Shown: one piece after another, positions 1 through 64,000 of the stretch
Position numbering within the stretch: the first letter of the stretch is position 1
Layout: each line of letters opens with the position of its first letter
NCBI RefSeq assembly: GCF_030758975.1
Contig: NZ_CP132359.1
Span: 1,938,811-2,002,810, forward strand
Source: Bosea beijingensis
GTDB taxonomy: Bacteria > Pseudomonadota > Alphaproteobacteria > Rhizobiales > Beijerinckiaceae
Direction of reading: 5' to 3'
Length of the DNA stretch: 64,000 bases
The notes under the pieces: generated by a model
The model's database searches: none
Seen by the model: only the letters and a program-made list of their open reading frames with translations
Told to the model about the DNA's origin: nothing
Made by a program: the position numbers and the translations under genes

Positions 1-1
1 C

Positions 2-232
2 TTCGTCGAGCCCGGCGCGGAGCTTTTCCGATCCACCAGAGGCCATAACCCGCGCGCTCTGTCGCGGCTCTGGGACATCGCCATGGGTTTCGCCTGTGAG
101 GCCGGGCGGCGGCATCTCGTTGCCGACGATGTCCGAGGCGCCGAGCAGGTGCTGCTCGGCGGCAGGGAGGGCGCGAGGAGGCCGATCGGGTTCATGCAGC
201 CAGCGCCGAGGGGACAAGAAGCCCGGAAGTGA
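2..232 (+). CDS. C-terminal fragment of an ExeA/TniB-like AAA ATPase (cut by window start)
   Basis: An open frame runs from the first bases of the window to a TGA at 230-232, giving 76 residues without an internal stop. The stretch RALSRLWDIAMGFACEAG followed by RRHLVADDVRGAEQVL resembles the helical lid at the end of ExeA/TniB-type ATPases, where a run like RxLxxLxxxALxxAxxxG precedes a conserved helix. Such ATPases partner DDE transposases or secretion systems. The N-terminal Walker motifs lie outside the window, so the assignment rests on the tail alone. A related but decayed tail occurs at 1284-1427. Confidence 0.45.
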   Translation, partial: FVEPGAELFRSTRGHNPRALSRLWDIAMGFACEAGRRHLVADDVRGAEQVLLGGREGARRPIGFMQPAPRGQEARK

Positions 233-427
233 GGTGAGAAAGAGATGCCCGCGAGACCCAACGGTAGCAACGGCCTTCGCCGGATTACCAGCCGACTTGC
301 ACGGAGGGCAGGCTTACCCGCTTTCCGGGCCGTTTCGCGCAATCTCTCTTATCGGATGAACCGTCGCGGCGCGGGACAACTTGCTGTCAGGCCATACCGC
401 GCCGACGATCATTTGAGTCCCTCTGCC

Positions 428-700
428 TCAAGCGACCGAGTCAGCGAGGTCCTTGGCGACCTTGAATTTCACCACCGTCTTGGCAGGAACATCGATCATG
501 GCGCCAGTCGAAGGATTACGCGCCTGACGGGCATCGCGCTTGGCGGATGACAGCTTGCCGACGCCGCTGAGCGTCACATCCCCGCCCGATTTCAGCGTTT
601 TCGCAACAACGCCGGCAAGCGAGGCCAGAACAGCCGAGACGTCGGCTTTGGACTTGGTTACATCGCCGGCAACCGCGGCGATCAGTTCGTTCTTGGTCAT
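428..700 (-). CDS. HU family DNA-binding protein
   Basis: A 90-residue histone-like protein. It begins MTKNELIAAVA and carries the HU/IHF dimerisation helices (about residues 1-40), then the beta arm with the conserved ARNPSTG loop (about residues 60-67), in which the proline intercalates into DNA. HU proteins bend DNA without strong sequence specificity and assist recombination and replication. It follows the MucR-like gene on the same strand with a gap of about 33 bp, so the two may be co-transcribed. Its place on the island suggests an accessory HU paralog, possibly helping excision or integration (inferred). The chromosomal IHF beta gene is at 24547. Confidence 0.9.
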   Translation of the reverse strand: MTKNELIAAVAGDVTKSKADVSAVLASLAGVVAKTLKSGGDVTLSGVGKLSSAKRDARQARNPSTGAMIDVPAKTVVKFKVAKDLADSVA

Positions 701-733
701 CAGATTCTCCAGTTTTAGCTAGAATTTCGGCGA

Positions 734-1171
734 CTAGCTCGCCTTGGCAGGCCTGCTGCGAGCCGGAGCCTTCCGCCGCTGCTGGCCCAGGCCCATCTTC
801 TTGGCCAGTGTCGAACGGGCTTCGGCGTAGGCCGGAGCGACCATGGGATAGTCAGGTGGCAGACCCCAACGTGCGCGATATTCGTCCGGTGTCATGTCGT
901 AGGCGGTGCGCAGGTGGCGTTTCAGCGACTTGAACTTCTTTCCGTCCTCGAGGCAGATGAGAAAGTCGGGGGTAATCGACTTCCTCACCGAGACCGCAGG
1001 CGCCAGCTTCTCCTCGACCACGGGCGCCGACTCGGAACCTAGGCTGGAAATCGCCGCATGCGTGGTGGCGATCAGGCTTGCTAGATCGGCCGCCGGTACA
1101 CTGTTGTTCGAAACGTAAGCCGAAACGATATCGGCAACCAAGCCGATCAGGTTTTCGCTTCCTTCAGCCAT
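734..1171 (-). CDS. MucR/Ros family transcriptional regulator, zinc ligands altered
   Basis: A 145-residue member of the MucR/Ros family, which represses exopolysaccharide, motility and symbiosis or virulence genes in Alphaproteobacteria. The conserved core is at about residues 70-115, with CLEDGKKFKSLKRHLRT followed by a WGLPPDYPMVAP segment. Ros itself uses Cys-x2-Cys and two histidines to bind zinc. Here the second cysteine is Asp and the distal histidine pair reads Ala-Tyr, so only the Cys and one His remain. Zinc-free members of the family are known. The tail is Arg/Lys rich. It lies upstream of the HU gene on the same strand and probably regulates island or host genes (inferred). Confidence 0.88.
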   Translation of the reverse strand: MAEGSENLIGLVADIVSAYVSNNSVPAADLASLIATTHAAISSLGSESAPVVEEKLAPAVSVRKSITPDFLICLEDGKKFKSLKRHLRTAYDMTPDEYRARWGLPPDYPMVAPAYAEARSTLAKKMGLGQQRRKAPARSRPAKAS

Positions 1172-1283
1172 CTGTTCTCCTGCGTACTATATCCGCGATC
1201 GACGTTCGTCCGCCTTTCGGACCGAAAGGCCGCCTGAATCGCGGTACAAAGCTACCCTTCAACGCAGTCTATTGCGACGGGAT

Positions 1284-1427
1284 TCGCTGGCGGAGGCTTG
1301 GCATCGGCTTCTCGTCGCGGGCGACGCCCGCAGGTCCGCGCCGCTTCGACTGGCCGGGATGGAAGGCGCGAGGAGGTCGATCGGGTTCCTCCAATGGACG
1401 GTGAAGCGGAAGGAGCATCTGGAGTGA
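1284..1427 (+). pseudogene. Decayed C-terminal remnant of an ExeA/TniB-like ATPase
   Basis: In the frame ending at the TGA at 1425-1427, the translation contains HRLLVAGDARRS and then EGARRSIGFLQ. These match HLVADDVRGAE and EGARRPIGFMQ near the end of the ATPase fragment at 2-232. The DNA is also alike: about 25 bp around 167-191 and 1364-1388 differ at two positions. No start or Walker motifs precede it, so it appears to be a tail-only relic. It leads directly into the gene at 1481. Confidence 0.4.
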
Positions 1428-1480
1428 GGGTTAGGAACGGGAATGCCCCCGGGGAACCCGACACGAAAGAGAGCAAGACC

Positions 1481-2338
1481 ATGACGACCAACGCCACATG
1501 CATCACCCGCTCAGGCCGCCCGATCGGCAGCGCGCTCCTCCCTGACGGCTCGGCCGGAGCCGTGACGCACTGGTATCCGACGCGCTGGCCGCGGGTCGGC
1601 GGCAAGGCTCTGCTGCCTCTGGCCGACGCCGCCTTCACCAATGAGCGCTTTCGCACGGCCTACCAGCCGGGCAAGCTCGTGTTCATCTACGCCGCCGGCT
1701 GCGGTGAAGACCACAGGATGCCGATCATCGCGACCGGGCTGCTCGGCCTTGCTCGCCGACTGAAGATGGCGGTGCACAAGGTCTCTGTCACCGCACAGGT
1801 CAACCTGCGCGATCGCTTCCGCGAGCTCAACGCCGACCGCTATGGCGCGCTCACCGCCAGCGCCGACGGCTATCCGTGCTGCGATCTGGGCTATGACAAT
1901 TGGATGGCGCAGCACATCCTGCCGAAGGGCAAGCCGCTCGCCGGCTCGCCCGTCATGCTCGCCGAGCGCTGCCTGGCGGTCCGGTTGCCCGCCGATCTCG
2001 CGGTTCGTGAGTTCGACAAGCGCCTGCACCATCGCATGCGCAACGCCGCGCTCAATCCCTGGCTCAAGAGCGAGGCCGGTCGAGCACACTGCGACCTGCT
2101 CGGGATCGCGCCTCAGGAGATGATGCGCGCAACCGCGTACGGATTCGGCGAGATGGTGCGTGCCAGCGAGGCGCAGGAGTTCTACTTCTTCCGTCCGAAG
2201 AGCCTCGATGCCGACCGGCTCGTCCGGATCGCCGAGATCATCGTCCACAACCACGTCCTGAACCGGAAGAGCCGGATTACAGCCAGCTGGAAGTCCAGGG
2301 GGCAAGGGTATGGGGGGCGGATGCAGCCGCCCGTGTAA
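1481..2338 (+). CDS. Hypothetical island protein, 285 aa
   Basis: I do not recognise this protein. The frame stays open upstream, but the ATG at 1481 follows a purine-rich GAAAGAGAG stretch, and the sequence before it is the decayed ATPase tail. The product is soluble, without signal peptide or membrane segments. It has a central YPCCDLGYDNWM segment, a basic KRLHHRMRNA helix and a basic C-terminal tail (RKSRITASWKSRGQG). It is convergent with the integrase gene, about 80 bp apart. It is probably a cargo or accessory gene of the island. Confidence 0.6.
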   Translation: MTTNATCITRSGRPIGSALLPDGSAGAVTHWYPTRWPRVGGKALLPLADAAFTNERFRTAYQPGKLVFIYAAGCGEDHRMPIIATGLLGLARRLKMAVHKVSVTAQVNLRDRFRELNADRYGALTASADGYPCCDLGYDNWMAQHILPKGKPLAGSPVMLAERCLAVRLPADLAVREFDKRLHHRMRNAALNPWLKSEAGRAHCDLLGIAPQEMMRATAYGFGEMVRASEAQEFYFFRPKSLDADRLVRIAEIIVHNHVLNRKSRITASWKSRGQGYGGRMQPPV

Positions 2339-2418
2339 GCGCACCCGATCATCGGCGTCCCCGCGAGCATCGAGGCATCATCGCAGGTCCGCCTGCACTC
2401 TGCGGGGCCTGGGTGGCA

Positions 2419-4215
2419 CTAGGCTTCTCCGTTATCGATCTTGTCAGGCGCGGGCACGGCTGCCGCGTGCGGCTTCACCGTAAGATCGTAACGGGGATAG
2501 CGGTCGATCACCTTTTTCAGGGCCTTCGGGCTCGGTGCATAATAGCCGTCGCTGGCATCCTTCTTCGTGTTGTGACCTGTGATCGCGGTGCTGGAGCGTT
2601 TCGCGATGCCGGCCTCGTCGGCGCGCGTGACGAAGGTATGCCGCCAGCCGTGGTTAGGGCTGAGGTCCGGATCGAGGGGAACCTGTTCTCGAATCCATTC
2701 GGACAGCTCGCTCGCGCGTTGCTCCTGCTGTGTTCGCGTTGCCCCGGCCTTTTGCTCAACGTCGCCGCAGAATAGGAAGCCCGACGGGGCCTTGGCATGG
2801 AAGTCGAGAATTCCCTCGTCGATGAGGGCCGCGTGCAGCGGCACGCGCCGCGCGATGTCGACCTTGGTCCGCGGGAAGTTGATCAGCCAGATGCCTCCCT
2901 CCTGCTGGATATCCTCCTTTTTGACCCAGCAGACCTCCTGAATCCGGCAGCCGGTGTAGGCGCAGAGCCAGGCGCCCCAGCGTCGGGATGCCGCGGCACG
3001 GGGCATCTTTGGATTGGGTCGCGCATGGCGTGCCGCAAGCAGGATCGCCGCGATTTCGCTATCCCGGAAGGCTTTTTCCCGCTTGGTAGTCCGCTTTTCT
3101 TCTTCGAGCTTGACGCCCTTGGCGGGATTGGAAGCTAGGAGACGGCCCGCCGGGTAGGTCGTCGCCCAACCCAGCAACGACGAGACCGCGACCAGATCGT
3201 TCTTGTTGATCGTCGCGGCGGGGATCGTTTTTTGACGCTCGATAGCCCAGGCCCAGACATCTTCGTGCGCTAGCAGCCGCACATCTTTCTGACCCCAGAA
3301 GGCGGACAGCGCATCGATAGAGGAGCCGTACCGACGTAGCGTCGATGCGGATCTCGTCTTCGCGTGGGCTTCCTTCCATTTTTCGAACAGACTCAGCACG
3401 GTCAGCACGCCACGCGAATTCGTCGGCGAAAGTTGCGCTGGCTGCTTCGGCCCGTTCCAGGTCGGCAGCCCGGCTCCGAAGGGATCGGTGAAATCGAGGC
3501 TCGTCAGCCGGCGAACGGCCATCTCGCCGAAGGCGTCCGCGACCTGATCCATCACCTCAAGGGTCATGCTGCGGGACGCATCGTCGACAAGAACCTGCTT
3601 GCGGGCAATCTCGTCGTCGACGAGCGCGCCGTAGAGCTGCTCGAGAGCGGCCGCGCGCTTGGCCGGATCGGTCTCGTATTTCACAGCCCAGGCAGCGAGC
3701 GCTTTCGGATCGTACATGTCGATCGCCGCCAAAAGCTCTGCCGTTTTCTCGTCGAAGGGTTTCTCGTCGTAGCTCGTCTCGTCGTCAGTAGCTGCGTCGT
3801 TCGGCTTCCGGGCGAGGTAATGCGCGACACCAGCGTCGAATTCAGTTGTCGTGGTCTCGATGGCGTCGAGGAAGGTGTCGTCGGTATCGAGATCCCGTGC
3901 AGCTTGGCGATAGATGTCTGCGGCGAGTGCCGTCCGCTGGGTGCGCGTCAATGGCGCGGGGCCTCGCGCCAGAGCATCGAAGAAGTGGTTCAGCGCGAAA
4001 GCTGCACTCCGAAACCGCGCCTTGGCTGTCTCGGGATCCTTCGTCCGTAGCGACAGGAACACCTTGTCCGTGATCGTCACGGTTGCATGCCGGTCGGCGA
4101 CGGGGAGGGTGACCGAACGGCCCCGCGCGGTGGCGCGGAGCGCCTTTGGCACCTTCACGTTGAGATAGAACGATCCCGACTTGGTAGCGAAGGGACGAGG
4201 CATTGAAAGAGCCAT
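2419..4215 (-). CDS. Site-specific tyrosine recombinase / integrase
   Basis: A 598-residue integrase that begins MALSMPRPFATKSG; the short N-terminal domain resembles the DUF6538 domain seen on such integrases. The catalytic domain is C-terminal: Arg424 in TGCRIQE, a likely Lys in the FPRTKVD strand, HGWRH with His522 and Arg525, His548 in ITGHN, and the nucleophile Tyr558 or Tyr559. All catalytic positions are present, so the enzyme is probably active. Translation could extend 16 codons upstream, but ATG 4215 or 4203 gives the family's usual start. It sits beside the tRNA-Leu 3' end and reads into the island, so it is the likely integrase of this island. Confidence 0.93.
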   Translation of the reverse strand: MALSMPRPFATKSGSFYLNVKVPKALRATARGRSVTLPVADRHATVTITDKVFLSLRTKDPETAKARFRSAAFALNHFFDALARGPAPLTRTQRTALAADIYRQAARDLDTDDTFLDAIETTTTEFDAGVAHYLARKPNDAATDDETSYDEKPFDEKTAELLAAIDMYDPKALAAWAVKYETDPAKRAAALEQLYGALVDDEIARKQVLVDDASRSMTLEVMDQVADAFGEMAVRRLTSLDFTDPFGAGLPTWNGPKQPAQLSPTNSRGVLTVLSLFEKWKEAHAKTRSASTLRRYGSSIDALSAFWGQKDVRLLAHEDVWAWAIERQKTIPAATINKNDLVAVSSLLGWATTYPAGRLLASNPAKGVKLEEEKRTTKREKAFRDSEIAAILLAARHARPNPKMPRAAASRRWGAWLCAYTGCRIQEVCWVKKEDIQQEGGIWLINFPRTKVDIARRVPLHAALIDEGILDFHAKAPSGFLFCGDVEQKAGATRTQQEQRASELSEWIREQVPLDPDLSPNHGWRHTFVTRADEAGIAKRSSTAITGHNTKKDASDGYYAPSPKALKKVIDRYPRYDLTVKPHAAAVPAPDKIDNGEA

Positions 4216-4270
4216 GGTGTGAAACCGCAGTGTGAAAGCGGATATCAGCCAAACCCTTATCAACGTTTAA

Positions 4271-4296
4271 CTCTTTCTCCTGTTGAGGAAAAAGAG
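4271..4296 (-). terminator. Hairpin directly after tRNA-Leu
   Basis: On the minus strand the tRNA CCA end is followed at once by an 11-bp stem (CTCTTTTTCCT paired with AGGAGAAAGAG, one G-U pair) with a CAAC loop. No clear T-run follows, so termination is uncertain. It may instead mark the island junction or the processing site of the tRNA 3' end. Confidence 0.45.
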
Positions 4297-4383
4297 TGGT
4301 GCCCAGGAGAGGACTCGAACCTCCACGCCCTTGCAGGCGCCAGCACCTGAAGCTGGTGCGTCTACCAATTCCGCCACCTGGGC
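4297..4383 (-). tRNA. tRNA-Leu (anticodon CAG)
   Basis: An 87-nt cloverleaf on the minus strand, with CCA encoded at 4297-4299. The acceptor arms GCCCAGG and CCTGGGC pair perfectly. The anticodon stem CCAGC/GCTGG encloses the loop TTCAGGT, which gives anticodon CAG (reads CUG). A long variable arm follows, and the T arm carries GGTTCGAGTCC; both are as expected for a leucine tRNA. Its 3' end is the probable integration target of the neighbouring recombinase. Confidence 0.96.
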
Positions 4384-4669
4384 AACGGCGGTTCGTTTAC
4401 GGGGGCCGAGTCGTCCTGTCAACGGCCCTGTCGCGGCGAAATGAATTTGTTTTCGCAGCCCTGTGGAAAGCGCTTTTGCGGGCTTGGCGGATTTCGGGTC
4501 GTTTCGGCTCAAAAGCGGCTGATCGCGTCGAACGGGGCTGAATGCCGTGTCGCCGATAGGGCGGAACGCCGCAGCGTCGGGATATCGGAGCGGCCGGCCG
4601 CAAAAGGCATTTCCACTTTGGCGGAACATGATCTAGGAGGGCAGAAGCATTCTAAACGGAGCTTTCGCG
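4384..4669. other. Intergenic region between tRNA-Leu and the NDUFA9-like gene
   Basis: A gap of 286 bp with no convincing gene. It must hold the promoters of the leftward tRNA and of the rightward oxidoreductase gene. I see no repeat or hairpin in it. Confidence 0.5.
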
Positions 4670-5674
4670 ATGGCTTCCCAGGCCCCGGCCCAGCAACTCG
4701 TCACGGTCTTCGGCGGCTCCGGTTTCGTCGGCCGCCATGTCGTGCGTGCGCTCGTCAAGCGCGGCTATCGGGTGCGCGTCGCCGTGCGCCGGCCGGATCT
4801 CGCCAATTTCCTGCAGCCGATCGGCACCGTCGGCCAGATCCATGCGGTGCAGGCCAATCTGCGTTACCCCGCTTCGGTCGCCGCTGCCGTGAAGGGCGCT
4901 GACGCCGTGGTCAATCTCGTCGGCATCATGCAGGAGCAGGGCCGCCAGAGCTTCGCCGCCGTGCAGGCGAACGGCGCGCGCGCCATCGCCCAGGCATGCG
5001 CCGCGGCCGGCATCGCACGGCTGGTCCATGTTTCAGCGCTCGGCGCCTCCGCCGAATCGGCTTCGACCTATGCCCGGTCCAAGGCCGAGGGCGAGGCCGC
5101 GATGTTCGCTTCCGTGCCGGGCGCGGTCGTGCTGCAGCCGTCCGTGATGTTCGGGCCTGAGGACACCTTCTTCAACCGTTTCGCTTCGCTGGCCCGGATG
5201 TTGCCGGTGGTGCCGCTGGTTGGCGATGGCGCGACCAAGTTCCAGCCGGCCTTTGTCGGCGATGTCGCCGAGATCGTCGCCCGCGCCGTGGAGGGCACGG
5301 TTCAGGGCGGTCGCGTCTACGAGCTTGGCGGGCCGGAAGTACAGAGCCTGCGCGAGATCGTCGAGGAAGTCTGCAAGGTGACCGGCCGCAAGCGCCTGCT
5401 CGCGCCGCTGCCGTTCGCGCTGGCGCGGATCATGGGCAGCGTGCTTCAGGTCGTCGATTCCCTGACGCTGGGCCTGATCCCGGACGAACTGGTCATGACG
5501 CGCGATCAGGTCACGCTGCTCGAAAGCGACAACGTCGTCTCGCCGGAGGCCAAGGCCGAGGGCCGCGATTTCGCCGGGCTCGGGCTGGCGCCGACCTCGT
5601 CCGAGGCGGTGATCTCCTCCTATCTCTGGCGTTTCCGCAAGACCGGCCAGTTCGACACGCTCCAGGCCCGCTGA
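4670..5674 (+). CDS. NDUFA9-like NAD(P)-binding oxidoreductase (complex I-associated)
   Basis: A 334-residue protein of the extended short-chain dehydrogenase family, with the N-terminal nucleotide-binding motif VFGGSGFVGRHVV at about residues 13-25. The sequence follows the NDUFA9-like group, whose eukaryotic members are accessory subunits of respiratory complex I; bacterial members are thought to bind NAD(P)H and may act on membrane quinone or lipid metabolism. The YARSKAEGE segment corresponds to the YxxxK region of the family. The start is ATG 4670. The HAD hydrolase gene follows after 20 bp, probably in one operon. Confidence 0.85.
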   Translation: MASQAPAQQLVTVFGGSGFVGRHVVRALVKRGYRVRVAVRRPDLANFLQPIGTVGQIHAVQANLRYPASVAAAVKGADAVVNLVGIMQEQGRQSFAAVQANGARAIAQACAAAGIARLVHVSALGASAESASTYARSKAEGEAAMFASVPGAVVLQPSVMFGPEDTFFNRFASLARMLPVVPLVGDGATKFQPAFVGDVAEIVARAVEGTVQGGRVYELGGPEVQSLREIVEEVCKVTGRKRLLAPLPFALARIMGSVLQVVDSLTLGLIPDELVMTRDQVTLLESDNVVSPEAKAEGRDFAGLGLAPTSSEAVISSYLWRFRKTGQFDTLQAR

Positions 5675-5694
5675 GCGGCCGACGGAGCGCCGGC

Positions 5695-6375
5695 ATGTCG
5701 TTCGACCTCGTCATCTACGATTGCGACGGCACGCTGATCGATACCGAGACGCTCTATGGCGAGGTCAGCCTCGCCATGTGCCATGAGGTCGGGCTCGGCC
5801 ACTGGACGCTCGATCATTATGTCGAGCAGCTCGTCGGCATTCCCTGGGCCGATGGCATCAAGATCATCGAGTCGGCACTGGGTAAGCCTCTCCCCGTCGA
5901 TTTCGAAACGCGCATCGAGGATGCCGTAGCCTTGCGGCTGGAGACCGAATTACGCGCGCTTCCGGGTGTCCGGGAGGCTTTGCTGGCGATGGCGGGGCGT
6001 CGCTGCGTCGCCTCCTCGACCGTGCTCGAGCCTTTGCGCCGGAATCTGGGCCTTGCCGGCCTGATCGACCTGTTCGATCCGCATGTCTTCTCGGCCTCCC
6101 AGGTCGCACGGGGCAAGCCGTCGCCGGACGTCTTCCTGTTCGCGGCGGCGCAGATGGGGGCCGAGGCCGGGCGCTGCCTCGTGCTGGAGGATTCGGTGCC
6201 GGGCGTGCTGGCAGCGAAAGCGGCAGGCATGCAGGTCGTCGGATTCACCGGCGTCGCCCATGACAAGGCGCGCATGCGCGAGCGCCTGCTGGCGGCCGGC
6301 GCGGCGGGCGTTATCGACGATTTCAGGGAATGGCCGGCTGAAGCGGCGCGCCTTGCGGGTCTGCGCGCCGCCTGA
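5695..6375 (+). CDS. HAD superfamily hydrolase (phosphatase-like)
   Basis: A 226-residue haloacid dehalogenase-type hydrolase. Motif I is YDCDGTLIDTE at residues 8-18, with the nucleophilic and acid-base aspartates. Motif II is near SSTV (about 103-106), motif III near GKPSPDVF, and motif IV is LEDSVPGV. A helical cap follows motif I, as in the beta-phosphoglucomutase/phosphoglycolate phosphatase subgroup. The substrate cannot be told from sequence; a small sugar phosphate or phosphoglycolate is likely. It ends about 10 bp before the convergent dehydrogenase gene. Confidence 0.85.
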   Translation: MSFDLVIYDCDGTLIDTETLYGEVSLAMCHEVGLGHWTLDHYVEQLVGIPWADGIKIIESALGKPLPVDFETRIEDAVALRLETELRALPGVREALLAMAGRRCVASSTVLEPLRRNLGLAGLIDLFDPHVFSASQVARGKPSPDVFLFAAAQMGAEAGRCLVLEDSVPGVLAAKAAGMQVVGFTGVAHDKARMRERLLAAGAAGVIDDFREWPAEAARLAGLRAA

Positions 6376-6384
6376 AACCTGCTC

Positions 6385-7380
6385 TCAGAGCATGCTCGGC
6401 AGCACGCGGTCCGGCGGCTTGTGGCCGTCCATGAAGGTCTTGATGTTGACGATTACCTTCTCGCCCATGTCGGCGCGGCCTTCATGCGTGGCCGAGCCCA
6501 TATGCGGGAGCACCACGACCTTGTGCTGGCGGGCGAGCTTGAGCAGGCGCGGATTGACCGCCGGCTCGCTCTCGAACACGTCGAGGCCGGCCCCGGCGAG
6601 CTCGCCGGCTTCCAGCATGCGGGCCAGCGCCGTCTCGTCAACGACCTCGCCACGCGCGGTGTTCACCAGGATCGCGTCCGGCTTCATCAGCTTGAGCCGG
6701 CGCGCCGAGAGCAGGTGATAGGTCGCCGGGGTATGCGGGCAGTTGATCGAGACGATGTCCATCCGCGCCAGCATCTGGTCGAGCGAATCCCAATAGGTCG
6801 CGTCGAGCTGTTCCTCGACGCGTGGATCGACCCGGCGCCGGTTATGGTAGTGGATCGACAGGCCGAAGGCGGCGGCGCGCTTCGCAAGCGCCTGGCCGAT
6901 GCGGCCCATGCCGACGATGCCGAGGCGCTTGCCGGTGATGCGGCGGCCGAGCATCCAGGTCGGCGACCAGCCGGCCCAGTCGTCGTCGGGGATGACGCGG
7001 GCGCCCTCGGCAATGCGGCGGGCGACGGCGAGGATCAGTGCGATCGTCATGTCGGCGGTATCGTCGGTGAGCACGCCCGGCGTGTTGGTCACGGTGATGC
7101 CGCGCTGCACCGCGCTGGCGACGTCGATATTGTCGACGCCGTTGCCGAAATTGGCGATCAGCCGCAACTGGTCGCCGGCCTGCGCGATCACGGCGGCGTC
7201 GATCTTGTCGGTCACGGTGGGGACCAGCACGTCGGCGGTCTTCACCGCCTCGACCAGCGCGGCCTGCGACATCGGCTTGTCGTCGATATTGAGCTGGGCG
7301 TCGAACAATTCGCGCATCCGGGTTTCGACCACGGCGGGCAGTTTGCGCGTCACAACCACCAAGGGCTTCTTCTTCGACAT
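6385..7380 (-). CDS. D-2-hydroxyacid dehydrogenase (glyoxylate/hydroxypyruvate reductase type)
   Basis: A 331-residue member of the D-isomer 2-hydroxyacid dehydrogenase family, which reduces 2-oxoacids such as glyoxylate or hydroxypyruvate with NAD(P)H. The Rossmann motif is GIVGMGRIGQALA. The catalytic Arg lies in NTARGEVVD, the Glu in DVFESEP and the His in LPHMGSAT, so the Arg-Glu-His triad is complete. I chose ATG 7380 over the in-frame GTG three codons upstream, because a GGAGGGG ribosome-binding site lies 8 nt before it. Function in glycolate/glycerate metabolism is inferred from the family. Confidence 0.88.
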   Translation of the reverse strand: MSKKKPLVVVTRKLPAVVETRMRELFDAQLNIDDKPMSQAALVEAVKTADVLVPTVTDKIDAAVIAQAGDQLRLIANFGNGVDNIDVASAVQRGITVTNTPGVLTDDTADMTIALILAVARRIAEGARVIPDDDWAGWSPTWMLGRRITGKRLGIVGMGRIGQALAKRAAAFGLSIHYHNRRRVDPRVEEQLDATYWDSLDQMLARMDIVSINCPHTPATYHLLSARRLKLMKPDAILVNTARGEVVDETALARMLEAGELAGAGLDVFESEPAVNPRLLKLARQHKVVVLPHMGSATHEGRADMGEKVIVNIKTFMDGHKPPDRVLPSML

Positions 7381-7557
7381 GGTGGTCACCCCTCCGTCAT
7401 TGGCCGCATCGGCCTGATATCCTCAACCCGCCATTAACCCTGGCGGTCCAAGAATGGGAATTGTTGCGCGGCACCATATGCGTGTCTAGGCGGCGGCGCG
7501 GCAGATGACAACTTGCCCGTTTGCCGGGGGTGAGCGGATACGAAGGAGAGTGACGCC

Positions 7558-8088
7558 ATGAAGGTCTCGTCTATGTGCTGCCCGGCCCTGGCGGCGCTGG
7601 CCCTCATCGGCTTGCCCGCGATGGCGTCCGCACAGGACATGCAGACCGGGTCGGTCACCGGGTTGCCGGTGCCGCGCTATGTCAGCCTGAAGACGGACCG
7701 CGTGAACCTGCGCGAAGGCCCTTCGAAGGAACACCGCACGCGCTGGGTCTATCAGCGGGCCGGCCTGCCGATGGAGGTCACCGCGGAATTCGAGATCTGG
7801 CGCCGGGTTCGCGATGCAGACGGCACCGAGGGCTGGGTGCTGAACAGCCTGCTGTCCGGGCGCAGGACGGCACTCGTCACGCCTTGGTCGAAGAAGAAGG
7901 ACGAGACGATCCCGATGCGCAATGCCGCGAAGGAAGAGGCTGTGGTTGTCGCGAAGCTGCAGCCCGGCGTCGTCGCCAGCGTCTCGTCCTGCGTAGACGC
8001 ATGGTGTCGCATCAGCGTCGCCGATATTCGTGGCTTCATCCGTCAGGAGCGCCTCTGGGGCGTCTATCCCAACGAGAAGGTCGACTGA
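7558..8088 (+). CDS. Secreted SH3-domain protein
   Basis: A 176-residue exported protein with a cleavable signal peptide of about 25 residues ending in MASAQ. It holds two bacterial SH3-like segments: the first includes SLKTDRVNLREGPS and ends at GWVLNSLLSGRR, the second begins IPMRNAAKEE and ends with GFIRQERLWGVYP. Such domains bind cell-wall peptides or protein partners in the periplasm. Two cysteines (SCVDAWC) could form a disulfide. It stands alone between genes on the opposite strand. Confidence 0.8.
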   Translation: MKVSSMCCPALAALALIGLPAMASAQDMQTGSVTGLPVPRYVSLKTDRVNLREGPSKEHRTRWVYQRAGLPMEVTAEFEIWRRVRDADGTEGWVLNSLLSGRRTALVTPWSKKKDETIPMRNAAKEEAVVVAKLQPGVVASVSSCVDAWCRISVADIRGFIRQERLWGVYPNEKVD

Positions 8089-8160
8089 GCGGCGGTTACG
8101 GCCGCGCCAGCGTCATCACCACCCGGCCGAGCCCGTCGAGGAAGCCGCGCTCCTGCGCCA

Positions 8161-8289
8161 TCACATCCGGCGCGCCGGGATACGCCGGCCGGAGACGTGG
8201 GTCTCGGCGACGGTGCGGGACGGCGCATCGGCGAGCGAGACGTCGAGCAGCTTGAGCTCGACGATCGCACCCGGCGGAGCGGCGATCAG
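8161..8289 (-). pseudogene. Fragment of a YbaY-type lipoprotein domain
   Basis: Directly after the irr stop codon, in another frame, the minus strand encodes 42 residues containing PPGAIVELKLLDVSLADAPS. This matches the core of the YbaY/YscW-type beta domain, which usually reads LPPxAxxxVxLxDVSxADAP. There is no start codon, signal peptide or second half before the stop at 8161. It looks like the remnant of a gene deleted on both sides. The rest of the gap to 8089 holds nothing I recognise. Confidence 0.45.
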
Positions 8290-8750
8290 CTATCGATCTT
8301 GCGCAGCCGCACCACGACGTCGACCCGCGCGATCTCGTAGCCTGCGGGCGGCACCGGCAGGCTCGCGACATCGATCTCGTCGGCGGGAATGTCGATCACC
8401 CGGTTCTCGCCGTCGACGACGAAATGGTGATGGTCGTGGTCGGCCGTGTCGAAATAGGCCTTGGCGCCGTCGAGCGTCAGCTCGCGCAGAAGGCCGGCCT
8501 CGGTGAACTGACGCAGCGTGTTGTAGATCGTCGCGAGCGAGACCGGGATGCGTTCCTTCATCGCCTCTTCGAACAGCATCTCGGCGCTGACATGGCGCTG
8601 CCCCTTGGCGAACAGCACCCAGCCGAGCGAGACGCGCTGGCGGGTCGGGCGCAACCCGACGCGGCGCAGCTTCTGGCGTATATCGTTGAAGGGGCAGCCC
8701 TGCCGCACCGGCGTCCCGTAGCCCTGGTCCTGGGAGGTCAGGTCGCTCAT
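8286..8750 (-). CDS. irr: Iron response regulator Irr (Fur family)
   Basis: A 154-residue Fur-family regulator. The N-terminus carries GCP (Cys19-Pro20), the heme regulatory motif position of Irr, followed by the winged helix (RPTRQRV to ATIYNTLRQF). The second heme-binding region, a histidine cluster DHDHHHF, is at residues 104-110. Irr senses heme status and represses or activates iron and heme genes in rhizobia and relatives. It is divergent from the LysE-like gene and close to fabA-fabB-fabI, a neighbourhood I know from related genomes. A fatty-acid role is not implied. Confidence 0.92.
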   Translation of the reverse strand: MSDLTSQDQGYGTPVRQGCPFNDIRQKLRRVGLRPTRQRVSLGWVLFAKGQRHVSAEMLFEEAMKERIPVSLATIYNTLRQFTEAGLLRELTLDGAKAYFDTADHDHHHFVVDGENRVIDIPADEIDVASLPVPPAGYEIARVDVVVRLRKIDS

Positions 8751-8934
8751 GCCTTATTCTTATCCCTCATGCGCAACGAACGTCCGGACGCTCCGCCAGT
8801 CGAGTTGATCTTACTTCGACAAATGTAAGGTCTCGGTTGACGCGTCGCAAGTTCGCAAGCCTTGACCGGGCTCCTGACGGCCCTTGTCCGGCCTCGTCCG
8901 CATAAGCCGGAACCTGTCGTAGGCGAGGGCGGTC

Positions 8935-9570
8935 ATGATCGAGGCGGCGCATCTCTGGCTGTTCTTCCTGTTCGTCTTCGGGATCGTCATAGTCCCCGGA
9001 ATGGACATGACCGTCGTGCTCGCCAATGCGCTCGGCGGCGGCCGGCGCGACGGCCTGCTGGCGACATTCGGCGTCGTTGCTGGCGGGGTCTGCCATGTGA
9101 TCGTCGGGGCGCTGGGCGTCGGCATCGTGCTGCAGATCTGGCCCGCGGCCTTCCGCCTCATGCTGCTGGCCGGTGCGCTCTATGTCGCCTGGCTCGGCTT
9201 CGGGCTGCTGCGCGGCGGCGCCGCGATGCAGGCGATCCGCGAGCGGCGGCCGGCCAGCGCCTGGGCGGCCTTTCGCAGCGGCGCCCTCACCAACCTGCTC
9301 AACCCCAAGGCCTATCTGTTCATGCTCGCGGTCTTTCCCCAGTTCCTGCGGCCCGAACGCGGCTGGATCGGGGTTCAGGCGCTCGCGCTCGGGCTGGTCA
9401 TCGCGGCCACGCAGATCCTGGTCTATGGCGGGTTGGCGCTGGCGGTCGCGCAGGCGCGCAGCGTGTGGACGGGAAGGGATGCCGCTGTCGGCCGGATCGG
9501 GCGCGGCGTCGGCGCGCTCCTGATCGTCGTCGCAGCCTGGACGCTCTCGCAGGGATGGCGTGGATTATGA
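8935..9570 (+). CDS. LysE/RhtB family amino-acid exporter
   Basis: A 211-residue inner-membrane protein with about six hydrophobic segments. The N-terminal FVFGIVIVPGMDM corresponds to the conserved PGP/PGxD motif of the LysE/RhtB family, and the LLNPKAYLFMLAVFP segment is typical of its middle. The family exports lysine, homoserine, threonine or related compounds by proton exchange; the substrate here is unknown. It is divergent from irr, so the 184-bp gap holds both promoters. Confidence 0.88.
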   Translation: MIEAAHLWLFFLFVFGIVIVPGMDMTVVLANALGGGRRDGLLATFGVVAGGVCHVIVGALGVGIVLQIWPAAFRLMLLAGALYVAWLGFGLLRGGAAMQAIRERRPASAWAAFRSGALTNLLNPKAYLFMLAVFPQFLRPERGWIGVQALALGLVIAATQILVYGGLALAVAQARSVWTGRDAAVGRIGRGVGALLIVVAAWTLSQGWRGL

Positions 9571-9684
9571 GGCGTCGACCGGACTGAAGAGCGCCTGCGC
9601 CCTTTCGTGTTCGCCTTCCGCTGTGTTAGGCACGGCGGATGAGACATCGGCCGAATCCGGCCGGTGCCAGGGAGCGGTACGGGA

Positions 9685-10197
9685 ATGCAGCGTCAGTCGT
9701 CTTTCAGCTACGAGGAGATCCTCGCCTGCGGTCGTGGGGAACTGTTCGGGCCGGGCAATGCGCAGTTGCCGCTGCCGCCGATGCTGATGTTCGACCGGAT
9801 CGTCGAGATTGCCGAAGAGGGCGGCGAGCACGGCAAGGGCCTCGTCCGCGCCGAGTTCGACATCAAGCCCGACCTCTGGTTTTTCGACTGTCATTTCAAG
9901 GGCGATCCGGTGATGCCGGGCTGCCTCGGCCTGGATGCGCTCTGGCAGCTCACCGGCTTCTTCCTCGGCTGGCTCGGCCTGCCCGGCCGCGGCCGCGCGC
10001 TCGGCGTCGGCGAGGTCAAGTTTGCCGATCAGGTCCTGCCTTCGGTCAAGAAGGTCGTCTACGGCGTCGACTTCAAGCGCGTCTTCAAGTCGAAGCTCGT
10101 TCTCGGCATCGCCGATGGCTGGCTGGAGGCCGACGGCAAGCGCATCTACACGGTCAGCGACATGCGCGTCGGGCTGTTCAAGCCGGAAGCGGCCTGA
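9685..10197 (+). CDS. fabA: 3-hydroxydecanoyl-ACP dehydratase/isomerase
   Basis: A 170-residue FabA, which dehydrates 3-hydroxydecanoyl-ACP and isomerises the trans-2 product to cis-3, the branch point of anaerobic unsaturated fatty acid synthesis. The catalytic pair is His70 ([14 protein letters not shown]) and Asp84 (GLDALWQ), at the same positions as in E. coli. ATG 9685 is preferred over a GTG seven codons upstream because it gives the usual length. fabB follows after about 110 bp. Confidence 0.96.
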
Positions 10198-10308
10198 GGA
10201 AAAACGCACCGCGACCTTGCGCGCCGCTGCCGCTCGGTCCATTTGCGCGGTATGAATCCAGAGCGACGGGCCCAGCCCGCCGCAGGCGGATAGCTGGAGT
10301 AAGCGAGC

Positions 10309-11535
10309 ATGAGACGCGTCGTGGTCACCGGGATGGGCATCGTCTCGTCCATCGGCAACAACACGCAGGAGGTCCTGGCCTCGCTGCAATCTGCGAAGTC
10401 GGGCATCTCCTTCGTCCCGGATTTCGCCGAGCACGGCTTCCGCAGCCAGGTTGCGGGCGTGCCCTCGCTCGACCCCGCGACGGTGCTCGACCGGCGCGCC
10501 ATGCGTTTCCATGGCGGCGGCTCCGCCTGGAACCAGGTCGCGATGGAGCAGGCGATCGCTGATGCCGGCCTGGAGCAGGCCGAGATCAGCAGCGAGCGCA
10601 CCGGCATCATCATGGGCTCCGGCGGTCCCTCGACCCGCGCCCTGATCGACGCCTATGACAAGGCGCGCGAGAGCGGCTCCTCGAAGAAGGTCGGCCCCTT
10701 CGCCGTGCCCAAGGGCATGTCCTCGACCGCTTCGGCGACGCTGGCGACCTGGTTCAAGATCAAGGGCGTCAATTATTCGATCTCCTCGGCCTGCGCGACC
10801 TCGAACCACTGCATCGGCAATGCCTACGAACTGATCCAGTGGGGCAAGCAGGACGTCATCTTCGCCGGCGGCTGCGAGGAACTGGACTGGACGCTCTCCG
10901 TCCTCTTCGACGCGATGGGCGCGATGTCCTCGGACTTCAACGGCACGCCGGCCCGCGCCTCGCGCGCCTATGACGTCGCCCGCGACGGCTTCGTCATCGC
11001 CGGCGGCGCCGGCGTCGTCGTGCTGGAAGAGCTGGAGCATGCCAAGGCCCGCGGCGCCAAGATTTATGGCGAGATCGTCGGCTATGGCGCGACTTCCGAC
11101 GGTTACGACATGGTCGCCCCGTCGGGCGAGGGCGCGGTGCGCTGCATGCGCATGGCACTCGAAGGCGTGAAGTCGAAGGTCGACTACATCAATCCGCACG
11201 GCACCTCGACCCCCGTCGGCGACGGCAAGGAGATCGAGGCGATCCGCGAGGTCTTCGGCGCCGGCGACAAGGCGCCGCCGATCTCGGCGACGAAGTCCCT
11301 GACCGGCCATTCGCTCGGCGCCACCGGCGTGCAGGAGGCGATCTACTCGCTCTTGATGCTCAACAACGACTTCATCTGCGAGAGCGCCCATATCGACGAG
11401 CTCGACCCGGCCTTCGCCGACATGCCGATCGTGCGCAAGCGCATCGACAATGCCGGCCTCGGCACCGTGCTCTCGAACTCCTTCGGTTTCGGCGGCACCA
11501 ATGCCACCATCGTGATGAAGCGGCTGGAGGTCTGA
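10309..11535 (+). CDS. fabB: 3-oxoacyl-ACP synthase I
   Basis: A 408-residue beta-ketoacyl-ACP synthase I that elongates the cis-unsaturated acyl chain made by FabA. The nucleophile is Cys162 in [12 protein letters not shown]; the two catalytic histidines lie in [11 protein letters not shown] and [12 protein letters not shown]. Full length and typical glycine-rich end ([11 protein letters not shown]). It follows fabA and precedes a small DUF3303-like gene after 7 bp, so an operon is likely. Confidence 0.96.
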
Positions 11536-11542
11536 GAGCGCC

Positions 11543-11815
11543 ATGCTCTTCATGGTGATCGAGCATTTCGATCAGGCCCGCGTGAAGGATGTCTACGCCC
11601 GCTTCCAGCATAGCGGGCGGATGGCACCGGCCGGCGTGCGCTATGTCGAAAGCTGGGTCTCGGCCGATCTCGGCCGCTGCTTCCAGATCATGGAATGCGA
11701 CGATATCGCCCTGCTGCAGGAATGGGTCCTGCAGTGGAACGACCTCGTGCGTTTCGAGATCGTGCCGGTCTCGACCTCGAAGGCTGCCGCCGCCGCGATC
11801 ACCAAGACTGACTAG
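11543..11815 (+). CDS. DUF3303-like small protein
   Basis: A 90-residue protein resembling the DUF3303 family (ferredoxin-like fold, unknown function). Visible features are MLFMVIEHFDQ at the start, the RVKDVYARF helix and a SWVSADLGRCFQIME strand region. It starts 7 bp after the fabB stop and ends about 130 bp before fabI, so it is carried inside the fatty-acid cluster and probably co-transcribed. A link to acyl metabolism is only inferred from position. Confidence 0.75.
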   Translation: MLFMVIEHFDQARVKDVYARFQHSGRMAPAGVRYVESWVSADLGRCFQIMECDDIALLQEWVLQWNDLVRFEIVPVSTSKAAAAAITKTD

Positions 11816-11942
11816 CCGTTTCCGCGCCGGCAACGGCCGGGCAATGCTGATATGCCGTTCAGAGTTCGACCGACCCGACCCGCCGACTCCCCTCCGTTCT
11901 CCCGCCTTCGGACCTGTTCCTGAAGACCCTTCCGAGTTTGCC

Positions 11943-12776
11943 ATGCTCCCGCTGATGCACAACAAGCGCGGCCTCATCATGGGCGTCGCCAATCAGAATT
12001 CGATTGCCTGGGGCATTGCCCGCACCCTTCACGCCCATGGCGCCGAGATCGCCTTCACCTATCAGGGCGATGCGCTCGGCAAGCGCGTCCGGCCGCTGGC
12101 GGAGAGCATCGGCTCGAAGCTGGTCGTGCCTTGCGATGTCGAGGACACCGCCTCGGTCAATGCCGCCTTCGCCACGCTGGACGAGGCCTGGGGCGGCGAC
12201 CCCGAGCGCAACACGCTCGATTTTATCGTTCATGCCATCGGTTTCTCCGACAAGAACGAGCTCAAGGGCCTCTATGCCGACACCAGCCGTGAGAATTTCT
12301 CGCGGACCATGGTGATCTCCTGCTTCTCCTTCACCGAGGTCGCCAAGCGCGCGGCGGAGCGCATGCCCAAGGGCGGCAGCATGATCACGCTGACCTATGG
12401 CGGCTCGACCCGGATCATGCCGAACTACAACGTCATGGGTGTCGCCAAGGCGGCGCTGGAGGCGAGCGTGCGCTATCTCGCCGGCGATTACGGCCCGCGC
12501 GGCATCCGCGTGAACGCGCTCTCGCCCGGACCGGTGCGGACGCTGGCCGGCGCCGGCATCTCCGATGCGCGGGCCATGCTGTCCTGGCAGCGCGCGAATT
12601 CGCCGCTGCGCAAGTCGGTTTCGCTTGAAGAGATCGGCGGCTCGGCGCTCTATTACCTCTCGGATCTCTCCGGAGGTGTCACCGGCGACGTCCATCATGT
12701 CGATGCCGGCTATCACATCACCTCGATGCCGGCGCTAGATTCGCTGCGCGCGGCCGATAACGGCAACGGCGACTAG
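11943..12776 (+). CDS. fabI: Enoyl-ACP reductase (NADH)
   Basis: A 277-residue FabI, which catalyses the last reduction of each fatty-acid elongation cycle. The nucleotide-binding region is LIMGVANQNSIAWGIA, and the active-site Tyr162 and Lys169 have the FabI spacing (Y-x6-K). ATG 11943 gives the normal length; the frame is open further upstream but without similarity. It completes the fabA-fabB-fabI set. It is the triclosan target in other bacteria. Confidence 0.95.
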   Translation: MLPLMHNKRGLIMGVANQNSIAWGIARTLHAHGAEIAFTYQGDALGKRVRPLAESIGSKLVVPCDVEDTASVNAAFATLDEAWGGDPERNTLDFIVHAIGFSDKNELKGLYADTSRENFSRTMVISCFSFTEVAKRAAERMPKGGSMITLTYGGSTRIMPNYNVMGVAKAALEASVRYLAGDYGPRGIRVNALSPGPVRTLAGAGISDARAMLSWQRANSPLRKSVSLEEIGGSALYYLSDLSGGVTGDVHHVDAGYHITSMPALDSLRAADNGNGD

Positions 12777-12830
12777 TCGGAACCCTGTGGCCGGGGCGCG
12801 GTTTTCCTTTGATCGAAAGGAGGGTGCGCG

Positions 12831-13076
12831 ATGGTCATGGTGAAATACGAGATAGTGGAGCACGACGGCGGCTGGGCCTACAGAGCTGGCGGAGCCTTGT
12901 CGGAAACCTTCCCGACGCATGACGCGGCGCTGAAGGCGGCGACCCGCGCCGCCGCGCGCCAGACGGTGGCCGGGACCACCGACGGTATCGTCTACCAGGA
13001 CCAGAACGGCCGCTGGCACGAGGAGCTGGCGGACGGCCATGACCGGCCCGCGACGCGCGTGGTCGACGGAGGCTGA
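12831..13076 (+). CDS. DUF2188-like small protein
   Basis: An 81-residue protein with the pattern of DUF2188: a strand KYEIVEHDGGWAYRAGG, then FPTHDAALKAATRAA and the end VYQDQNGRWHEE. This family is short, widespread and of unknown function. A strong AAGGAGGG ribosome-binding site lies 6 nt before ATG 12831. It stands alone after fabI. Confidence 0.78.
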   Translation: MVMVKYEIVEHDGGWAYRAGGALSETFPTHDAALKAATRAAARQTVAGTTDGIVYQDQNGRWHEELADGHDRPATRVVDGG

Positions 13077-13146
13077 GCAGCGGTTCGCGGTCGCGACTGG
13101 CAACAGGGCCGCATGGCGGCCCTTTCGCTTGGCCTGCCGGCAGGTT

Positions 13147-13503
13147 TCAGCGCGCGGTGAAGAAGGTCAACAGCACCTTGTTCTTCTCGCCGAGCAGGCA
13201 GAGGAAGCGGCGCGGTTTGTCCGAGCGGTCGGTCCGCAGATAGGCTTCGGCCATGACGATGCGCGTGACCGGGATATCCTCGATCTTCGATTCCGAGACA
13301 GCGACGGTGGCAGCGTCCTCGTCGATATAGATGTCCTTGATCTCCGGTTCCTTGGCATGGAGCGCCTGCAGCGCGGCGGTCTTGCAGGTCGCGATCTCCG
13401 GCGTCGCCGGCTTCTCGCTTTTCGGCGGGACTTCCTGGGCGAGAGCCGCGACGGGCGCGCAGAGGGCGGCGGAGATCAGGGCAGGGGCGAGGAAACGGAG
13501 CAT
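13147..13503 (-). CDS. Secreted protein of unknown function, 118 aa
   Basis: I do not recognise this family. The product has a signal peptide (MLRFLAPALISAAL through ALAQ, about 22 residues), then a short proline/lysine linker and a domain with two cysteines (ATCKTAALQALHA and RRFLCLLGEKN) that could form a disulfide. It ends with a basic hydrophobic strand. ATG 13503 is chosen because it opens the signal peptide; the frame extends upstream without one. It is likely periplasmic. Confidence 0.7.
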   Translation of the reverse strand: MLRFLAPALISAALCAPVAALAQEVPPKSEKPATPEIATCKTAALQALHAKEPEIKDIYIDEDAATVAVSESKIEDIPVTRIVMAEAYLRTDRSDKPRRFLCLLGEKNKVLLTFFTAR

Positions 13504-13580
13504 GCCGGGAGCACTCGGGTTGATCGGTGAGTGCTGAACGCGCGAGCAGGCCGGCGGTTCATCATCGGCGCTTCTGAAGG

Positions 13581-13634
13581 GTGTCATCGCGTGCGCGCTG
13601 CGGCACGCAGTGCCGCTGCGCAGACACGGGACCG
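13581..13634 (+). repeat. Left inverted repeat flanking the GIY-YIG gene
   Basis: Begins GTGTCATCGCGTGCG and ends CAGACACGGGACCG. It has an internal imperfect palindrome (GCGCTGCGGCAC opposite GTGCCGCTGCGC), so a single copy can fold into a hairpin. The inverted partner is at 13983-14037. Confidence 0.85.
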
Positions 13635-13677
13635 TGCGCAGGATAGGGTATCGTCTCGTTCTCGACGCAAGGTTCGG

Positions 13678-13962
13678 ATGACCGCTCGCATCTACGCCGT
13701 CTACATTCTCGCGACGCGCAAGGACGGGCCGCTCTATATCGGCATCACGAACGACCTTGAACGCCGGATCGCCGAACACAAGTGCCACGCGATCAAAGGG
13801 CACGCGGCCAAGTACAACATTGATCGCCTCGTCTATGTCGAAATCTTCGAGGACCCCAATCAGGCGATCGAACGCGAGAAACTCCTCAAAACATGGCGCC
13901 GCGCCTGGAAAATCGCGCTCATCGAAAAGGAAAACCCGGCGTGGTCTGACCTCGCCGGGTGA
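13678..13962 (+). CDS. GIY-YIG endonuclease-domain protein
   Basis: A 94-residue stand-alone GIY-YIG domain protein. The motif pair is AVYILATRK (the GIY position reads VYI) and LYIGITNDLERR (the YIG motif), with the conserved Arg in LERRIAEHK, the Glu in AIEREKLLKTWRR and the terminal KIALIEKENPAW. The family includes UvrC-like and homing nucleases that nick or cut DNA. Small members of this type are common in multiple copies in Alphaproteobacteria, with unknown roles. The ATG at 13678 gives the family's usual start. It is bracketed by the inverted repeats. Confidence 0.9.
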   Translation: MTARIYAVYILATRKDGPLYIGITNDLERRIAEHKCHAIKGHAAKYNIDRLVYVEIFEDPNQAIEREKLLKTWRRAWKIALIEKENPAWSDLAG

Positions 13963-13982
13963 TCGGAGCTTTTATCGTCATG

Positions 13983-14037
13983 CGGTCCCGTGTCTGCACA
14001 GCGGCATTCACATGCCGCAGCGCGCACGGGATGACAC
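13983..14037 (-). repeat. Right inverted repeat flanking the GIY-YIG gene
   Basis: Begins CGGTCCCGTGTCTGC and ends GGGATGACAC, the inverted partner of 13581-13634. Differences fall mainly in the central loop, while the outer 20 bp and the stem flanks are conserved. That pattern suggests selection on structure or recent exchange. Confidence 0.85.
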
Positions 14038-14066
14038 CTGGGAGGCGCCCTGCGATAACGGCGCTC

Positions 14067-15299
14067 TCAGAGCCCCAGCTTCTTCTTCCGCTGCCCCAGC
14101 GTGCGCAGGCGCAGCGCGTTGAGCTTGATGAAGCCGGCCGCGTCGCGGTGGTCATAGGCCACCGCGCCTTCCTCGAAGGTGACGAGGTCCTGGTCGTAGA
14201 GCGAATAGTCGCTGGAACGGCCGATGACATGCACGCCGCCCTTGTAGAGCTTGAGGCGCACGTCGCCGGTGACGAACTCCTGGCTCTTGTCGATCAGCGC
14301 CTGCAGCATCTCGCGCTCCGGCGAGAACCAGAAGCCGTTATAGATCAGCTCGGCATATTGCGGCATGATCTGGTCCTTGAGATGCGCCGCGCCGCGGTCG
14401 AGCGTGATCGATTCGATCGCGCGATGGGCCGCATGCAGGATCGTGCCGCCGGGCGTCTCGTACATGCCGCGCGACTTCATCCCGACGAAGCGGTTCTCGA
14501 CCAGGTCGAGCCGGCCGATGCCGTTGTCGCGGCCGAGATCGTTGAGCTTGGCGAGCAGCGTCGCCGGCGAGAGCTTCTCGCCGTCGATCGCGACCGCGTC
14601 GCCCTTCTCGAACGAGATGGTGACGATCGTCGGCTTGTCCGGCGCGTCTTCCGGCGAGATCGTGCGCGAGTAGACGTAATCGGGCACTTCGACCGCCGGA
14701 TCCTCCAGCACGCGGCCTTCCGACGAGGCGTGCAGCAGGTTGGCGTCGACCGAGAACGGCGCTTCGCCGCGCTTGTTCTTGGCGATCGGAATTTGATGCT
14801 GCTCGGCGAAGGCGATGAGCTGCTCGCGCGAGCGCAGGTCCCATTCGCGCCAGGGCGCGATCACGACGACATCGGGCTTGAGCGCATAAGCGGTCAGCTC
14901 GAAGCGGACCTGGTCGTTGCCTTTGCCGGTCGCGCCGTGGGAGACGGCGTCGGCGCCGGTCTTCTCGGCGATCTCGATCAGCTTCTTGGCGATCAGCGGC
15001 CGCGCGATCGAGGTGCCGAGCAGATAGACGCCTTCATAGGCGGCATTCGCCCGGAACATCGGGAAGACGTAGTCGCGCACGAATTCCTCGCGCAGATCCT
15101 CGATATAGATGTTCTCCGGCTTGATGCCGAGCAGCAGCGCCTTGTCGCGCGCCGGGCCGAGTTCCTCGCCCTGGCCGAGATCGGCGGTGAAGGTCACGAC
15201 CTCGCATCGATAGGTGGTCTGCAGCCATTTGAGGATGATCGAGGTGTCGAGACCGCCGGAATAGGCGAGGACGACCTTTTTCACGCTGCTGTCAGCCAT
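14067..15299 (-). CDS. argG: Argininosuccinate synthase
   Basis: A 410-residue ArgG, which joins citrulline and aspartate with ATP to give argininosuccinate in arginine synthesis. The ATP-pyrophosphatase P-loop is AYSGGLDTS at residues 13-21, and the citrulline/aspartate-binding stretch [15 protein letters not shown] is in the first half. Full length. It stands alone; argH is not in the window. A conserved intergenic repeat lies just upstream of its start. Confidence 0.96.
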
Positions 15300-15314
15300 C
15301 TGTTCAATTTCCTG

Positions 15315-15390
15315 CTAGAGCATTTTCAAGCGAAGTGGATACCGGTTCGCATGAAGAAAATGCGACAAAACAACGACCTAGAGCATCTCC
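15315..15390. repeat. Dispersed intergenic repeat of Hyphomicrobiales type
   Basis: The sequence around CAAGCGAAGTGGATACCGG, flanked by GCATTTTC (15320-15327) and its inverse GAAAATGC (15356-15363), is one I recognise from memory in many intergenic regions of related genomes. It folds into a long hairpin and ends with TAGAGCAT. It lies upstream of argG. Only one copy is in this window. Confidence 0.7.
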
Positions 15391-15648
15391 GCGGTCCTGG
15401 GAACGCGAAGATGCGTCAACAGCCCCCATGGGCCGCGTTTCGGACGCAATGGCGCACTATCGCAGCACTCGGGGCGAAGCAATCGGAACCTTCTGATCGA
15501 TCCCGCGTCGTCCGCTGATGGATCGAGGCGGGCGAGCGCGTCGTCCCTTCATTCCACAGGCGCCCCATTCGCGGCGCTTGCGGTCGCGTTGCGAAGGGCG
15601 CAGGCTCGATCGGGCGCGACACGACATGACGACCTGTTCGGAGGCTGA
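15391..15648. other. Gap between argG and the DsbA-like isomerase
   Basis: About 260 bp without a supported gene. It probably contains the promoter of the isomerase gene; I see no hairpin or operator. Confidence 0.4.
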
Positions 15649-16257
15649 ATGCCGAATCGTCCCGTTCTGGACTTCTGGTATGAGTTCGCGTCGCCCTATT
15701 CCTGCCTGAGTGCCCTCAGAATCGAAGATCTGGCCGAGGAGGCCGGCGTCACCTTGCGCTGGCGCCCCTTCCTGCTCGGGCCGATCTTCGCGGCGCAGGG
15801 CTGGAACACCTCGCCCTTCGCGCTCTATCCCAGCAAGGGCCGCTATATGTGGCGGGATACCGCGCGGCGCGGCCGGCGGCAGGGAGTCGCCATCGTGAAG
15901 CCCGAGAATTTTCCCCAGAATTCGCTGACGGCGGCCCGGCTGGCTCTGGCCGGTCGTGACGGCGGCTGGACGCCGGCCTTCTCGAAGGCTCTGTTCCGGG
16001 CGCATTTCTGCGAGGGGCGCAACATCGCCGAGGAGGCCGTGCTGAGCGCGGCGCTCAAGGAGGCCGGCAGCGACCCTAACGTAGCCATGCCGCTCTCGCG
16101 CAGCGAGGAGGTCAAGGGCCGGCTGCGGGCCGAGATCGAATACGCCAAGTCGATCGGCATTTTCGGCGCCCCGTTCTTCGTGGCCGGCGACGGCGAACTC
16201 TTCTGGGGCGACGACCGCCTGGAGGAAGCCCTGGAATGGGCGCAGGACGGGCGGTGA
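15649..16257 (+). CDS. 2-hydroxychromene-2-carboxylate isomerase-like protein (DsbA/kappa-GST fold)
   Basis: A 202-residue thioredoxin-fold protein. The N-terminal DFWYEFASPYSCLSA carries the Ser of the SPYS motif used by 2-hydroxychromene-2-carboxylate isomerases and kappa-class glutathione transferases. The C-terminal GIFGAPFFVAGDGELFWGDDR is the cis-Pro region typical of the family. These enzymes isomerise ring-cleavage products of naphthalene-like compounds with glutathione. No aromatic degradation genes surround it, so the substrate here is open. The next gene overlaps its stop by 4 bp. Confidence 0.88.
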   Translation: MPNRPVLDFWYEFASPYSCLSALRIEDLAEEAGVTLRWRPFLLGPIFAAQGWNTSPFALYPSKGRYMWRDTARRGRRQGVAIVKPENFPQNSLTAARLALAGRDGGWTPAFSKALFRAHFCEGRNIAEEAVLSAALKEAGSDPNVAMPLSRSEEVKGRLRAEIEYAKSIGIFGAPFFVAGDGELFWGDDRLEEALEWAQDGR

Positions 16258-17159
16258 TCATCGACCGTCGTCGCATGCTGCTGGCGGGAGCGGGCTTTTG
16301 CCTGGCCTCGGCAGCGCGGGCGCGCCCCGCCTTGCCCGGTGAGGCCCCGACCTATGACACCCGCGACCTGACGACGGTACCCAATGCTGCGGCCATCGGC
16401 CGGCGCTACTGGTCCCCCGGGCTCAACGAGGGTTATGTTCCGCAGGGCCTCACCGTCTTCGGCGACGAGATCCTGATCGCCGCCTATCGCAGCACCGAGC
16501 GCGACCAGGACAATGGTCCGGCGCGGGTGTTCCGGCTTGCGCGTCTGGACGGGCGCCTGCTCGGCAGCTTCGCGCTGCCGGCGACCTATGGCCATCCCGG
16601 CGGCCTCGCGACGGCGCGCGACACGCTGTTCGTCGCCAATTCCGGCCGGCTCCTGGCGCTCGATTTCAAGGAATCCTGCCGCACCGGCGAATGTGCGCCG
16701 CTCAAGGAGGTGCGTGTCGACAAGGCGATGGGGCCGTCCTTCCTGGCCGCTTCTGGTGACGCGCTCTGGTTCGGCCCCTATCGCCGCGAGGGGGCGCCGA
16801 ATCTCCACGCGGTTGCCATCGATCGCATCCTCGCTGGCGGTGAGGCTCCGATCGGTTCGGGCGATAGTCGGGCCGTCCTGTCGCTGCCGCTCTTCGCGCA
16901 GGGCGCCACTTTCGACAAGGCAGGGAAAATCTGGATCGCGCAGAGTTCCGGCAACCGGCCGGCATTCCTCTCGCAGCTCGATCCCGCGAACGGCGCCACC
17001 CTTGCACGCTATCCGGCGCCCGGCGGGATCGAGGATCTTGGGCTCGCGCCGGATGGTAAGCTCTGGGCCGTCGGCGAAGCTGGCACGCAGCGCTGGAACC
17101 GCTGGAGCACCTTCTATCCGCTGGTCTTCGAGATCGACCCTGCGAAGCTTGCGGCCTGA
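16254..17159 (+). CDS. Exported beta-propeller-like protein with Tat-type signal
   Basis: About 301 residues. The start is probably GTG 16254, which overlaps the upstream stop (GTGA). It is followed by DRRRMLLAGAGFCLASAARA, a twin-arginine-type signal peptide with an AxA cleavage site. The mature part has repeated short strands with glycine and aspartate turns (GLTVFGDEILIAAY, GGLATARDTLFVANSG, LGLAPDGKLWAVGE), as in NHL/SMP-30-type propellers. Function is unknown; it is likely periplasmic and folded before export. Translationally coupled to the isomerase gene. Confidence 0.7.
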   Translation: MIIDRRRMLLAGAGFCLASAARARPALPGEAPTYDTRDLTTVPNAAAIGRRYWSPGLNEGYVPQGLTVFGDEILIAAYRSTERDQDNGPARVFRLARLDGRLLGSFALPATYGHPGGLATARDTLFVANSGRLLALDFKESCRTGECAPLKEVRVDKAMGPSFLAASGDALWFGPYRREGAPNLHAVAIDRILAGGEAPIGSGDSRAVLSLPLFAQGATFDKAGKIWIAQSSGNRPAFLSQLDPANGATLARYPAPGGIEDLGLAPDGKLWAVGEAGTQRWNRWSTFYPLVFEIDPAKLAA

Positions 17160-17178
17160 ACTTTGCCGCGTACCTGCA

Positions 17179-17442
17179 TCAGCTCCTGTTGTTCGTCTTC
17201 AGGCAGGTCGGGCTGGAGGCTGACTTCCAGATGCCGTTGGCCTTGCATCCGCTGAAGGGAACCGAGCAGAGGCGCGCGACGCAGACGCTCGGGTTGTTCC
17301 CCGCCTGGCATTTCTGTTCGCAGGAGGCGTTCATTTGCGAACATGAACTGCGCGCGGCCTGGCAGGCTTCCTGCGCGCCAACAGTCTGATATCCCCCTGC
17401 CAGGGCAGCAAGGCCGAGCGCGATCGCGAGCACCACTTTCAT
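17179..17442 (-). CDS. Small cysteine-rich secreted protein
   Basis: An 87-residue protein. A signal peptide (MKVVLAIALGLAALAGGY, cleaved near VGAQE) is followed by about 60 residues with seven cysteines in a pattern suggesting disulfides (CQAARSSCSQMNASCEQKC). The ATG at 17442 has a GGAGGAC ribosome-binding site 5 nt upstream. I do not recognise the family. It is likely periplasmic or cell-surface. Confidence 0.7.
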   Translation of the reverse strand: MKVVLAIALGLAALAGGYQTVGAQEACQAARSSCSQMNASCEQKCQAGNNPSVCVARLCSVPFSGCKANGIWKSASSPTCLKTNNRS

Positions 17443-17520
17443 GGCTGTCCTCCATGTTGACCTATGGTAACATAGAGTGATGACGCTGCGATCGTCCATG
17501 ATCGGCGCGATGCAGATGGG

Positions 17521-18600
17521 CTACCCGGCCGGAGGCCTCTGCCAGGGGCCGCGGCCCGCGCCGATTTCGTGCTGGGCCGAGGCCTCGACCATGGTCGGCA
17601 GGTCCGGCCGCTCGCCGACCTTCGGCGGGTGAGGCGGCATGGCCGGCATCCGCCCGCCGGCCGTTTCGATCAGCGCCTGCACGCGCTTGGTGACGGAAGG
17701 GTGGGTCGAGAACAGGTCCGCGAAATCGTCGGGGTCGTTCTCGAAACACATGTCCATCACGCCGGAGGGAACGCCCTCGATATCGGCGCGGCCGGAGATC
17801 TTGAGCAGGGCGGAGATCATCGCATCCGGGTTCTTGGTCAGTTCGACCGCGCCCGCATCGGCGAGATATTCGCGCGACCGCGACAGCGAGAGCCGGATCA
17901 GCACAGCCAGAAACCAGGAGATCGCGATCACGGCGATGCCGACGACGATCGCGAGCCCGTTGCCCTTCTTGGCATCGTCTGACGAAACCCTGATCCGGCT
18001 GCGGCCGAAGCCGCGGAACACGATCTCGCCGATGAAGGAGATTACGCCTGCGATCACCACCGCGATCACCATCAGGCGGACATCGCCGTTGCGGATATGG
18101 GTGAGCTCATGCGCCAGCACCGCCTCGACCTCGGCGTCGTTGAGCTGGGCGAGCAGGCCGGTCGTGACGCTGACGGTGAACTGGCTGTCATTGACGCCGC
18201 TGGCAAAGGCGTTGAGCGCATCGCTCTCGACGATGGCGAGCTTCGGCATCGGCAGCCCGCGCGAGATGCAGAGATTTTCCAGCATCCGGTAGAGCTTGGG
18301 ATTGTCCTCGCGTGCGAGCCCCTTCGATCCGGTCACTGCATTGATCATCGCGACATTCATGCGGAAGCCGATGAAGACCCAGAGCATCGCCGTCGCGGTG
18401 ATGAACGGAAACCACGAGCGGAAGACGCGGCCAGCCTCGCCGAAGGCGGTGCGCCCGCGCGGCACGCCGCCATAGCCGAAGGCGACCAGCAGCAGGCCCC
18501 AGGCGGTGGCATAAACCAGCACGAACAGCCCGACGATCAGGAGGTTGGACCTGATCCGGTTGTTGCGCTGATGGGTATAGAGTCCGAAGGCCTCGGCCAT
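17521..18600 (-). CDS. M48 family zinc metalloprotease (HtpX-like)
   Basis: A 359-residue integral membrane protease. Two N-terminal membrane segments (about residues 20-42 and 62-80) precede the zinc motif HELTH at 164-168, and a third zinc ligand is likely the Glu in SRSREYLADAGAVEL. Two further membrane segments lie at about 180-200 and 220-240. HtpX-type enzymes degrade misfolded membrane proteins. The LemA gene lies 34 bp upstream on the same strand; this LemA-M48 pairing is recurrent in bacteria. Confidence 0.9.
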   Translation of the reverse strand: MAEAFGLYTHQRNNRIRSNLLIVGLFVLVYATAWGLLLVAFGYGGVPRGRTAFGEAGRVFRSWFPFITATAMLWVFIGFRMNVAMINAVTGSKGLAREDNPKLYRMLENLCISRGLPMPKLAIVESDALNAFASGVNDSQFTVSVTTGLLAQLNDAEVEAVLAHELTHIRNGDVRLMVIAVVIAGVISFIGEIVFRGFGRSRIRVSSDDAKKGNGLAIVVGIAVIAISWFLAVLIRLSLSRSREYLADAGAVELTKNPDAMISALLKISGRADIEGVPSGVMDMCFENDPDDFADLFSTHPSVTKRVQALIETAGGRMPAMPPHPPKVGERPDLPTMVEASAQHEIGAGRGPWQRPPAG

Positions 18601-18634
18601 TGCAGCCGCTCCCGCTGCCGAGATCGTCTTGTCG

Positions 18635-19192
18635 TCAGAACTTCACGCTGGGCGCGACCTCGATCTGGGCGCGCGTCTGCTCGCCGACATCGAAGAATTC
18701 GCGCTGGGTGAAGCCCATCTGCGGTGCGAACAGCACGGCCGGGAAGGCCTGGATCGCGGCGTTGAACTCGCCGACCGCATTGTTGAAGAAGCGCCGCGCC
18801 GCCGCGAGCTTGTCCTCGACATTGCCGAGATCGACCTGGAGCTGCTGGAAATTGGCTGATGCCTTGAGGTCGGGATAGGCCTCGCCCAGCGCAAGCAGCC
18901 GGCCGACCGCGCCGGAGAGTTGCTGCTCGGCCGCGGCCTTGTCATGGACGGTGCTCGCGCCCTGCGCGGCGTTGCGGGCGGCGATCACCGCGTCGAGCGT
19001 CGATTTCTCGTGGGTCGCATAACCTTTCACCGTCTCGACGAGGTTCGGGATCAGGTCGTGGCGCTGCTTGAGCTGGACGTCGATATCGGCGAAGGCCTGG
19101 TTGACGCGCTGCCGCATCGCGACGAGCCCGTTATAGGTCATGATCAGGTAGACGACGAGGACGACGATCAGCCCCAGAATGGCCCAGCCCAT
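18635..19192 (-). CDS. LemA family membrane protein
   Basis: A 185-residue LemA-type protein with an N-terminal membrane segment (MGWAILGLIVVLVVYLIM) that places the rest on the outside of the membrane. The family signature is NQAFADIDVQLKQRHDLIPNLV at about residues 31-52, followed by a four-helix body. The function of LemA is unknown; it is often next to an M48 protease, as here, and likely modulates it. The two genes probably form an operon. Confidence 0.92.
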   Translation of the reverse strand: MGWAILGLIVVLVVYLIMTYNGLVAMRQRVNQAFADIDVQLKQRHDLIPNLVETVKGYATHEKSTLDAVIAARNAAQGASTVHDKAAAEQQLSGAVGRLLALGEAYPDLKASANFQQLQVDLGNVEDKLAAARRFFNNAVGEFNAAIQAFPAVLFAPQMGFTQREFFDVGEQTRAQIEVAPSVKF

Positions 19193-19389
19193 GGCACCCC
19201 TCCCAATATGCGGACGAAACCTGCCCGCAGCCTCGCACGAAGCGTGAGTCCGGGAAAGCTACGCGATCTCCGGCGGCTCCGGCTCCCTCGAATAGGGGAT
19301 AGCGCATGACGCTGCGTCATGCTTGGTTCGGTGCGGGGAGCGGTACAGGCGCGACATAAGGATCGTGCGGCCGCGCGAGGGGGGATGCG

Positions 19390-19929
19390 ATGAGACTTGT
19401 CGTGACGGCGCTGTTGGCGCTGACGCTGGGCGCCTGCAATCAGACGGCACAATCCGAGGGGCCAGAACCGGTGGCCGCCGCCTTGCCGGCGGTGCCGGCA
19501 CTGCCGCCGCAAGGGGCTGGGCCTCGGTTGGCTTCCAGCGCGACCGTGCCGGCCTTGCCCGCGGACGACCCCGGCGCCTCCGTCTACGAGCCGCTCGTCG
19601 ACATGCATCGCGTCAATCCCGATCGCTACCAGCGCGATCTCATCGCCTGCCGCCAGCAGGCGTCCCCGCAGCTCGCGGCGATCAAGCGCGCGACGCAGCA
19701 GCAGCAGACCGGCACCGCCATCGCGGTCGCCGGAACGCTGGCGAGCTATATCCCGGTGCCGGGGTTCCGACAGGCCCAGGTGCTGGCGGGCGCCGCCAAC
19801 GCGGTGCAGTCGGTCGGCGGGGCGACGGCGGAAAGCGGCGCGGCCGCGGTGGAGAGGGCCTCGGCCGACTACGCGCTGGTCGTCGATAGCTGCCTGACGC
19901 ACAAGCGCTACAAATTGCTGCGTTCCTGA
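19390..19929 (+). CDS. Lipoprotein of unknown function
   Basis: A 179-residue lipoprotein. The lipobox LGAC is at about residues 13-16, then a proline/alanine-rich linker to about residue 60. A globular region follows with two further cysteines, and a glycine-rich stretch (GTAIAVAGTLASYIPVPG) that could act as a glycine zipper. The family is not recognised. It is probably anchored in the outer or inner membrane and stands alone. Confidence 0.72.
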   Translation: MRLVVTALLALTLGACNQTAQSEGPEPVAAALPAVPALPPQGAGPRLASSATVPALPADDPGASVYEPLVDMHRVNPDRYQRDLIACRQQASPQLAAIKRATQQQQTGTAIAVAGTLASYIPVPGFRQAQVLAGAANAVQSVGGATAESGAAAVERASADYALVVDSCLTHKRYKLLRS

Positions 19930-20240
19930 ACGAAATCGCGCTTCGGGGCCGGGTTTTACCTTGCCCCGAGGCCCCGCTTGCATTACATCGCCCCTGTCCG
20001 AATGGCCGTGATCGATCATGCGCCGGGGGCGGTCTTCAGGACCTGCTCCCGTTTCGTGTTTGAGGCGCGTTGTCCGGATGCGGATCGAGCCGCTGGTCCT
20101 GGCGCCTCCGCTGCCCCGCCCGACGGGGAGGCGGAAACCTCCGAGAGGAGGTGCCGACGGCCACGATCCGGATCGCAGCACCAACCACGGCGCCCATGCC
20201 GGACATCCGCGGGATACGCGGCCGGCTCCCAGGAGATTAC
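19930..20240. promoter_or_regulatory. Leader region of rpsA
   Basis: A 311-bp gap before rpsA. It is GC-rich and contains short complementary blocks (for example CCTCCGCTGCCCCGCC and GACGGGGAGGCGG at about 20105-20135) that could fold into a hairpin, followed by the AGGAG ribosome-binding site 5 nt before ATG 20241. S1 leaders in other bacteria are self-regulated, but I cannot show that here. No gene is supported; cmk, which often precedes rpsA, is absent. Confidence 0.35.
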
Positions 20241-21944
20241 ATGTCTGCAGTTGAAAGCTACAGCGCGGGTCGCGAGGATTTCGCCGCCCTGCTCGAAGAG
20301 TCCTTCACCCGGAACGAGGCCCTCGAAGGCTCCGTCATCAAGGGCAAGGTCGTCGCCATCGAGAAGGATATGGCGATCATCGACGTCGGTCTGAAGACCG
20401 AAGGTCGCGTCGCGCTCAAGGAATTCACCGGCCCCGGCCGTGAGCAGGAACTGAACGTCGGCGACGAGGTCGAGGTCTATCTGGACCGGATCGAGAACGC
20501 GCTCGGCGAAGCCGTCATCTCGCGCGACAAGGCTCGCCGCGAAGAGAGCTGGGTCAAGCTCGAGAAGGCCTTCGAGGCCCGCGAGAAGGTCACCGGCATG
20601 ATCTTCAACACTGTCAAGGGCGGCTACACCGTCGACCTCGACGGCGCCGTGGCCTTCCTGCCGCGCTCGCAGGTCGACATCCGCCCGATCCGCGACGTCG
20701 GCCCGCTGATGGGCCAGCCGCAGCCCTTCGAGATCCTCAAGATGGATCGCCGCCGCGGCAATATCGTCGTGTCGCGCCGCACCGTCCTCGAAGAGACCCG
20801 CGCCGAGGCTCGTTCCGAGCTCGTGGCTTCGCTCGAAGAGGGCCAGGTCATCGACGGCGTCGTCAAGAACATCACCGAATACGGTGCGTTCGTTGACCTC
20901 GGCGGCATCGACGGCCTGCTGCACGTCACCGACATGGCGTGGCGCCGCGTGAACCACCCGTCGGAGGTCGTGACCATCGGCCAGACGGTCAAGGTCAAGA
21001 TCATCAAGATCAACCAGGACACGCACCGCATCTCGCTCGGCATCAAGCAGCTCTTGGCCGATCCGTGGGATGGCATCGCCGAGCGTTACCCGGTCGGCAC
21101 CCGTCTCAAGGGCCGCGTGACCAACATCACGGACTACGGCGCGTTCGTCGAAGTGGAGCCGGGCATCGAAGGCCTGATCCACGTCTCCGAGATGTCCTGG
21201 ACCAAGAAGAACGTCCACCCCGGCAAGATCGTCTCGACCTCGCAGGAAGTCGACGTCGCGATCCTCGAGGTCGATCCGGTCAAGCGCCGCATCTCGCTCG
21301 GCCTCAAGCAGACCCTGCGCAACCCGTGGGAGCTCTTCGCGGAGCAGCACCCGTCGGGCTCGACGGTCGAGGGCGAGGTCAAGAACAAGACCGAGTTCGG
21401 CCTGTTCCTGGGTCTCGAAGGCGATATCGACGGCATGATCCATCTCTCGGATCTCGACTGGAACCGTCCGGGCGAGCAGGTCATCGAGGAATACAAGAAG
21501 GGCGACGTCCTGCAGGCCGTCGTTCTCGATGTGGACGTCGAGAAGGAGCGTATCTCGCTCGGCCTGAAGCAGCTCGGCGGCGACCCCTTCGTGGATGCCG
21601 GCGAGTTCAAGAAGGGCCAGATCGTCACCTGTGAGGTGGTCGAGGTGAAGGAGTCGGGTCTCGACGTGAAGATCGCCGATACCGACATGATGACCTTCAT
21701 CAAGCGCGCCGAGCTGGCTCGCGATCGCTCCGAGCAGCGCCCCGAGCGCTTCGCGGCCGGCGAGCGCATCGACGCCCGCGTCGTGCTCTTCGACAAGAAG
21801 GCCCGCAAGATCCAGGTCTCGATCAAGGCGCTGGAGATGGCTGAGGAGAAGGAAGCGATGGCCCAGTACGGCTCCGCCGATTCTGGTGCCTCGCTCGGCG
21901 ACATCCTGGGCGCAGCGCTCAAGAAGGCCACCGACAAGAAGTGA
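20241..21944 (+). CDS. rpsA: 30S ribosomal protein S1
   Basis: A 567-residue ribosomal protein S1, which brings mRNA to the 30S subunit. Six S1/OB-fold repeats are visible, each ending in a pattern like RISLGIKQ or RISLGLKQ; the first two, at the N-terminus, are more divergent and bind the ribosome in other bacteria. The start at ATG 20241 has an AGGAG site. A terminator hairpin lies 37 bp after the stop. Confidence 0.97.
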   Translation: MSAVESYSAGREDFAALLEESFTRNEALEGSVIKGKVVAIEKDMAIIDVGLKTEGRVALKEFTGPGREQELNVGDEVEVYLDRIENALGEAVISRDKARREESWVKLEKAFEAREKVTGMIFNTVKGGYTVDLDGAVAFLPRSQVDIRPIRDVGPLMGQPQPFEILKMDRRRGNIVVSRRTVLEETRAEARSELVASLEEGQVIDGVVKNITEYGAFVDLGGIDGLLHVTDMAWRRVNHPSEVVTIGQTVKVKIIKINQDTHRISLGIKQLLADPWDGIAERYPVGTRLKGRVTNITDYGAFVEVEPGIEGLIHVSEMSWTKKNVHPGKIVSTSQEVDVAILEVDPVKRRISLGLKQTLRNPWELFAEQHPSGSTVEGEVKNKTEFGLFLGLEGDIDGMIHLSDLDWNRPGEQVIEEYKKGDVLQAVVLDVDVEKERISLGLKQLGGDPFVDAGEFKKGQIVTCEVVEVKESGLDVKIADTDMMTFIKRAELARDRSEQRPERFAAGERIDARVVLFDKKARKIQVSIKALEMAEEKEAMAQYGSADSGASLGDILGAALKKATDKK

Positions 21945-21980
21945 GGTTTCGGCCGCGAAAGCGGCCGGCCTTTGAATTCG

Positions 21981-22011
21981 GCCCGCGCGGAGCGATCCGC
22001 GCGGGCTTTTG
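21981..22011 (+). terminator. Rho-independent terminator after rpsA
   Basis: An 11-bp perfect stem (GCCCGCGCGGA opposite TCCGCGCGGGC) with a 4-nt loop (GCGA), followed by TTTTG. Ends the rpsA transcript. Confidence 0.9.
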
Positions 22012-22020
22012 TTTCGAAAC

Positions 22021-22160
22021 CACGTTGTCATTCCGGGGAGGTCCGCAGGACCGAACCCGGAACCCACGACTGGGCGAGCCCTGACCGCAGCGGCGGGAAC
22101 ACTCGCCCAGTCGTGGGTTCCGGGTTCTTCGCTGGCGCGAAGCCCCGGAATGACAACGTG
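22021..22160. repeat. 140-bp near-perfect palindrome
   Basis: The outer arms CACGTTGTCATTCCGGGG (22021-22038) and their exact inverse (22143-22160) enclose a second perfect inverted pair of 26 bp, starting GAACCCGGAACCCACGACTG at about 22052 on the left and mirrored at about 22110 on the right. The whole would fold into one long hairpin. The GTCATTCCGG ends resemble those of the repeats near 46200 and 47300. It sits just before the Hsp70-like gene. Confidence 0.9.
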
Positions 22161-22185
22161 CTCACTGCAAAAAAAGGAGCCCGCC

Positions 22186-23475
22186 ATGACCCCCGCCGCC
22201 ATCGGCATCGACTTCGGCACCACCAACAGCGTCGTCGCGCTGGCGGGATCGGACGGATCGGTCATGACGCGCTCCTTCGCCACCAAGCAGGGCGCGGTCG
22301 ATGCCTATCGCTCGGCGCTGATGTTCTGGCGCGAGGGGCGTCCCCCTGAGACCCGCATCACGCATGTCAGCGGCCCCGATGCGCTCGACATGGCCTTGGG
22401 GATGACGACCGAGCATCGCTTCCTGCAATCGCTCAAGACTCATCTCTCCAGCCGTGCCTTCCAGGAGACCCGTCTCTTCGGCAAGCTCTTCAAGCTGGAG
22501 GATCTGATCGGCGTCTTCCTCTCGGATCTCACGGCGGATCTGCCCGGCCATGACGCGCTGCCGCTGGTCTCCGGCCGCCCGGTGGTCTTCGCCGGCGAAC
22601 GTCCGGACGAGGAGCTGGCGGTCGGTCGCCTGAAGGGTTCCTACGGCAAGGTCGGGATGAAACAGGTCGACTTCGCCTATGAGCCGCTCGGCGCTGCCTA
22701 TTGGTACGCCCGTGATCTCAAGACGCCGCAGACCATGCTGGTCGCGGATTTCGGCGGCGGCACCAGCGACTTCTCGGTGATGCGCTTCGAGCCCGGCCGC
22801 AATGGCGGGCTGGAGGCGATTCCGCTTTCCCATGCCGGTGTCGGCGTCGCCGGCGACACCTTCGACTACCGCATCATCGAGCATGCGGTCTCGCCGGCGC
22901 TCGGCAAGGGCACGGATTACCGCTCCTTCGGCAAGCTTTTGCCGGTGCCCGCCCATTACCACGCCGCCTTCGCGCAATGGCACAAGCTCTCGCTGATGAA
23001 GAGCCGCGAGACCATGGCCGAGCTCAACGCCCTGATCCGCGAGGCCGTCGAGCCCGGCAAGCTCGAGGACCTGCTGACGGTGATCGAATACGATCTCGGC
23101 TACGAGCTCTACCGCGCGGTCTCCGCGACCAAGGTCGCGCTCTCCGACAAGGAGGCGACGACGCTGAGCTTCAGCCAGATGGGCGTCACCATCGAGAAGC
23201 CGATCCGCCGTGCCGATTTCGAGCGCTGGATCACCGATGACGTCGGCGCGATCGAGAGCGCGCTGGACCGCGCCCTGGCCGAGGCCGGGCTCGGGGGCGA
23301 CCGCATCGAGGCGGTCTTCATGACCGGCGGTACCTCCTATGTCCCGGCCGTGCGCAGCCTGTTCGACCGCCGCTTCGGCGCCGGCAAGGTGCATATCGGC
23401 GACGCCTTCCGCTCGGTCGCCAGCGGCCTCGCGCTGCTCGCGCTCGACCGGGCGCGCGCCTCGGTCGCGGCCTGA
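22186..23475 (+). CDS. Hsp70-family chaperone-like protein (YegD type)
   Basis: A 429-residue protein with an actin-like ATPase domain only. The phosphate-1 motif GIDFGTTNSVVAL is at residues 6-18, the phosphate-2 motif VADFGGGTSDFSV is mid-protein, and the adenosine motif is near FMTGGTSYVP. The peptide-binding domain of DnaK is lacking, which fits the YegD subgroup of unknown function. AAAAAGGAG precedes ATG 22186. It lies between rpsA and sppA, which are adjacent in many relatives, so it may be an insertion. Confidence 0.88.
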   Translation: MTPAAIGIDFGTTNSVVALAGSDGSVMTRSFATKQGAVDAYRSALMFWREGRPPETRITHVSGPDALDMALGMTTEHRFLQSLKTHLSSRAFQETRLFGKLFKLEDLIGVFLSDLTADLPGHDALPLVSGRPVVFAGERPDEELAVGRLKGSYGKVGMKQVDFAYEPLGAAYWYARDLKTPQTMLVADFGGGTSDFSVMRFEPGRNGGLEAIPLSHAGVGVAGDTFDYRIIEHAVSPALGKGTDYRSFGKLLPVPAHYHAAFAQWHKLSLMKSRETMAELNALIREAVEPGKLEDLLTVIEYDLGYELYRAVSATKVALSDKEATTLSFSQMGVTIEKPIRRADFERWITDDVGAIESALDRALAEAGLGGDRIEAVFMTGGTSYVPAVRSLFDRRFGAGKVHIGDAFRSVASGLALLALDRARASVAA

Positions 23476-23546
23476 GGCGGCGCCTGGCGCCTTGCCGGGC
23501 CGGCCCGGCGGGTCTACATCACGGACCCAGTCTCAGGAGCCTCCCG

Positions 23547-24518
23547 ATGTCGTCCGATGCCGATCTGCTTGCAGACCGCCGCAGCCTGCGCCGCAAGCTG
23601 ACGCTCTGGCGCGTGCTCGCCATGCTCGGCGTCATCGTCGCGGCCGTGATCGGGGGCTTCGCCTGGAAGGGCGATGGCACGGCCAGCCTGTCGAGCGCCC
23701 ATATCGCCCGCATCACCATTTCCGGCTTCATCTCCGGCGATCGCCGCACGCTCGACCTGATCAAGTCGGTCGAGGACAGCAAGGCGGTCTCCGCCGTGGT
23801 GCTGCGCGTTGACAGCCCCGGCGGCACGACCTCCGGCTCCGAGGCGCTGCACACGGCTCTGCGCCAGCTCGCCGCCAAGAAGCCGATGGTCGCGGTCGTC
23901 GACGGCGTCGCGGCGTCGGGCGGTTATATCGCTGCGATGGGGGCCGACCGCATCGTCGCCCGCCAGACCTCGCTGGTCGGCTCGATCGGCGTGCTCTTCC
24001 AGTTCCCCAACGTCTCGACCCTGCTCGACACGGTCGGCGTCAAGGTCGAGTCGATCAAGTCGAGCCCGCTCAAGGCGGCGCCGAGCGGCTTCGAGCCGAC
24101 CTCGCCGGAGGCGCGCGAGGCGCTGCAGCGCGTCGTCAACGACAACTATACCTGGTTCAAGGACATGGTCCGCGATCGCCGTCACCTCGCCGAGGGCGAT
24201 GTCGCGACGGTTTCGGACGGCCGCGTCCATTCCGGCCGCCAGGCGGTGGGCCTGAAGCTCGTCGACCAGATCGGCGGCGAGCCGGAGGCGATCGCCTGGA
24301 TGGAGCGCGAGAAGAGCGTTGCCAAGGACTTGAAGGTCCGCGACTGGCGCCGTCGCAGCGAATCCTCGTCCTACGGCTTGTGGAGCTTCGCCGAGGCGAT
24401 GGCGCGTGGCGCCGGTCTCGACGCGCTCGCCGCGACGATCGCGCGGGCGGCGGACCAGCCGGTCGGCTTGCGGCTTGACGCGCCCTTGGCGCTCTGGCAG
24501 CCTGCCGCTGAAAAGTGA
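23547..24518 (+). CDS. sppA: Signal peptide peptidase SppA-type S49 protease
   Basis: A 323-residue membrane-anchored serine protease that cleaves remnant signal peptides in the membrane. One N-terminal membrane segment (about residues 22-38) is followed by the protease domain, with Ser124 in AASGGYIAA as the nucleophile and Lys176 in the [11 protein letters not shown] region as the likely base. Its length is that of the short single-domain SppA form. The ihfB gene follows closely. Confidence 0.92.
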
Positions 24519-24546
24519 TGTTGATACAAATGGTTATACTCCAGCG

Positions 24547-24831
24547 ATGATTAAATCCGAACTCGTTCAGCGGATCGCCGACCGCAATACCCACCTCTAC
24601 CAGCGCGACATCGAGAACATCGTCTCGGCCATTCTGGACGAGGTCGTGAAAGCTCTGGCGCGGGGCGACCGGGTGGAATTGCGCGGCTTCGGCGCCTTCT
24701 CGCGCAAGGGCCGCTCGGCCCGCATCGGCCGCAACCCCCGCACCGGCGATGCGGTAGAGGTCGAGGAGAAGTTCGTCCCCGTCTTCAAGACGGGCAAGGA
24801 GCTGCGGCTGCGCCTCAACGGCAAGGATTGA
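24547..24831 (+). CDS. ihfB: Integration host factor subunit beta
   Basis: A 94-residue IHF beta subunit. It begins [11 protein letters not shown], with the dimer helices to about residue 40 and the DNA arm [15 protein letters not shown] (about 63-77), in which Pro intercalates into the minor groove. It pairs with IHF alpha, not in this window, to bend DNA at specific sites. It follows sppA by 28 bp and precedes lapA, an order common in this group. Confidence 0.93.
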
Positions 24832-24862
24832 CCGCAGGCGCCGCAGCCACACGGAGATTGTG

Positions 24863-25201
24863 ATGAAGGCCTTCTTCAAGGCACTGGTGCTTGTGCCCAT
24901 CGCGCTGGTGATCGTGCTGTTCTCGGTCGCCAATCGCGGCGCGGTGCGTGTCTCGCTCGATCCTTTCAGCCGTGACTTGCCCGTATTCTCCATCGAGCTG
25001 CCGCTCTTCGCAGTGGTGCTCGCGGCGATCGCCGTCGGTGTGCTCGTCGGCGGCCTGGCCTCCTGGCTCGCGCAGGGCAAGCACCGCAAGGCGGCGCGCC
25101 GCAACCGCCGCGAGGCGGAGTCGCTGCGCTCCGAAACCCAGGCGCTGCGCTCGGCCGTGCCCGACTCCGCGCTGCCGGCACTGACCAACGGACGGAATTG
25201 A
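24863..25201 (+). CDS. LapA-domain (DUF1049) membrane protein
   Basis: A 112-residue inner-membrane protein with two hydrophobic segments (about residues 5-22 and 45-67) and a basic cytoplasmic tail with coiled-coil character (RKAARRNRREAESLR). This is the layout of LapA/YciS proteins, which in enterobacteria assist lipopolysaccharide assembly. ATG 24863 is chosen over a GTG one codon earlier. The next gene overlaps it: the TGA at 25199-25201 shares an A with ATG 25201. Confidence 0.85.
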   Translation: MKAFFKALVLVPIALVIVLFSVANRGAVRVSLDPFSRDLPVFSIELPLFAVVLAAIAVGVLVGGLASWLAQGKHRKAARRNRREAESLRSETQALRSAVPDSALPALTNGRN

Positions 25202-26148
25202 TGCGACTTTTCGACGTAGCCGAGATCGATGCGGCCCTGAGCTATCCCGGCCTGATCGAGATCCTCGACGACGCCTTTCGCAGCGAGGTCATTGCGCCGA
25301 AGCGCGGCCAGTACGCGATCCAGCGCCCGGTCGAGGCCGATGCCATCCTGCTGACCATGCCGGCCTGGAGCGGGCCGGATGTCGCCAATCCCTATATCGG
25401 CACCAAGATCGTCTCGGTCTTCTTCGGTAACGGCAAGCGCAACCTGCCGGGCGTCATGGGCGCCTACCTCCTGATGGATGGCACGAGCGGCAAGCCGCTC
25501 GCGGTGATGGACGGCAACCGACTGACGACCTGGCGCACCGCGGCAGCCTCCGCGCTGGCCTCGCGCTACATGTCGAACCCCGAAGCCAGCCGCATGCTGA
25601 TGGTCGGGGCCGGCGCGCTCGCGCCCTTCATCATCAAGGCGCATCGCTCGGTGCGGCCGCTCACGGATATCGCAATCTGGGCCCGGCGGCCCGAAGCCGC
25701 CGAGGCGGCCGTCGCCGAGCTGGCGAAGGACGGCATCGAGGCCCGCGCCACCACCGATCTCGAAGGCGAGGCCCGCACCGCCGATATCATCTCCTGCGCG
25801 ACCAACGCGACCGAGCCCTTGATCCATGGCCATTGGCTGAAGCGCGAGGCCCATCTCGACCTGATCGGCGGCTTCACCATGCAGATGCGCGAGGCCGATG
25901 CCGACGCGCTGCATCGCGCCCGCGTCATCGTCGATTCCAGCAAGGCGATCGACGAGGGCGGCGATGTTGCGGTCGCGATCGCTGAAGGCAGCTACAGCGC
26001 CGACAAGGTGGCGGGCACGCTGGCCGATCTCTGCCATGGCCGGATCGCCGGCCCGGTCGAGGGCGGCGGCATCACGCTGTTCAAGTCGGTCGGTGTGGCG
26101 CTTGAGGATCTGGCTGCCGCCGTCGCAGTCTGGGAGCGCCGCGCGTAA
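25201..26148 (+). CDS. Ornithine cyclodeaminase / mu-crystallin family protein
   Basis: A 315-residue protein of the ornithine cyclodeaminase family. The substrate-binding segment GNRLTTWRTAAASALASRY lies in the first half, and the nucleotide-binding region includes MLMVGAGALAPF. Members deaminate ornithine to proline or reduce cyclic imines such as pyrroline-2-carboxylate. The specificity cannot be read here. It is translationally coupled to the LapA gene by a one-base overlap. Confidence 0.88.
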   Translation: MRLFDVAEIDAALSYPGLIEILDDAFRSEVIAPKRGQYAIQRPVEADAILLTMPAWSGPDVANPYIGTKIVSVFFGNGKRNLPGVMGAYLLMDGTSGKPLAVMDGNRLTTWRTAAASALASRYMSNPEASRMLMVGAGALAPFIIKAHRSVRPLTDIAIWARRPEAAEAAVAELAKDGIEARATTDLEGEARTADIISCATNATEPLIHGHWLKREAHLDLIGGFTMQMREADADALHRARVIVDSSKAIDEGGDVAVAIAEGSYSADKVAGTLADLCHGRIAGPVEGGGITLFKSVGVALEDLAAAVAVWERRA

Positions 26149-26185
26149 GCTGACAAGGGCTTCTTCAGTCCGGGAGGGATAGCCG

Positions 26186-26482
26186 GTGGCGATCGATCTG
26201 ACGGACGAAGAACGCAACTATGTCGCGCAGGCGGCCTCGACAGACGCCGGCTTTCTGCCGGCCTTCCTGTCGTCCCTGCCTTATATCGCGCCGGTCGCGC
26301 TTTTCGGCGCCTATGGCGTGGCGATCGGCGACGTCACGGCGGTCGCGCTCGCCCTGGCCTGCCTGGTCGCGCTCAATCTGTGGTGGATTCACAGCCAGTG
26401 CCGCTCTGCGGCGGTGTTCAAGTCGATCTGCGCCAAGATTGCAGCCGAGCCTGCCGCAACCGATCGGCCTGACGCGGCCTGA
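26186..26482 (+). CDS. Small membrane protein of unknown function
   Basis: A 98-residue protein starting at a GTG (26186) with GGGAGGG 6 nt upstream. It has two hydrophobic segments (about residues 25-47 and 50-68), suggesting a hairpin in the inner membrane with both ends in the cytoplasm. It contains three cysteines. The family is not recognised. Convergent with the DUF3309-like gene. Confidence 0.6.
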   Translation: MAIDLTDEERNYVAQAASTDAGFLPAFLSSLPYIAPVALFGAYGVAIGDVTAVALALACLVALNLWWIHSQCRSAAVFKSICAKIAAEPAATDRPDAA

Positions 26483-26501
26483 CCGGCTGCGGCTGGTTTC
26501 G

Positions 26502-26672
26502 TCAGGCGATCCGGGCGCCGCCGACGGCGCCGAGCAGCCAGAGGATCAGGACGATCACGAGCACGAGGCCGAGCACGCCGCCAAGCCCTGCGTTTCCATA
26601 GCTGCGATGGCCATAATAACCGCCGCCGCCGAGAAGCAGGATGAGCAGCACGATGATGAGCACGGTGGACAT
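26502..26672 (-). CDS. DUF3309-like small hydrophobic protein
   Basis: A 56-residue protein, mostly hydrophobic, with two membrane-type stretches (STVLIIVLLILLLGGGG and LGLVLVIVLILWLLG) separated by GYYGHRSYGNAG. The pattern matches the DUF3309 group of tiny membrane proteins of unknown function. It reads on the minus strand from ATG 26672 to TCA 26502-26504. Confidence 0.65.
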   Translation of the reverse strand: MSTVLIIVLLILLLGGGGYYGHRSYGNAGLGGVLGLVLVIVLILWLLGAVGGARIA

Positions 26673-26763
26673 GGCGAACTCCCGTAGAAATGCGCCCGTT
26701 GCGGGCGAGGTCTAGCGGGAAACGCCGGCTCCGAACCCTCGGTTCCGCTGCGGGAGCTTCGGA

Positions 26764-27744
26764 TCACTCGACCTTGAGACCGACCTCCTTGATCAGGTCG
26801 CCCCAGCGCTTCATCTCCGCCTGCAGGAAGGCGCCGAGCTCTTCCGGGCTGTTGCCGACGGGCTCGGCCGCCAGTGCATCCATCTTGGCGCGCACCGCCG
26901 GATCGGCGATTCCCGCCTTCGTGTCCGCCTGGATCTTGGCGATGACGGCGGGCGGCGTCTTGGCCGGCGCGAACAGCGCGAACCATGACGACACGTCGAA
27001 GCCCGGCACGGTATCGGCGATCGGCGCGAAGTCCGGCGCCGTCGGCGAGCGCTTCGCCGTGGTGATGCCGAAGCCGCGGATCGAGCCGGCACGCACATGC
27101 GGCAGCGCCTGCGGGATATTGTCGAAGATCAGGTCGATGCGCCCGCCGATCAGGTCCTGCGTCGCCTGCGCCGTGCCGCGATAGGGGACGTGGACCATCT
27201 TGGTGCCGGTGAGCTTCTGGAACAGCTCGCCGCAGAGATGCACCGAGGTGCCGACGCCGGAGGAGCCATAGGTGAGCTTGCCGGGATTGTCTTTCGCATA
27301 GGCGATCAGCTCGGCGACGTTGTTCGCCGGCACCGTCTTGTTGACCACCAGCAGGTTCGGGACCATCGCGACCATGGTAATAGGCGCGAGGTCCTTGGCG
27401 GGATCGTAGCTCAGCTTCTGGTAGAGATACTGGTTGGTCGCCATGCCGACCGAGACGATCAGGAAGGTGTCGCCGGTCGGCTCGGCCTTGGCGACGGCAT
27501 CGGTGCCGATATTGCCGCCGGCGCCCGGCCGGTTCTCGACGACGATGTTGTTGCCCCAGGTCTGGCCGAGCTTGTCGGCGACAAGGCGCGCCAGCACGTC
27601 GGTCGCGCCGGCCGGCGGGAAGGGCACCACGAGCTTGAGCAGCCGCCCCTGTGGCCAGGGTTGCTGACTGAGGCCGGCCGTTGGAGCTGCGAGAAGGGCG
27701 CCCGTGCCCGCGAGAATGCTGCGGCGGTCGATCATGGCCATCAT
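26764..27744 (-). CDS. TctC/Bug-family periplasmic solute-binding protein
   Basis: A 326-residue extracytoplasmic solute-binding protein of the tripartite tricarboxylate transporter family. A signal peptide with a twin-arginine-like start (DRRSILAGTGALLAAP) covers about residues 1-28. The conserved family segments are VPFPPAGATDVLAR, NRPGAGGNIG and VPYRGTAQA. Such proteins bind carboxylates. The usual membrane partners TctA and TctB are not adjacent, which is frequent for the many orphan Bug proteins. GGGAG precedes the chosen ATG. Confidence 0.9.
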   Translation of the reverse strand: MMAMIDRRSILAGTGALLAAPTAGLSQQPWPQGRLLKLVVPFPPAGATDVLARLVADKLGQTWGNNIVVENRPGAGGNIGTDAVAKAEPTGDTFLIVSVGMATNQYLYQKLSYDPAKDLAPITMVAMVPNLLVVNKTVPANNVAELIAYAKDNPGKLTYGSSGVGTSVHLCGELFQKLTGTKMVHVPYRGTAQATQDLIGGRIDLIFDNIPQALPHVRAGSIRGFGITTAKRSPTAPDFAPIADTVPGFDVSSWFALFAPAKTPPAVIAKIQADTKAGIADPAVRAKMDALAAEPVGNSPEELGAFLQAEMKRWGDLIKEVGLKVE

Positions 27745-27861
27745 CGATATCTCCCTGAGGGGCGCGTCTTGCGGCGCCATCGCGCAAGGCTGCGATTCAC
27801 CGCGCCGCTTGTCCAGCCATCGCGCTTGACCGCCGGGGAGAGGCGCGGCGATTCTCTGATC

Positions 27862-28800
27862 ATGCGCAGCATCTCCCGAATCGCGGCCCTTCTTGTGCCG
27901 CTCGCCCTCCTGCCCGCCACCGGCCAGGCCCAGTCGACCGCGGATCAGGAGGCGAAGGCCCGCGCCGCCAATATCGCGGCCTGGCCCGACGCAGCCCGCT
28001 CCCTCTTCGGCCAGAAGACCGAGCCGGCGAGCATGCAGGCCCGCGCCATCGGCTCCTATGCCCGCGGCTGCCTGGCTGGCGCCGAGGCGTTGCCGGTCGA
28101 CGGGCCGAGCTGGCAGGTCATGCGGCTCAACCGCAACCGCAACTGGGGCCATCCAATCTTCATCGATTATCTGGAGAAGCTCGCCCGCGACGTGCCGCGC
28201 ATCACCGGCTGGGCAGGTCTCCTCGTCGGCGACATGTCGCAGCCGCGCGGCGGGCCGATGCTCACCGGCCATGCCTCGCACCAGATCGGGCTCGATGCCG
28301 ATATCTGGCTGACACCGATGCCGCGCGGCCGGCTCGACCGTGAGCAGCGCGAGAACATGTCGGCGGTCAACATGGTCCGCTCCGACTGGCGCGACATCGA
28401 TCCCCGCAACTGGACCCCGGCCCATACGCGGCTGATCCGTGCCGTGGCGGCCGAGCCGAAGGTCGAGCGCATCTTCGTCAATCCGGCGCTCAAGGTCGCG
28501 CTCTGCCGCGAGGCGGGGGCCGACAAGAGCTGGCTGGAAAAGGTGCGGCCGATCTGGGGCCACAACTACCATTTCCATATCCGGCTGGCTTGCCCCGCCG
28601 GCATGGCGAGTTGCCAGGGGCAGGAGCCGCCGAATTTCGGCGATGGCTGCGGGGCGGAGCTCAGCGGCTGGATCGAGCGCCAGCACAACGCGATCTTCAA
28701 TCCGCCGAAGCCGAAGCCGGGACCGAAGCCCAAGCCTAAGCCGCCGATGTCGCTCGATGCCCTGCCGCCGGAATGCCGGCAGGTGCTGGTCTCGCGCTGA
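27862..28800 (+). CDS. mepA: Penicillin-insensitive murein endopeptidase
   Basis: A 312-residue periplasmic endopeptidase that cuts D-Ala-mDAP cross-links in peptidoglycan. A signal peptide (MRSISRIAALLVPLALLPA, cleaved near GQAQ) is followed by the zinc ligands in GHASHQIGLDAD and HNYHFHIRLACP, as in MepA. The C-terminus carries a lysine-proline repeat (PKPKPGPKPKPKPP), an unusual extension that could bind the cell wall. It is convergent with the extensin-like gene. Confidence 0.93.
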   Translation: MRSISRIAALLVPLALLPATGQAQSTADQEAKARAANIAAWPDAARSLFGQKTEPASMQARAIGSYARGCLAGAEALPVDGPSWQVMRLNRNRNWGHPIFIDYLEKLARDVPRITGWAGLLVGDMSQPRGGPMLTGHASHQIGLDADIWLTPMPRGRLDREQRENMSAVNMVRSDWRDIDPRNWTPAHTRLIRAVAAEPKVERIFVNPALKVALCREAGADKSWLEKVRPIWGHNYHFHIRLACPAGMASCQGQEPPNFGDGCGAELSGWIERQHNAIFNPPKPKPGPKPKPKPPMSLDALPPECRQVLVSR

Positions 28801-28809
28801 GCGGACCGC

Positions 28810-29949
28810 TCAGCGCCGCGGCGGCACGCGTCCGGAGCTGTAGGCGAAGGGATCGTTCCGGGGATTGATCGGCAACGCTTCCTCTGAGTCCTGCTGGTCC
28901 ATGACGCCGGAGCCGCCGGCATCGCCGAACGCGGCCTCTTCCTCCGAGGGCTCGACGGCGCCCGGCAGCGTCAACGGCCCGCGGTTTTCGCTCGGCAGCG
29001 GCTGCGGTTGGAACTGCCCCTGCCGCTGGCGCGCGTCGTACTGCTCCAGGAAGCGTTGCTGCGCATCGAGCCCTTGAGTCTGGCCCCGGCCATAGCTCGC
29101 GACAGGGTAGCCGCCCTGGACCGCGCCGGGCGGCCGGATGCCGTCGCTCGGCTGGCGCAGCAAACCGCCGCCTGCGACTGTTGTGCCGGCCGGCGGCGCC
29201 GAACCGCGCGGCAACGGCTGGGCCATCGAATAGGGCCGCGTCCGGTCCGGCGGGGGCAGGTTGTAGTTCGGCGTGTACTTGATGATTGGCTTGCAGATAG
29301 GCTGGCCCTTCGAACGCCGCGCCAGGTCGATGTGGAAATGGTCGTAATGCACCGGGTCGGCGCCAGGGCCGAGCACCGTCGAGAAATTCTGGCAGGCGCC
29401 GACGAAGACCTCGCGCAGGAAATTCTGCTCCTCGGGCGAGCCGCGCCAGCCGTCCTTGACGGTGATCACGCGGTTGTCGTTGAGCCGGAATGAAAAGACG
29501 TCGACGGCATTGCCGTAGGCATGCTCCGAGGTTCGCGTCGTCGCGGTGCCGTTGTTCATCGCCCGGCAGGAATAGGAGCCCGCCCGCAATTCGATGACCT
29601 GGGCGCCGAGCACGTTCATCGCAGCCGGCTGCACCACCTCCGCCAGCCATTTGTCGGTGGTCGCGACGACCGGGCAGGAGAGGGTGGCCGAGCTGGTCAG
29701 CCCGATGCCGCCGTTGGAAAACGCCGAGACCTTCAACGGCTGCTGCATGCCGCAGGTCCCCGGCCCGTCGATCGCCTTGCCGCGCAGGCTGACATAGGAC
29801 GAGATCTGCACCTGGCGCGAGGCCATGCAGGCCGCTTCCGCCTGGTCGCGCCAGGCGGCGCGCTGGGGCTTCTGGAACTTGCCGCAGCCCGCAAGGCCGG
29901 TTGCGCCGACGATGCCGAGTGCGATGAGGGCTAGATGAGCGCGTCGCAT
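28810..29949 (-). CDS. Extensin-family lipoprotein
   Basis: A 379-residue lipoprotein. The lipobox GLAGC is at about residues 18-22. The extensin-like C-terminal domain (about 40-230) has HAYGNAVDVFSFRL and HYDHFHIDLARR, which resemble the histidine and aspartate ligands of D-Ala-D-Ala metallopeptidases such as MepA and VanY. A long Pro/Gln-rich tail follows. The function is probably cell-wall related; its neighbour mepA acts on peptidoglycan. ATG 29949 is chosen over an upstream TTG. Confidence 0.85.
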   Translation of the reverse strand: MRRAHLALIALGIVGATGLAGCGKFQKPQRAAWRDQAEAACMASRQVQISSYVSLRGKAIDGPGTCGMQQPLKVSAFSNGGIGLTSSATLSCPVVATTDKWLAEVVQPAAMNVLGAQVIELRAGSYSCRAMNNGTATTRTSEHAYGNAVDVFSFRLNDNRVITVKDGWRGSPEEQNFLREVFVGACQNFSTVLGPGADPVHYDHFHIDLARRSKGQPICKPIIKYTPNYNLPPPDRTRPYSMAQPLPRGSAPPAGTTVAGGGLLRQPSDGIRPPGAVQGGYPVASYGRGQTQGLDAQQRFLEQYDARQRQGQFQPQPLPSENRGPLTLPGAVEPSEEEAAFGDAGGSGVMDQQDSEEALPINPRNDPFAYSSGRVPPRR

Positions 29950-30347
29950 GACCAATCAAATGCGAACCGCTTGGTGAACGGTTTCTCAACCGACTGCGTC
30001 CAGGTCGCCACAGGCGGATTAACTTTGGCGCCGTGGTGAATCGCGCCTTAATGCGCCGAATCCGGCCTTAACCGAGGCCGGTTCAGCCGTCGTGGACCTT
30101 GCCTCAGATGTCGGTAAGATCAGTCCGCGGGGATCGCCGGTTGAACCGTGGCGAAGCTGTGGCGGAGCGCTGGAGAGGGCTCGCGACGAATTTTCGCAGG
30201 CAGGAATATCCCCAAATCTAATCAACGATTTAACCGATGATTAAGGGTGATTTAGCCTCTGACCCAGGGTCGCCACGATGCAGCCCCCTTGCGGCCTTCG
30301 TCAGTTCTGGTAGCTTCCACGACAGGTCAATGACACAGGAGGGTGTG
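29950..30347. other. Gap of about 400 bp before the small ORF
   Basis: AT content rises at 30195-30245 (AATATCCCCAAATC and ATTTAACCGATGATTAAGG), which suits promoters for both flanking directions. I see no supported gene and no conserved RNA. Confidence 0.4.
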
Positions 30348-30431
30348 ATGAGTGTCACGCTACGTCTCGACCGATTGATCATGGGTGCGGCCTTCGTTTT
30401 CATGATGGCGATCGTTCTGGGAGCGTTCTGA
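30348..30431 (+). CDS. 27-residue small membrane protein
   Basis: An ATG at 30348 follows ACAGGAGGGTGTG, a strong ribosome-binding site with 6-nt spacing. The product is 27 residues: a basic N-terminus (MSVTLRLDRLI) then one hydrophobic helix (MGAAFVFMMAIVLGAF). The open frame extends upstream but the ribosome-binding site marks this start. A terminator follows at 30479. It is too short for most annotations, but its signals suggest a real small membrane protein of unknown role. Confidence 0.6.
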   Translation: MSVTLRLDRLIMGAAFVFMMAIVLGAF

Positions 30432-30478
30432 CAACGGGTCAGTCTCGAAGTCGCTAGGACCACAAGAGCAATGACAAC

Positions 30479-30512
30479 AACGCCGCCGGGAAGAACTCCC
30501 GGCGGCGTTTCT
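30479..30512. terminator. Bidirectional terminator
   Basis: A 10-bp GC stem (CGCCGCCGGG opposite CCCGGCGGCG) extended by A-T pairs, a short AAGAACT loop, then TTTCTG. On the minus strand an A-rich flank gives a T-run as well, so it can end the small ORF on the left and the secreted-protein gene on the right. Confidence 0.85.
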
Positions 30513-30542
30513 GTTGAAGCGGATAGCGTCGGGCTGGAGCGT

Positions 30543-30842
30543 TCAGCTCTCGGGGCAGGCGGTTTCCGTCACTTCCCACGACATCATGTTGACCACCCGC
30601 CCACAGGTCGCGACCCTGCGACCCTGCGAGGTCCTGATGCAGGACTTGGAGCCTTCCGCGATCTTGCGGCCGTCGTTCCAGCAGAAGCAGAGCGGCTCCG
30701 GTGCCTGGGCAAGTCGCGGCTTGTCGAGTGCGATCGCCGGCTCGCCGGCCGCTGCAGCCTCGCTGATCAGGAACAGCACGGCGAGCGCGAGCATCCAGCT
30801 CAGCACGCGGTGTCGGTGAGGCCTCGGTCCGGATCCGGTCAT
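30543..30842 (-). CDS. Secreted cysteine-containing protein
   Basis: A 99-residue protein with a signal peptide (basic start, then VLSWMLALAVLFLISEAAAA, cleaved near residue 32). The mature part has five cysteines (PLCFCWND, SCIRTS, ATCGRV, TACPES) and a basic centre. I do not recognise the family. It shares the bidirectional terminator with the small ORF. Confidence 0.65.
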   Translation of the reverse strand: MTGSGPRPHRHRVLSWMLALAVLFLISEAAAAGEPAIALDKPRLAQAPEPLCFCWNDGRKIAEGSKSCIRTSQGRRVATCGRVVNMMSWEVTETACPES

Positions 30843-31035
30843 GGCTCTCTTCCCGCGCCTCGCAGGGCGAGGCGGCGCGCCAGCTTAGCATATCGGCCCG
30901 ATTGCAACGAAAAATTATGTGTCGATTTGAAATAGTCAGGAGTTTCAGTCTGTTAGCCGGAAGGGGCCTTGCGTGGAATGCCGGCTCTCTCCATATTGTC
31001 GGGAAGTGGGCCCATGGAGGGCTCCGGGAGGAACA

Positions 31036-32025
31036 ATGTCTCTGATTTCGCTCGCCCGTCGTGGACGTGCCGTCGCCCTGGTTGCCGGGGCCCTGTTGCT
31101 CGTGCCGCTCGTTGCCGAAGCCCGTCCGGGTGGCGGCCGCAGCTCGGGCAGCCGTGGGTCGTTCACCAATAGCGCGCCGCCGTCGACCAATACGACGCCC
31201 GGCGGCGCCCAGACTTTCCAGCGCTCGGCTCCGGCCTCGCCGGCTTCGCCGTCCATGGCGGGTCCTGCGGCCGCCGGTGCAGCGGCGCAGGCCGCGCGCC
31301 CGTCCTTCGCGCGCAACATGATGATGGGCATCGGCGCCGGCCTGCTCGGCGCGGGCCTGTTCGGCATGCTCTCGGGCTCGGGCTTCTTCAGTGGTCTGGC
31401 CTCGCTCGCCGGCATGCTCGGCTTCCTGCTGCAGATCGGCCTGATCGCCGGCATCATCATGCTCGCCATCCGCTTCTTCCGCCGCCGGTCCGAGCCGCAG
31501 CTCGCCGGCGCGGGCGCGCCCTATGCCCGCCAGGGCCATGACGCTCCGCAGTCGCAGCCTGCCATGGCTCGCATGGGCGGTTTCGGTGGTGGCGCCGCTG
31601 CTGCCGCGCAGCCGCAGCCGCTCGAACTCACGGGCGAGGATTTCAACGCCTTCGAGCGCCTGCTCGGCGAGGTCAACACCGCCTATTCCAACGAGGACGA
31701 GGCTGGTCTGCGTCAGCGGACGACACCCGAGATGTTCGGCTATTTCGACGAGGATCTCAGCGACAATGCCGGCCGCGGCGTGGTCGACCGCGTTTCCGAC
31801 GTCAAGCTGCTGCAGGGCGACCTGTCGCAGGCTTGGAAGGAAGGGAATGCCGATTACGCGACGGTTGCGATGCGCTTCAGCCTGATCAACGCGGTCTATG
31901 ACCGCAAGTCCGGCAAGGTCGTCGATGGCAATGCCACGCAGACCCAGGAGGTCAGCGAGTACTGGACCTTCCTGCGCGAGCGCGGCGGCGCCTGGAAGCT
32001 CTCGGGCATCCAGCAGGCGGCCTGA
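31036..32025 (+). CDS. Tim44-domain protein with signal peptide and membrane segments
   Basis: A 329-residue protein. A signal peptide (about residues 1-29, ending VAEA) precedes a Ser/Thr/Pro/Ala-rich linker. A glycine-rich hydrophobic stretch (MMMGIGAGLLGAGLFG through LLQIGLIAGIIMLAIRFF, about 95-148) gives one or two membrane passes. The C-terminal Tim44-like domain spans about 205-325 (LTGEDFNAFERLL to TFLRERGGAWKLSG). Bacterial Tim44-domain proteins are thought to act at the inner membrane; their function is unclear. GGGAGGAA precedes ATG 31036. Confidence 0.85.
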   Translation: MSLISLARRGRAVALVAGALLLVPLVAEARPGGGRSSGSRGSFTNSAPPSTNTTPGGAQTFQRSAPASPASPSMAGPAAAGAAAQAARPSFARNMMMGIGAGLLGAGLFGMLSGSGFFSGLASLAGMLGFLLQIGLIAGIIMLAIRFFRRRSEPQLAGAGAPYARQGHDAPQSQPAMARMGGFGGGAAAAAQPQPLELTGEDFNAFERLLGEVNTAYSNEDEAGLRQRTTPEMFGYFDEDLSDNAGRGVVDRVSDVKLLQGDLSQAWKEGNADYATVAMRFSLINAVYDRKSGKVVDGNATQTQEVSEYWTFLRERGGAWKLSGIQQAA

Positions 32026-32178
32026 GCCTCGACAGCGCGAGGAATACGAGACGGCCGGGGCAACCCGGCCGTTTTGCTATGCGCGGCTTTCGGGTGTTCG
32101 GCTGGCGGAGCTCGGCCTATTGGGTTACTGGCGAAGGCATCTGCTTTCGCTACAGAGCCAGACCGGAGCCCGCCTTCC

Positions 32179-32994
32179 ATGAGTGACATGCGTCTCGTCG
32201 TCGTCGGTGCCGCCGGGCGGATGGGCCGGATGCTGATCCGCGCGATCGATCAGGCTGAGGGTTGCACGCTCGTGGCCGCGATCGAGCGCCTGGGCTCCGC
32301 CGCGCTTGGCGATGATGCCGGCATTCTGGCCGGCCTGCCGGCGTCCGGCGTCAAGGTGACCAGCGATGCCGCCGCGGCCTTCGCCTCCGCCGATGGCGTC
32401 CTCGATTTCACTGCGCCCGACGCGACGGTCGCCTTTGCGAAGCTCGCGGCCGAGGCCGGCATCCTGCATGTGGTCGGCACGACCGGGCTGGAGCCCAGGC
32501 ACCTGGCAGAGCTGGCCGAGGCGGCCAAGCGCACGCCGATCATCCGCTCCGGCAACATGAGCCTCGGCGTCAACCTGCTTGCGGCTTTGGTGCGGAAGGT
32601 CGCGGCGACGCTCGGCACCGACTGGGACATCGAGATCGTCGAGATGCATCACCGCATGAAGGTCGATGCGCCCTCAGGGACCGCCGTCCTGCTCGGCGAG
32701 GCGGCGGCCGAGGGCCGCGCCGTCGATCTCGCGAAGGCACGCGTTGCCGGCCGCGACGGCATCACCGGCGCGCGCGAGCCCGGCACGATCGGCTTTGCTG
32801 CGCTCCGGGGCGGCACCGTGGTCGGCGATCACAAGGTGATCTTCGCAGGTGCAGGCGAGCGGCTCGAACTCGCCCATGTCGCGGAGGATCGCAGCCTCTT
32901 CGCCCAAGGCGCGGTCAAGGCCGCGCTCTGGGGCAGGGGACGTGGGCCTCGCCTCTATTCCATGGCCGACGTGCTCGGCCTCGACGCGCTCTGA
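32179..32994 (+). CDS. dapB: 4-hydroxy-tetrahydrodipicolinate reductase
   Basis: A 271-residue DapB, which reduces hydroxy-tetrahydrodipicolinate with NAD(P)H in lysine and meso-diaminopimelate synthesis. The nucleotide motif is GAAGRMGRM (residues 10-18), and the catalytic region [15 protein letters not shown] includes His157, His158 and Lys161. ATG 32179 gives the normal start. The next gene starts 2 bp after the stop. The product feeds dapE, found at 48824. Confidence 0.95.
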
Positions 32995-32996
32995 CC

Positions 32997-33620
32997 ATGA
33001 CCCGCGTCACCGTCGCGCCGGGCGTGGTCCACTGGCCGGGCAAGCTGGCGCCGGAGGAGCAGGCGGCGCTGGTGGCGGAGCTCAGGGCGGTCGCGCGCAA
33101 GGCGCCGTTCTTCCAGCCGCGCATGCCGAAGACCGGCACGCCGTTTTCGGTCCGCATGACCAATTGCGGCTCGCTCGGCTGGGTTTCCGACGAGCGTGGC
33201 TATCGCTATCAGCCCGAGCACCCCGAGACCGGCGAGCCCTGGCCGATCATGCCGGCGCCGCTGCTCGATCTCTGGCGGGAATTGGCCGGCTATCCGCATC
33301 CGCCCGAGGCCTGCCTCGTCAATTTCTATGCGGCCGGCGCCAAGATGGGTCTGCATCAGGACCGCGACGAGCAGGATTTCGATGCTCCCGTCCTGTCGGT
33401 CTCGCTCGGCGACGCTGCGCTCTTCCGCATCGGCGGCACGACGCGCGGTGGCAAGACCACCTCGCTCAAGCTGGCATCGGGCGACGTGCTGCTCTTCGGC
33501 GGCGAGGCGCGGCTGGCCTATCACGGCATTGACCGCATCCTGACCGGCTCATCCACGCTGCTGCCCGAGGGCGGGCGGATCAACCTGACGCTGAGGCGGG
33601 TGACGAAGCCGAAGCCCTAG
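32997..33620 (+). CDS. alkB: Alpha-ketoglutarate-dependent DNA alkylation repair protein AlkB
   Basis: A 207-residue Fe(II)/2-oxoglutarate dioxygenase that removes N1-methyladenine and N3-methylcytosine damage. The iron ligands are His120 and Asp122 (LHQDRDE) and a distal His near residue 176 (LAYHGIDR). The 2-oxoglutarate-binding arginines lie in the C-terminal GRINLTLRR. It is close behind dapB and converges with the channel gene, overlapping it by 4 bp. Confidence 0.92.
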   Translation: MTRVTVAPGVVHWPGKLAPEEQAALVAELRAVARKAPFFQPRMPKTGTPFSVRMTNCGSLGWVSDERGYRYQPEHPETGEPWPIMPAPLLDLWRELAGYPHPPEACLVNFYAAGAKMGLHQDRDEQDFDAPVLSVSLGDAALFRIGGTTRGGKTTSLKLASGDVLLFGGEARLAYHGIDRILTGSSTLLPEGGRINLTLRRVTKPKP

Positions 33621-34237
33621 TCGGCCGATTTGCGCGGCAGGCTCGGGAACGACCAGCCGAACAGCAACGATCCCGCGCGCAGGCCGAAGCAGGCGGCAAG
33701 GCCGCCGAACATCACGAGCGGGCCGGAAAAGCCGAGCCCGACAAGCAGGGCCGTCATGCCGGCGCCCGCCGTTGCGGCGGTGACGTAGAAATCGCGGCTC
33801 CACAGCACCATCGGCCGGTCGCCGGCCAGGATATCGCGCAGAATGCCGCCGAAGGTCCCGGTCATCGCGCCGAGCGCGACGGCCGAGAGCACCGGCACGG
33901 CGGCGTCCAGGCCCTTGAGCGTGCCGATGACGGCGAAGAGCGAGAGGCCGGCGGCATCGGCCCAGATCAGGAGCTTGCGACCGCCCCAGCCTTCGAGGAC
34001 GCCGGGGCGGAGATAGGCGAGCAGCCAGCAGCCGAGTGCAACGACGGTGCAGGTGATGACGTCGCTGGGATCGCGCACCCAGAAGATGCCGCGCCCGAGC
34101 AGGACGTCGCGCAAGGTGCCGCCGCCGACGCCGGTCACGACCGCCAGCAGGATGAAGCCGAACGGATCCATGCCCTTGCGGGCGGCGACGAGGGCGCCGG
34201 TCAGCGCGAAGATGGCGACGCCGGCGACCTCGAACAC
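33617..34237 (-). CDS. Trimeric intracellular cation channel-like protein (UPF0126/YicG)
   Basis: A 206-residue inner-membrane protein with about six to seven hydrophobic helices. The two repeated glycine motifs VTGVGGGTLRDVLLGR and MTGTFGGILRDILAGDRP are the hallmark of the UPF0126 family, related to TRIC potassium channels. The start is taken as GTG 34237 (FEVAGVAIFALTGA). It lies 4 bp from the grpE stop, so it is probably co-transcribed with grpE. Confidence 0.88.
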   Translation of the reverse strand: MFEVAGVAIFALTGALVAARKGMDPFGFILLAVVTGVGGGTLRDVLLGRGIFWVRDPSDVITCTVVALGCWLLAYLRPGVLEGWGGRKLLIWADAAGLSLFAVIGTLKGLDAAVPVLSAVALGAMTGTFGGILRDILAGDRPMVLWSRDFYVTAATAGAGMTALLVGLGFSGPLVMFGGLAACFGLRAGSLLFGWSFPSLPRKSAD

Positions 34238-34241
34238 GGCG

Positions 34242-34844
34242 TCAGTGCTGGGTCGGTTCGCCGGCCGGCGCTTCCGGCGCCTTGGGGGCGCCTGCGGAGA
34301 CGCCGACGAGGGCAGGGCGCAGCACGCGCTCGCCGATCTTGTAGCCGATCTGCACGACCTTCGAGACCAGCCCCTTGGCGATCGTGGCGTCGGGAGCTTC
34401 GAACATCGCCTGGTGCAGGTTGGGGTCGAACTTCTCGCCTTGCGGATCGATCTGGCGCACGCCATGACGTTCCAGCGTCTTGAGCAGTTCGCGCTCGGTC
34501 AGCTCGACGCCTTCATGCAGCGCCTTCGCAGCGGCGTCAGCCGTCTTCATCGCGCCGGCCGGCACGCTTTCCAGCGCCCGGCGCAGATTGTCGGAGGAGC
34601 CGAGCATGTCGCGCGCGAAGCTGGTCACCGCATAGGCCTTGGCATCGGCGATCTCGCGCTCGGTGCGGCGGCGCAGGTTTTCCATCTCGGCGAGCGTGCG
34701 CAGCAGCTTGTCCTTGAGGTCGTCGCGTTCGGCCTGGAGCTTGGCGAGCTGCGCCGCGAGGCCTGCCTCGGCGGTGGCCGCCTGCTCGGGCGCGTCCGCG
34801 CCGGCTTCGAGGTTGGGGTCTTCCGTCGCAGGGTTCTGCGTCAT
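34242..34844 (-). CDS. grpE: Nucleotide exchange factor GrpE
   Basis: A 200-residue GrpE, which releases ADP from DnaK. A charged N-terminal region and a coiled coil (about residues 35-85, [17 protein letters not shown] and [11 protein letters not shown]) precede the beta-wing head, which includes [24 protein letters not shown] 34844 is chosen as giving the family length. hrcA, its usual partner in relatives, is absent here; glnD lies upstream. Confidence 0.92.
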
Positions 34845-34936
34845 TTTATCGTCACGTCCCTTTCCTGGCAGGCTGTGCCGGTCATCCCGGAGCACAGCCG
34901 CGTTCGTGCCGGATATCGGCCTTATGGTCGGTTAAA

Positions 34937-37747
34937 TCAAGCGCGGGCCGGCACTTTCGCCTTCGTCTGGGCCGGCTTCTCGGCCTCGAATTTGAAGACG
35001 TCTATGAGCGCCTTTCGGATCGTCAGTTGCCGGCCGGTCGAGACGATCTTCGCATGGGTCAGGTCGGTGACGTAGAACACGTCGACGGCCTTCTCGCCGA
35101 AGGTCGCGATATGGGCCGAGGCGATATTGAGGTTGAGCTTACCGATCGCGGTGGTGAGATCGTAGAGCAGGCCCGGCCGGTCGAGGCCGGACACTTCCAG
35201 CACCGTGTGGCGGGCCGAGAGCACGTTGTCGATCACGACTTCGGGCTCGACCTGGAAGGTCTGCCCGCGCGGCGGCGGCGCACGCCGCTGCGCCACGAGA
35301 TCGGCGATCTTGATCTCGCCCTTCAAGGCACGCTCGATCGCCGCGGCGATGCGCTCGGCCCGGCGCAACTCGTCGTCGTCGCGGTCGAAGGCGCGTGAGA
35401 CCGAGATCGTGTCGAGCACCAGACCGTCGCTGGTCGTGAAAATCTGCGCGTCGACGATATTGCCGCCGGCCGCCGCACAGGCGCCGGTGACGATCGCGAG
35501 CAGGCGCGGATGGTCGGGCGCCAGCACGGTGAGCTCGGTCACGCCGCGGAACTTGTCGGTCTCGACGATCGTCGCAGTGGTGCGCCCGGCCTGTTCGGCC
35601 TCGCGCAGGAAGCGGGCATGCTTCTCCTGCTGTTCCGGATCGACCTTGATCCAGTAGGCCGGGTAGTGTCGCGCCACATAGGCGTCGCGCTCCGCCTCCT
35701 CCCAATCGGGCAGGCGCCGGCGCAACTCGTCCTGCTTCATCGCCACGCGCGCCTTGCGCTCGACCGCCGAATGCCCGCCGGTGAGGACGAGCTCGGTCTC
35801 GTAGTAGAGTGTGCGCAGCAACTGGCCCTTCCAGCCGTTCCAGACACCGGGTCCGACCGCCTTGATGTCGGCGACGGTGAGGATCAGGAGCAGCTTCAGG
35901 CGCTCCAGCGTCTGCACGGTCGCGGCGAAGCTCTCGATCGTCTTGGGGTCGCCGAGATCACGGCTCTGGGCCACCGTCGACATATCGAGATGGTGCTCGA
36001 CCAGCCAGGCCACGGTCTCCGTCTGGGCCGGCGTCAGACCGAGGCGCGGGCCGAGCTTGCGGGCGATCCGCGTGCCGGCGATCGAATGGTCTTCCGGGCG
36101 GCCCTTGGCGATGTCATGCAGGAAGAGCGCGACATAGAGCGCCCGCCGGTTGGCGATGGTCGGCATGATCTCGTTGGCGAGCGGATGTTCGGCCTCCAGC
36201 ACGCCGGCATCGATCTCGGCCAGCACACCCATGGCCCGGATCAGGTGCTCGTCCACCGTGTAGTGGTGGTACATGTTGAACTGCATCATCGCGACGACGC
36301 GGCCGAAATCCGGGACGAAGCGGCCGAGCAGCCCGGATTCGTTCATCCGGCGCAGCACCACTTCCGGTGAGCGCCGTCCGGTCAGGATCTCCAGGAATAT
36401 GCGGTTGGCCTCGGGATCGTTGCGCAGGCCGGTCGTGACCAGCCGGAGCGACTGCGTCACCAGGCGGCTGGCATCCGGATGGATGGCGAGGTCCTCGCGG
36501 CTGGCGATGGCATAGAGCCGGAGCAGGTTGACGGGATCGCGCTCGAAGGCGCTGTCGTCGATGACATCGAGGCGCTGGCTGGTCAGCTTGAAATCGGTGT
36601 GGCCGAGCGAACGCTCGCGCTTGCGCTTGGCAAGCGTGTCGAACAGCCGCGACAGCGTCGCGCGCGGTTTCTGCTGGCGTGCCTCCAGTGCGGCACAGAC
36701 GATGGCGGTGAGGTCGCCGACATCCTTTGCGATCAGGAAGTAGGCCTTCATGAAACGCTCGACCGGCGCCTGCCCGCTGCGCCCGGCATAGCGGATCTCG
36801 GCCGCGACCTGCCTCTGCAGGTCGAACGAGAGCCTCTCCTCGGCCCGGCCGGTGATGAAATGCAGCCAGCAGCGCACGCGCCAGAGGAATTCCTCCGAGC
36901 GCTGGAACATCTGCAGTTCCTGCTGGTCGAACAGCCCGGCCTCGACCAGCTCGCGCACGTCCTGGACGCGGTAGGCGTATTTGGCGATCCAGAACAGTGT
37001 ATTGAGGTCGCGCAGGCCCCCCTTGCCGTCCTTGACGTTCGGCTCGACCAGATAGCGCGAGGCGCCGGCCCGCTGCACCCTGAGTTCGCGCTCGGCGAGC
37101 TTGGCCTCGGTGAAGGCCTGGGCCGTGCCCTCCACCACCTCGGCATCGAAGCGGCTGACCATCTCGTCGAACAGCGCGCGGTCGCCCACCAGGAAGCGTG
37201 CTTCCAGCAGAGCGGTGCGGATCGTCATGTCGGCGCGGGCCTCGCGCACGCAATCGTCGATCGAGCGCACGGAATGGCCGGTCTTCAGCTTCAGGTCCCA
37301 GAGCGGATAGAGCATGGATTCGACCACGCTCTCGCCCCAGGCGGTCTGCTTGTGCGGGAACAGGAAGAGCAGGTCGACATCCGAGCCCGGTGCCAGCGTG
37401 CCGCGCCCATAGCCGCCGACGGCGACGACCGCGATCCGCTCGGACTGCGAGGGGTTGTCGGCCGGGTAGAAATAATGGGTCGCGGCGTTGTGCAGCGCCC
37501 GTACCACGGCATCCATCACCGCCGAGAGCCGGTGCGCGCAGGCAAGACCACCGCGTGGCCCGGCCAGGATTGTCCGGGCGGAGGCATGGCCTTCGTCGAG
37601 AATCTGCCGGAGGCCGGCAATGAGCGCCTGCCGCATCCTGGTCTTGTCGCGCCGGCTGATCGTCTCGAACAGCCGCGCGACGCCCGCGTCGGGATTGTTC
37701 AGCATCTCGGCGAGCGGCAGGGCAGGCTTGGCGGGAGGCGCGGTCAC
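34937..37747 (-). CDS. glnD: PII uridylyltransferase/uridylyl-removing enzyme
   Basis: A 936-residue GlnD, the nitrogen sensor that uridylylates PII when glutamine is low and removes UMP when it is high. Domains in order: nucleotidyltransferase with GGYGRGTLAPGSDVDLLF at about 110-127, an HD hydrolase domain with LFLHDIAKGRPEDHS, and two C-terminal ACT domains (the first near VLAPDHPRLLAIVTG, the second near VSGLDRPGLLYDLTTAIG). The start is GTG 37747, with CGGAG 8 nt before it; the frame is open upstream without similarity. Probably works with the GlnB/GlnK system elsewhere. Confidence 0.95.
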   Translation of the reverse strand: MTAPPAKPALPLAEMLNNPDAGVARLFETISRRDKTRMRQALIAGLRQILDEGHASARTILAGPRGGLACAHRLSAVMDAVVRALHNAATHYFYPADNPSQSERIAVVAVGGYGRGTLAPGSDVDLLFLFPHKQTAWGESVVESMLYPLWDLKLKTGHSVRSIDDCVREARADMTIRTALLEARFLVGDRALFDEMVSRFDAEVVEGTAQAFTEAKLAERELRVQRAGASRYLVEPNVKDGKGGLRDLNTLFWIAKYAYRVQDVRELVEAGLFDQQELQMFQRSEEFLWRVRCWLHFITGRAEERLSFDLQRQVAAEIRYAGRSGQAPVERFMKAYFLIAKDVGDLTAIVCAALEARQQKPRATLSRLFDTLAKRKRERSLGHTDFKLTSQRLDVIDDSAFERDPVNLLRLYAIASREDLAIHPDASRLVTQSLRLVTTGLRNDPEANRIFLEILTGRRSPEVVLRRMNESGLLGRFVPDFGRVVAMMQFNMYHHYTVDEHLIRAMGVLAEIDAGVLEAEHPLANEIMPTIANRRALYVALFLHDIAKGRPEDHSIAGTRIARKLGPRLGLTPAQTETVAWLVEHHLDMSTVAQSRDLGDPKTIESFAATVQTLERLKLLLILTVADIKAVGPGVWNGWKGQLLRTLYYETELVLTGGHSAVERKARVAMKQDELRRRLPDWEEAERDAYVARHYPAYWIKVDPEQQEKHARFLREAEQAGRTTATIVETDKFRGVTELTVLAPDHPRLLAIVTGACAAAGGNIVDAQIFTTSDGLVLDTISVSRAFDRDDDELRRAERIAAAIERALKGEIKIADLVAQRRAPPPRGQTFQVEPEVVIDNVLSARHTVLEVSGLDRPGLLYDLTTAIGKLNLNIASAHIATFGEKAVDVFYVTDLTHAKIVSTGRQLTIRKALIDVFKFEAEKPAQTKAKVPARA

Positions 37748-37864
37748 GAAGGCTCCGTTCCGGCGGACATTCCCTTTCGTACCATGGAGGAGAGGGCAGG
37801 GAGAGAGTAAAATTAAACACTCATCAATGTGGTTTGTAGAAAAAAACACTATGGCCTGTATTGT

Positions 37865-37893
37865 TTGACAAAACGAACGATTGGACCTAAAAG
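37865..37893 (+). promoter_or_regulatory. Sigma70-type promoter of the first riboswitch unit
   Basis: TTGACA at 37865-37870, 17 bp, then TAAAAG at 37888-37893 (4 of 6 bases of TATAAT). Transcription would start near 37900, directly at the base of the SAM-II aptamer. Confidence 0.65.
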
Positions 37894-37896
37894 TCG

Positions 37897-37956
37897 GATA
37901 CGCGCCGATTTGAGCCACCAGCTTGCGGGCGCGAAACAAGTGCAGCTAAAGCGTGG
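37897..37956 (+). promoter_or_regulatory. SAM-II riboswitch, copy 1
   Basis: The sequence CGCGCCGATTTGAGCC, then AGCTTGCGGGCGCG, then GTGCAGCTAAAGCG matches the SAM-II aptamer layout: stem P1 pairs CGCGCC (37901-37906) with GGCGCG (37928-37933), the GATTT loop is conserved, and a downstream AGCTAAA forms the pseudoknot strand. SAM-II is typical of Alphaproteobacteria and lowers expression of methionine or sulfur genes when S-adenosylmethionine is high. The sulfonate-type transporter follows, with start codon at 38008. A 23-codon frame starting at the aptamer's GTG 37940 ends at TGA 38009-38011, overlapping that start codon. Confidence 0.8.
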
Positions 37957-38007
37957 GGCCAAGGACGCCACCCGTCCCGATCCCTCGCATCACCAGAGGG
38001 ACCAATC

Positions 38008-38970
38008 ATGACCAAGATCACCCGCCGCCTCGCGCTCGCCTTCGTCGCTGCCGCCGGCCTCGCCGCGCCGGCCTTTGCGCAGGCGCCCAAGGAGATCCGG
38101 CTCGATTATGCGACCTACAATCCCGTCAGCCTCCTGCTGAAGGAGCGCGGCTTCCTCGAGAAGGCGCTGGAGGCCGACGGCGTCAAGGTCCGCTGGGTTC
38201 TGTCCGCCGGATCGAACAAGGCGCTTGAATTCCTCAATGCCGGGTCGATCGATTTCGGCTCGACCGCCGGCGCCGCCGCCCTGATCGGCAAGATCAACGG
38301 CAATCCGATCAAGTCGATCTATGTCTATTCCCGGCCGGAATGGACGGCGCTGGTCACCGGCGCCAAGAGCGAGATCACCAAGGTCGCCGATCTCAAGGGC
38401 AAGCGCGTCGCCGTCACGCGCGGTACCGATCCGCATATCTTCCTCGTCCGCGCCCTGGCCGATGCCAGGCTGACCGAGAAGGACGTCAAGCTCGTCCTGC
38501 TCCAGCATGCCGATGGCCGCCTCGCGCTGGAGCGCGGCGATGTCGATGCCTGGGCCGGGCTCGACCCGATGATGGCCGCAGCCGAGGTCGAGAGCGGCGC
38601 GAAGCTGTTCTACCGCAAGCCGGAGGACAACACCTGGGGCATCCTCAATGTCCGCGAGGCCTTCGCCAACGAGAACCCCGCGCTGGTGAAAAAGGTGCTG
38701 GCGGCCTACGAGCAGGCCCGCGCCTACGCCCTCGCCAATCCGGCCGAAGTGAAGAAGGTGCTGGTCGATGCGACCAAGCTCTCCGACGCCGTGATCGAGC
38801 GCCAGCTCACCCGCACCGAGCTGACCCATTCCACCATCGGCCAGGCTCAGATCGACGGCATCACTGCCGCCGGCCTCGCGCTGAAGGAGGCAGGGGTTCT
38901 GCCGGCCTCGACCGACGTGAAGGCCGCGGTCGACGCACTGCTCGACCGGCGCTTCGCCGCCACCAACTGA
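38008..38970 (+). CDS. Sulfonate/nitrate-type ABC transporter substrate-binding protein
   Basis: A 320-residue periplasmic binding protein of the SsuA/TauA/NrtA group. A signal peptide (MTKITRRLALAFVAAAG, cleaved after FAQA near residue 25) precedes the two lobes, with ASLLLKERG-type and SIDFGSTAGAAALIG segments and DPMMAAAEVESGAKLF in the second lobe. It likely binds aliphatic sulfonates or a related sulfur compound; the exact ligand is not visible. A SAM-II riboswitch upstream suggests that intake of the sulfur source is lowered when SAM is abundant. It is followed by permease and ATPase genes. Confidence 0.88.
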   Translation: MTKITRRLALAFVAAAGLAAPAFAQAPKEIRLDYATYNPVSLLLKERGFLEKALEADGVKVRWVLSAGSNKALEFLNAGSIDFGSTAGAAALIGKINGNPIKSIYVYSRPEWTALVTGAKSEITKVADLKGKRVAVTRGTDPHIFLVRALADARLTEKDVKLVLLQHADGRLALERGDVDAWAGLDPMMAAAEVESGAKLFYRKPEDNTWGILNVREAFANENPALVKKVLAAYEQARAYALANPAEVKKVLVDATKLSDAVIERQLTRTELTHSTIGQAQIDGITAAGLALKEAGVLPASTDVKAAVDALLDRRFAATN

Positions 38971-38985
38971 CGGCAACCCGAGGCG

Positions 38986-39816
38986 ATGAGCGTCCTGGAG
39001 ATCGCGCCCGCCATCGACGAGCCGGAGCGGCGCCCCGCCGCTCCGCGCCGCTCCTATGGCCTCGCGATCGTCGGCTTCGTCGTGCCGGTGGTGCTGGCCG
39101 TCCTCTGGGAATGGCTCGTCGCGGCCGGTATCGCCAATGGCCGCCTGATGCCGCCGCCCAGCGTCGTCGGGCGCACGCTCTGGGGCCTCGCTGCCTCGGG
39201 CGAGCTCCTGATCCATGCCGGGGCGACGCTCTGGCGGGTCGCCGCCGGCTTCGGCCTCGGCGCGCTGGCCGGCACGGTGCTCGGCGCGCTGACGGGCGCG
39301 CTGCCCGTCGCGCGCAGCCTGCTCGACCCGACCTTGCAGGCGCTGCGCGCGATCCCCTCGATCGCCTGGGTGCCGCTCTTCATCCTCTGGCTCGGCATCT
39401 TCGAGGCCTCGAAGGTGGCGCTGATCGCGGTCGGCGTCTTCTTCCCGGTCTATCTTGGCGTCGCCGCCGCGATCCAGGGCATCGACCGCAAGATCGTCGA
39501 GGTCGGCCGGGTCTTCCGCCTCTCGCGCCTCGCCATGGTCCGACGTGTCCTGCTGCCGGCAATCCTGCCCGCCTGGATCGTCGCGCTGCGCTCCGGCCTT
39601 GGCCTCGGCTTCATGTTCGTCGTCGCGGCCGAGATCATGGGGGCGAGCGAGGGGCTGGGCTATCTGCTCGTGGATGGCCAGCAGCTCGGCCGTCCCGACA
39701 CCATCATCGCGGCCATCATCAGCTTCGCCGTGCTCGGCAAGCTGGCGGACGGCCTGCTCGTCGCCATCACGCGGCCTTTCCTGACATGGCAGGATACGGC
39801 GCGCGACAAGCTCTGA
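38986..39816 (+). CDS. ABC transporter permease (SsuC type)
   Basis: A 276-residue inner-membrane permease with about six helices. The binding-protein-dependent transport motif EAA loop is EVGRVFRLSRLAMVRRVLLPA (about residues 172-192), the contact to the ATPase. It is the membrane component of the transporter with 38008 and 39825, and it starts 15 bp after the binding-protein gene. Confidence 0.9.
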   Translation: MSVLEIAPAIDEPERRPAAPRRSYGLAIVGFVVPVVLAVLWEWLVAAGIANGRLMPPPSVVGRTLWGLAASGELLIHAGATLWRVAAGFGLGALAGTVLGALTGALPVARSLLDPTLQALRAIPSIAWVPLFILWLGIFEASKVALIAVGVFFPVYLGVAAAIQGIDRKIVEVGRVFRLSRLAMVRRVLLPAILPAWIVALRSGLGLGFMFVVAAEIMGASEGLGYLLVDGQQLGRPDTIIAAIISFAVLGKLADGLLVAITRPFLTWQDTARDKL

Positions 39817-39824
39817 GGCTTATC

Positions 39825-40607
39825 GTGCTGAGTTTCGACCGGCTCTCCAAGATCTATGCCGACGGCACGCGCGCTCTGTCGGCGATCACGCTCGACGTCG
39901 GGCGCGGCGAGATCGTCGCCCTGCTCGGCGGTTCCGGCTGCGGCAAGACCACTTTGCTGCGCCTCGTCGCCGGACTCGACCGGCCGAGCGAAGGCGCGAT
40001 CCGCCTCGATGGGGAAGTGATCGCTGAGCCGCGCGCCGATGTCGGCGTCATCTTCCAGGAGCCGCGGCTCTTCCCCTGGCTCAGCGTCGCCGAGAATGCG
40101 GGCTTCGGCCTGTCGCATCTCCCGACTTCCGAGCGCGAGGGGCTGGTGAGCAATGCGCTGATCCGCGTCGGCCTCGCCGGACATGACAAGCGCTGGCCGC
40201 GCGAGCTCTCCGGAGGCCAGCAGCAGCGCGTCGCCATCGCCCGTGCCCTCGTCACGAAGCCGAAGCTCCTGCTGATGGACGAGCCTTTCTCGGCGCTCGA
40301 CGCCACGACGCGGGCGAGCCTGCACGGCCACCTCCTGGCGCTCTGGCAGGAGAGCCGCCCGACGGTGGTCATGGTCACGCATGATGTCGAGGAGGCCGTG
40401 ACCCTGGCCGACCGCATCGTGGTGATGCAGCCCAAGCCCGGCCGCATCTTCGACGAGCTCGACAACCCCCTGGCCCGGCCGCGCGACCGGCTCTCGCCCG
40501 CCTTCGAGGCGGCGAAGCGCGAGGCTCTGCGCGCGCTCGACCGCTCCTTGCGCGACGAAGCCCCGCATCAGGAGAAGGCGGCCGAAACCGCCGGGATGTG
40601 GTGGTGA
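39825..40607 (+). CDS. ABC transporter ATP-binding protein (SsuB type)
   Basis: A 260-residue ABC ATPase with all motifs intact: Walker A GGSGCGKTT with Lys41, Q-loop VIFQEPRLFPW, signature LSGGQQQRV, Walker B LLLMDEP and H-loop VVMVTHDVEEA. It starts at GTG 39825, 8 bp after the permease stop. It energises import by the sulfonate-type system. Its degenerate relative lies 160 bp downstream. Confidence 0.93.
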   Translation: MLSFDRLSKIYADGTRALSAITLDVGRGEIVALLGGSGCGKTTLLRLVAGLDRPSEGAIRLDGEVIAEPRADVGVIFQEPRLFPWLSVAENAGFGLSHLPTSEREGLVSNALIRVGLAGHDKRWPRELSGGQQQRVAIARALVTKPKLLLMDEPFSALDATTRASLHGHLLALWQESRPTVVMVTHDVEEAVTLADRIVVMQPKPGRIFDELDNPLARPRDRLSPAFEAAKREALRALDRSLRDEAPHQEKAAETAGMWW

Positions 40608-40614
40608 GTATCGT

Positions 40615-40643
40615 TTGACAAAACGGACGTACGGACCTTAAAA
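40615..40643 (+). promoter_or_regulatory. Sigma70-type promoter of the second riboswitch unit
   Basis: TTGACA at 40615-40620 and TTAAAA at 40638-40643 (17 bp apart), a close copy of the promoter at 37865. It starts just after the ATPase stop, so the second unit can be transcribed independently. Confidence 0.6.
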
Positions 40644-40646
40644 GAG

Positions 40647-40706
40647 GATACGCGCCGATTTGAGCCTCAGCTTGCGGGCGCGAAACAAATGCAGCTAAAG
40701 CGCGGG
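40647..40706 (+). promoter_or_regulatory. SAM-II riboswitch, copy 2
   Basis: The same aptamer as at 37897, with GATACGCGCCGATTTGAGCC, then CAGCTTGCGGGCGCG and ATGCAGCTAAAGCG. About 92 bp of promoter and aptamer are shared with copy 1, differing at roughly ten positions by eye. It precedes the degenerate ATPase gene (start 40767). An ATG at 40689 lies inside the aptamer and is in frame with that gene, so the start may be affected by folding. Confidence 0.8.
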
Positions 40707-40766
40707 ACGACGGGACGGCTGATGCCGTCGGCGCTCCTTCCGCCTTGTCTATGGATGGAGCCAGCG

Positions 40767-41477
40767 ATGTCGGCCTCTCTTCACGATTTCTCCCGCTCTC
40801 CTGAGAATGCGCCGGCGCGCCCCAGCGCTGGCCAGGTTATCGCCCTGCTCGGTCCTTCCGACGTGAGGGGGGCAAGCTTGCGGGCTTTCGCCGGCCTGAA
40901 GGCCGACGATGGAGCGATCCCGACCGCTGAGATCGGCCTGCTCTGTGCCCGGCCGCGCTTCTTTGCCTGGCTCGACCTCACCGAAAACCTGGCCTTCGCC
41001 CTGCCGAAGGCGACACCGTTCGAGCGCGAGGGCCTGATCGCCAATGTGCTGGTCCGCCTCGGCCTCGCCGGGCAGGCGAAGCAGCGGCCGGCCGAGCTCT
41101 CGCCCGAGGGGCTGCTCCGGCTCGCCATCGCCCGCCTCCTGCTGGTCAGGCCGCGGCTGCTGCTGATCGACGAGCCCTTTGCGGCGCTCGATGCCGAGGC
41201 GCGTGCCCGGCTCGCCGCCTTCCTGCCGGAGCTCTGTACGCAGGCGCGCCCTGCCGTCGTCATCGCCACCGGCTCGGTCGAGGAGGCCCTGCGCCTGGCC
41301 GATCGCATCCACGTCCTGCCGCGAGAGCCGGGACCGGTTGCCTTCAGCCTCGACAACCTGCTGGCGCGGCCGCGCCAGGAGGGCTCCGTCGGCTTCGTGA
41401 CGCTGCGCCGCGAATTGCGCCGGGCGCTCGAAAAGGAAAGCCGGCATGCCGTGCCGGACGTGGAGGTGGCGGCCTGA
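40767..41477 (+). CDS. Degenerate ABC ATPase-like protein
   Basis: A 236-residue relative of the ATPase at 39825, with the nucleotide-contact motifs lost. Walker A reads LGPSDVRGAS (no GKT), the Q-loop Gln is Ala (CARPRFFAW), the signature reads LSPEG, and the H-loop His is Gly159 (IATGSVEEA). Walker B LLLIDEP with Glu136 and the D-loop are kept. The usual N-terminal strand region is shortened. It has no internal stops, and the flanking helices stay similar to the partner. It cannot bind ATP in the normal way; a regulatory or structural role, for example pairing with the active ATPase, is inferred. Start 40767 or 40689. Confidence 0.85.
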   Translation: MSASLHDFSRSPENAPARPSAGQVIALLGPSDVRGASLRAFAGLKADDGAIPTAEIGLLCARPRFFAWLDLTENLAFALPKATPFEREGLIANVLVRLGLAGQAKQRPAELSPEGLLRLAIARLLLVRPRLLLIDEPFAALDAEARARLAAFLPELCTQARPAVVIATGSVEEALRLADRIHVLPREPGPVAFSLDNLLARPRQEGSVGFVTLRRELRRALEKESRHAVPDVEVAA

Positions 41478-41518
41478 AGCGGTTACAAGCCGGCGGCTGC
41501 CTTAGGAGGAATTCAATC

Positions 41519-42034
41519 ATGGACGTCACCGCGCTGCGCGCCTTGCAGGCTCCGCTCAAGGACGAATACCGCACCAATCCCGAGGCGGCGGTCATCACGC
41601 TCAAGGCTCATGGCGAGCTCGACGACCAGCATATCGCCTGCAAGGTCGAGACCGGCCGCGCCATCGCGCTTGCCGGCCTGCACCCGGCGACCGGCGGTTC
41701 GGGCGCCGAGCTCTGCTCCGGCGACATGCTGCTGGAGGCGCTGGTCGCCTGCGCCGGCGTGACGCTCAAGGCGGTCGCGACGGCGCTGGAGATCGACCTG
41801 AAGAAGGGCGTGGTCCGCGCCGAGGGCGATCTCGACTTCCGTGGCACGCTCGGCGTCGCCAAGGATGCGGCGGTCGGCTTCAAGGCGATCCGCCTGTTCT
41901 TCGACGTCGAGAGCGACGCGTCGCAGGAGAAGCTCGACACGCTGCTCAAGCTCACCGAGCGCTATTGCGTGGTGTTCCAGACGCTGAACGTGAAGCCGGA
42001 ATTGTCGGCGACCCTGCAAAGCAACGCCTCCTGA
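41519..42034 (+). CDS. OsmC family protein
   Basis: A 171-residue OsmC-family protein, cytoplasmic. The two conserved cysteines are Cys78 (EALVACAGVTLKA) and Cys150 (LTERYCVVFQ), which in the family reduce organic hydroperoxides. It begins 41 bp after the degenerate ATPase, with TAGGAGG before ATG 41519. It is probably in the same SAM-II-controlled unit, so a link to sulfur metabolism or thiol peroxide removal is likely but inferred. Confidence 0.9.
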   Translation: MDVTALRALQAPLKDEYRTNPEAAVITLKAHGELDDQHIACKVETGRAIALAGLHPATGGSGAELCSGDMLLEALVACAGVTLKAVATALEIDLKKGVVRAEGDLDFRGTLGVAKDAAVGFKAIRLFFDVESDASQEKLDTLLKLTERYCVVFQTLNVKPELSATLQSNAS

Positions 42035-42080
42035 CACGGGTCAGGAGGCGCCTGAGAACAGGGTTGGACGGGAGGGCGAG

Positions 42081-44072
42081 CTAGAACTCCTCCCAGCCCG
42101 TGGTGCCGTTGCGGGCGTTCACCGCACGCTGGGCGGGCGCGGGCTTGGCCGCGGCAACCGGGCGCCGCGATTGCTGGAAGGCTGCTTCGGCGAGCTGGCG
42201 CAAACGGTCAGGTTCGGACGCAGCCGGCGTGGCGGCGGCCGGCGCGCGCGACGCGGCACCGCCACCTTGATTGGTCCGGAAGGTCGCGACGAGCGTGTTG
42301 AGCTGCTCGATCCGGCCCGAGAGCGAGCCGGCCGAGGCCGCGCTCTGCTCGGACAAGGCCGCGTTCTGCTGCGTCATCTCGTCGAGATGCGCGACCGCCT
42401 GGCTCATCTCGTCGATGCCGTTGGCCTGTTCGCCGGAGGCTGCCGAGATGTCGGCGATCGTCGCCGCGACCTTCTGCGAGGCCGCGAGGATCTGCGTCAG
42501 GGATTCGCCGGCCTTGCGGACGAGCTGGACGCCGTCGGCGACCTCGGCATTCGACGAGGAGATCAGGGTCGAGATGTCCTTGGCCGCCTCGCTCGAGCGC
42601 TGCGCCAGCGTGCGAACCTCGGAGGCGACGACGGCAAAGCCCTTGCCGGCATCGCCGGCGCGCGCCGCCTCGACCGCGGCGTTGAGCGCCAGCAGGTTGG
42701 TCTGGAAGGCGATGTCGTCGATCACGCGGATGATGTCGGAGATCTTCTGCGATGCCGTCTCGATCCGGGCCATGGCGTCGACTGCCTGGCCGGCGATCGT
42801 GCCGCCCGAGCGGGCTGCGCTGGCGGCCTCGTCCGCAGCGGTCGCCGCGGCGCGGGAGGCCTGGGCCGAGGCCTTCACCGAAGCGGCGAGCTCCTCGGTC
42901 GTGGCGGCCGTCTCCTCCAGCGAGGAGGCCTGCTCCTCGGTGCGCTTCGACAGGTCGTCGGCGCCCATGCTGATCTCGCGGGCGGCGAGGCCGACATCGG
43001 CCGAGGTCGTCTGGATCGTGGCGACCGTGTCCGAGAGGCGGTCGACCGTCTCGTTGAAGTCGTCGCGCAACTTGGCATAGGCGGCGGGCATGTCAGCCTC
43101 GATGCGGTGGCGCAAATCCCCCTCCGAAAGGGCGGCAAGCCCCTTGGCCAGCGCGTCGACGACCCGTTCCAGCTCCTGAGCCTGCTCCATCTGCTCGCGC
43201 GTCGCAATCTGCCGCTGCGCCTCTGTCTGGCGGCGGGTTTCGCCCATCAGTTCAGCCTGCGCGGCAGCATCCTGTTCCAATCGGATCTTCTCTACGGATG
43301 CGTGGTGCAACACCTCGACGGCGTTGGCCATGGCACCGAACTCGCTGTCGCCGCCGAAAGCGGGAACGGGCGTGTCCAGATCGCCTTGAGCGAGCCGCTT
43401 CAGAGCCGCGCTCAAGACGGCGAGCGGCTTCATCATGCGGCGCACCAGCCAGAACAGCAGTCCCGCGGCGACGGCCGCAATCGCCAGGCCGGCAACGATG
43501 TTGTCGCGGATCATCTCGCCGATGACGGCGAGGAATTCTTCCTGCTTGATGCCGACATAGAGAATGCCGATGACGCTCCCATCCGACTTCTGGATGATCG
43601 GCTCGTAGATCGTGAAATAGGGCACGCCGAGAATATCGGCTGCGCCGGAATAGGTCCGCTTCTCCTTGAGGACAGCATCATAGGCCGGGCCCGGCGCCAG
43701 CTTGGTGCCGACAGCCCGCGTGCCGTCCGGCTTCATGACATTGGTCGTCACCCGCGTGTCGCCCATGAAGACGGTGGCGGTGCCGCCGGAAAGCTCCTTC
43801 ACCTTGTCGACCGCGGCGAAGTTCCCGTTGACGGTTTCGTTGCCAAAAATGAGTTTGCCGCCATCGAACCTGGGCTCGCCCTTGGTCAGAAGGATATCCC
43901 GCAGAAGGTTGATGTTGACCGTGAGGCTCGACTGGGCTCGCTCCCTCATGGCCTTCTCGGCCGCGCGAAGCGACACCCCGACCGAGGCGGCAACGGCAAT
44001 ACCGACAATCAATACGGCCAATATCGCCAGACGTGTCGCGATCGGAAGTCGCAGAAAAGACAGTTTCAGCAT
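42081..44072 (-). CDS. Methyl-accepting chemotaxis protein with Cache domain
   Basis: A 663-residue chemoreceptor. The first membrane helix (about 12-33) and second (about 185-210) bracket a periplasmic Cache-type ligand domain. A HAMP region follows ([18 protein letters not shown]), then a long signalling domain with the hairpin tip [20 protein letters not shown] near residues 450-470. The C-terminus is a Gly-rich tail ending GWEEF, a pentapeptide like those that tether CheR methyltransferase. The ligand is unknown. It stands alone. Confidence 0.95.
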
Positions 44073-44330
44073 GAAGGGCGATCTCTCGGGAAGAACGACG
44101 CAGTGCGGCGGCTACGGAGTGGCGCGCCGCCGGCAACACATAGGTTTTAGGCTGCAGGCGTGTTCGAGATGCCTAATCAGGGCCGGCATTCGATCGTATT
44201 GGGTGGTGGATAGCGCCTGAAGTTCTTCCAGATAATGCTTAAAACTGTTCTAATGCCGTAGCGGGCGGGCTGCCCGGGCATGAATGGCACTTTCGCAGCG
44301 GCAGATCCGCGGGCGCGGAAGCGCTGGTAC
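44073..44330. other. Gap between chemoreceptor and rmuC genes
   Basis: About 258 bp without a supported gene, between two leftward genes. It presumably holds the chemoreceptor promoter; no repeat is seen. Confidence 0.4.
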
Positions 44331-45515
44331 CTACTCGGCCGCTCGCTTCAGCTCCAGACCCTTGGCAAAGGGCAGCTTCGGCTCGCTCTTCTCGTCGTCG
44401 AAATCGAGCGCGCCGATCTTCTCGGCGCGGCTGGTCACCTTGCCGGCCGAGGTCTTGATCTGGCCGACATCGTCCTGCGCCTGCCGGAAATGAGTGTCGA
44501 GCTTGTCGACGCGCTCGCCGAGGCGCCTGACATCGTCGAGCAGCTTGCCGACCTCGCTCTGGATCACCTGCGCTTCCTCGCGCATCCGGGCGTCGCGCAC
44601 CAGCGACTGCATGAGCTGGATCGCCAGCGCCAGCAGCGAGGGCGAGACGATCATGATCCGGGCACGATGAGCCCGCTGCACGACATCGTCGAAATGCTCG
44701 TGCAGGTCGGCATAGATCGATTCCGAGGGCACGAAGAGCAGCGCCACGTCCTGCGTCTCGCCGGGCAGGAAATAGCGCTCGGCGATGTCCTTCACATGCA
44801 CGCCGACATCGCTGCGCACGCGCTGGCCGGCAGCTTTCCTGGCGTCGTCGCCGCGCGCCTCGCGCAGCAGCGTGAAGCTCTCCAGCGGGAACTTCGCGTC
44901 GATGACGAGGCCGCGCCCGTCGCCGGGAAGGGTGACCAGGCAATCCGGCCGCTTGCCGTTCGAGAGCTGCGGCTGGAAGGCGAAGAAGGCGGCGGGCAGG
45001 CCGTCGCGGATGATCGCTTCCATGCGGCCCTGGCCATAGGCGCCGCGCGCCTGCTTGTTGGCGAGCACATCCCGGAGGGTCACCACCTCGGAGGTCAGAT
45101 CGGTCAGGTTCTTCTGGGCATGGTCGATGACCGCCAGCCGTTCCTGCAGCTTGCCGAGGCTTTCGGTCGTCTGCTGGACATTGCGTTCGAGCCCCTGGCC
45201 GACCTTGTGGCTCAAGCCGTCCATCCGGTCGGCGACGAGCCGCGCGAGATCGCCCTGCCGGGTCGACAGGATCTCGGCCATGGACTGCATCCGGCCGGCG
45301 AGTTCGGCCTGCTGGCGGTTCATTTCCGCGACCTTGTCGTCCATCTCGCGGGCGCGCTCGGCGGCCATCGCGGCCTCGATCGCGCGGCTCTTGCCGCCGC
45401 GCCAGCCGGCGATCACCGCCATCAAGAGCAGGGCGAAGCTCAGGGCCCCGAAGCCGAGTGCGGCTTCGGCCCAGGTCACCGGGCGCTCCAGCAGGGTGAA
45501 GGCGATCTCGTTCAT
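44331..45515 (-). CDS. rmuC: DNA recombination protein RmuC
   Basis: A 394-residue RmuC-type protein. One N-terminal membrane segment (about 17-37) is followed by a long coiled coil (about 45-140, [20 protein letters not shown]) and the RmuC nuclease-like domain, with [14 protein letters not shown] and the FPLESFTLL segment. RmuC limits inversions at short inverted repeats in E. coli. It is divergent from def with a gap of about 115 bp. Confidence 0.9.
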
Positions 45516-45629
45516 GCGCAGGAGCCTAGCCGATTCGATGGGGAATTGCGAACGAAAGCGGAACAGTTTGACCGCTCCTCCACAAATGCTTATGTCCCGG
45601 GCTCAACAGCTCTTTTCCCTTGGAATCCC

Positions 45630-46166
45630 ATGTCCGTTCGCCCGCTCGTCATCCTGCCCGACGCCCAGCTTCGCCTCGTCTCGAAGCCGGTCGAGGCCGT
45701 CACGCCCGAGATCAAGGCGCTGGTCGCGGACATGTTCGAGACGATGTACGACGCGCCCGGTATCGGGCTCGCGGCGATCCAGATTGGCGTGCCCTTGCGC
45801 GTGGTGACGATCGACCTGTCGAAGCCCGAGGCGAAGGAGGGCGAGGAGCCCGAGCCGAAGAAGCCGCAGGTCTTCATCAATCCGGAGGTCACCTGGTCCT
45901 CGGACGAGTTCAGCGCCTACGAGGAGGGCTGCCTCTCGATTCCCGAATATTACGAGGAGGTCGAGCGCCCTGCCGAGGTAAAGGTCCGCTACCTGGATCT
46001 CGACGGCAAGACGCAGGAAATCGCGGCGGATGGCCTGCTCGCGACCTGCCTGCAGCACGAGATCGACCATCTCGACGGCGTGCTCTTCATCGACCATCTC
46101 TCGCGCCTGAAGCGCGAGCGCGTCACCAAGAAATTCGCCAAGGCGGCCAAGCGTTCGGCGGCCTGA
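45630..46166 (+). CDS. def: Peptide deformylase
   Basis: A 178-residue deformylase that removes the formyl group from new N-terminal methionines. The three metal motifs are GIGLAA (44-49), EGCLS (99-103) and HEIDH (143-147), all intact. It lies before fmt, which makes the formyl-methionyl-tRNA, as in most bacteria, with a repeat of about 110 bp between them. Confidence 0.96.
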
Positions 46167-46180
46167 GGTTTTCCAATCCG

Positions 46181-46290
46181 CGCGCCGTCATCCCGGACGG
46201 AGCGAAGCGCAGATCCGGGATGACGGCGCGTCGGCAGGAGAGGTTCGGGCATGGATCCCGGGCCTCCCTGCGGTCGCCCGGGATGACATT
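46181..46290. repeat. Palindromic intergenic repeat between def and fmt
   Basis: The arms CGCGCCGTCATCCCGGA (46181-46197) and the exact inverse TCCGGGATGACGGCGCG (46214-46230) form a 17-bp stem. A second half-unit with GGGATGAC (46280-46287) follows. It is the same family as 47264-47383 and, in variant form, 22021-22160. Confidence 0.85.
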
Positions 46291-46313
46291 CGTTTTTAGG
46301 TAAGGTCGAGCGT

Positions 46314-47243
46314 ATGAGTTTGCGCGTCATCTTCATGGGCACGCCGGATTTCGCCGTGCCGGTGCTGACCGAGATCGTCGGCCAGGGGCATGAGGTCGTT
46401 TCCTGCTATACCCGCGCCCCGGCGCAGGCCGGCCGCGGCCTCGAAACGAAGCCCTCGCCGGTGCATCGCGCAGCCGAGCGCTTCGGCATTCCGGTCTTCA
46501 CCCCCGCTACGCTCAAGACGCCGGAGCAGGCCGAGATCATCGCCTCGCACCAGGCCGATGTCGCCGTCGTCGTCGCCTATGGCATGATCCTGCCCCAGGC
46601 GATCCTCGATCTGCCCGAGCTCGGCTGCCTGAACCTCCATGCCTCGTTGCTGCCGCGCTGGCGTGGCGCCGCCCCGATCCAGCGCGCGATCATGGCCGGC
46701 GATGCCGAGAGCGGCGTCTGCGTGATGAAGATGGAAGCCGGTCTCGATACCGGCCCCGTCGCCATGGTCGAGAACCTGACGATCGGCCCGGACATGACGG
46801 CCGGCGAACTGCACGACCAGTTGAGCATCCTTGGCGCCGACCTGATGGTGCGCGCGCTGGCGGCGCTCGGGCGCGGCGGCCTGCAGTTCACGCCGCAGCC
46901 CGAAGAGGGCGTGACCTATGCCAGCAAGATCGCCAATGCCGAGGCGAAGCTGAGCTGGGCCCTGCCGGCGCAGCAGGTCCATGACCTCGTGCGCGGCCTC
47001 TCGCCTTTCCCGGGTGCCTTCGCCGAGATCGATCTCGGCAAGGGACCGGAGCGCCTGAAGATCCTGCGCACGGCTCGTGCCGGCGGCGCGGCCGAGCCCG
47101 GCACGTTGCTCGACGACGAGGGTACCGTCGCCTGCGCCGTCGGGGCGGTGAAGCTGCTTCAGGTCCAGCGCGCCGGCAAGGCGCCGATGAGCGGGGCCGA
47201 GTTCCTGCGCGGCGCCCGGCTCGGAGCCGGTGCCAAGCTCTGA
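46314..47243 (+). CDS. fmt: Methionyl-tRNA formyltransferase
   Basis: A 309-residue Fmt, which formylates initiator Met-tRNA with 10-formyl-THF. The N-terminal motif [12 protein letters not shown] is the formyltransferase fold entry, and the catalytic core is [20 protein letters not shown] with the Asn-His-Asp constellation. The C-terminal OB fold spans about 205-305. It follows def and is followed by truA after another repeat. Confidence 0.96.
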
Positions 47244-47263
47244 ATCGATGATCTCATCCTTCA

Positions 47264-47383
47264 CGCCGTCATCCCGGGCGCAGCGCAGCGAAGACCCGGG
47301 ATCCATGCCGGAACCCTCATCGACGATGCTCCGGCATGGATCCCGGATCGGCGCGGCTTCGCCGCTTGTCCGGGATGACGGCG
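47264..47383. repeat. Nested palindromic repeat between fmt and truA
   Basis: The outer arms CGCCGTCATCCCGG (47264-47277) and the inverse CCGGGATGACGGCG (47370-47383), with an inner inverted pair (CCCGGGATCCATGCCGGA at about 47296 opposite TCCGGCATGGATCCCGG at about 47330). It can fold into a long branched hairpin. Same family as the def-fmt repeat. Confidence 0.85.
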
Positions 47384-47405
47384 CAGGGGTGGGGAAGGTC
47401 GCCTG

Positions 47406-48158
47406 ATGCCGCGCTACAAGCTCGTCATCGAATATGACGGCACGCCGTTCTCGGGCTGGCAGCGCCAGCTCAACGGCCCGTCCGTGCAGCAGAGCGTCGA
47501 GGAGGCGGTCGAGGCCTTCTGCGGCCACCCCGTTCGTTTGCATTGTGCCGGCCGCACTGATGCCGGCGTCCATGCCACCCATCAGGTCGCCCATGTCGAT
47601 ATCGACAAGGAGTGGCGCACCGATGTCGTGCGCGACGCGACCAATGCCCGGCTGAAGCGGATTCCGGTCGCCGTGCTCAGCGCCGAGCTGGTGCCCGACA
47701 CTTTCGACGCCCGCATCTCGGCGCGGCGCCGCTATTACGTCTATCGTATCCTCGACCGCCGGGCTCAGCCGGCCCTGGAGCGCGAGCGCGTCTGGCATGT
47801 GCCGGTCAAGCTCGACCACGAGGCGATGGACCGTGCCGCCAAGGCGCTGCTCGGCCAGCACGACTTCACCACCTTCCGCGCCGCCGAGTGCCAGGCCAAC
47901 AGCCCGATCCGCACGCTCGACCGCTGCGATGTCCGCCGCGAGGGCTCGGAGATCGTCGTCTATGTCCATGCCCGGTCGTTCCTGCATCATCAGGTGCGCT
48001 CGATCGTCGGTTGCCTGAAGATGGTGGGCATGGGCAGGTGGCCGGAGAACAAGGTCGGCAAGGTCCTGGCCGCGCGCGACCGCTCGCAATGCGCGGCTCT
48101 GGCGCCGTCCTGCGGGCTCTATCTCGCCGGCGTCGACTACGTCGAACAGACGGGCTGA
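47406..48158 (+). CDS. truA: tRNA pseudouridine(38-40) synthase
   Basis: A 250-residue TruA, which makes pseudouridine in the anticodon stem of many tRNAs. The catalytic aspartate is Asp52 in [14 protein letters not shown]. It follows fmt in the def-fmt-truA translation cluster and converges with the membrane-protein gene at 48171. Confidence 0.95.
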
Positions 48159-48170
48159 AGCCCAGCTTCG

Positions 48171-48755
48171 TCAGAACAGGCCGAACAGCCGGGTGACGCC
48201 GTAGTCGAGCATCACGCTGGCGACGACCAGCGTCATGGCGATGGCGCGGCTCTCCGCCCCGAACACGGCCCGCGCCACGCAATAGCGCAGCCGCAGCACG
48301 ATCACGCCGAAGAACAGCGACTGCACGATCGCCAGCGCCGGCGGCGCCCAGCCGATCGCGAAGATCGCCGCGGGGATAGCCATCAGGCTGGCCGAGACGA
48401 TGCCGGCCCAGTTCCAGGCGATGACGAAGCTGGTGAAGCGCGGGCTCTGCGCGAGCTCCGGACGCAAGGCGATCAGCAGGGCTGGCACTGCCAGGATCGT
48501 CAGGGCGAGCGCGGCGATCACGGACAGAGCGAGAGCCGGGGCGGTGAAGAGCCCGCTGCTGTTCGGCAGCCCGGCGGTGAGCCGTGCTGCGGCGAGAATG
48601 GCGATGGTCGCCGGCAGCATCAGCGCGAAGGCGAGGAAGGAACGCCAGAACCCGTCCCGGGTCAGGTCGAGTTCCGGCAGGGCCTCGGCCCCGCGGGTCA
48701 TCAGGTGCCAGGAGCCGCGCAGCGAACGCGCGACGTCATCGGCTGCCAGCCTCAT
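48171..48755 (-). CDS. Multi-pass membrane protein (Yip1-like)
   Basis: A 194-residue membrane protein with about five hydrophobic segments (starting near LAFALMLPATIAILAAA). The layout resembles Yip1-domain proteins, though I cannot identify a conserved motif. ATG 48755 has a GGAGA site before it; an alternative ATG is four codons upstream. It is downstream of dapE on the same strand, with an inverted repeat at 48778 in between. Role unknown. Confidence 0.65.
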   Translation of the reverse strand: MRLAADDVARSLRGSWHLMTRGAEALPELDLTRDGFWRSFLAFALMLPATIAILAAARLTAGLPNSSGLFTAPALALSVIAALALTILAVPALLIALRPELAQSPRFTSFVIAWNWAGIVSASLMAIPAAIFAIGWAPPALAIVQSLFFGVIVLRLRYCVARAVFGAESRAIAMTLVVASVMLDYGVTRLFGLF

Positions 48756-48777
48756 CACGGTCTCCATGATCTGCGGT

Positions 48778-48795
48778 GTTAGACTTTCGTCTAAC
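48778..48795. promoter_or_regulatory. Inverted repeat, possible operator
   Basis: GTTAGAC, TTTC, GTCTAAC: a perfect 7-bp inverted repeat 23 bp upstream of the Yip1-like start. The spacing and symmetry suit a dimeric repressor (for example a TetR-type site), but no regulator gene is adjacent. A weak hairpin ending the dapE transcript is also possible, though no T-run follows. Confidence 0.35.
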
Positions 48796-48823
48796 GGAGA
48801 TAATGGACCCTTGTTCCGGGGCG

Positions 48824-50035
48824 TCAAGCCGGATGCTGCGCCGCAAAATAGCTGGCGAGTAAACGATGCGTGATCCGTTCGAGCGACAGAAGGTCGGCGA
48901 CGGCGACGCATTCGTCGATCTGATGCATCGTCTTGCCGACGACGCCGTACTCGACGACGGGGCAATAGTTCTTGATGAAGCGCGCATCCGACGTGCCGCC
49001 CGTGGTCGAGAGCGCCGGGCGCTTGCCGGTCTCGGCCTCGACGGCGTCGGCGACGAGCGCGACGAAGGGGCCGGGCTCGGTCAGGAACGCGACGGCATTG
49101 GTCGGCTGCACCTCGAGCGTGTAGCGCACCTGGTTGCCGGCGGCGTCCCGCAGGCGCCGCTCCAGCTCGGCAGCGAGCGTCTCCGGCGTCCAGGTATCGT
49201 TGAAGCGGATGTTGAAGGCCGCCTTCGCCTGCGCCGGGATGACGTTGGTCGCGGGGTTGCCGACATCGAGCGTGGTCACTTCGAGATTGCTCGGGTCGAA
49301 ATGCTGCGTGCCGCCGTCGAGCGGCGTCGCGTCGAGAGCCGCCAGCAGGCGGACCATGCCGCGGATCGGGTTGTCGGCGAGATGGGGATAGCCGACATGG
49401 CCCTGCGTGCCCTGTACGGTCAGCTTGCCGGTGAGCGAGCCCCGCCGGCCGATCTTGATCATGTCGCTCATCGCAGCCGGATTGGTCGGCTCGCCGAGGA
49501 TGCAATGGTCGAAGCGCTCGCCGCGCTCATGCGCCCAGGCCAGCAGCTTGACCGTGCCGTTGAGCGAGGGGCCTTCCTCGTCGCCGGTGACCAGGAAGAC
49601 GATCGAGCCGGGCGCATCGGGATTGTCGCGTCGGTAGCGGATCGCGGCTGAGACCATGGCGGCGAGGCCGCCCTTCATGTCGCAGGCGCCGCGTCCATAG
49701 AGCGTGCCGTTCTCGATCGCGCCGCCGAAGGGCTCGCGCGTCCAGGCGGCGGCGTCGCCGACGGGAACGACATCGGTATGGCCGGCGATCACGAAGACGG
49801 GAGCTGTGCTGCCGATGCGCGCATAGAGATTCTCGACATCCGGCGTATCAGGCTCGCTGAAGGCGGGGCGGTACACCGCGTAGCCTTCCGCCGACAGCAC
49901 GGCATCGAGCAATGCGAGCGCTCCGCTTTCCTCGGGCGTCACCGAGGGGCAGCGGACCAGAGCCTGCGTCAGCGCGACGGGATCGGTCGGATCGAAGGAG
50001 AGGGCAGGGGCGGAGGAGGTCGGTGCGGCGCTCAT
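48824..50035 (-). CDS. dapE: Succinyl-diaminopimelate desuccinylase
   Basis: A 403-residue M20-family metallohydrolase that gives LL-diaminopimelate for lysine and cell wall. The zinc ligands are in GHTDVVPVG, GRGACDMKGG and TGDEEGPS, and the catalytic Glu follows in the latter motif. Its length is slightly above the usual 380 because of an N-terminal extension. It overlaps the DUF805-like gene by 4 bp (ATGA), so it is translationally coupled. Confidence 0.93.
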   Translation of the reverse strand: MSAAPTSSAPALSFDPTDPVALTQALVRCPSVTPEESGALALLDAVLSAEGYAVYRPAFSEPDTPDVENLYARIGSTAPVFVIAGHTDVVPVGDAAAWTREPFGGAIENGTLYGRGACDMKGGLAAMVSAAIRYRRDNPDAPGSIVFLVTGDEEGPSLNGTVKLLAWAHERGERFDHCILGEPTNPAAMSDMIKIGRRGSLTGKLTVQGTQGHVGYPHLADNPIRGMVRLLAALDATPLDGGTQHFDPSNLEVTTLDVGNPATNVIPAQAKAAFNIRFNDTWTPETLAAELERRLRDAAGNQVRYTLEVQPTNAVAFLTEPGPFVALVADAVEAETGKRPALSTTGGTSDARFIKNYCPVVEYGVVGKTMHQIDECVAVADLLSLERITHRLLASYFAAQHPA

Positions 50036-50460
50036 TCCGCCGCTTTAGCACCAGCCGGGTCGGCCGCAACCCCCTCCCGCGCCTTCGCCGATGGCAGCAG
50101 CCCGAGATCGATGAAGGCGACGACCCAGGCCATGGTCGCGATCGCCTCCAGTGACGGGCGCCAGCCGATCGACAGGAAGGGCCGCAACTGCTCCGGCAGC
50201 ACGATGGCGCAGATCAGCAGGATGCCGAACAGAGGGGTGCTGCCGCGGTCGCTGGCGCGCTTCGCCGCCAGCGCTGCCCAGGGAAACAGGGCGAAGGCCT
50301 TGATGAAGGCGATGACCATCGCCGCGTTGTGATGATCCGCCAGGAGCAGGACGGTGCGCTCGGTCGCGAGCAGCGTCAGCGCAACGGCGATACTGCCGAG
50401 CCAGAAGGTCCGCAGGCCGATGCGGCCGTGAAAGTCAGTGAACAGGCGGACCAGGGACAT
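50032..50460 (-). CDS. DUF805-like membrane protein
   Basis: A 142-residue membrane protein. The start MSLVRLFTDFHGRIGLRTFW and the segment AALAAKRASDRG (in place of the RRLHDxG motif) are typical of DUF805 proteins of unknown function. About four hydrophobic segments. Its stop overlaps the dapE start, so both belong to one operon. ATG 50460 is the start that opens the family pattern. Confidence 0.8.
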   Translation of the reverse strand: MSLVRLFTDFHGRIGLRTFWLGSIAVALTLLATERTVLLLADHHNAAMVIAFIKAFALFPWAALAAKRASDRGSTPLFGILLICAIVLPEQLRPFLSIGWRPSLEAIATMAWVVAFIDLGLLPSAKAREGVAADPAGAKAAE

Positions 50461-50698
50461 GTTGCGGGCTCCGATGGGCGGTTGTCGCATGGTCAGCTTC
50501 GGGGTTGAAGCTTATGGTCAATAAAGGGTTAATGGGGCGCCTAAGAGTTTATCTCGGTGGAGAAAAAGGCTTGAACGGGGCGGGGCTGGCCGTTAGCTGC
50601 GGAAGGCGCGGCGCTTTTCAGCGCGCGGCCTGACTTTTCCCGTTTCCGTGAAGTGCAGTCGAAGGGCGCGTTCGCGCGGCCCGAGTGAGGTTTCGAGC

Positions 50699-51313
50699 AT
50701 GACCATCCGTTTCCATCGCGGCGACCTGCCGGACGGCTACGACGCCGGATCGAGCGTCGCGATCGACACCGAGACGCTCGGCCTCAACCCGCATCGCGAC
50801 CGGCTCTGCGTCGTCCAGCTTTCGCGTGGCGACGGCACCGCCGATGTCGTGCAGATTCCGAAGGGCGGCGAGCGGCCGAAGAACCTGATCCGCCTGCTCG
50901 AGGATCCGGGCGTGCTGAAGCTCTTCCACTTCGCCCGCTTCGACGTCGCCGTGCTCAAGCATGCCTTCGGCGTGGTTACGGCGCCGGTCTATTGCACCAA
51001 GATCGCCTCGAAGTTGACCCGCACCTATACCGACCGGCACGGGCTCAAGGATCTCGTGCGCGAGCTGCTCGGCGTCGAATTGTCGAAGCAGCAGCAATCC
51101 TCGGATTGGGGCGCGGATACTTTGAGCGAGGCACAGTTGGCCTACGCTGCCTCCGATGTCCTGCATCTCCATGCGCTGCACGAGAAGCTGGAGACCATGC
51201 TCGCGCGTGAAGGGCGCCGGCATCTCGCCCAGGCCTGTTTCCAATTCCTGCCCTATCGTGCCGAGCTCGATCTCGCCGGCTGGGACGAGACCGACATCTT
51301 CGCGCACACTTGA
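50699..51313 (+). CDS. Ribonuclease D-like 3'-5' exonuclease
   Basis: A 204-residue protein with the DEDD exonuclease domain only: DTETLGL (residues 22-28), the HFARFDVAVL segment and the AASDVLHLHAL segment with the last acid. The C-terminal HRDC domain of full RNase D is missing, which is usual for this short alphaproteobacterial form. It probably trims structured RNA. The LPS transport genes follow. Confidence 0.9.
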   Translation: MTIRFHRGDLPDGYDAGSSVAIDTETLGLNPHRDRLCVVQLSRGDGTADVVQIPKGGERPKNLIRLLEDPGVLKLFHFARFDVAVLKHAFGVVTAPVYCTKIASKLTRTYTDRHGLKDLVRELLGVELSKQQQSSDWGADTLSEAQLAYAASDVLHLHALHEKLETMLAREGRRHLAQACFQFLPYRAELDLAGWDETDIFAHT

Positions 51314-51459
51314 CAATTTAGAAGGCTTCTTGCGTCAGTCTGCGCGCAGGCTGAGCGCGCGGTTGGGCGATCGGGCCTTCCTGGACGAGCCGCGCGGGGG
51401 CGCGATGCGGCCCGTTCCGTGACACGAAAATGCCGTGAGCGGCTGCCATTGCGCGGGGC

Positions 51460-52248
51460 ATGACTTTGGCAATGACCTTCAACGACCCGGCGGCGGGGCT
51501 GTCCGCGCAGGCGGCGCGCCGTCGCGCGGCCTTCGGCGCGGCGCGGCGTCATACGCGGCTGGTGCATCTCCTGCGCCGCGTGATTCCGGTCGCCGCCGTG
51601 GCGCTTGTGCTGGCGCTCGTCGTGATTCCCTTCCTCGCGCCGCTCGGCGGCAAGCTCGCCAATGTCTCGATCAGCTCCGTCGGCATCACCGGCGGCAAGG
51701 TCAGGATGGAGACGCCGAAGCTCTCCGGCTACCGCAAGGATAACCGGCCCTATCAGGTCACGGCTGAGAACGCTTTCCAGGAGATCAGGAACCCGACGCA
51801 GGTCGAGCTCCAGACCCTCACGGCCCGCATCCAGATGGAGCGCGAGGGCTGGGTGACGGTGAACGCGAAGACGGGTCTGTTCGATACGCAGAAGGAGAAG
51901 CTGCGCCTCGTCGACGACGTCAAGATCCGCACCGAGAACGGTCACGACATGCAGATGAAGACGGCCGATGTCGACTTCAAATCCGGCACGGTGGTATCGA
52001 AGGAGCCCGTCAAGGTCAGCCTCGGCGAGACCACGGTCGATGCCGACACACTTGACGTGAAGAACAATGGCGAGTTGATCGCTTTCGAGGGGCGGGTCCG
52101 GGTCTTCATCCGGAACGCGCCAGCAGGTACGATCGCAGGCCCCGAGCGCGAGGGCAGCAAGCCGATGCTGGAACTGCTGAACGCGAATCGGGTTCCCCCC
52201 GCGAATGCAGTGCCGGCAGGCGATGCCGGTAACGGGAAGAGACAGTGA
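51460..52248 (+). CDS. lptC: LPS export protein LptC
   Basis: A 262-residue bitopic protein. A basic N-terminus (about 45 residues) precedes one membrane helix (VAAVALVLALVVIPFLAP), then a periplasmic beta-jellyroll (about 80-240). LptC passes LPS from the LptBFG transporter to LptA. It is followed at once by lptA, so an operon is clear. ATG 51460 is chosen as first in frame. Confidence 0.9.
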   Translation: MTLAMTFNDPAAGLSAQAARRRAAFGAARRHTRLVHLLRRVIPVAAVALVLALVVIPFLAPLGGKLANVSISSVGITGGKVRMETPKLSGYRKDNRPYQVTAENAFQEIRNPTQVELQTLTARIQMEREGWVTVNAKTGLFDTQKEKLRLVDDVKIRTENGHDMQMKTADVDFKSGTVVSKEPVKVSLGETTVDADTLDVKNNGELIAFEGRVRVFIRNAPAGTIAGPEREGSKPMLELLNANRVPPANAVPAGDAGNGKRQ

Positions 52249-52249
52249 C

Positions 52250-52939
52250 ATGACCAGGACTGGCCAGATGCTCCGTTTCGTGCAGGCCCGCGACGCCGCG
52301 CTGCTCCTCGCTGCGGGCTTCGCGCTGCTCGGCGCGCCGCAGGAGGCCTTCGCGCAGTCTGCCCCGGCCAAGCCGCGGGGCGCGTCCTCGGCCCTGGGCG
52401 GGCTCGGCGGCGACAGCAAAGAGCCGATCAAGATCGACGCCGACAAGCTGGATGTGCTCGACAAGGAGAACAAGGCCGTCTTCTCCGGCAATGTCGTGGC
52501 CGTGCAGGGCGAGACGACGGTCCGCTGCACCGTGATGACCGTGCTCTACGAGGGCCGTGGCGGCCCGGGCGGAACCGCCGGCCGCCCTGCGACGCCGGCC
52601 CCCGCCCCAGCTCCCGCAGCGACGGGCGCGAGCGGCCAGGGCAATGACAGCTCGATCAAGCGCATCCTGTGCAAGGGGCCGGTCACGGTGGTCTCGAAGA
52701 CGCAGGCCGCGACCTCGGACAATGCCGAGTTCGACCGCGCCAACAACCTCGTCATCATGACCGGGAACGTCGCCCTCAATGACGGGCCGAACGTGACCCG
52801 CGGCGAGAAGCTGATCTACAACACGACCACCGGCATCGCGAATGTGCAGGGCGGGCGCGTGCAGGGGCTCTTCGTTCCCAATTCGGGTGACGCCACCAAG
52901 ACCGATGCCGGCAAGCCGGCCCCGAAGCCGACCAACTGA
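52250..52939 (+). CDS. lptA: LPS transport periplasmic protein LptA
   Basis: A 229-residue periplasmic protein with a signal peptide (about residues 1-35, ending AFAQ) and the OstA/LptA beta fold starting at EPIKIDADKLDVLD. It has a glycine/proline/alanine-rich insert of about 30 residues (about 105-140) before GPVTVVSKTQAATSDN. LptA forms the bridge that carries LPS to the outer membrane. It starts one base after the lptC stop codon. Confidence 0.92.
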   Translation: MTRTGQMLRFVQARDAALLLAAGFALLGAPQEAFAQSAPAKPRGASSALGGLGGDSKEPIKIDADKLDVLDKENKAVFSGNVVAVQGETTVRCTVMTVLYEGRGGPGGTAGRPATPAPAPAPAATGASGQGNDSSIKRILCKGPVTVVSKTQAATSDNAEFDRANNLVIMTGNVALNDGPNVTRGEKLIYNTTTGIANVQGGRVQGLFVPNSGDATKTDAGKPAPKPTN

Positions 52940-52949
52940 TCGTGCCGCA

Positions 52950-53831
<882 letters not shown>

Positions 53832-53991
53832 GGCTGCCGCTCCTGCGCGCCGCCGCGGTTTTGCTGCGGTGCGTCATTTTTCCGGCCGCAGACATGGCTG
53901 AGCCTTTGACGCGGCGTGGAGGCGGCGCTAGTGTCCTTTCCACAAGCAAGAAGCGTGCCGATGGCGCGCGGGCGGGAAGGGCCTTTCGCGT

Positions 53992-55521
53992 ATGGCGATG
54001 ATGCCGCGCATGGAGCTGCGCCAGGGACAATCCCTGGTAATGACGCCGCAGTTGCTGCAGGCGATCAAGCTCCTGCAGCTTTCGCATCTCGAGCTCCAGA
54101 ATTTCGTCGAGGGCGAGCTCGAGCGCAATCCGCTGCTGGAGCGCGACGAGGCCAGCGAGCCGCCGGCCCGCTCCGATGACGCCAACAGCCTTCATGCCGC
54201 CGATGCCGAGAGCTTCGCCAAGGCGGAGAGCCTGCATACGCAGGAGGGCATGGAAGGCCGGCTCGGCACCGGCCTCGACAATGTCTTCCAGAACGAGCAG
54301 CCGACCGCTGCGCGCAGCGACAGCGCCGGAGCCGACAGTCTGCCGATCGTCGGAGGCGCCTATGGCGCGACGGGCGGCTCCTTCGACGGCGATCCAGAGG
54401 GATTTGAAAGCGGCCTGACTGCGGAAGCCTCGCTGCATGATCACCTGGTCGCGCAGCTCGACCTCGCCGTCATCGAACCGGCTGAGCGCATCATCGGCCG
54501 CCACATCATCGATGCCGTCGACGACAGCGGCTATCTCGGTGAACCTCTCGCGGAGATCGCCGAGCGTCTCGGCGTCGCCATCGACAGGGTCCTGACGGTC
54601 CTGCGCGTCGTCCAGGGCTTCGACCCCTCAGGCGTCGCGGCCCGCGACGTCGCCGAATGCCTCGCCATCCAGTTGCGCGACCGCGACCGCTTCGATCCGG
54701 CCATGCAGGCGCTGGTGGCGAATCTCCACCTCGTCGCCAAGCGCGACTTCGCTGCCTTGAAGCGCCTCTGCAGCGTCGATGACGAGGATATCGCCGATAT
54801 GGTCGGCGAGATCCGCCGTCTCGACCCCAAGCCAGGCCGCGCCTTCGGCGGCTCGGCCGCCGAGACCGTGGTGCCGGATGTCTTCATCCGCGCCGCGCCT
54901 GATGGTTCCTGGCTGATCGACCTCAACCCCGACACCTTGCCGCGCCTGCTCGTCAACCAGACCTATCACGCGCGCGTTTCCAGGGCCGCCCGCAACGACG
55001 TGGACAAAGCCTTCATCGCCGAATGCCTGCAGACGGCTAACTGGCTGACCCGCTCGCTGGAGCAGCGCGCCCGGACGATCCTGAAGGTCGCGAGCGAGAT
55101 CGTGCGCCAGCAGGACGGGTTCTTCGCCCATGGCGTCGAGCATCTGCGCCCGCTCAATCTCAAGGCCGTGGCCGACGCGATCGGCATGCACGAATCGACC
55201 GTCTCGCGCGTCACGTCGAACAAATACCTGACCTGCTCGCGCGGGGTCTTCGAAATGAAATATTTTTTCTCGGCCGCCATCGCCGCGACCGGTTATGGCG
55301 AGGCGCACTCGGCGGAAGCCGTGCGCTTCCGGATCAAGCAGATGATCGACGACGAGAGGCCGTCCGCGGTGCTCTCGGACGATGCCATCGTCACCCGTCT
55401 GAAGGAGGGCGGTATCGACATCGCCCGGCGCACCGTGGCGAAATATCGCGAATCCCTCAGAATTCCGTCGTCGATGGAGCGCAGGCGCGAGAAAGTCGCG
55501 ATGGCGGCCGCGGATCGCTGA
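53992..55521 (+). CDS. rpoN: RNA polymerase sigma-54 factor
   Basis: A 509-residue sigma-54. The N-terminal region (MELRQGQSLVMTPQLLQAIKL) holds the glutamine-rich activator-response segment, and the C-terminal RpoN box is ARRTVAKYRE near residues 480-490. It is preceded by lptB and followed by hpf and ptsN, the common order in Proteobacteria. Sigma-54 here probably controls nitrogen and related genes, linked with GlnD. Confidence 0.96.
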   Translation: MAMMPRMELRQGQSLVMTPQLLQAIKLLQLSHLELQNFVEGELERNPLLERDEASEPPARSDDANSLHAADAESFAKAESLHTQEGMEGRLGTGLDNVFQNEQPTAARSDSAGADSLPIVGGAYGATGGSFDGDPEGFESGLTAEASLHDHLVAQLDLAVIEPAERIIGRHIIDAVDDSGYLGEPLAEIAERLGVAIDRVLTVLRVVQGFDPSGVAARDVAECLAIQLRDRDRFDPAMQALVANLHLVAKRDFAALKRLCSVDDEDIADMVGEIRRLDPKPGRAFGGSAAETVVPDVFIRAAPDGSWLIDLNPDTLPRLLVNQTYHARVSRAARNDVDKAFIAECLQTANWLTRSLEQRARTILKVASEIVRQQDGFFAHGVEHLRPLNLKAVADAIGMHESTVSRVTSNKYLTCSRGVFEMKYFFSAAIAATGYGEAHSAEAVRFRIKQMIDDERPSAVLSDDAIVTRLKEGGIDIARRTVAKYRESLRIPSSMERRREKVAMAAADR

Positions 55522-55652
55522 GCGATTTTGTTCCAAAGCGCTACTGCATGCGCGCCATGATTGCGCCGGCTCATTGACAACCCCGACTCCCGGTTCTTAG
55601 CTCCTAGAGATGGCCGCACACGGGCCATGGCTAAACCAAGGGGAAGCACTCC

Positions 55653-56237
55653 ATGAGCTTGCGAATCTCCGGCAAGAATCTCGACGTCGGCGAGGCCCTG
55701 CGTGGCCAGGCTGAAGAGCGGGTCGCTGCGGCGGTCAGCAAATATTACGAGGGTGGCTATCAGGGCCACGTCACGGTCGACAAGGATGGCTCTGCCTTCC
55801 GGACCGATGGCGTCCTGCACCTCTCCTCCGGGATCACGCTGGAAGCCTCCGCCACCGCCCACGACGCCTATGCCAGCCTCGACAAGATGGCTGAGCGCAT
55901 CGAAAAGCGGCTGCGACGCTACAAGCGCCGGCTGAAGGACCGTTCGGCGAGCAATGGCCGCGAAGCCGGGATCGAAATCCCCAGCTATGTGATCGCGGCC
56001 CCCGATGACGATATCGAGGATTTCGACGGTGCTTCGACCGGCGACAACCCGGTGATCGTCGCGGAATCGACCAAATCCCTGCATGTCAGGACAGTGAGCG
56101 ATGCCGTTGCGGAGCTCGATCTGACCGGCGCGCCGGTCGTCGTCTTCCGGCACGCTGGCAATGGCCGCATGAACATCGTATATCGCCGCGGCGACGGCAA
56201 TATCGGCTGGATCGACCCGCCGGCATCGCTGTCCTGA
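55653..56237 (+). CDS. hpf: Ribosome hibernation promoting factor, long form
   Basis: A 194-residue long-form HPF. The N-terminal S30AE domain covers about 1-105 (SLRISGKNLDVGEAL), with an acidic linker, and the C-terminal dimerisation domain covers about 135-192. The long form joins two 70S ribosomes into an inactive 100S dimer in resting cells. It lies between rpoN and ptsN, as in many relatives. Confidence 0.95.
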   Translation: MSLRISGKNLDVGEALRGQAEERVAAAVSKYYEGGYQGHVTVDKDGSAFRTDGVLHLSSGITLEASATAHDAYASLDKMAERIEKRLRRYKRRLKDRSASNGREAGIEIPSYVIAAPDDDIEDFDGASTGDNPVIVAESTKSLHVRTVSDAVAELDLTGAPVVVFRHAGNGRMNIVYRRGDGNIGWIDPPASLS

Positions 56238-56274
56238 AGGCCGGCGGGCGATCCGCTCCGGCCGTCGAACCTGA

Positions 56275-56305
56275 CCCGTGCCGACGGCTTTTCGGCCGGC
56301 ACGGG
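56275..56305 (+). other. Hairpin between hpf and ptsN
   Basis: CCCGTGCCG (56275-56283) pairs with CGGCACGGG (56297-56305), with further pairing in the CGG-rich loop. There is no T-run, so it is not a clear terminator; it may modulate read-through from hpf into ptsN. Confidence 0.4.
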
Positions 56306-56323
56306 ACATGCATGGACGGGCGA

Positions 56324-56785
56324 ATGACGCTGACCGATCTTCTGAGCCCCGCCGCGGTGATTTCGCCGCTGCGGGCCAACGGCAAGAAGCAGGCTCTGCA
56401 GGAGCTTGCCCAGCATGCCGCCACGCTGACGGGCCTGCCGGACCGGGAGCTGTTCGAAGCCTTGCTTCAGCGCGAGCGCCTCGGCTCCACCGGCATCGGC
56501 GAGGGCATCGCGATCCCGCATGGTCGGATGCCCGGAATAGAGCGCCTCGTCGGGCTCTTCGCGCGCACCGAGAAGCCGATCGATTTCGACGCGCTCGATG
56601 GTCAGCCGGTCGACATCATCTTCGTGCTGATCGCGCCTGAGGGCGCCGGCGCCGACCATCTCAAGGCGCTCGCCCGCGTCGCCCGCGTGCTGCGCAACCA
56701 ATCCGTTCTGGAACAGGTCCGCAAGGTCCGCGATCCCTCGGCGATCTACGCAATCCTCGCCGAATCGGCCGCGCAGGCCGCCTAG
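56324..56785 (+). CDS. ptsN: PTS IIA-like nitrogen-regulatory protein PtsN
   Basis: A 153-residue EIIA-Ntr. The phosphorylated histidine is His66 in IAIPHGRMPG. It takes phosphate from NPr/EI-Ntr and regulates nitrogen, potassium and stress functions. ATG 56324 (MTLTDLLSP) is the family start; an in-frame ATG lies four codons before it. It ends the rpoN-hpf-ptsN group. Confidence 0.93.
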   Translation: MTLTDLLSPAAVISPLRANGKKQALQELAQHAATLTGLPDRELFEALLQRERLGSTGIGEGIAIPHGRMPGIERLVGLFARTEKPIDFDALDGQPVDIIFVLIAPEGAGADHLKALARVARVLRNQSVLEQVRKVRDPSAIYAILAESAAQAA

Positions 56786-56915
56786 GCCCGTTCTCGGCTT
56801 AAACGCATTAAAGACTGCTTGGACGATCCCGGCCGACGGGCTATGACCCCGGCTGGATCGGCGTCGCGTCTTCCATGTCCTGATCGCGGCGCACCCTGTT
56901 TTGGAGCCGCTGGTC

Positions 56916-58532
56916 ATGGCCTATACGCATGTCGATCTCTTCCCGCTCGGCGAGGATACGACGCCCTATCGCAAGCTTGGCAGCGATGGCGTCAGCGTCG
57001 AGAAGATCGGCGACCGCGAGGTCCTGAGCATCTCGCGCGAGGCGATCCGCCAGCTCTCCGAACAGGCCTTCATCGACATCAACCATTTGCTGCGCCCCGG
57101 CCATCTCGCCCAGCTCGGCAAGATCCTCGACGACCCCGAGGCGACCTCGAACGACAAGTTCGTCGCCTATGACCTGCTGAAGAACGCCAATATCGCTGCC
57201 GGCGGCGTGCTGCCGATGTGCCAGGACACCGGCACCGCCATCATCATGGGCAAGAAGGGCCGCAAGGTCTGGACCGATGGCGAGGACGAGGCCGCGCTGG
57301 GCGAGGGCGTCGCGGACGCCTATTTCAAGCGCAATCTGCGCTATTCGCAGCTCGCGCCGCTCTCGATGTTCGAGGAGAAGAACACGGCGACCAACCTGCC
57401 GGCGCAGATCGACATCTATGCCGAGGGGGAGGACGCCTACAAATTCCTCTTCGTCTGCAAGGGCGGCGGCTCGGCCAACAAGACCTTCCTCTACCAGGCG
57501 ACGCCCTCGCTTCTCACCAAGGACCGTATGATGGCGTTCCTGAAGGAGAAGATCCTGACGCTCGGCACCGCCGCCTGCCCGCCCTATCATCTCGCCATCG
57601 TCATCGGCGGCACCTCGGCCGAGCAGAACCTCAAGACGGTGAAGCTCGCCTCGACCAAATATCTCGACGCGCTGCCGACGAAGGGTTCGCCCTCCGGCCA
57701 TGCCTTCCGCGATATCGAGATGGAGGAAGAGGTCCACAGGATGACGCAGGCGCTCGGCGTCGGCGCGCAGTTCGGCGGCAAGTATTTCTGCCACGACGTC
57801 CGCGTCATCCGCCTGCCGCGCCATGGCGCCTCGCTGCCGATCGGGCTCGGCGTCTCCTGCTCGGCCGATCGCCAGGCCAAGGGCAAGATCACCAGGGACG
57901 GCATCTTCCTGGAGGCGCTGGAGACCGATCCGTCCAAGTACCTGCCGGATGTCGATGAAGCCGCGCTCGGCGGCTCGGTCGTCAAGATCGACCTCAACCA
58001 GCCGATGAGCGAGATCCTCGCGACGCTGTCCAAGCATCCGGTCAAAACCCGGCTGTCGCTGACCGGCACGATCGTCGTCGCCCGCGACCTCGCCCATGCC
58101 AAGATCCGCGAGCGGCTGGAGCGCGGCGAGGGCATGCCCGACTATTTCAAGAACCACCCGGTCTACTACGCCGGCCCGGCCAAGACGCCTGAAGGCTTCG
58201 CCTCGGGCTCATTCGGCCCGACGACCGCCGGCCGCATGGATTCCTTCGTCGACCAGTTCCAGTCCTTCGGCGGCTCGATGGTGATGCTGGCCAAGGGCAA
58301 TCGCTCTGCGGCGGTGCGCGAGGCCTGCAAGGCCCATGGCGGCTTCTATCTCGGCTCGATCGGCGGGCCGGCGGCGCGGCTCGCGCAGGATTGCATCCGC
58401 AAGGTCGAAGTCCTGGAATATCCCGAGCTCGGCATGGAAGCGGTCTGGCGGATCGAGGTCGAGGATTTCCCGGCCTTCATCGTCATCGACGACAAGGGCA
58501 ACGACTTCTTCAAGGAGTTGAACCTCGGATGA
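56916..58532 (+). CDS. Fumarate hydratase class I
   Basis: A 538-residue iron-sulfur fumarase that interconverts fumarate and malate in the TCA cycle. The N-terminal alpha and C-terminal beta domains are fused. Cluster cysteines are visible in [10 protein letters not shown] and in the [12 protein letters not shown] segment, with a third likely in YFCHDVRVI. The start is ATG 56916, with GGAG 9 nt upstream. It is probably oxygen-sensitive, as other class I enzymes are. A small secreted-protein gene overlaps its stop (ATGA). Confidence 0.94.
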
Positions 58533-58852
58533 GGTTCGCCCTGACCCTGGCAGCGCTTCTGCTGGCCGCTCCCGCGCTGGCCCAGCAGCCGCGCCCGGCG
58601 ACCTGCTCGCGCGATCTCCTGCTGAACGAGGCCGGTTTCCGCCAGCAGCAGGCGCGGCTCGCCGCCGTCGCGAGCGCCGACCAGGCGACGCAATGCCGGG
58701 CCTTTCGCGAGCATGTCGCCTATCTCCAGAAGGCCCGCTCGGTTTTCGCCACTTGCCAGGGGGAGCCGGAGCGCGCGCGCAATGTCGCGGAGATGGATTC
58801 CGAGCTGGTGAACTATCGCGCTTTGATCGCCAATCGCTGTGGCGGGCGTTAA
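58529..58852 (+). CDS. Secreted protein of unknown function, 107 aa
   Basis: A signal peptide ([19 protein letters not shown], 19 residues) precedes an alpha-helical mature part with four cysteines (ATCSRD, TQCRAF, ATCQGE, NRCGGR), probably in two disulfides. I do not recognise the family. Its ATG overlaps the fumarase stop by 4 bp, so it is translationally coupled to a cytoplasmic enzyme, an odd pair. Confidence 0.7.
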
Positions 58853-58882
58853 GAGCCTTCCCGGACAATCGAAAGGCCTTTC

Positions 58883-59536
58883 ATGACCGACCAGCAGCCG
58901 CCGCTTCAGATCGCCATCGTGCCGGTGACGCCGTTCCAGCAGAATTGCGCGATCGTCTGGGAGCCGAAGTCGAACGAGGCCGCGATCGTCGACCCCGGCG
59001 GCGACGTCCCGCAGATCCTGGGCGCGTTGAAGCAGCTCGGCGTAACGCCGGTCGCGATCTGGCTGACCCATGGCCATCTCGACCATGCTGGCGGCGCCAC
59101 CGAGCTGGCCGAGACGCTTTCGATCCCGATCATCGGGCCGCATGAGGGCGACAAGCCCCTGCTCGACGCCTTGCCGGAACAGGGCTTGCGCTTCGACATC
59201 CTCGGCATGAAGGCGGTCGTGCCGACGCGCTGGCTCAAGGAGGGCGATACGGTCTCGCTCGGCGACCTGACCTTCGCGGTCGCGCATGTGCCCGGCCATT
59301 CGCCGGGCCATGTCACCTTCTTCCAGAAGGAGCTGCGCTTCCTGCTGGCGGGCGACACCGTCTTCGCCGGCTCGATCGGCCGCACCGATTTCCCCTATGG
59401 CGACCACGAGGCGCTGATCTCGGGGATCAAGACCAAGCTCCTGCCGCTCGGCGACGACGTCCAGTTCCTGCCCGGCCACGGCCCGGCGAGCACGCTGGGC
59501 GAGGAGCGGCAGAACAATCCGTTCCTGCAGGGGTGA
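58883..59536 (+). CDS. MBL-fold metallo-hydrolase (glyoxalase II-like)
   Basis: A 217-residue metallo-beta-lactamase-fold hydrolase. The metal motif is THGHLDH (His63, His65, Asp67, His68), with further ligands in VPGHSPGH and the AGDTVFAGSIGR segment. It resembles YcbL-type proteins, short relatives of glyoxalase II that cleave thioesters such as S-lactoylglutathione. It starts 30 bp after the secreted-protein gene. Confidence 0.9.
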   Translation: MTDQQPPLQIAIVPVTPFQQNCAIVWEPKSNEAAIVDPGGDVPQILGALKQLGVTPVAIWLTHGHLDHAGGATELAETLSIPIIGPHEGDKPLLDALPEQGLRFDILGMKAVVPTRWLKEGDTVSLGDLTFAVAHVPGHSPGHVTFFQKELRFLLAGDTVFAGSIGRTDFPYGDHEALISGIKTKLLPLGDDVQFLPGHGPASTLGEERQNNPFLQG

Positions 59537-59828
59537 AAGACCGCGCCGTCATGCTCGCCCTTGTGGCGAGCCTCCACGTCTCGTACCCGCCCCGCATCGA
59601 TGAAGATGCGATGGTCGGGGCCAGCCCCGCCGGGCGGAAGGCGGAAACGAAAAGACCCGCAGCGGATGTCCGCTACGGGCCTCGGAATGAACCAACGGCC
59701 ATGTCCTGAACGGGTGCGCGTACATCCGGCGTCAAACGTTCGGCTCATGGCCGTCTTCAACGGCGCTGGAGAGCGGTGGAACGCTCTCGACATCGTCGTG
59801 AGCCTGAAATGGGAACGCCCGTTCCCGA
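59537..59828. other. Gap between MBL hydrolase and acetyltransferase genes
   Basis: Some 290 bp with no supported gene. It has short inverted pairs (CTCGCC near 59570 and a GGGAACGCCCGTTCCC palindrome at 59813-59828) and a terminator at 59648-59680 for the leftward gene. Confidence 0.45.
59648..59680 (-). terminator. Terminator for the leftward GNAT gene
   Basis: On the minus strand, an 11-bp stem (CCCGTAGCGGA opposite TCCGCTGCGGG, one mismatch) is followed by TCTTTTCGTTT. It is about 150 bp downstream of the acetyltransferase stop. Confidence 0.7.
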
Positions 59829-60308
59829 TTACAAGGCCCCGTCCGAAAAAGATTGGCGCCACTCGTAGAGCGCGTCGGGCTCACCCTCTTCATTGCGCTC
59901 GCCGTCGTTGAGATCGACGAGGCGGAAGCCGTGGCGCTCGTAGAAGGCCCGCGCGGCTGTGTTCCGCTGGAAGGTGAACAGGTGGAGCCGCTCCGGGCTG
60001 CGCTCTTTCGCCTTCGCGAGGAGCGATGAGCCGATGCCGCGCCGGAACTCGCCCGGCAGCAGGTAGAGCTGGTCGAGATCCTCGCCGTCGAGGCAGAGGA
60101 AGCCGAGGATGCGCCCGGCCTCCCGCGCGACCCAGGTCTCGCCGGTAGCGAGCCTGACATGCGTGATCCAGTCCCTGACCTCATCGTCGCCATGGACGCG
60201 GCGCAGCCAGGGCAGGGCCGCCGCGCGCGACGCCAGATAGAGCGAGGCGATCTTCCCGGCATCCCGGGGAGAGGCGTGCTCGATCGCGATGGCAGGCGTC
60301 GCGCTCAT
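59829..60308 (-). CDS. GNAT family N-acetyltransferase
   Basis: A 159-residue acetyltransferase of the GNAT fold. The acetyl-CoA loop is LPGEFRRGIGSSLLAKAKE (about 94-112, Q/RxxGxG/A pattern), and the later strand has NTAARAFYERHGFRLVDL. The substrate (protein, antibiotic or small amine) is not visible. The DUF1993-like gene lies 15 bp upstream on the same strand. Confidence 0.88.
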   Translation of the reverse strand: MSATPAIAIEHASPRDAGKIASLYLASRAAALPWLRRVHGDDEVRDWITHVRLATGETWVAREAGRILGFLCLDGEDLDQLYLLPGEFRRGIGSSLLAKAKERSPERLHLFTFQRNTAARAFYERHGFRLVDLNDGERNEEGEPDALYEWRQSFSDGAL

Positions 60309-60323
60309 GCCGGGAGACTGGCT

Positions 60324-60842
60324 TCAGGCGTCGAAGACGCCGAGCAGGAAGTCCTGCTTGCCGATCTGGAAGCCGTTCTGGCGCAGGATGTCGTAGGCCG
60401 TCGTGGCGTGGAAATAGAAGTTCGGGATGGCGAAGCGGGTGAGATAGGCCTCGCCGGTCATCGTCACGGTCGCCGAGGGGCCGCGCGGGAAGGTGACCTC
60501 GCGGGCGAGCCCGGCATCGAGCGTTGCGCCATCGGCCGCAGCGACGAAGGCCAGCGTCTTGGCAATGCGCTCCTTCAGTTCCGGGAAGCTCTTCTCCTCG
60601 TCGGGGAAGCGCGGGTTCTCGCCACCGGAGAGACGCGCGACCGCGTTCTTGGCGAAGTCGCAGCAGAGCTGGATCTGGCGGGTGAAGGCCAGCATGTCCG
60701 GCGCCAGCCGGGCCGAGAGCAGCACCTCCGGCTGGATCTTGCGGGTCTCGGCCTGTGCCACGGCCTTGTCGAGAATGGCGTCGAGCGCCTTGAGCGTCTG
60801 CACGAAGCCGGAAAGGGCGGCGGCCTTGACTGTGAGCGTCAT
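60324..60842 (-). CDS. DUF1993-like protein
   Basis: A 172-residue protein of DUF1993 type (DinB-like four-helix fold). Visible segments are QTLKALDAILDKA at the N-terminus, MLAFTRQIQLCCDFAKNAVARL mid-protein and the C-terminal NFYFHATTAYDILRQNG, where a His of the fold lies. Function unknown. It is upstream of the acetyltransferase gene on the same strand and probably co-transcribed with it. Confidence 0.82.
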   Translation of the reverse strand: MTLTVKAAALSGFVQTLKALDAILDKAVAQAETRKIQPEVLLSARLAPDMLAFTRQIQLCCDFAKNAVARLSGGENPRFPDEEKSFPELKERIAKTLAFVAAADGATLDAGLAREVTFPRGPSATVTMTGEAYLTRFAIPNFYFHATTAYDILRQNGFQIGKQDFLLGVFDA

Positions 60843-60931
60843 GATGTCCTCGGAAACGACAACGGGCCCGGAAGGGGCCCGCTGCGTGAATCTATAGAGG
60901 AGATTTTTCTGCGGCGCTCTGCGCTGGCAGA

Positions 60932-61501
60932 TCAATCCTTCGCGCGCTCGACATAGGAGCCGTCGGCGGTCATCACGACGACGCGGGTGCCGACGCCGAC
61001 ATGCGGCGGAACGGCGCTGCGCACGCCGTTCGACAGGATCGCGGGCTTGTAGGAGGAGGAGGCCGTCTGGCCCTTGGTCACCGGCTCGGTCTCGACGACT
61101 TCGAGCGTCACGCGCTGCGGCAGTTCGATCGCGACGGCCTTGTCCTCGAAGACCGAGAGCGAGACCTTCATGTTCTCCTGGAGATAGGGAGCGGCGTCGC
61201 CGATCACGTCCTTGTCGACCGGGATCTGGTCGTAGGTCTCCGGGTTCATGAAGACGTACTGCTCGCCGTCCTGGTAGAGATAGGTGAAGTCGCGGTCCTC
61301 GACATAGGCGCGCTCGACCTGCTCGGTCGTCTTGTAGCGCTGCGTCATCTTGGTGCCGTCGGAGATGCGGCGCATGTCGATCTGCGTCGTCGGGGTGCCC
61401 TTGCCGGGGAAGAAGCTCTCGGCCGAGATGACGGTGCAGAGATGTCCGTCCAGATCCAGGACGTTGCCCTTGCGGACGGAAGAGGCGATGACCTTGACCA
61501 C
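60932..61501 (-). CDS. efp: Elongation factor P
   Basis: A 189-residue EF-P, which relieves ribosome stalling at polyproline. Three OB-like domains; the tip of domain I reads [10 protein letters not shown] with Lys34, the residue modified by EpmA and EpmB in E. coli. Both enzymes are encoded nearby (61618 and 62679), divergent from efp with a gap of 116 bp. The module is therefore of the beta-lysylation type. Confidence 0.96.
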
Positions 61502-61617
61502 GTGAATGTCCTTGCTGGCGCGCGGCGTTCCGCCGCGCTATGCGAATTCTGTCGCCGCGCAACTACCGCATTCGCGCGCGAAACGAAAGCTTTCCGACGC
61601 ATTCGACGCGAGATTCG

Positions 61618-62682
61618 ATGAGTTCGTCCCCGACGCCGTTCTGGCGGCCCGATGTTCATGCCGACCGCCGCCCGGCCCTGCTGGCGCGGGGGCGGATCAA
61701 GGCTGCGCTACGGCGCTGGTTCGAGGTCCGTGACTTCACCGAGGTCGAGGCGGCGATCCTGCAACGCTCGCCCGGCAACGAGACGCATCTGCACGGCTTC
61801 GGCACGACGCTGATCGACAACGCCGCCGAGCTGCACCCCTATTACCTGCACACCTCGCCGGAGTTCGCAGCCAAGAAGCTGCTGGCGGCCGGCGAGACCC
61901 GCATCTTCGATTTCGCCCGCGTCTTCCGCAATCGCGAGCGCACCGCCCTGCACCATCCCGAATTCACGATGCTGGAATGGTATCGCGCCGGCGAGGACTA
62001 TGACGCGCTGATGCAGGATTGCGCGGCGCTGATGGCTGAAGCCGCGCGCGCCGCCGGTGCCGCCGCGCTGCGCTGGCGCGATATCGAGGCCGATCCCTTT
62101 GCCGAGCCCGAGCGCCTGACCTTGCAGGAGGCCTTCAAGCGTCATGCCGGGATCGACCTGCTGCGGACGGTGACAGCCGATCAAGAGCTCGATCGCGGTG
62201 GTTTGGCCGCGGACGCGATCGAGGCCGGCATCCGGGTTGCCGAGGACGACACGTGGTCCGACATCTTCAGCCGCGTGCTCTCCGAGCGCATCGAGCCGTA
62301 TCTCGGCCGTGGCCGCGCCACGATCCTCTGCGAATACCCGATCAGCGAGGCTGCGCTCGCAAGGCCGAAGCCCGGCGATCCGCGCGTGGCCGAACGCTTC
62401 GAGCTTTATGCGTGCGGCGTCGAGCTTGCCAATGCCTTCGGCGAACTCACCGATCCGGCCGAGCAGCGCCGCCGTTTCGAGGCCGACATGGACGAGAAGG
62501 AGCGCATCTATGGCGAGCGCTATCCTGTCGACGAGGATTTCCTGGAGGCGCTGGCGCTGATGCCGGCAGCGTCCGGCATCGCGCTCGGCTTCGACCGGCT
62601 CGTCATGCTCTGCGTGGGTGCGCGCCGGATCGAGGATGTGCTCTGGACGCCGGTCGCGGAACCGGGCAGGGGAGGGGCATGA
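61618..62682 (+). CDS. epmA: EF-P beta-lysylation protein EpmA (GenX)
   Basis: A 354-residue paralog of the catalytic domain of lysyl-tRNA synthetase, which attaches (R)-beta-lysine to EF-P Lys34. Class II motifs are visible: motif 2 RVFRNRERTALHHPEFTMLEW at about 128-148 and motif 3 GIALGFDRLVML near the end. The N-terminal tRNA-binding domain is lacking, as expected for EpmA. Its stop overlaps the epmB start by 4 bp (ATGA). Confidence 0.95.
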   Translation: MSSSPTPFWRPDVHADRRPALLARGRIKAALRRWFEVRDFTEVEAAILQRSPGNETHLHGFGTTLIDNAAELHPYYLHTSPEFAAKKLLAAGETRIFDFARVFRNRERTALHHPEFTMLEWYRAGEDYDALMQDCAALMAEAARAAGAAALRWRDIEADPFAEPERLTLQEAFKRHAGIDLLRTVTADQELDRGGLAADAIEAGIRVAEDDTWSDIFSRVLSERIEPYLGRGRATILCEYPISEAALARPKPGDPRVAERFELYACGVELANAFGELTDPAEQRRRFEADMDEKERIYGERYPVDEDFLEALALMPAASGIALGFDRLVMLCVGARRIEDVLWTPVAEPGRGGA

Positions 62683-63746
62683 CCGTTCACCAGCCCCCCG
62701 GCGGCCAGCCTTTGCGCAGCATCGACGCACTCGTCGAGGCCGGCCTGGCCGCGCCTGCGCGTCGCGAAGCGCTGAAGAAGGTGGCGGAGCGCTATGCCGT
62801 CTCGGTGACGCCAGCCGTCGCAGGTTTGATCGATCCGGCTGACCCGGCCGATCCGATCGCGCGCCAGTTCATTCCCGATGCGGCCGAGCTCACGACGCTG
62901 CCGCAGGAACTTGCCGACCCGATCGGCGACGATGCCCATTCGCCGGTCGAGGGGGTGGTCCATCGCTATCCCGACCGCGCACTGCTCAAGCTCGTCCATG
63001 CCTGCCCGGTCTATTGCCGCTTCTGCTTCCGGCGCGAGATGGTCGGTCCCGGCGGAGACGCGCTGACCGGCGCCAGGCTCGACGCAGCGCTCGCCTATCT
63101 GGCCTCCCATCCCGAGATCTGGGAGGTGATCATGACGGGCGGTGATCCCTTCATCCTCTCCGCGCGCCGGGTGCGCGAGGTGGCGAAGCGCCTGGCCAGC
63201 ATCCCGCACATCAAGGTCGCGCGCTGGCATACCCGCGTGCCTGTGGTCGACCCCGGCCGGATCACGCCGGATTATGCGCGGGCGCTGCGCATCCCCGGCA
63301 AGGCGAGCTATATCGCCATCCACGCCAACCATCCGCGCGAATTCACCGAGGACGCGCGCACGGCGATCGCGACGCTGGCCGATGCCGGCCATGTCCTGCT
63401 CAGCCAGTCGGTCCTGCTCAAGGGCGTGAACGCCGATGTCGAGACGCTCGGCGCCCTGATGCGTACCTTCGTCGAGAACCGCATCAAGCCCTATTACCTG
63501 CACCACCCCGATCTCGCGCCCGGCACCGCGCATTTCCGCCTGACGCTGGAAGAGGGGCAGGCGCTGGTCAAAAGCCTGCGCGGCAACCTTTCCGGGCTGT
63601 GCCAGCCGACCTATATCCTCGACATCCCCGGCGGTGCCGGCAAGATTCCGGTCGGCCCCGCCTTCCTCTCCGGTTGCGAGACGCCGGGCGGGGAAGCGGT
63701 CGCCGAAGACCGTCATGGCGGGCAGCATCGCTACCCGCCGGCCTGA
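62679..63746 (+). CDS. epmB: EF-P beta-lysine formation protein EpmB (lysine 2,3-aminomutase-like)
   Basis: A 355-residue radical-SAM aminomutase that converts L-lysine to beta-lysine for EF-P. The cluster motif is CPVYCRFC with Cys109, Cys113 and Cys116 in the CxxxCxxC spacing; the PLP-lysine and SAM-binding segments lie in the later barrel (AIHANHPREF, GLCQPTYILDIPGGAGKIP). It is translationally coupled to epmA. Confidence 0.94.
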   Translation: MTVHQPPGGQPLRSIDALVEAGLAAPARREALKKVAERYAVSVTPAVAGLIDPADPADPIARQFIPDAAELTTLPQELADPIGDDAHSPVEGVVHRYPDRALLKLVHACPVYCRFCFRREMVGPGGDALTGARLDAALAYLASHPEIWEVIMTGGDPFILSARRVREVAKRLASIPHIKVARWHTRVPVVDPGRITPDYARALRIPGKASYIAIHANHPREFTEDARTAIATLADAGHVLLSQSVLLKGVNADVETLGALMRTFVENRIKPYYLHHPDLAPGTAHFRLTLEEGQALVKSLRGNLSGLCQPTYILDIPGGAGKIPVGPAFLSGCETPGGEAVAEDRHGGQHRYPPA

Positions 63747-63762
63747 TACCTGAGGACATGAC

Positions 63763-64000
63763 ATGCAGGACAAGCTGCCGCTCGCGATCGTCTCCGACAT
63801 CGCCTGCCCCTGGTGCTTCATCGGCAAGGCCCGGCTGGAGACGGCGCTGGAGCGCTATGGCCTGGGCGACCGCTTCGCCATCACCTGGCTGCCCTATGAG
63901 CTGAACCCGGAGATGCCGGCGGAGGGCATGGATCGCACGCAGTATCTCGAAAGCAAGTTCGGCCCCGGCAAGCGCAAGGAGATCGAGGTCCGGCTGTCGG
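63763..64000 (+). CDS. DsbA-family oxidoreductase, FrnE type (cut by window end)
   Basis: The first 79 residues of a thioredoxin-fold protein. The active-site CPWC lies in SDIACPWCFIGKARLE at about residues 14-17 of the start, as in FrnE-like DsbA proteins, which catalyse dithiol-disulfide exchange in the cytoplasm. The end is outside the window, so the full length is not seen. It follows epmB after 16 bp. Confidence 0.85.
   Translation, partial: MQDKLPLAIVSDIACPWCFIGKARLETALERYGLGDRFAITWLPYELNPEMPAEGMDRTQYLESKFGPGKRKEIEVRLS

Follow-up and report, generated by a model that had tools for sequence, protein, structure and literature searches.

SAM-II riboswitches have been described mainly ahead of methionine-synthesis genes. 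In the published SAM-II regulons that we found, including those of Leyn et al. (PMC4239095, in the parts drawn on here), the targets named are methionine-synthesis genes only. A precedent concerns OsmC: in Ca. Pelagibacter ubique, osmC lies under a SAM riboswitch, and its mRNA was 50-fold up in sulfur limitation, according to the excerpts of PMC5069961 consulted. Here, we analyzed a 64,000-nt stretch of DNA from Bosea beijingensis (hereafter, the window); the host is a soil-type bacterium. Because the published regulons name methionine-synthesis genes only, the transporter-osmC operon and metNIQ described below are added targets, bearing out an earlier note on this DNA, which had set its leaders apart from the methionine-synthesis targets. 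Our preferred reading, which we consider fairly probable, is that Bosea and its relatives carry a transport and OsmC operon controlled by sulfur status, with a duplicated leader and ATPase and translational OFF switches.

The two leaders of the window, at 37861-37953 (93 bp) and 40611-40702 (92 bp), are identical at 83 of 94 aligned columns (88%), confirming the earlier observation of a stretch of about 92 bp present twice, 2.75 kb apart. Both carry a promoter-like element on the forward strand. Specifically, in unit 1 (37865..37893), TTGACA (37865-37870) and TAAAAG (37888-37893) are separated by 17 nt, while in unit 2 (40615..40644), which begins 7 nt past the ATPase stop codon, TTGACA (40615-40620) and TAAAAG (40639-40644) are separated by 18 nt. 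The boxes of the promoter claimed for both copies are in place, but a strict search for the sigma-70 consensus over 37750-42100 returned no promoter; the -10 is weak. Among related genomes, TTGACA occurs in 61 of 63 copy-1-type (class-A) and all 22 copy-2-type (class-B) leaders, and it lies exactly 42 nt upstream of the aptamer motif GATTT in 57 and 17 of these, respectively. Terminator-like sites numbered three, against 1.5 expected (37754-37767 and, at the ATPase gene end, 40589-40606, forward strand; 41457-41441, reverse strand), with none within the leaders in the scan of 37750-42100.

By E-value, the best Rfam match at both leader sites is RF00521 (SAM-II), on the forward strand: 37892..37969 (core 37901-37953; 33.9 bits, E 3e-6) and 40642..40717 (core 40651-40702; 28.9 bits, E 5.6e-5), with genome-wide E-values of 1.4e-5 and 3.3e-4. 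Both scores fall below the curated gathering cut-off of 36 bits, at which a scan of the whole window reported a single tRNA only. The covariance-model check proposed earlier therefore upheld the best match and the intact core letters of the two supposedly complete SAM-II aptamers, but not certified membership, and because of these scores we call the window copies SAM-II-type only. The core itself (GATTT, CTTGC and GCTAAA) is unchanged in all 63 class-A and all 22 class-B leaders, including both in the window, and, when mapped by eye, corresponds to the conserved letters lining the SAM site in SAM-II and SAM-V structures, as given in the part of PMC6061858 used here. The P1 stem and P2 pseudoknot could pair in these leaders. 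P1 shows two double changes relative to canonical leaders of the family; such changes occur only between classes, with zero variation within class A or class B to bear on the pairing. P2a is shorter than, and unlike, that of canonical leaders.

Judged from the letters, these leaders are probably small RNA switches that sense S-adenosylmethionine, which would be the ligand of both aptamers. One could instead suppose a SAM-II-like aptamer for another ligand, such as SAH or another sulfur compound. The low scores, the divergent P2a and the unusual targets fit that idea, but none of the core letters that adjoin SAM in known structures differs in any of the 85 leaders, and we give it only a slim chance. 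More radically, the resemblance could be fortuitous and the repeats plain promoter repeats, in line with their going unreported at the curated Rfam threshold and with bare-aptamer folding, which gave no stability signal (z -0.64 and -0.55) in a program that cannot draw pseudoknots. This we find hardly credible, given the genome-wide E-values, the invariant core and the relatives whose best RF00521 match exceeds the cut-off (5 of 67 Bosea genomes, plus the locus L260 in another genus). In addition, the 111 RF00521 match clusters of the genus resolve into few leader types, and 109 of them precede these operons or metNIQ.

The arrangement exceeds chance, with the same leaders and the same genes recurring across the genus. 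A leader of this kind stands ahead of these genes in 64 of 67 Bosea genomes, most commonly in the order promoter, SAM-II-type aptamer, substrate-binding protein (SBP), permease, ATPase and osmC. Both copies are present in 18 genomes, spaced 2.7-3.8 kb apart. Of the class-A loci in five other genera, 14 were retrieved, every one with leader and transporter and 11 also with osmC. The exact class-A core was found in 48 of 298 genomes of the family (6 of 43 genera) and in 4 of 397 genomes of the order, all of them Bosea. In the window's own genome, the profile search returned two sites, and a weaker third, before metNIQ, was found by pattern. In the second unit, leader and ATPase derive from an old duplication; a recent one is ruled out by a loop of their own that class-B leaders share in 22 of 22 cases. 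In the proposed history, the leader and ATPase gene would have been duplicated in an ancestor, placing osmC under the second promoter and aptamer. A gap of 0.6-1.1 kb between transporter and second leader in 7 of the 18 paired genomes indicates that the second unit can exist on its own.

Downstream of copy 1 lies a complete transporter, as the earlier note had stated, all on the forward strand: an SsuA-family SBP (38008..38970; TIGR01728 SsuA_fam, 235.7 bits, cut-off 163.5), an SsuC-like ABC permease (38986..39816; PF00528; best NCBIfam match PRK11365 at 170 bits, below its cut-off of 347) and, from a GTG start, an ABC ATPase with canonical motifs (39825..40607; PF00005, 129.1 bits; PRK11248 at 223.4 bits, below its cut-off of 357). 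The permease and ATPases are under every equivalog cut-off shown; the presumed substrate is a sulfur compound. Copy 2 precedes, again on the forward strand, an ATPase without catalytic residues (40767..41477) and then an OsmC-family gene (41519..42034; PF02566, 60.8 bits, cut-off 27.5; cysteines at 41, 66, 78 and 150). The frame of this putative, peroxidase-like OsmC looks intact.

The pseudo-ATPase keeps Walker B and lacks four residues of active ABC ATPases, and the same replacements recur among relatives: Arg replaces the Walker A Lys in all 21 aligned copies, the Q-loop Gln is Ala in 20 of 21, the signature Gly is Pro in 20 of 22 and the switch His is Gly in 21 of 22. Across 21 pairs, dN/dS was 0.126-0.361. 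Hence, the gene previously called broken is not wreckage: the recurring substitutions and dN/dS rule out a plain pseudogene for 40767-41477, and the coding sequences point to a protein conserved under purifying selection rather than decaying. The duplicated ATPase would have lost its ATP-hydrolysis residues and kept its permease-docking part. Its likeliest role, offered tentatively and as a guess, is that of a non-hydrolysing partner of the transporter, against which speaks its retention without a close SBP in two genomes (G053 and G060). Those two, together with G016, G017 and G032, have lost the transporter and keep the leader, an ATPase-like frame and osmC. They would also suit a different account, which we regard as unlikely though a serious contender, in which the gene is a mere leading cistron retained because its start and frame relay both translation and SAM control to osmC, while its protein does little. 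The next gene is indeed osmC in all 61 loci of this kind in the genus that are uncut by a contig end, and one copy (G059) is frameshifted. However, the dN/dS values and fixed, specific substitutions argue that the protein itself is selected, and the supposed leading cistron is absent from 37 single-leader loci. A bolder proposal, in our estimate quite improbable, is a riboswitch-controlled throttle at the protein level. Here, a SAM-sensing aptamer would govern a conserved dead ATPase able to bind the adjacent importer, either alongside its active ATPase or instead of it, and transporter amount and activity would be set separately by two SAM-gated units. The buffering or tuning of the first unit by the second, as the earlier note suggested, is likewise conjectural.

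As to how the switches of the preferred sulfur-status operon would act, hairpins lie over both Shine-Dalgarno sites on the forward strand: that of the SBP gene (CCCTC...GAGGG, 37982..38003) and that of the pseudo-ATPase gene (GCTCCTTCC...GGATGGAGC, 40732..40762). The first outfolds 197 of 200 shuffles, while the second is equalled by 28 of 200. The class-A hairpin covaries (own arms, -13.53 kcal/mol; permuted, -10.28 kcal/mol), with 0 of 5000 permutations as low, and again 0 of 5000 with one leader per type; this covariation points to translational control. No such signal was seen for the class-B hairpin (2537 of 5000 as low). Each leader is most likely a translational OFF switch. With SAM plentiful, the pseudoknot would form and the hairpin hold the Shine-Dalgarno site closed; with SAM scarce, the site would open, raising both units together in sulfur shortage. 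The OFF direction is what this scheme would predict, and the link from aptamer to hairpin is hypothetical, since the tests of pairing between the pseudoknot 3' strand and a hairpin arm were mostly negative: complementarity exceeded that of 95% of shuffles in only 2 of 54 class-A leaders, and in seven of eight permutation tests the permutations as low numbered 1360 to 4998 of 5000, the eighth giving 74 of 5000 (arm only, 10 class-B leaders).

Compared with known systems, the leaders share with SAM-II (RF00521, SAM_alpha) a putative H-type pseudoknot layout, the three core motifs and a position upstream of sulfur-related genes in Rhizobiales, but differ in P1, P2a and targets. They add uptake and an OsmC protein to a SAM-II-type regulon previously tied to methionine synthesis, in an aptamer lineage mostly just under the Rfam cut-off. 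As in the bhmT-osmC-ordL unit of Ca. Pelagibacter ubique, osmC would sit within a SAM-riboswitch-controlled unit that rises in sulfur limitation, a probable second link between OsmC and sulfur status in Alphaproteobacteria; there, in the portions of PMC5069961 and PMC2704228 used, its partners are bhmT and ordL and the switch is of the SAM-V class (SAM-V/SAM-II), whereas here osmC is joined by either a pseudo-ATPase or a transporter of the SsuA family. Tandem riboswitches, as treated in the sections of PMC12452182 consulted, likewise place two same-class aptamers at a single locus, but theirs share one intergenic region and gene, whereas in the window each aptamer is paired with a promoter-like element and a gene of its own; separate leaders ahead of different genes rule out one tandem switch. 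Among SsuABC, TauABC, NrtBCD and CmpBCD, the SBP passes the SsuA-family model, and the nearest folds of the modelled pseudo-ATPase are CmpBCD and NrtBCD chains. CmpBCD and NrtBCD, as their subunit names indicate, use two different ATPases. In contrast, the second ATPase here is without catalytic residues; the role of this conserved pseudo-ATPase, apparently controlled by a riboswitch, is directly testable.

The two leader units of the window, at 37861-37953 (copy 1) and 40611-40702 (copy 2), are identical in 83 of 94 alignment columns, each combining TTGACA and a weak -10 element (17-nt spacing in copy 1, 18-nt in copy 2) with a full-length SAM-II-type aptamer. Copy 1 precedes genes for a substrate-binding protein (SBP), a permease and an ATPase (39825-40607), while copy 2, whose TTGACA starts 7 nt 3' of the ATPase stop codon, precedes a degenerate ATPase gene (40767-41477) and osmC. 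At both sites, RF00521, the Rfam SAM-II (SAM_alpha) family, was the top Rfam match (copy 1, 33.9 bits, E 3e-6; copy 2, 28.9 bits, E 5.6e-5), which confirms the paired promoter and SAM-II-type units described in the earlier note; the covariance match it called for was thus the best at each site but fell under the Rfam cut-off of 36, which is why a plain Rfam scan of the window returned tRNA only. Judged by sequence, the SAM-II identity of both leaders is well supported but unproven.

Across 67 Bosea genomes, RF00521 gave 129 matches in 111 clusters, all of which were fetched and sorted by tblastn with the window proteins and metNIQ. The leader-SBP-permease-ATPase-osmC arrangement occurred at 37 loci, the paired form at 18, the copy-2 unit alone at four (G053, G060, the frameshifted G059, and G028, where a contig end cuts the locus) and a leader with an ATPase-like frame and osmC at three (G016, G017 and G032, the solo copies); contig ends interrupted two loci (G042, G046), a different leader subtype (class C) preceded metN-metI-metQ at 45, and two clusters (L193, L200) were others. 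Hence 64 of the 67 genomes carry a leader before transporter/osmC-type genes, and none was found before these genes in G047, G052 and G064. In the seven genomes with a copy-2 unit alone or a solo copy, which lack a transporter beside the leader, an SBP search returned nothing over 33% identity. glnD lies divergently upstream in 14 of 14 loci checked. As side observations, metQ is present twice behind SAM-II-metN-metI at 6 of the 45 metNIQ loci (L219, L253, L258 and three more), and another SAM-II-type leader, at 1501-1574 of L193 (G017), precedes a 25-residue frame, MVYLLNFVINALLRLSAFLRWTRTG; none of the sulfur genes searched for lay beside it.

Outside the genus, 17 loci of the same family were fetched, nine picked from weak matches and eight by the exact core of copy-1-type (class A) leaders. 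Class-A loci showed leader-SBP-permease-ATPase in 6/6 and 8/8 cases, respectively, with osmC in 4/6 and 7/8; of the other three weak-match loci, one held a metNIQ leader (G077), one had no more than a weak, distant metN match on its downstream side (G194) and one had no match (G135). As a weak control, in which several loci were not oriented, none of these genes appeared within a 1.5-kb flank of 17 canonical leaders with strong matches from the family (L120-L148, from 30 loci). Separately, locus L289 (G084, another genus) carries near 1540-1600 a class-A aptamer with about 35 additional bases between P1 and GCTAAA.

The ATPase behind copy 2, which the earlier note called broken, is a paralogue of the adjoining ATPase (47% identity) whose catalytic residues are indeed replaced. 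Specifically, among 22 copies, the Walker A Lys is Arg (21/21 aligned), the Q-loop Gln is Ala (20/21), the signature Gly is Pro (20/22) and the switch His is Gly (21/22), with the Walker B DE pair kept in 19/22; in the other 64 rows, Lys is kept in 62 and Gln, His and signature Gly in 61 each, and the three solo copies account for the exceptions. It does not look like wreckage: NG86 dN/dS is 0.126-0.361 (seven close genomes, 21 pairs) vs 0.070-0.141 for the active ATPase (15 pairs). By regions that we named ourselves, conservation (18 pseudo-ATPase and 16 active rows) is 0.83 vs 0.84 in the helical, permease-docking part and 0.56-0.68 vs 0.80-0.94 in the N-terminal nucleotide-binding part. Conserved pseudo-ATPase is the better name. 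The structure model of the pseudo-ATPase (mean pLDDT 83.7; low at 1-14, 48-52 and 229-236) has chains of CmpBCD and NrtBCD as its ten nearest solved folds, relatives that, going by subunit names, contain two different ATPases.

In a tree, 20 pseudo-ATPase copies grouped as a single clade (100/99), and the three solo proteins branched from the stem of that clade (100/98), although the solo branches are long and the bootstrap of the tree had yet to settle. Among the leaders, GATTT, CTTGC and GCTAAA are invariant in 63/63 class-A (57 from the genus, six from other genera) and 22/22 copy-2-type (class B) leaders, and P1 (CGCGCC/GGCGCG; helix names after PMC5352136) lacks any variation in either class, differing by two double changes from that of 15 canonical family leaders (CGTGG/CCACG; 2 of 17 fell outside the pattern). 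The loop GAGCCTCAG is common to 22/22 copy-2 leaders and is not one of the eight most frequent loops of class A, which together account for 60/63 leaders; thus, the two leader types diverged before these species did. The simplest account would be a single duplication of leader plus ATPase, then loss of catalysis, after which some lineages would have lost the second unit and others the transporter. The ATPase gene and the second leader lie 0.6-1.1 kb apart in 7 of the 18 pairs; four of these seven gaps were read, and all four hold acetyltransferase-like frames, two of them also a glyoxalase-like one (names by eye), with L152 and L154 as examples of such frames between the units.

A scan found no terminator-like site in either window leader. 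In class A, the Shine-Dalgarno site pairs with an arm just upstream, and this hairpin covaries (own arms, -13.53 vs -10.28 kcal/mol permuted; 0/5000 permutations as low, again 0/5000 when each type was represented by one leader); 26 of 54 leaders match or beat the best-folding 5% of shuffles. Class B shares the layout, 5 of 21 leaders reaching that mark, with no covariation (2537/5000 permutations as low). In the window, the pseudoknot GCGUGGG is complementary to the hairpin arm CCCUCGC with one U.U, an arrangement suggestive of a switch; this pairing was unsupported in seven of eight permutation tests. For S. meliloti metA, a SAM-II leader has been argued to act at the level of translation (PMC9373788).

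Related leaders yielded further observations. After SAM-II-type leaders of metNIQ (e.g., L172, L175, L198), there is a short frame ending in Cys and Arg codons; in the genome of the window it reads MTIAKASRSQSRFRRMSCRCRR (locus L287, G000:C1:2707857-2707875, minus strand). At least two Cys fell in the last eight residues in 44/50 class-C or unassigned leaders, a count biased by choosing the start with most Cys. The arrangement resembles a cysteine attenuator acting in series with a SAM switch; Cys-codon attenuators are known before cysS (PMC8632094). In addition, a minus-strand match to Bp2_287 (RF02424, a Burkholderia sRNA in Rfam) overlies copy 2 (40652-40743, 26.6 bits). Bp2_287 also scores 95 bits at Caballeronia locus L297 (1501-1710), where the reverse complement contains GATTTGAGATCAGCTTGC and GCTAAAGCG along with a terminator and a MetZ-like gene; the observation also draws on locus L301, and in Achromobacter RF00521 scores 37.2 bits before a MetX-like gene (both genes named by eye). 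Bp2_287 may be a SAM-II-type leader annotated on the wrong strand, and "metXZ" as described by Leyn et al. (PMC4239095) is perhaps a leader of this type too.

The SAM-II class was described by Corbino et al. (PMC1273637), and Leyn et al. located SAM_alpha in Rhizobiales and Rhodobacterales alone, metY being the core of the regulon and hom, metA, metX, metC and metW its other members; the accessible text names no transporter or osmC under it (PMC4239095). A literature search of partial coverage returned no paper with this leader-transporter/pseudo-ATPase-osmC arrangement. The osmC gene of Ca. Pelagibacter ubique is listed 3' of a SAM-V riboswitch (PMC5069961; locus also in PMC2704228), and its mRNA rose 50-fold in sulfur-limited exponential phase (PMC5069961). 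By eye, the letters invariant here map onto those that surround SAM in SAM-V and SAM-II (PMC6061858).
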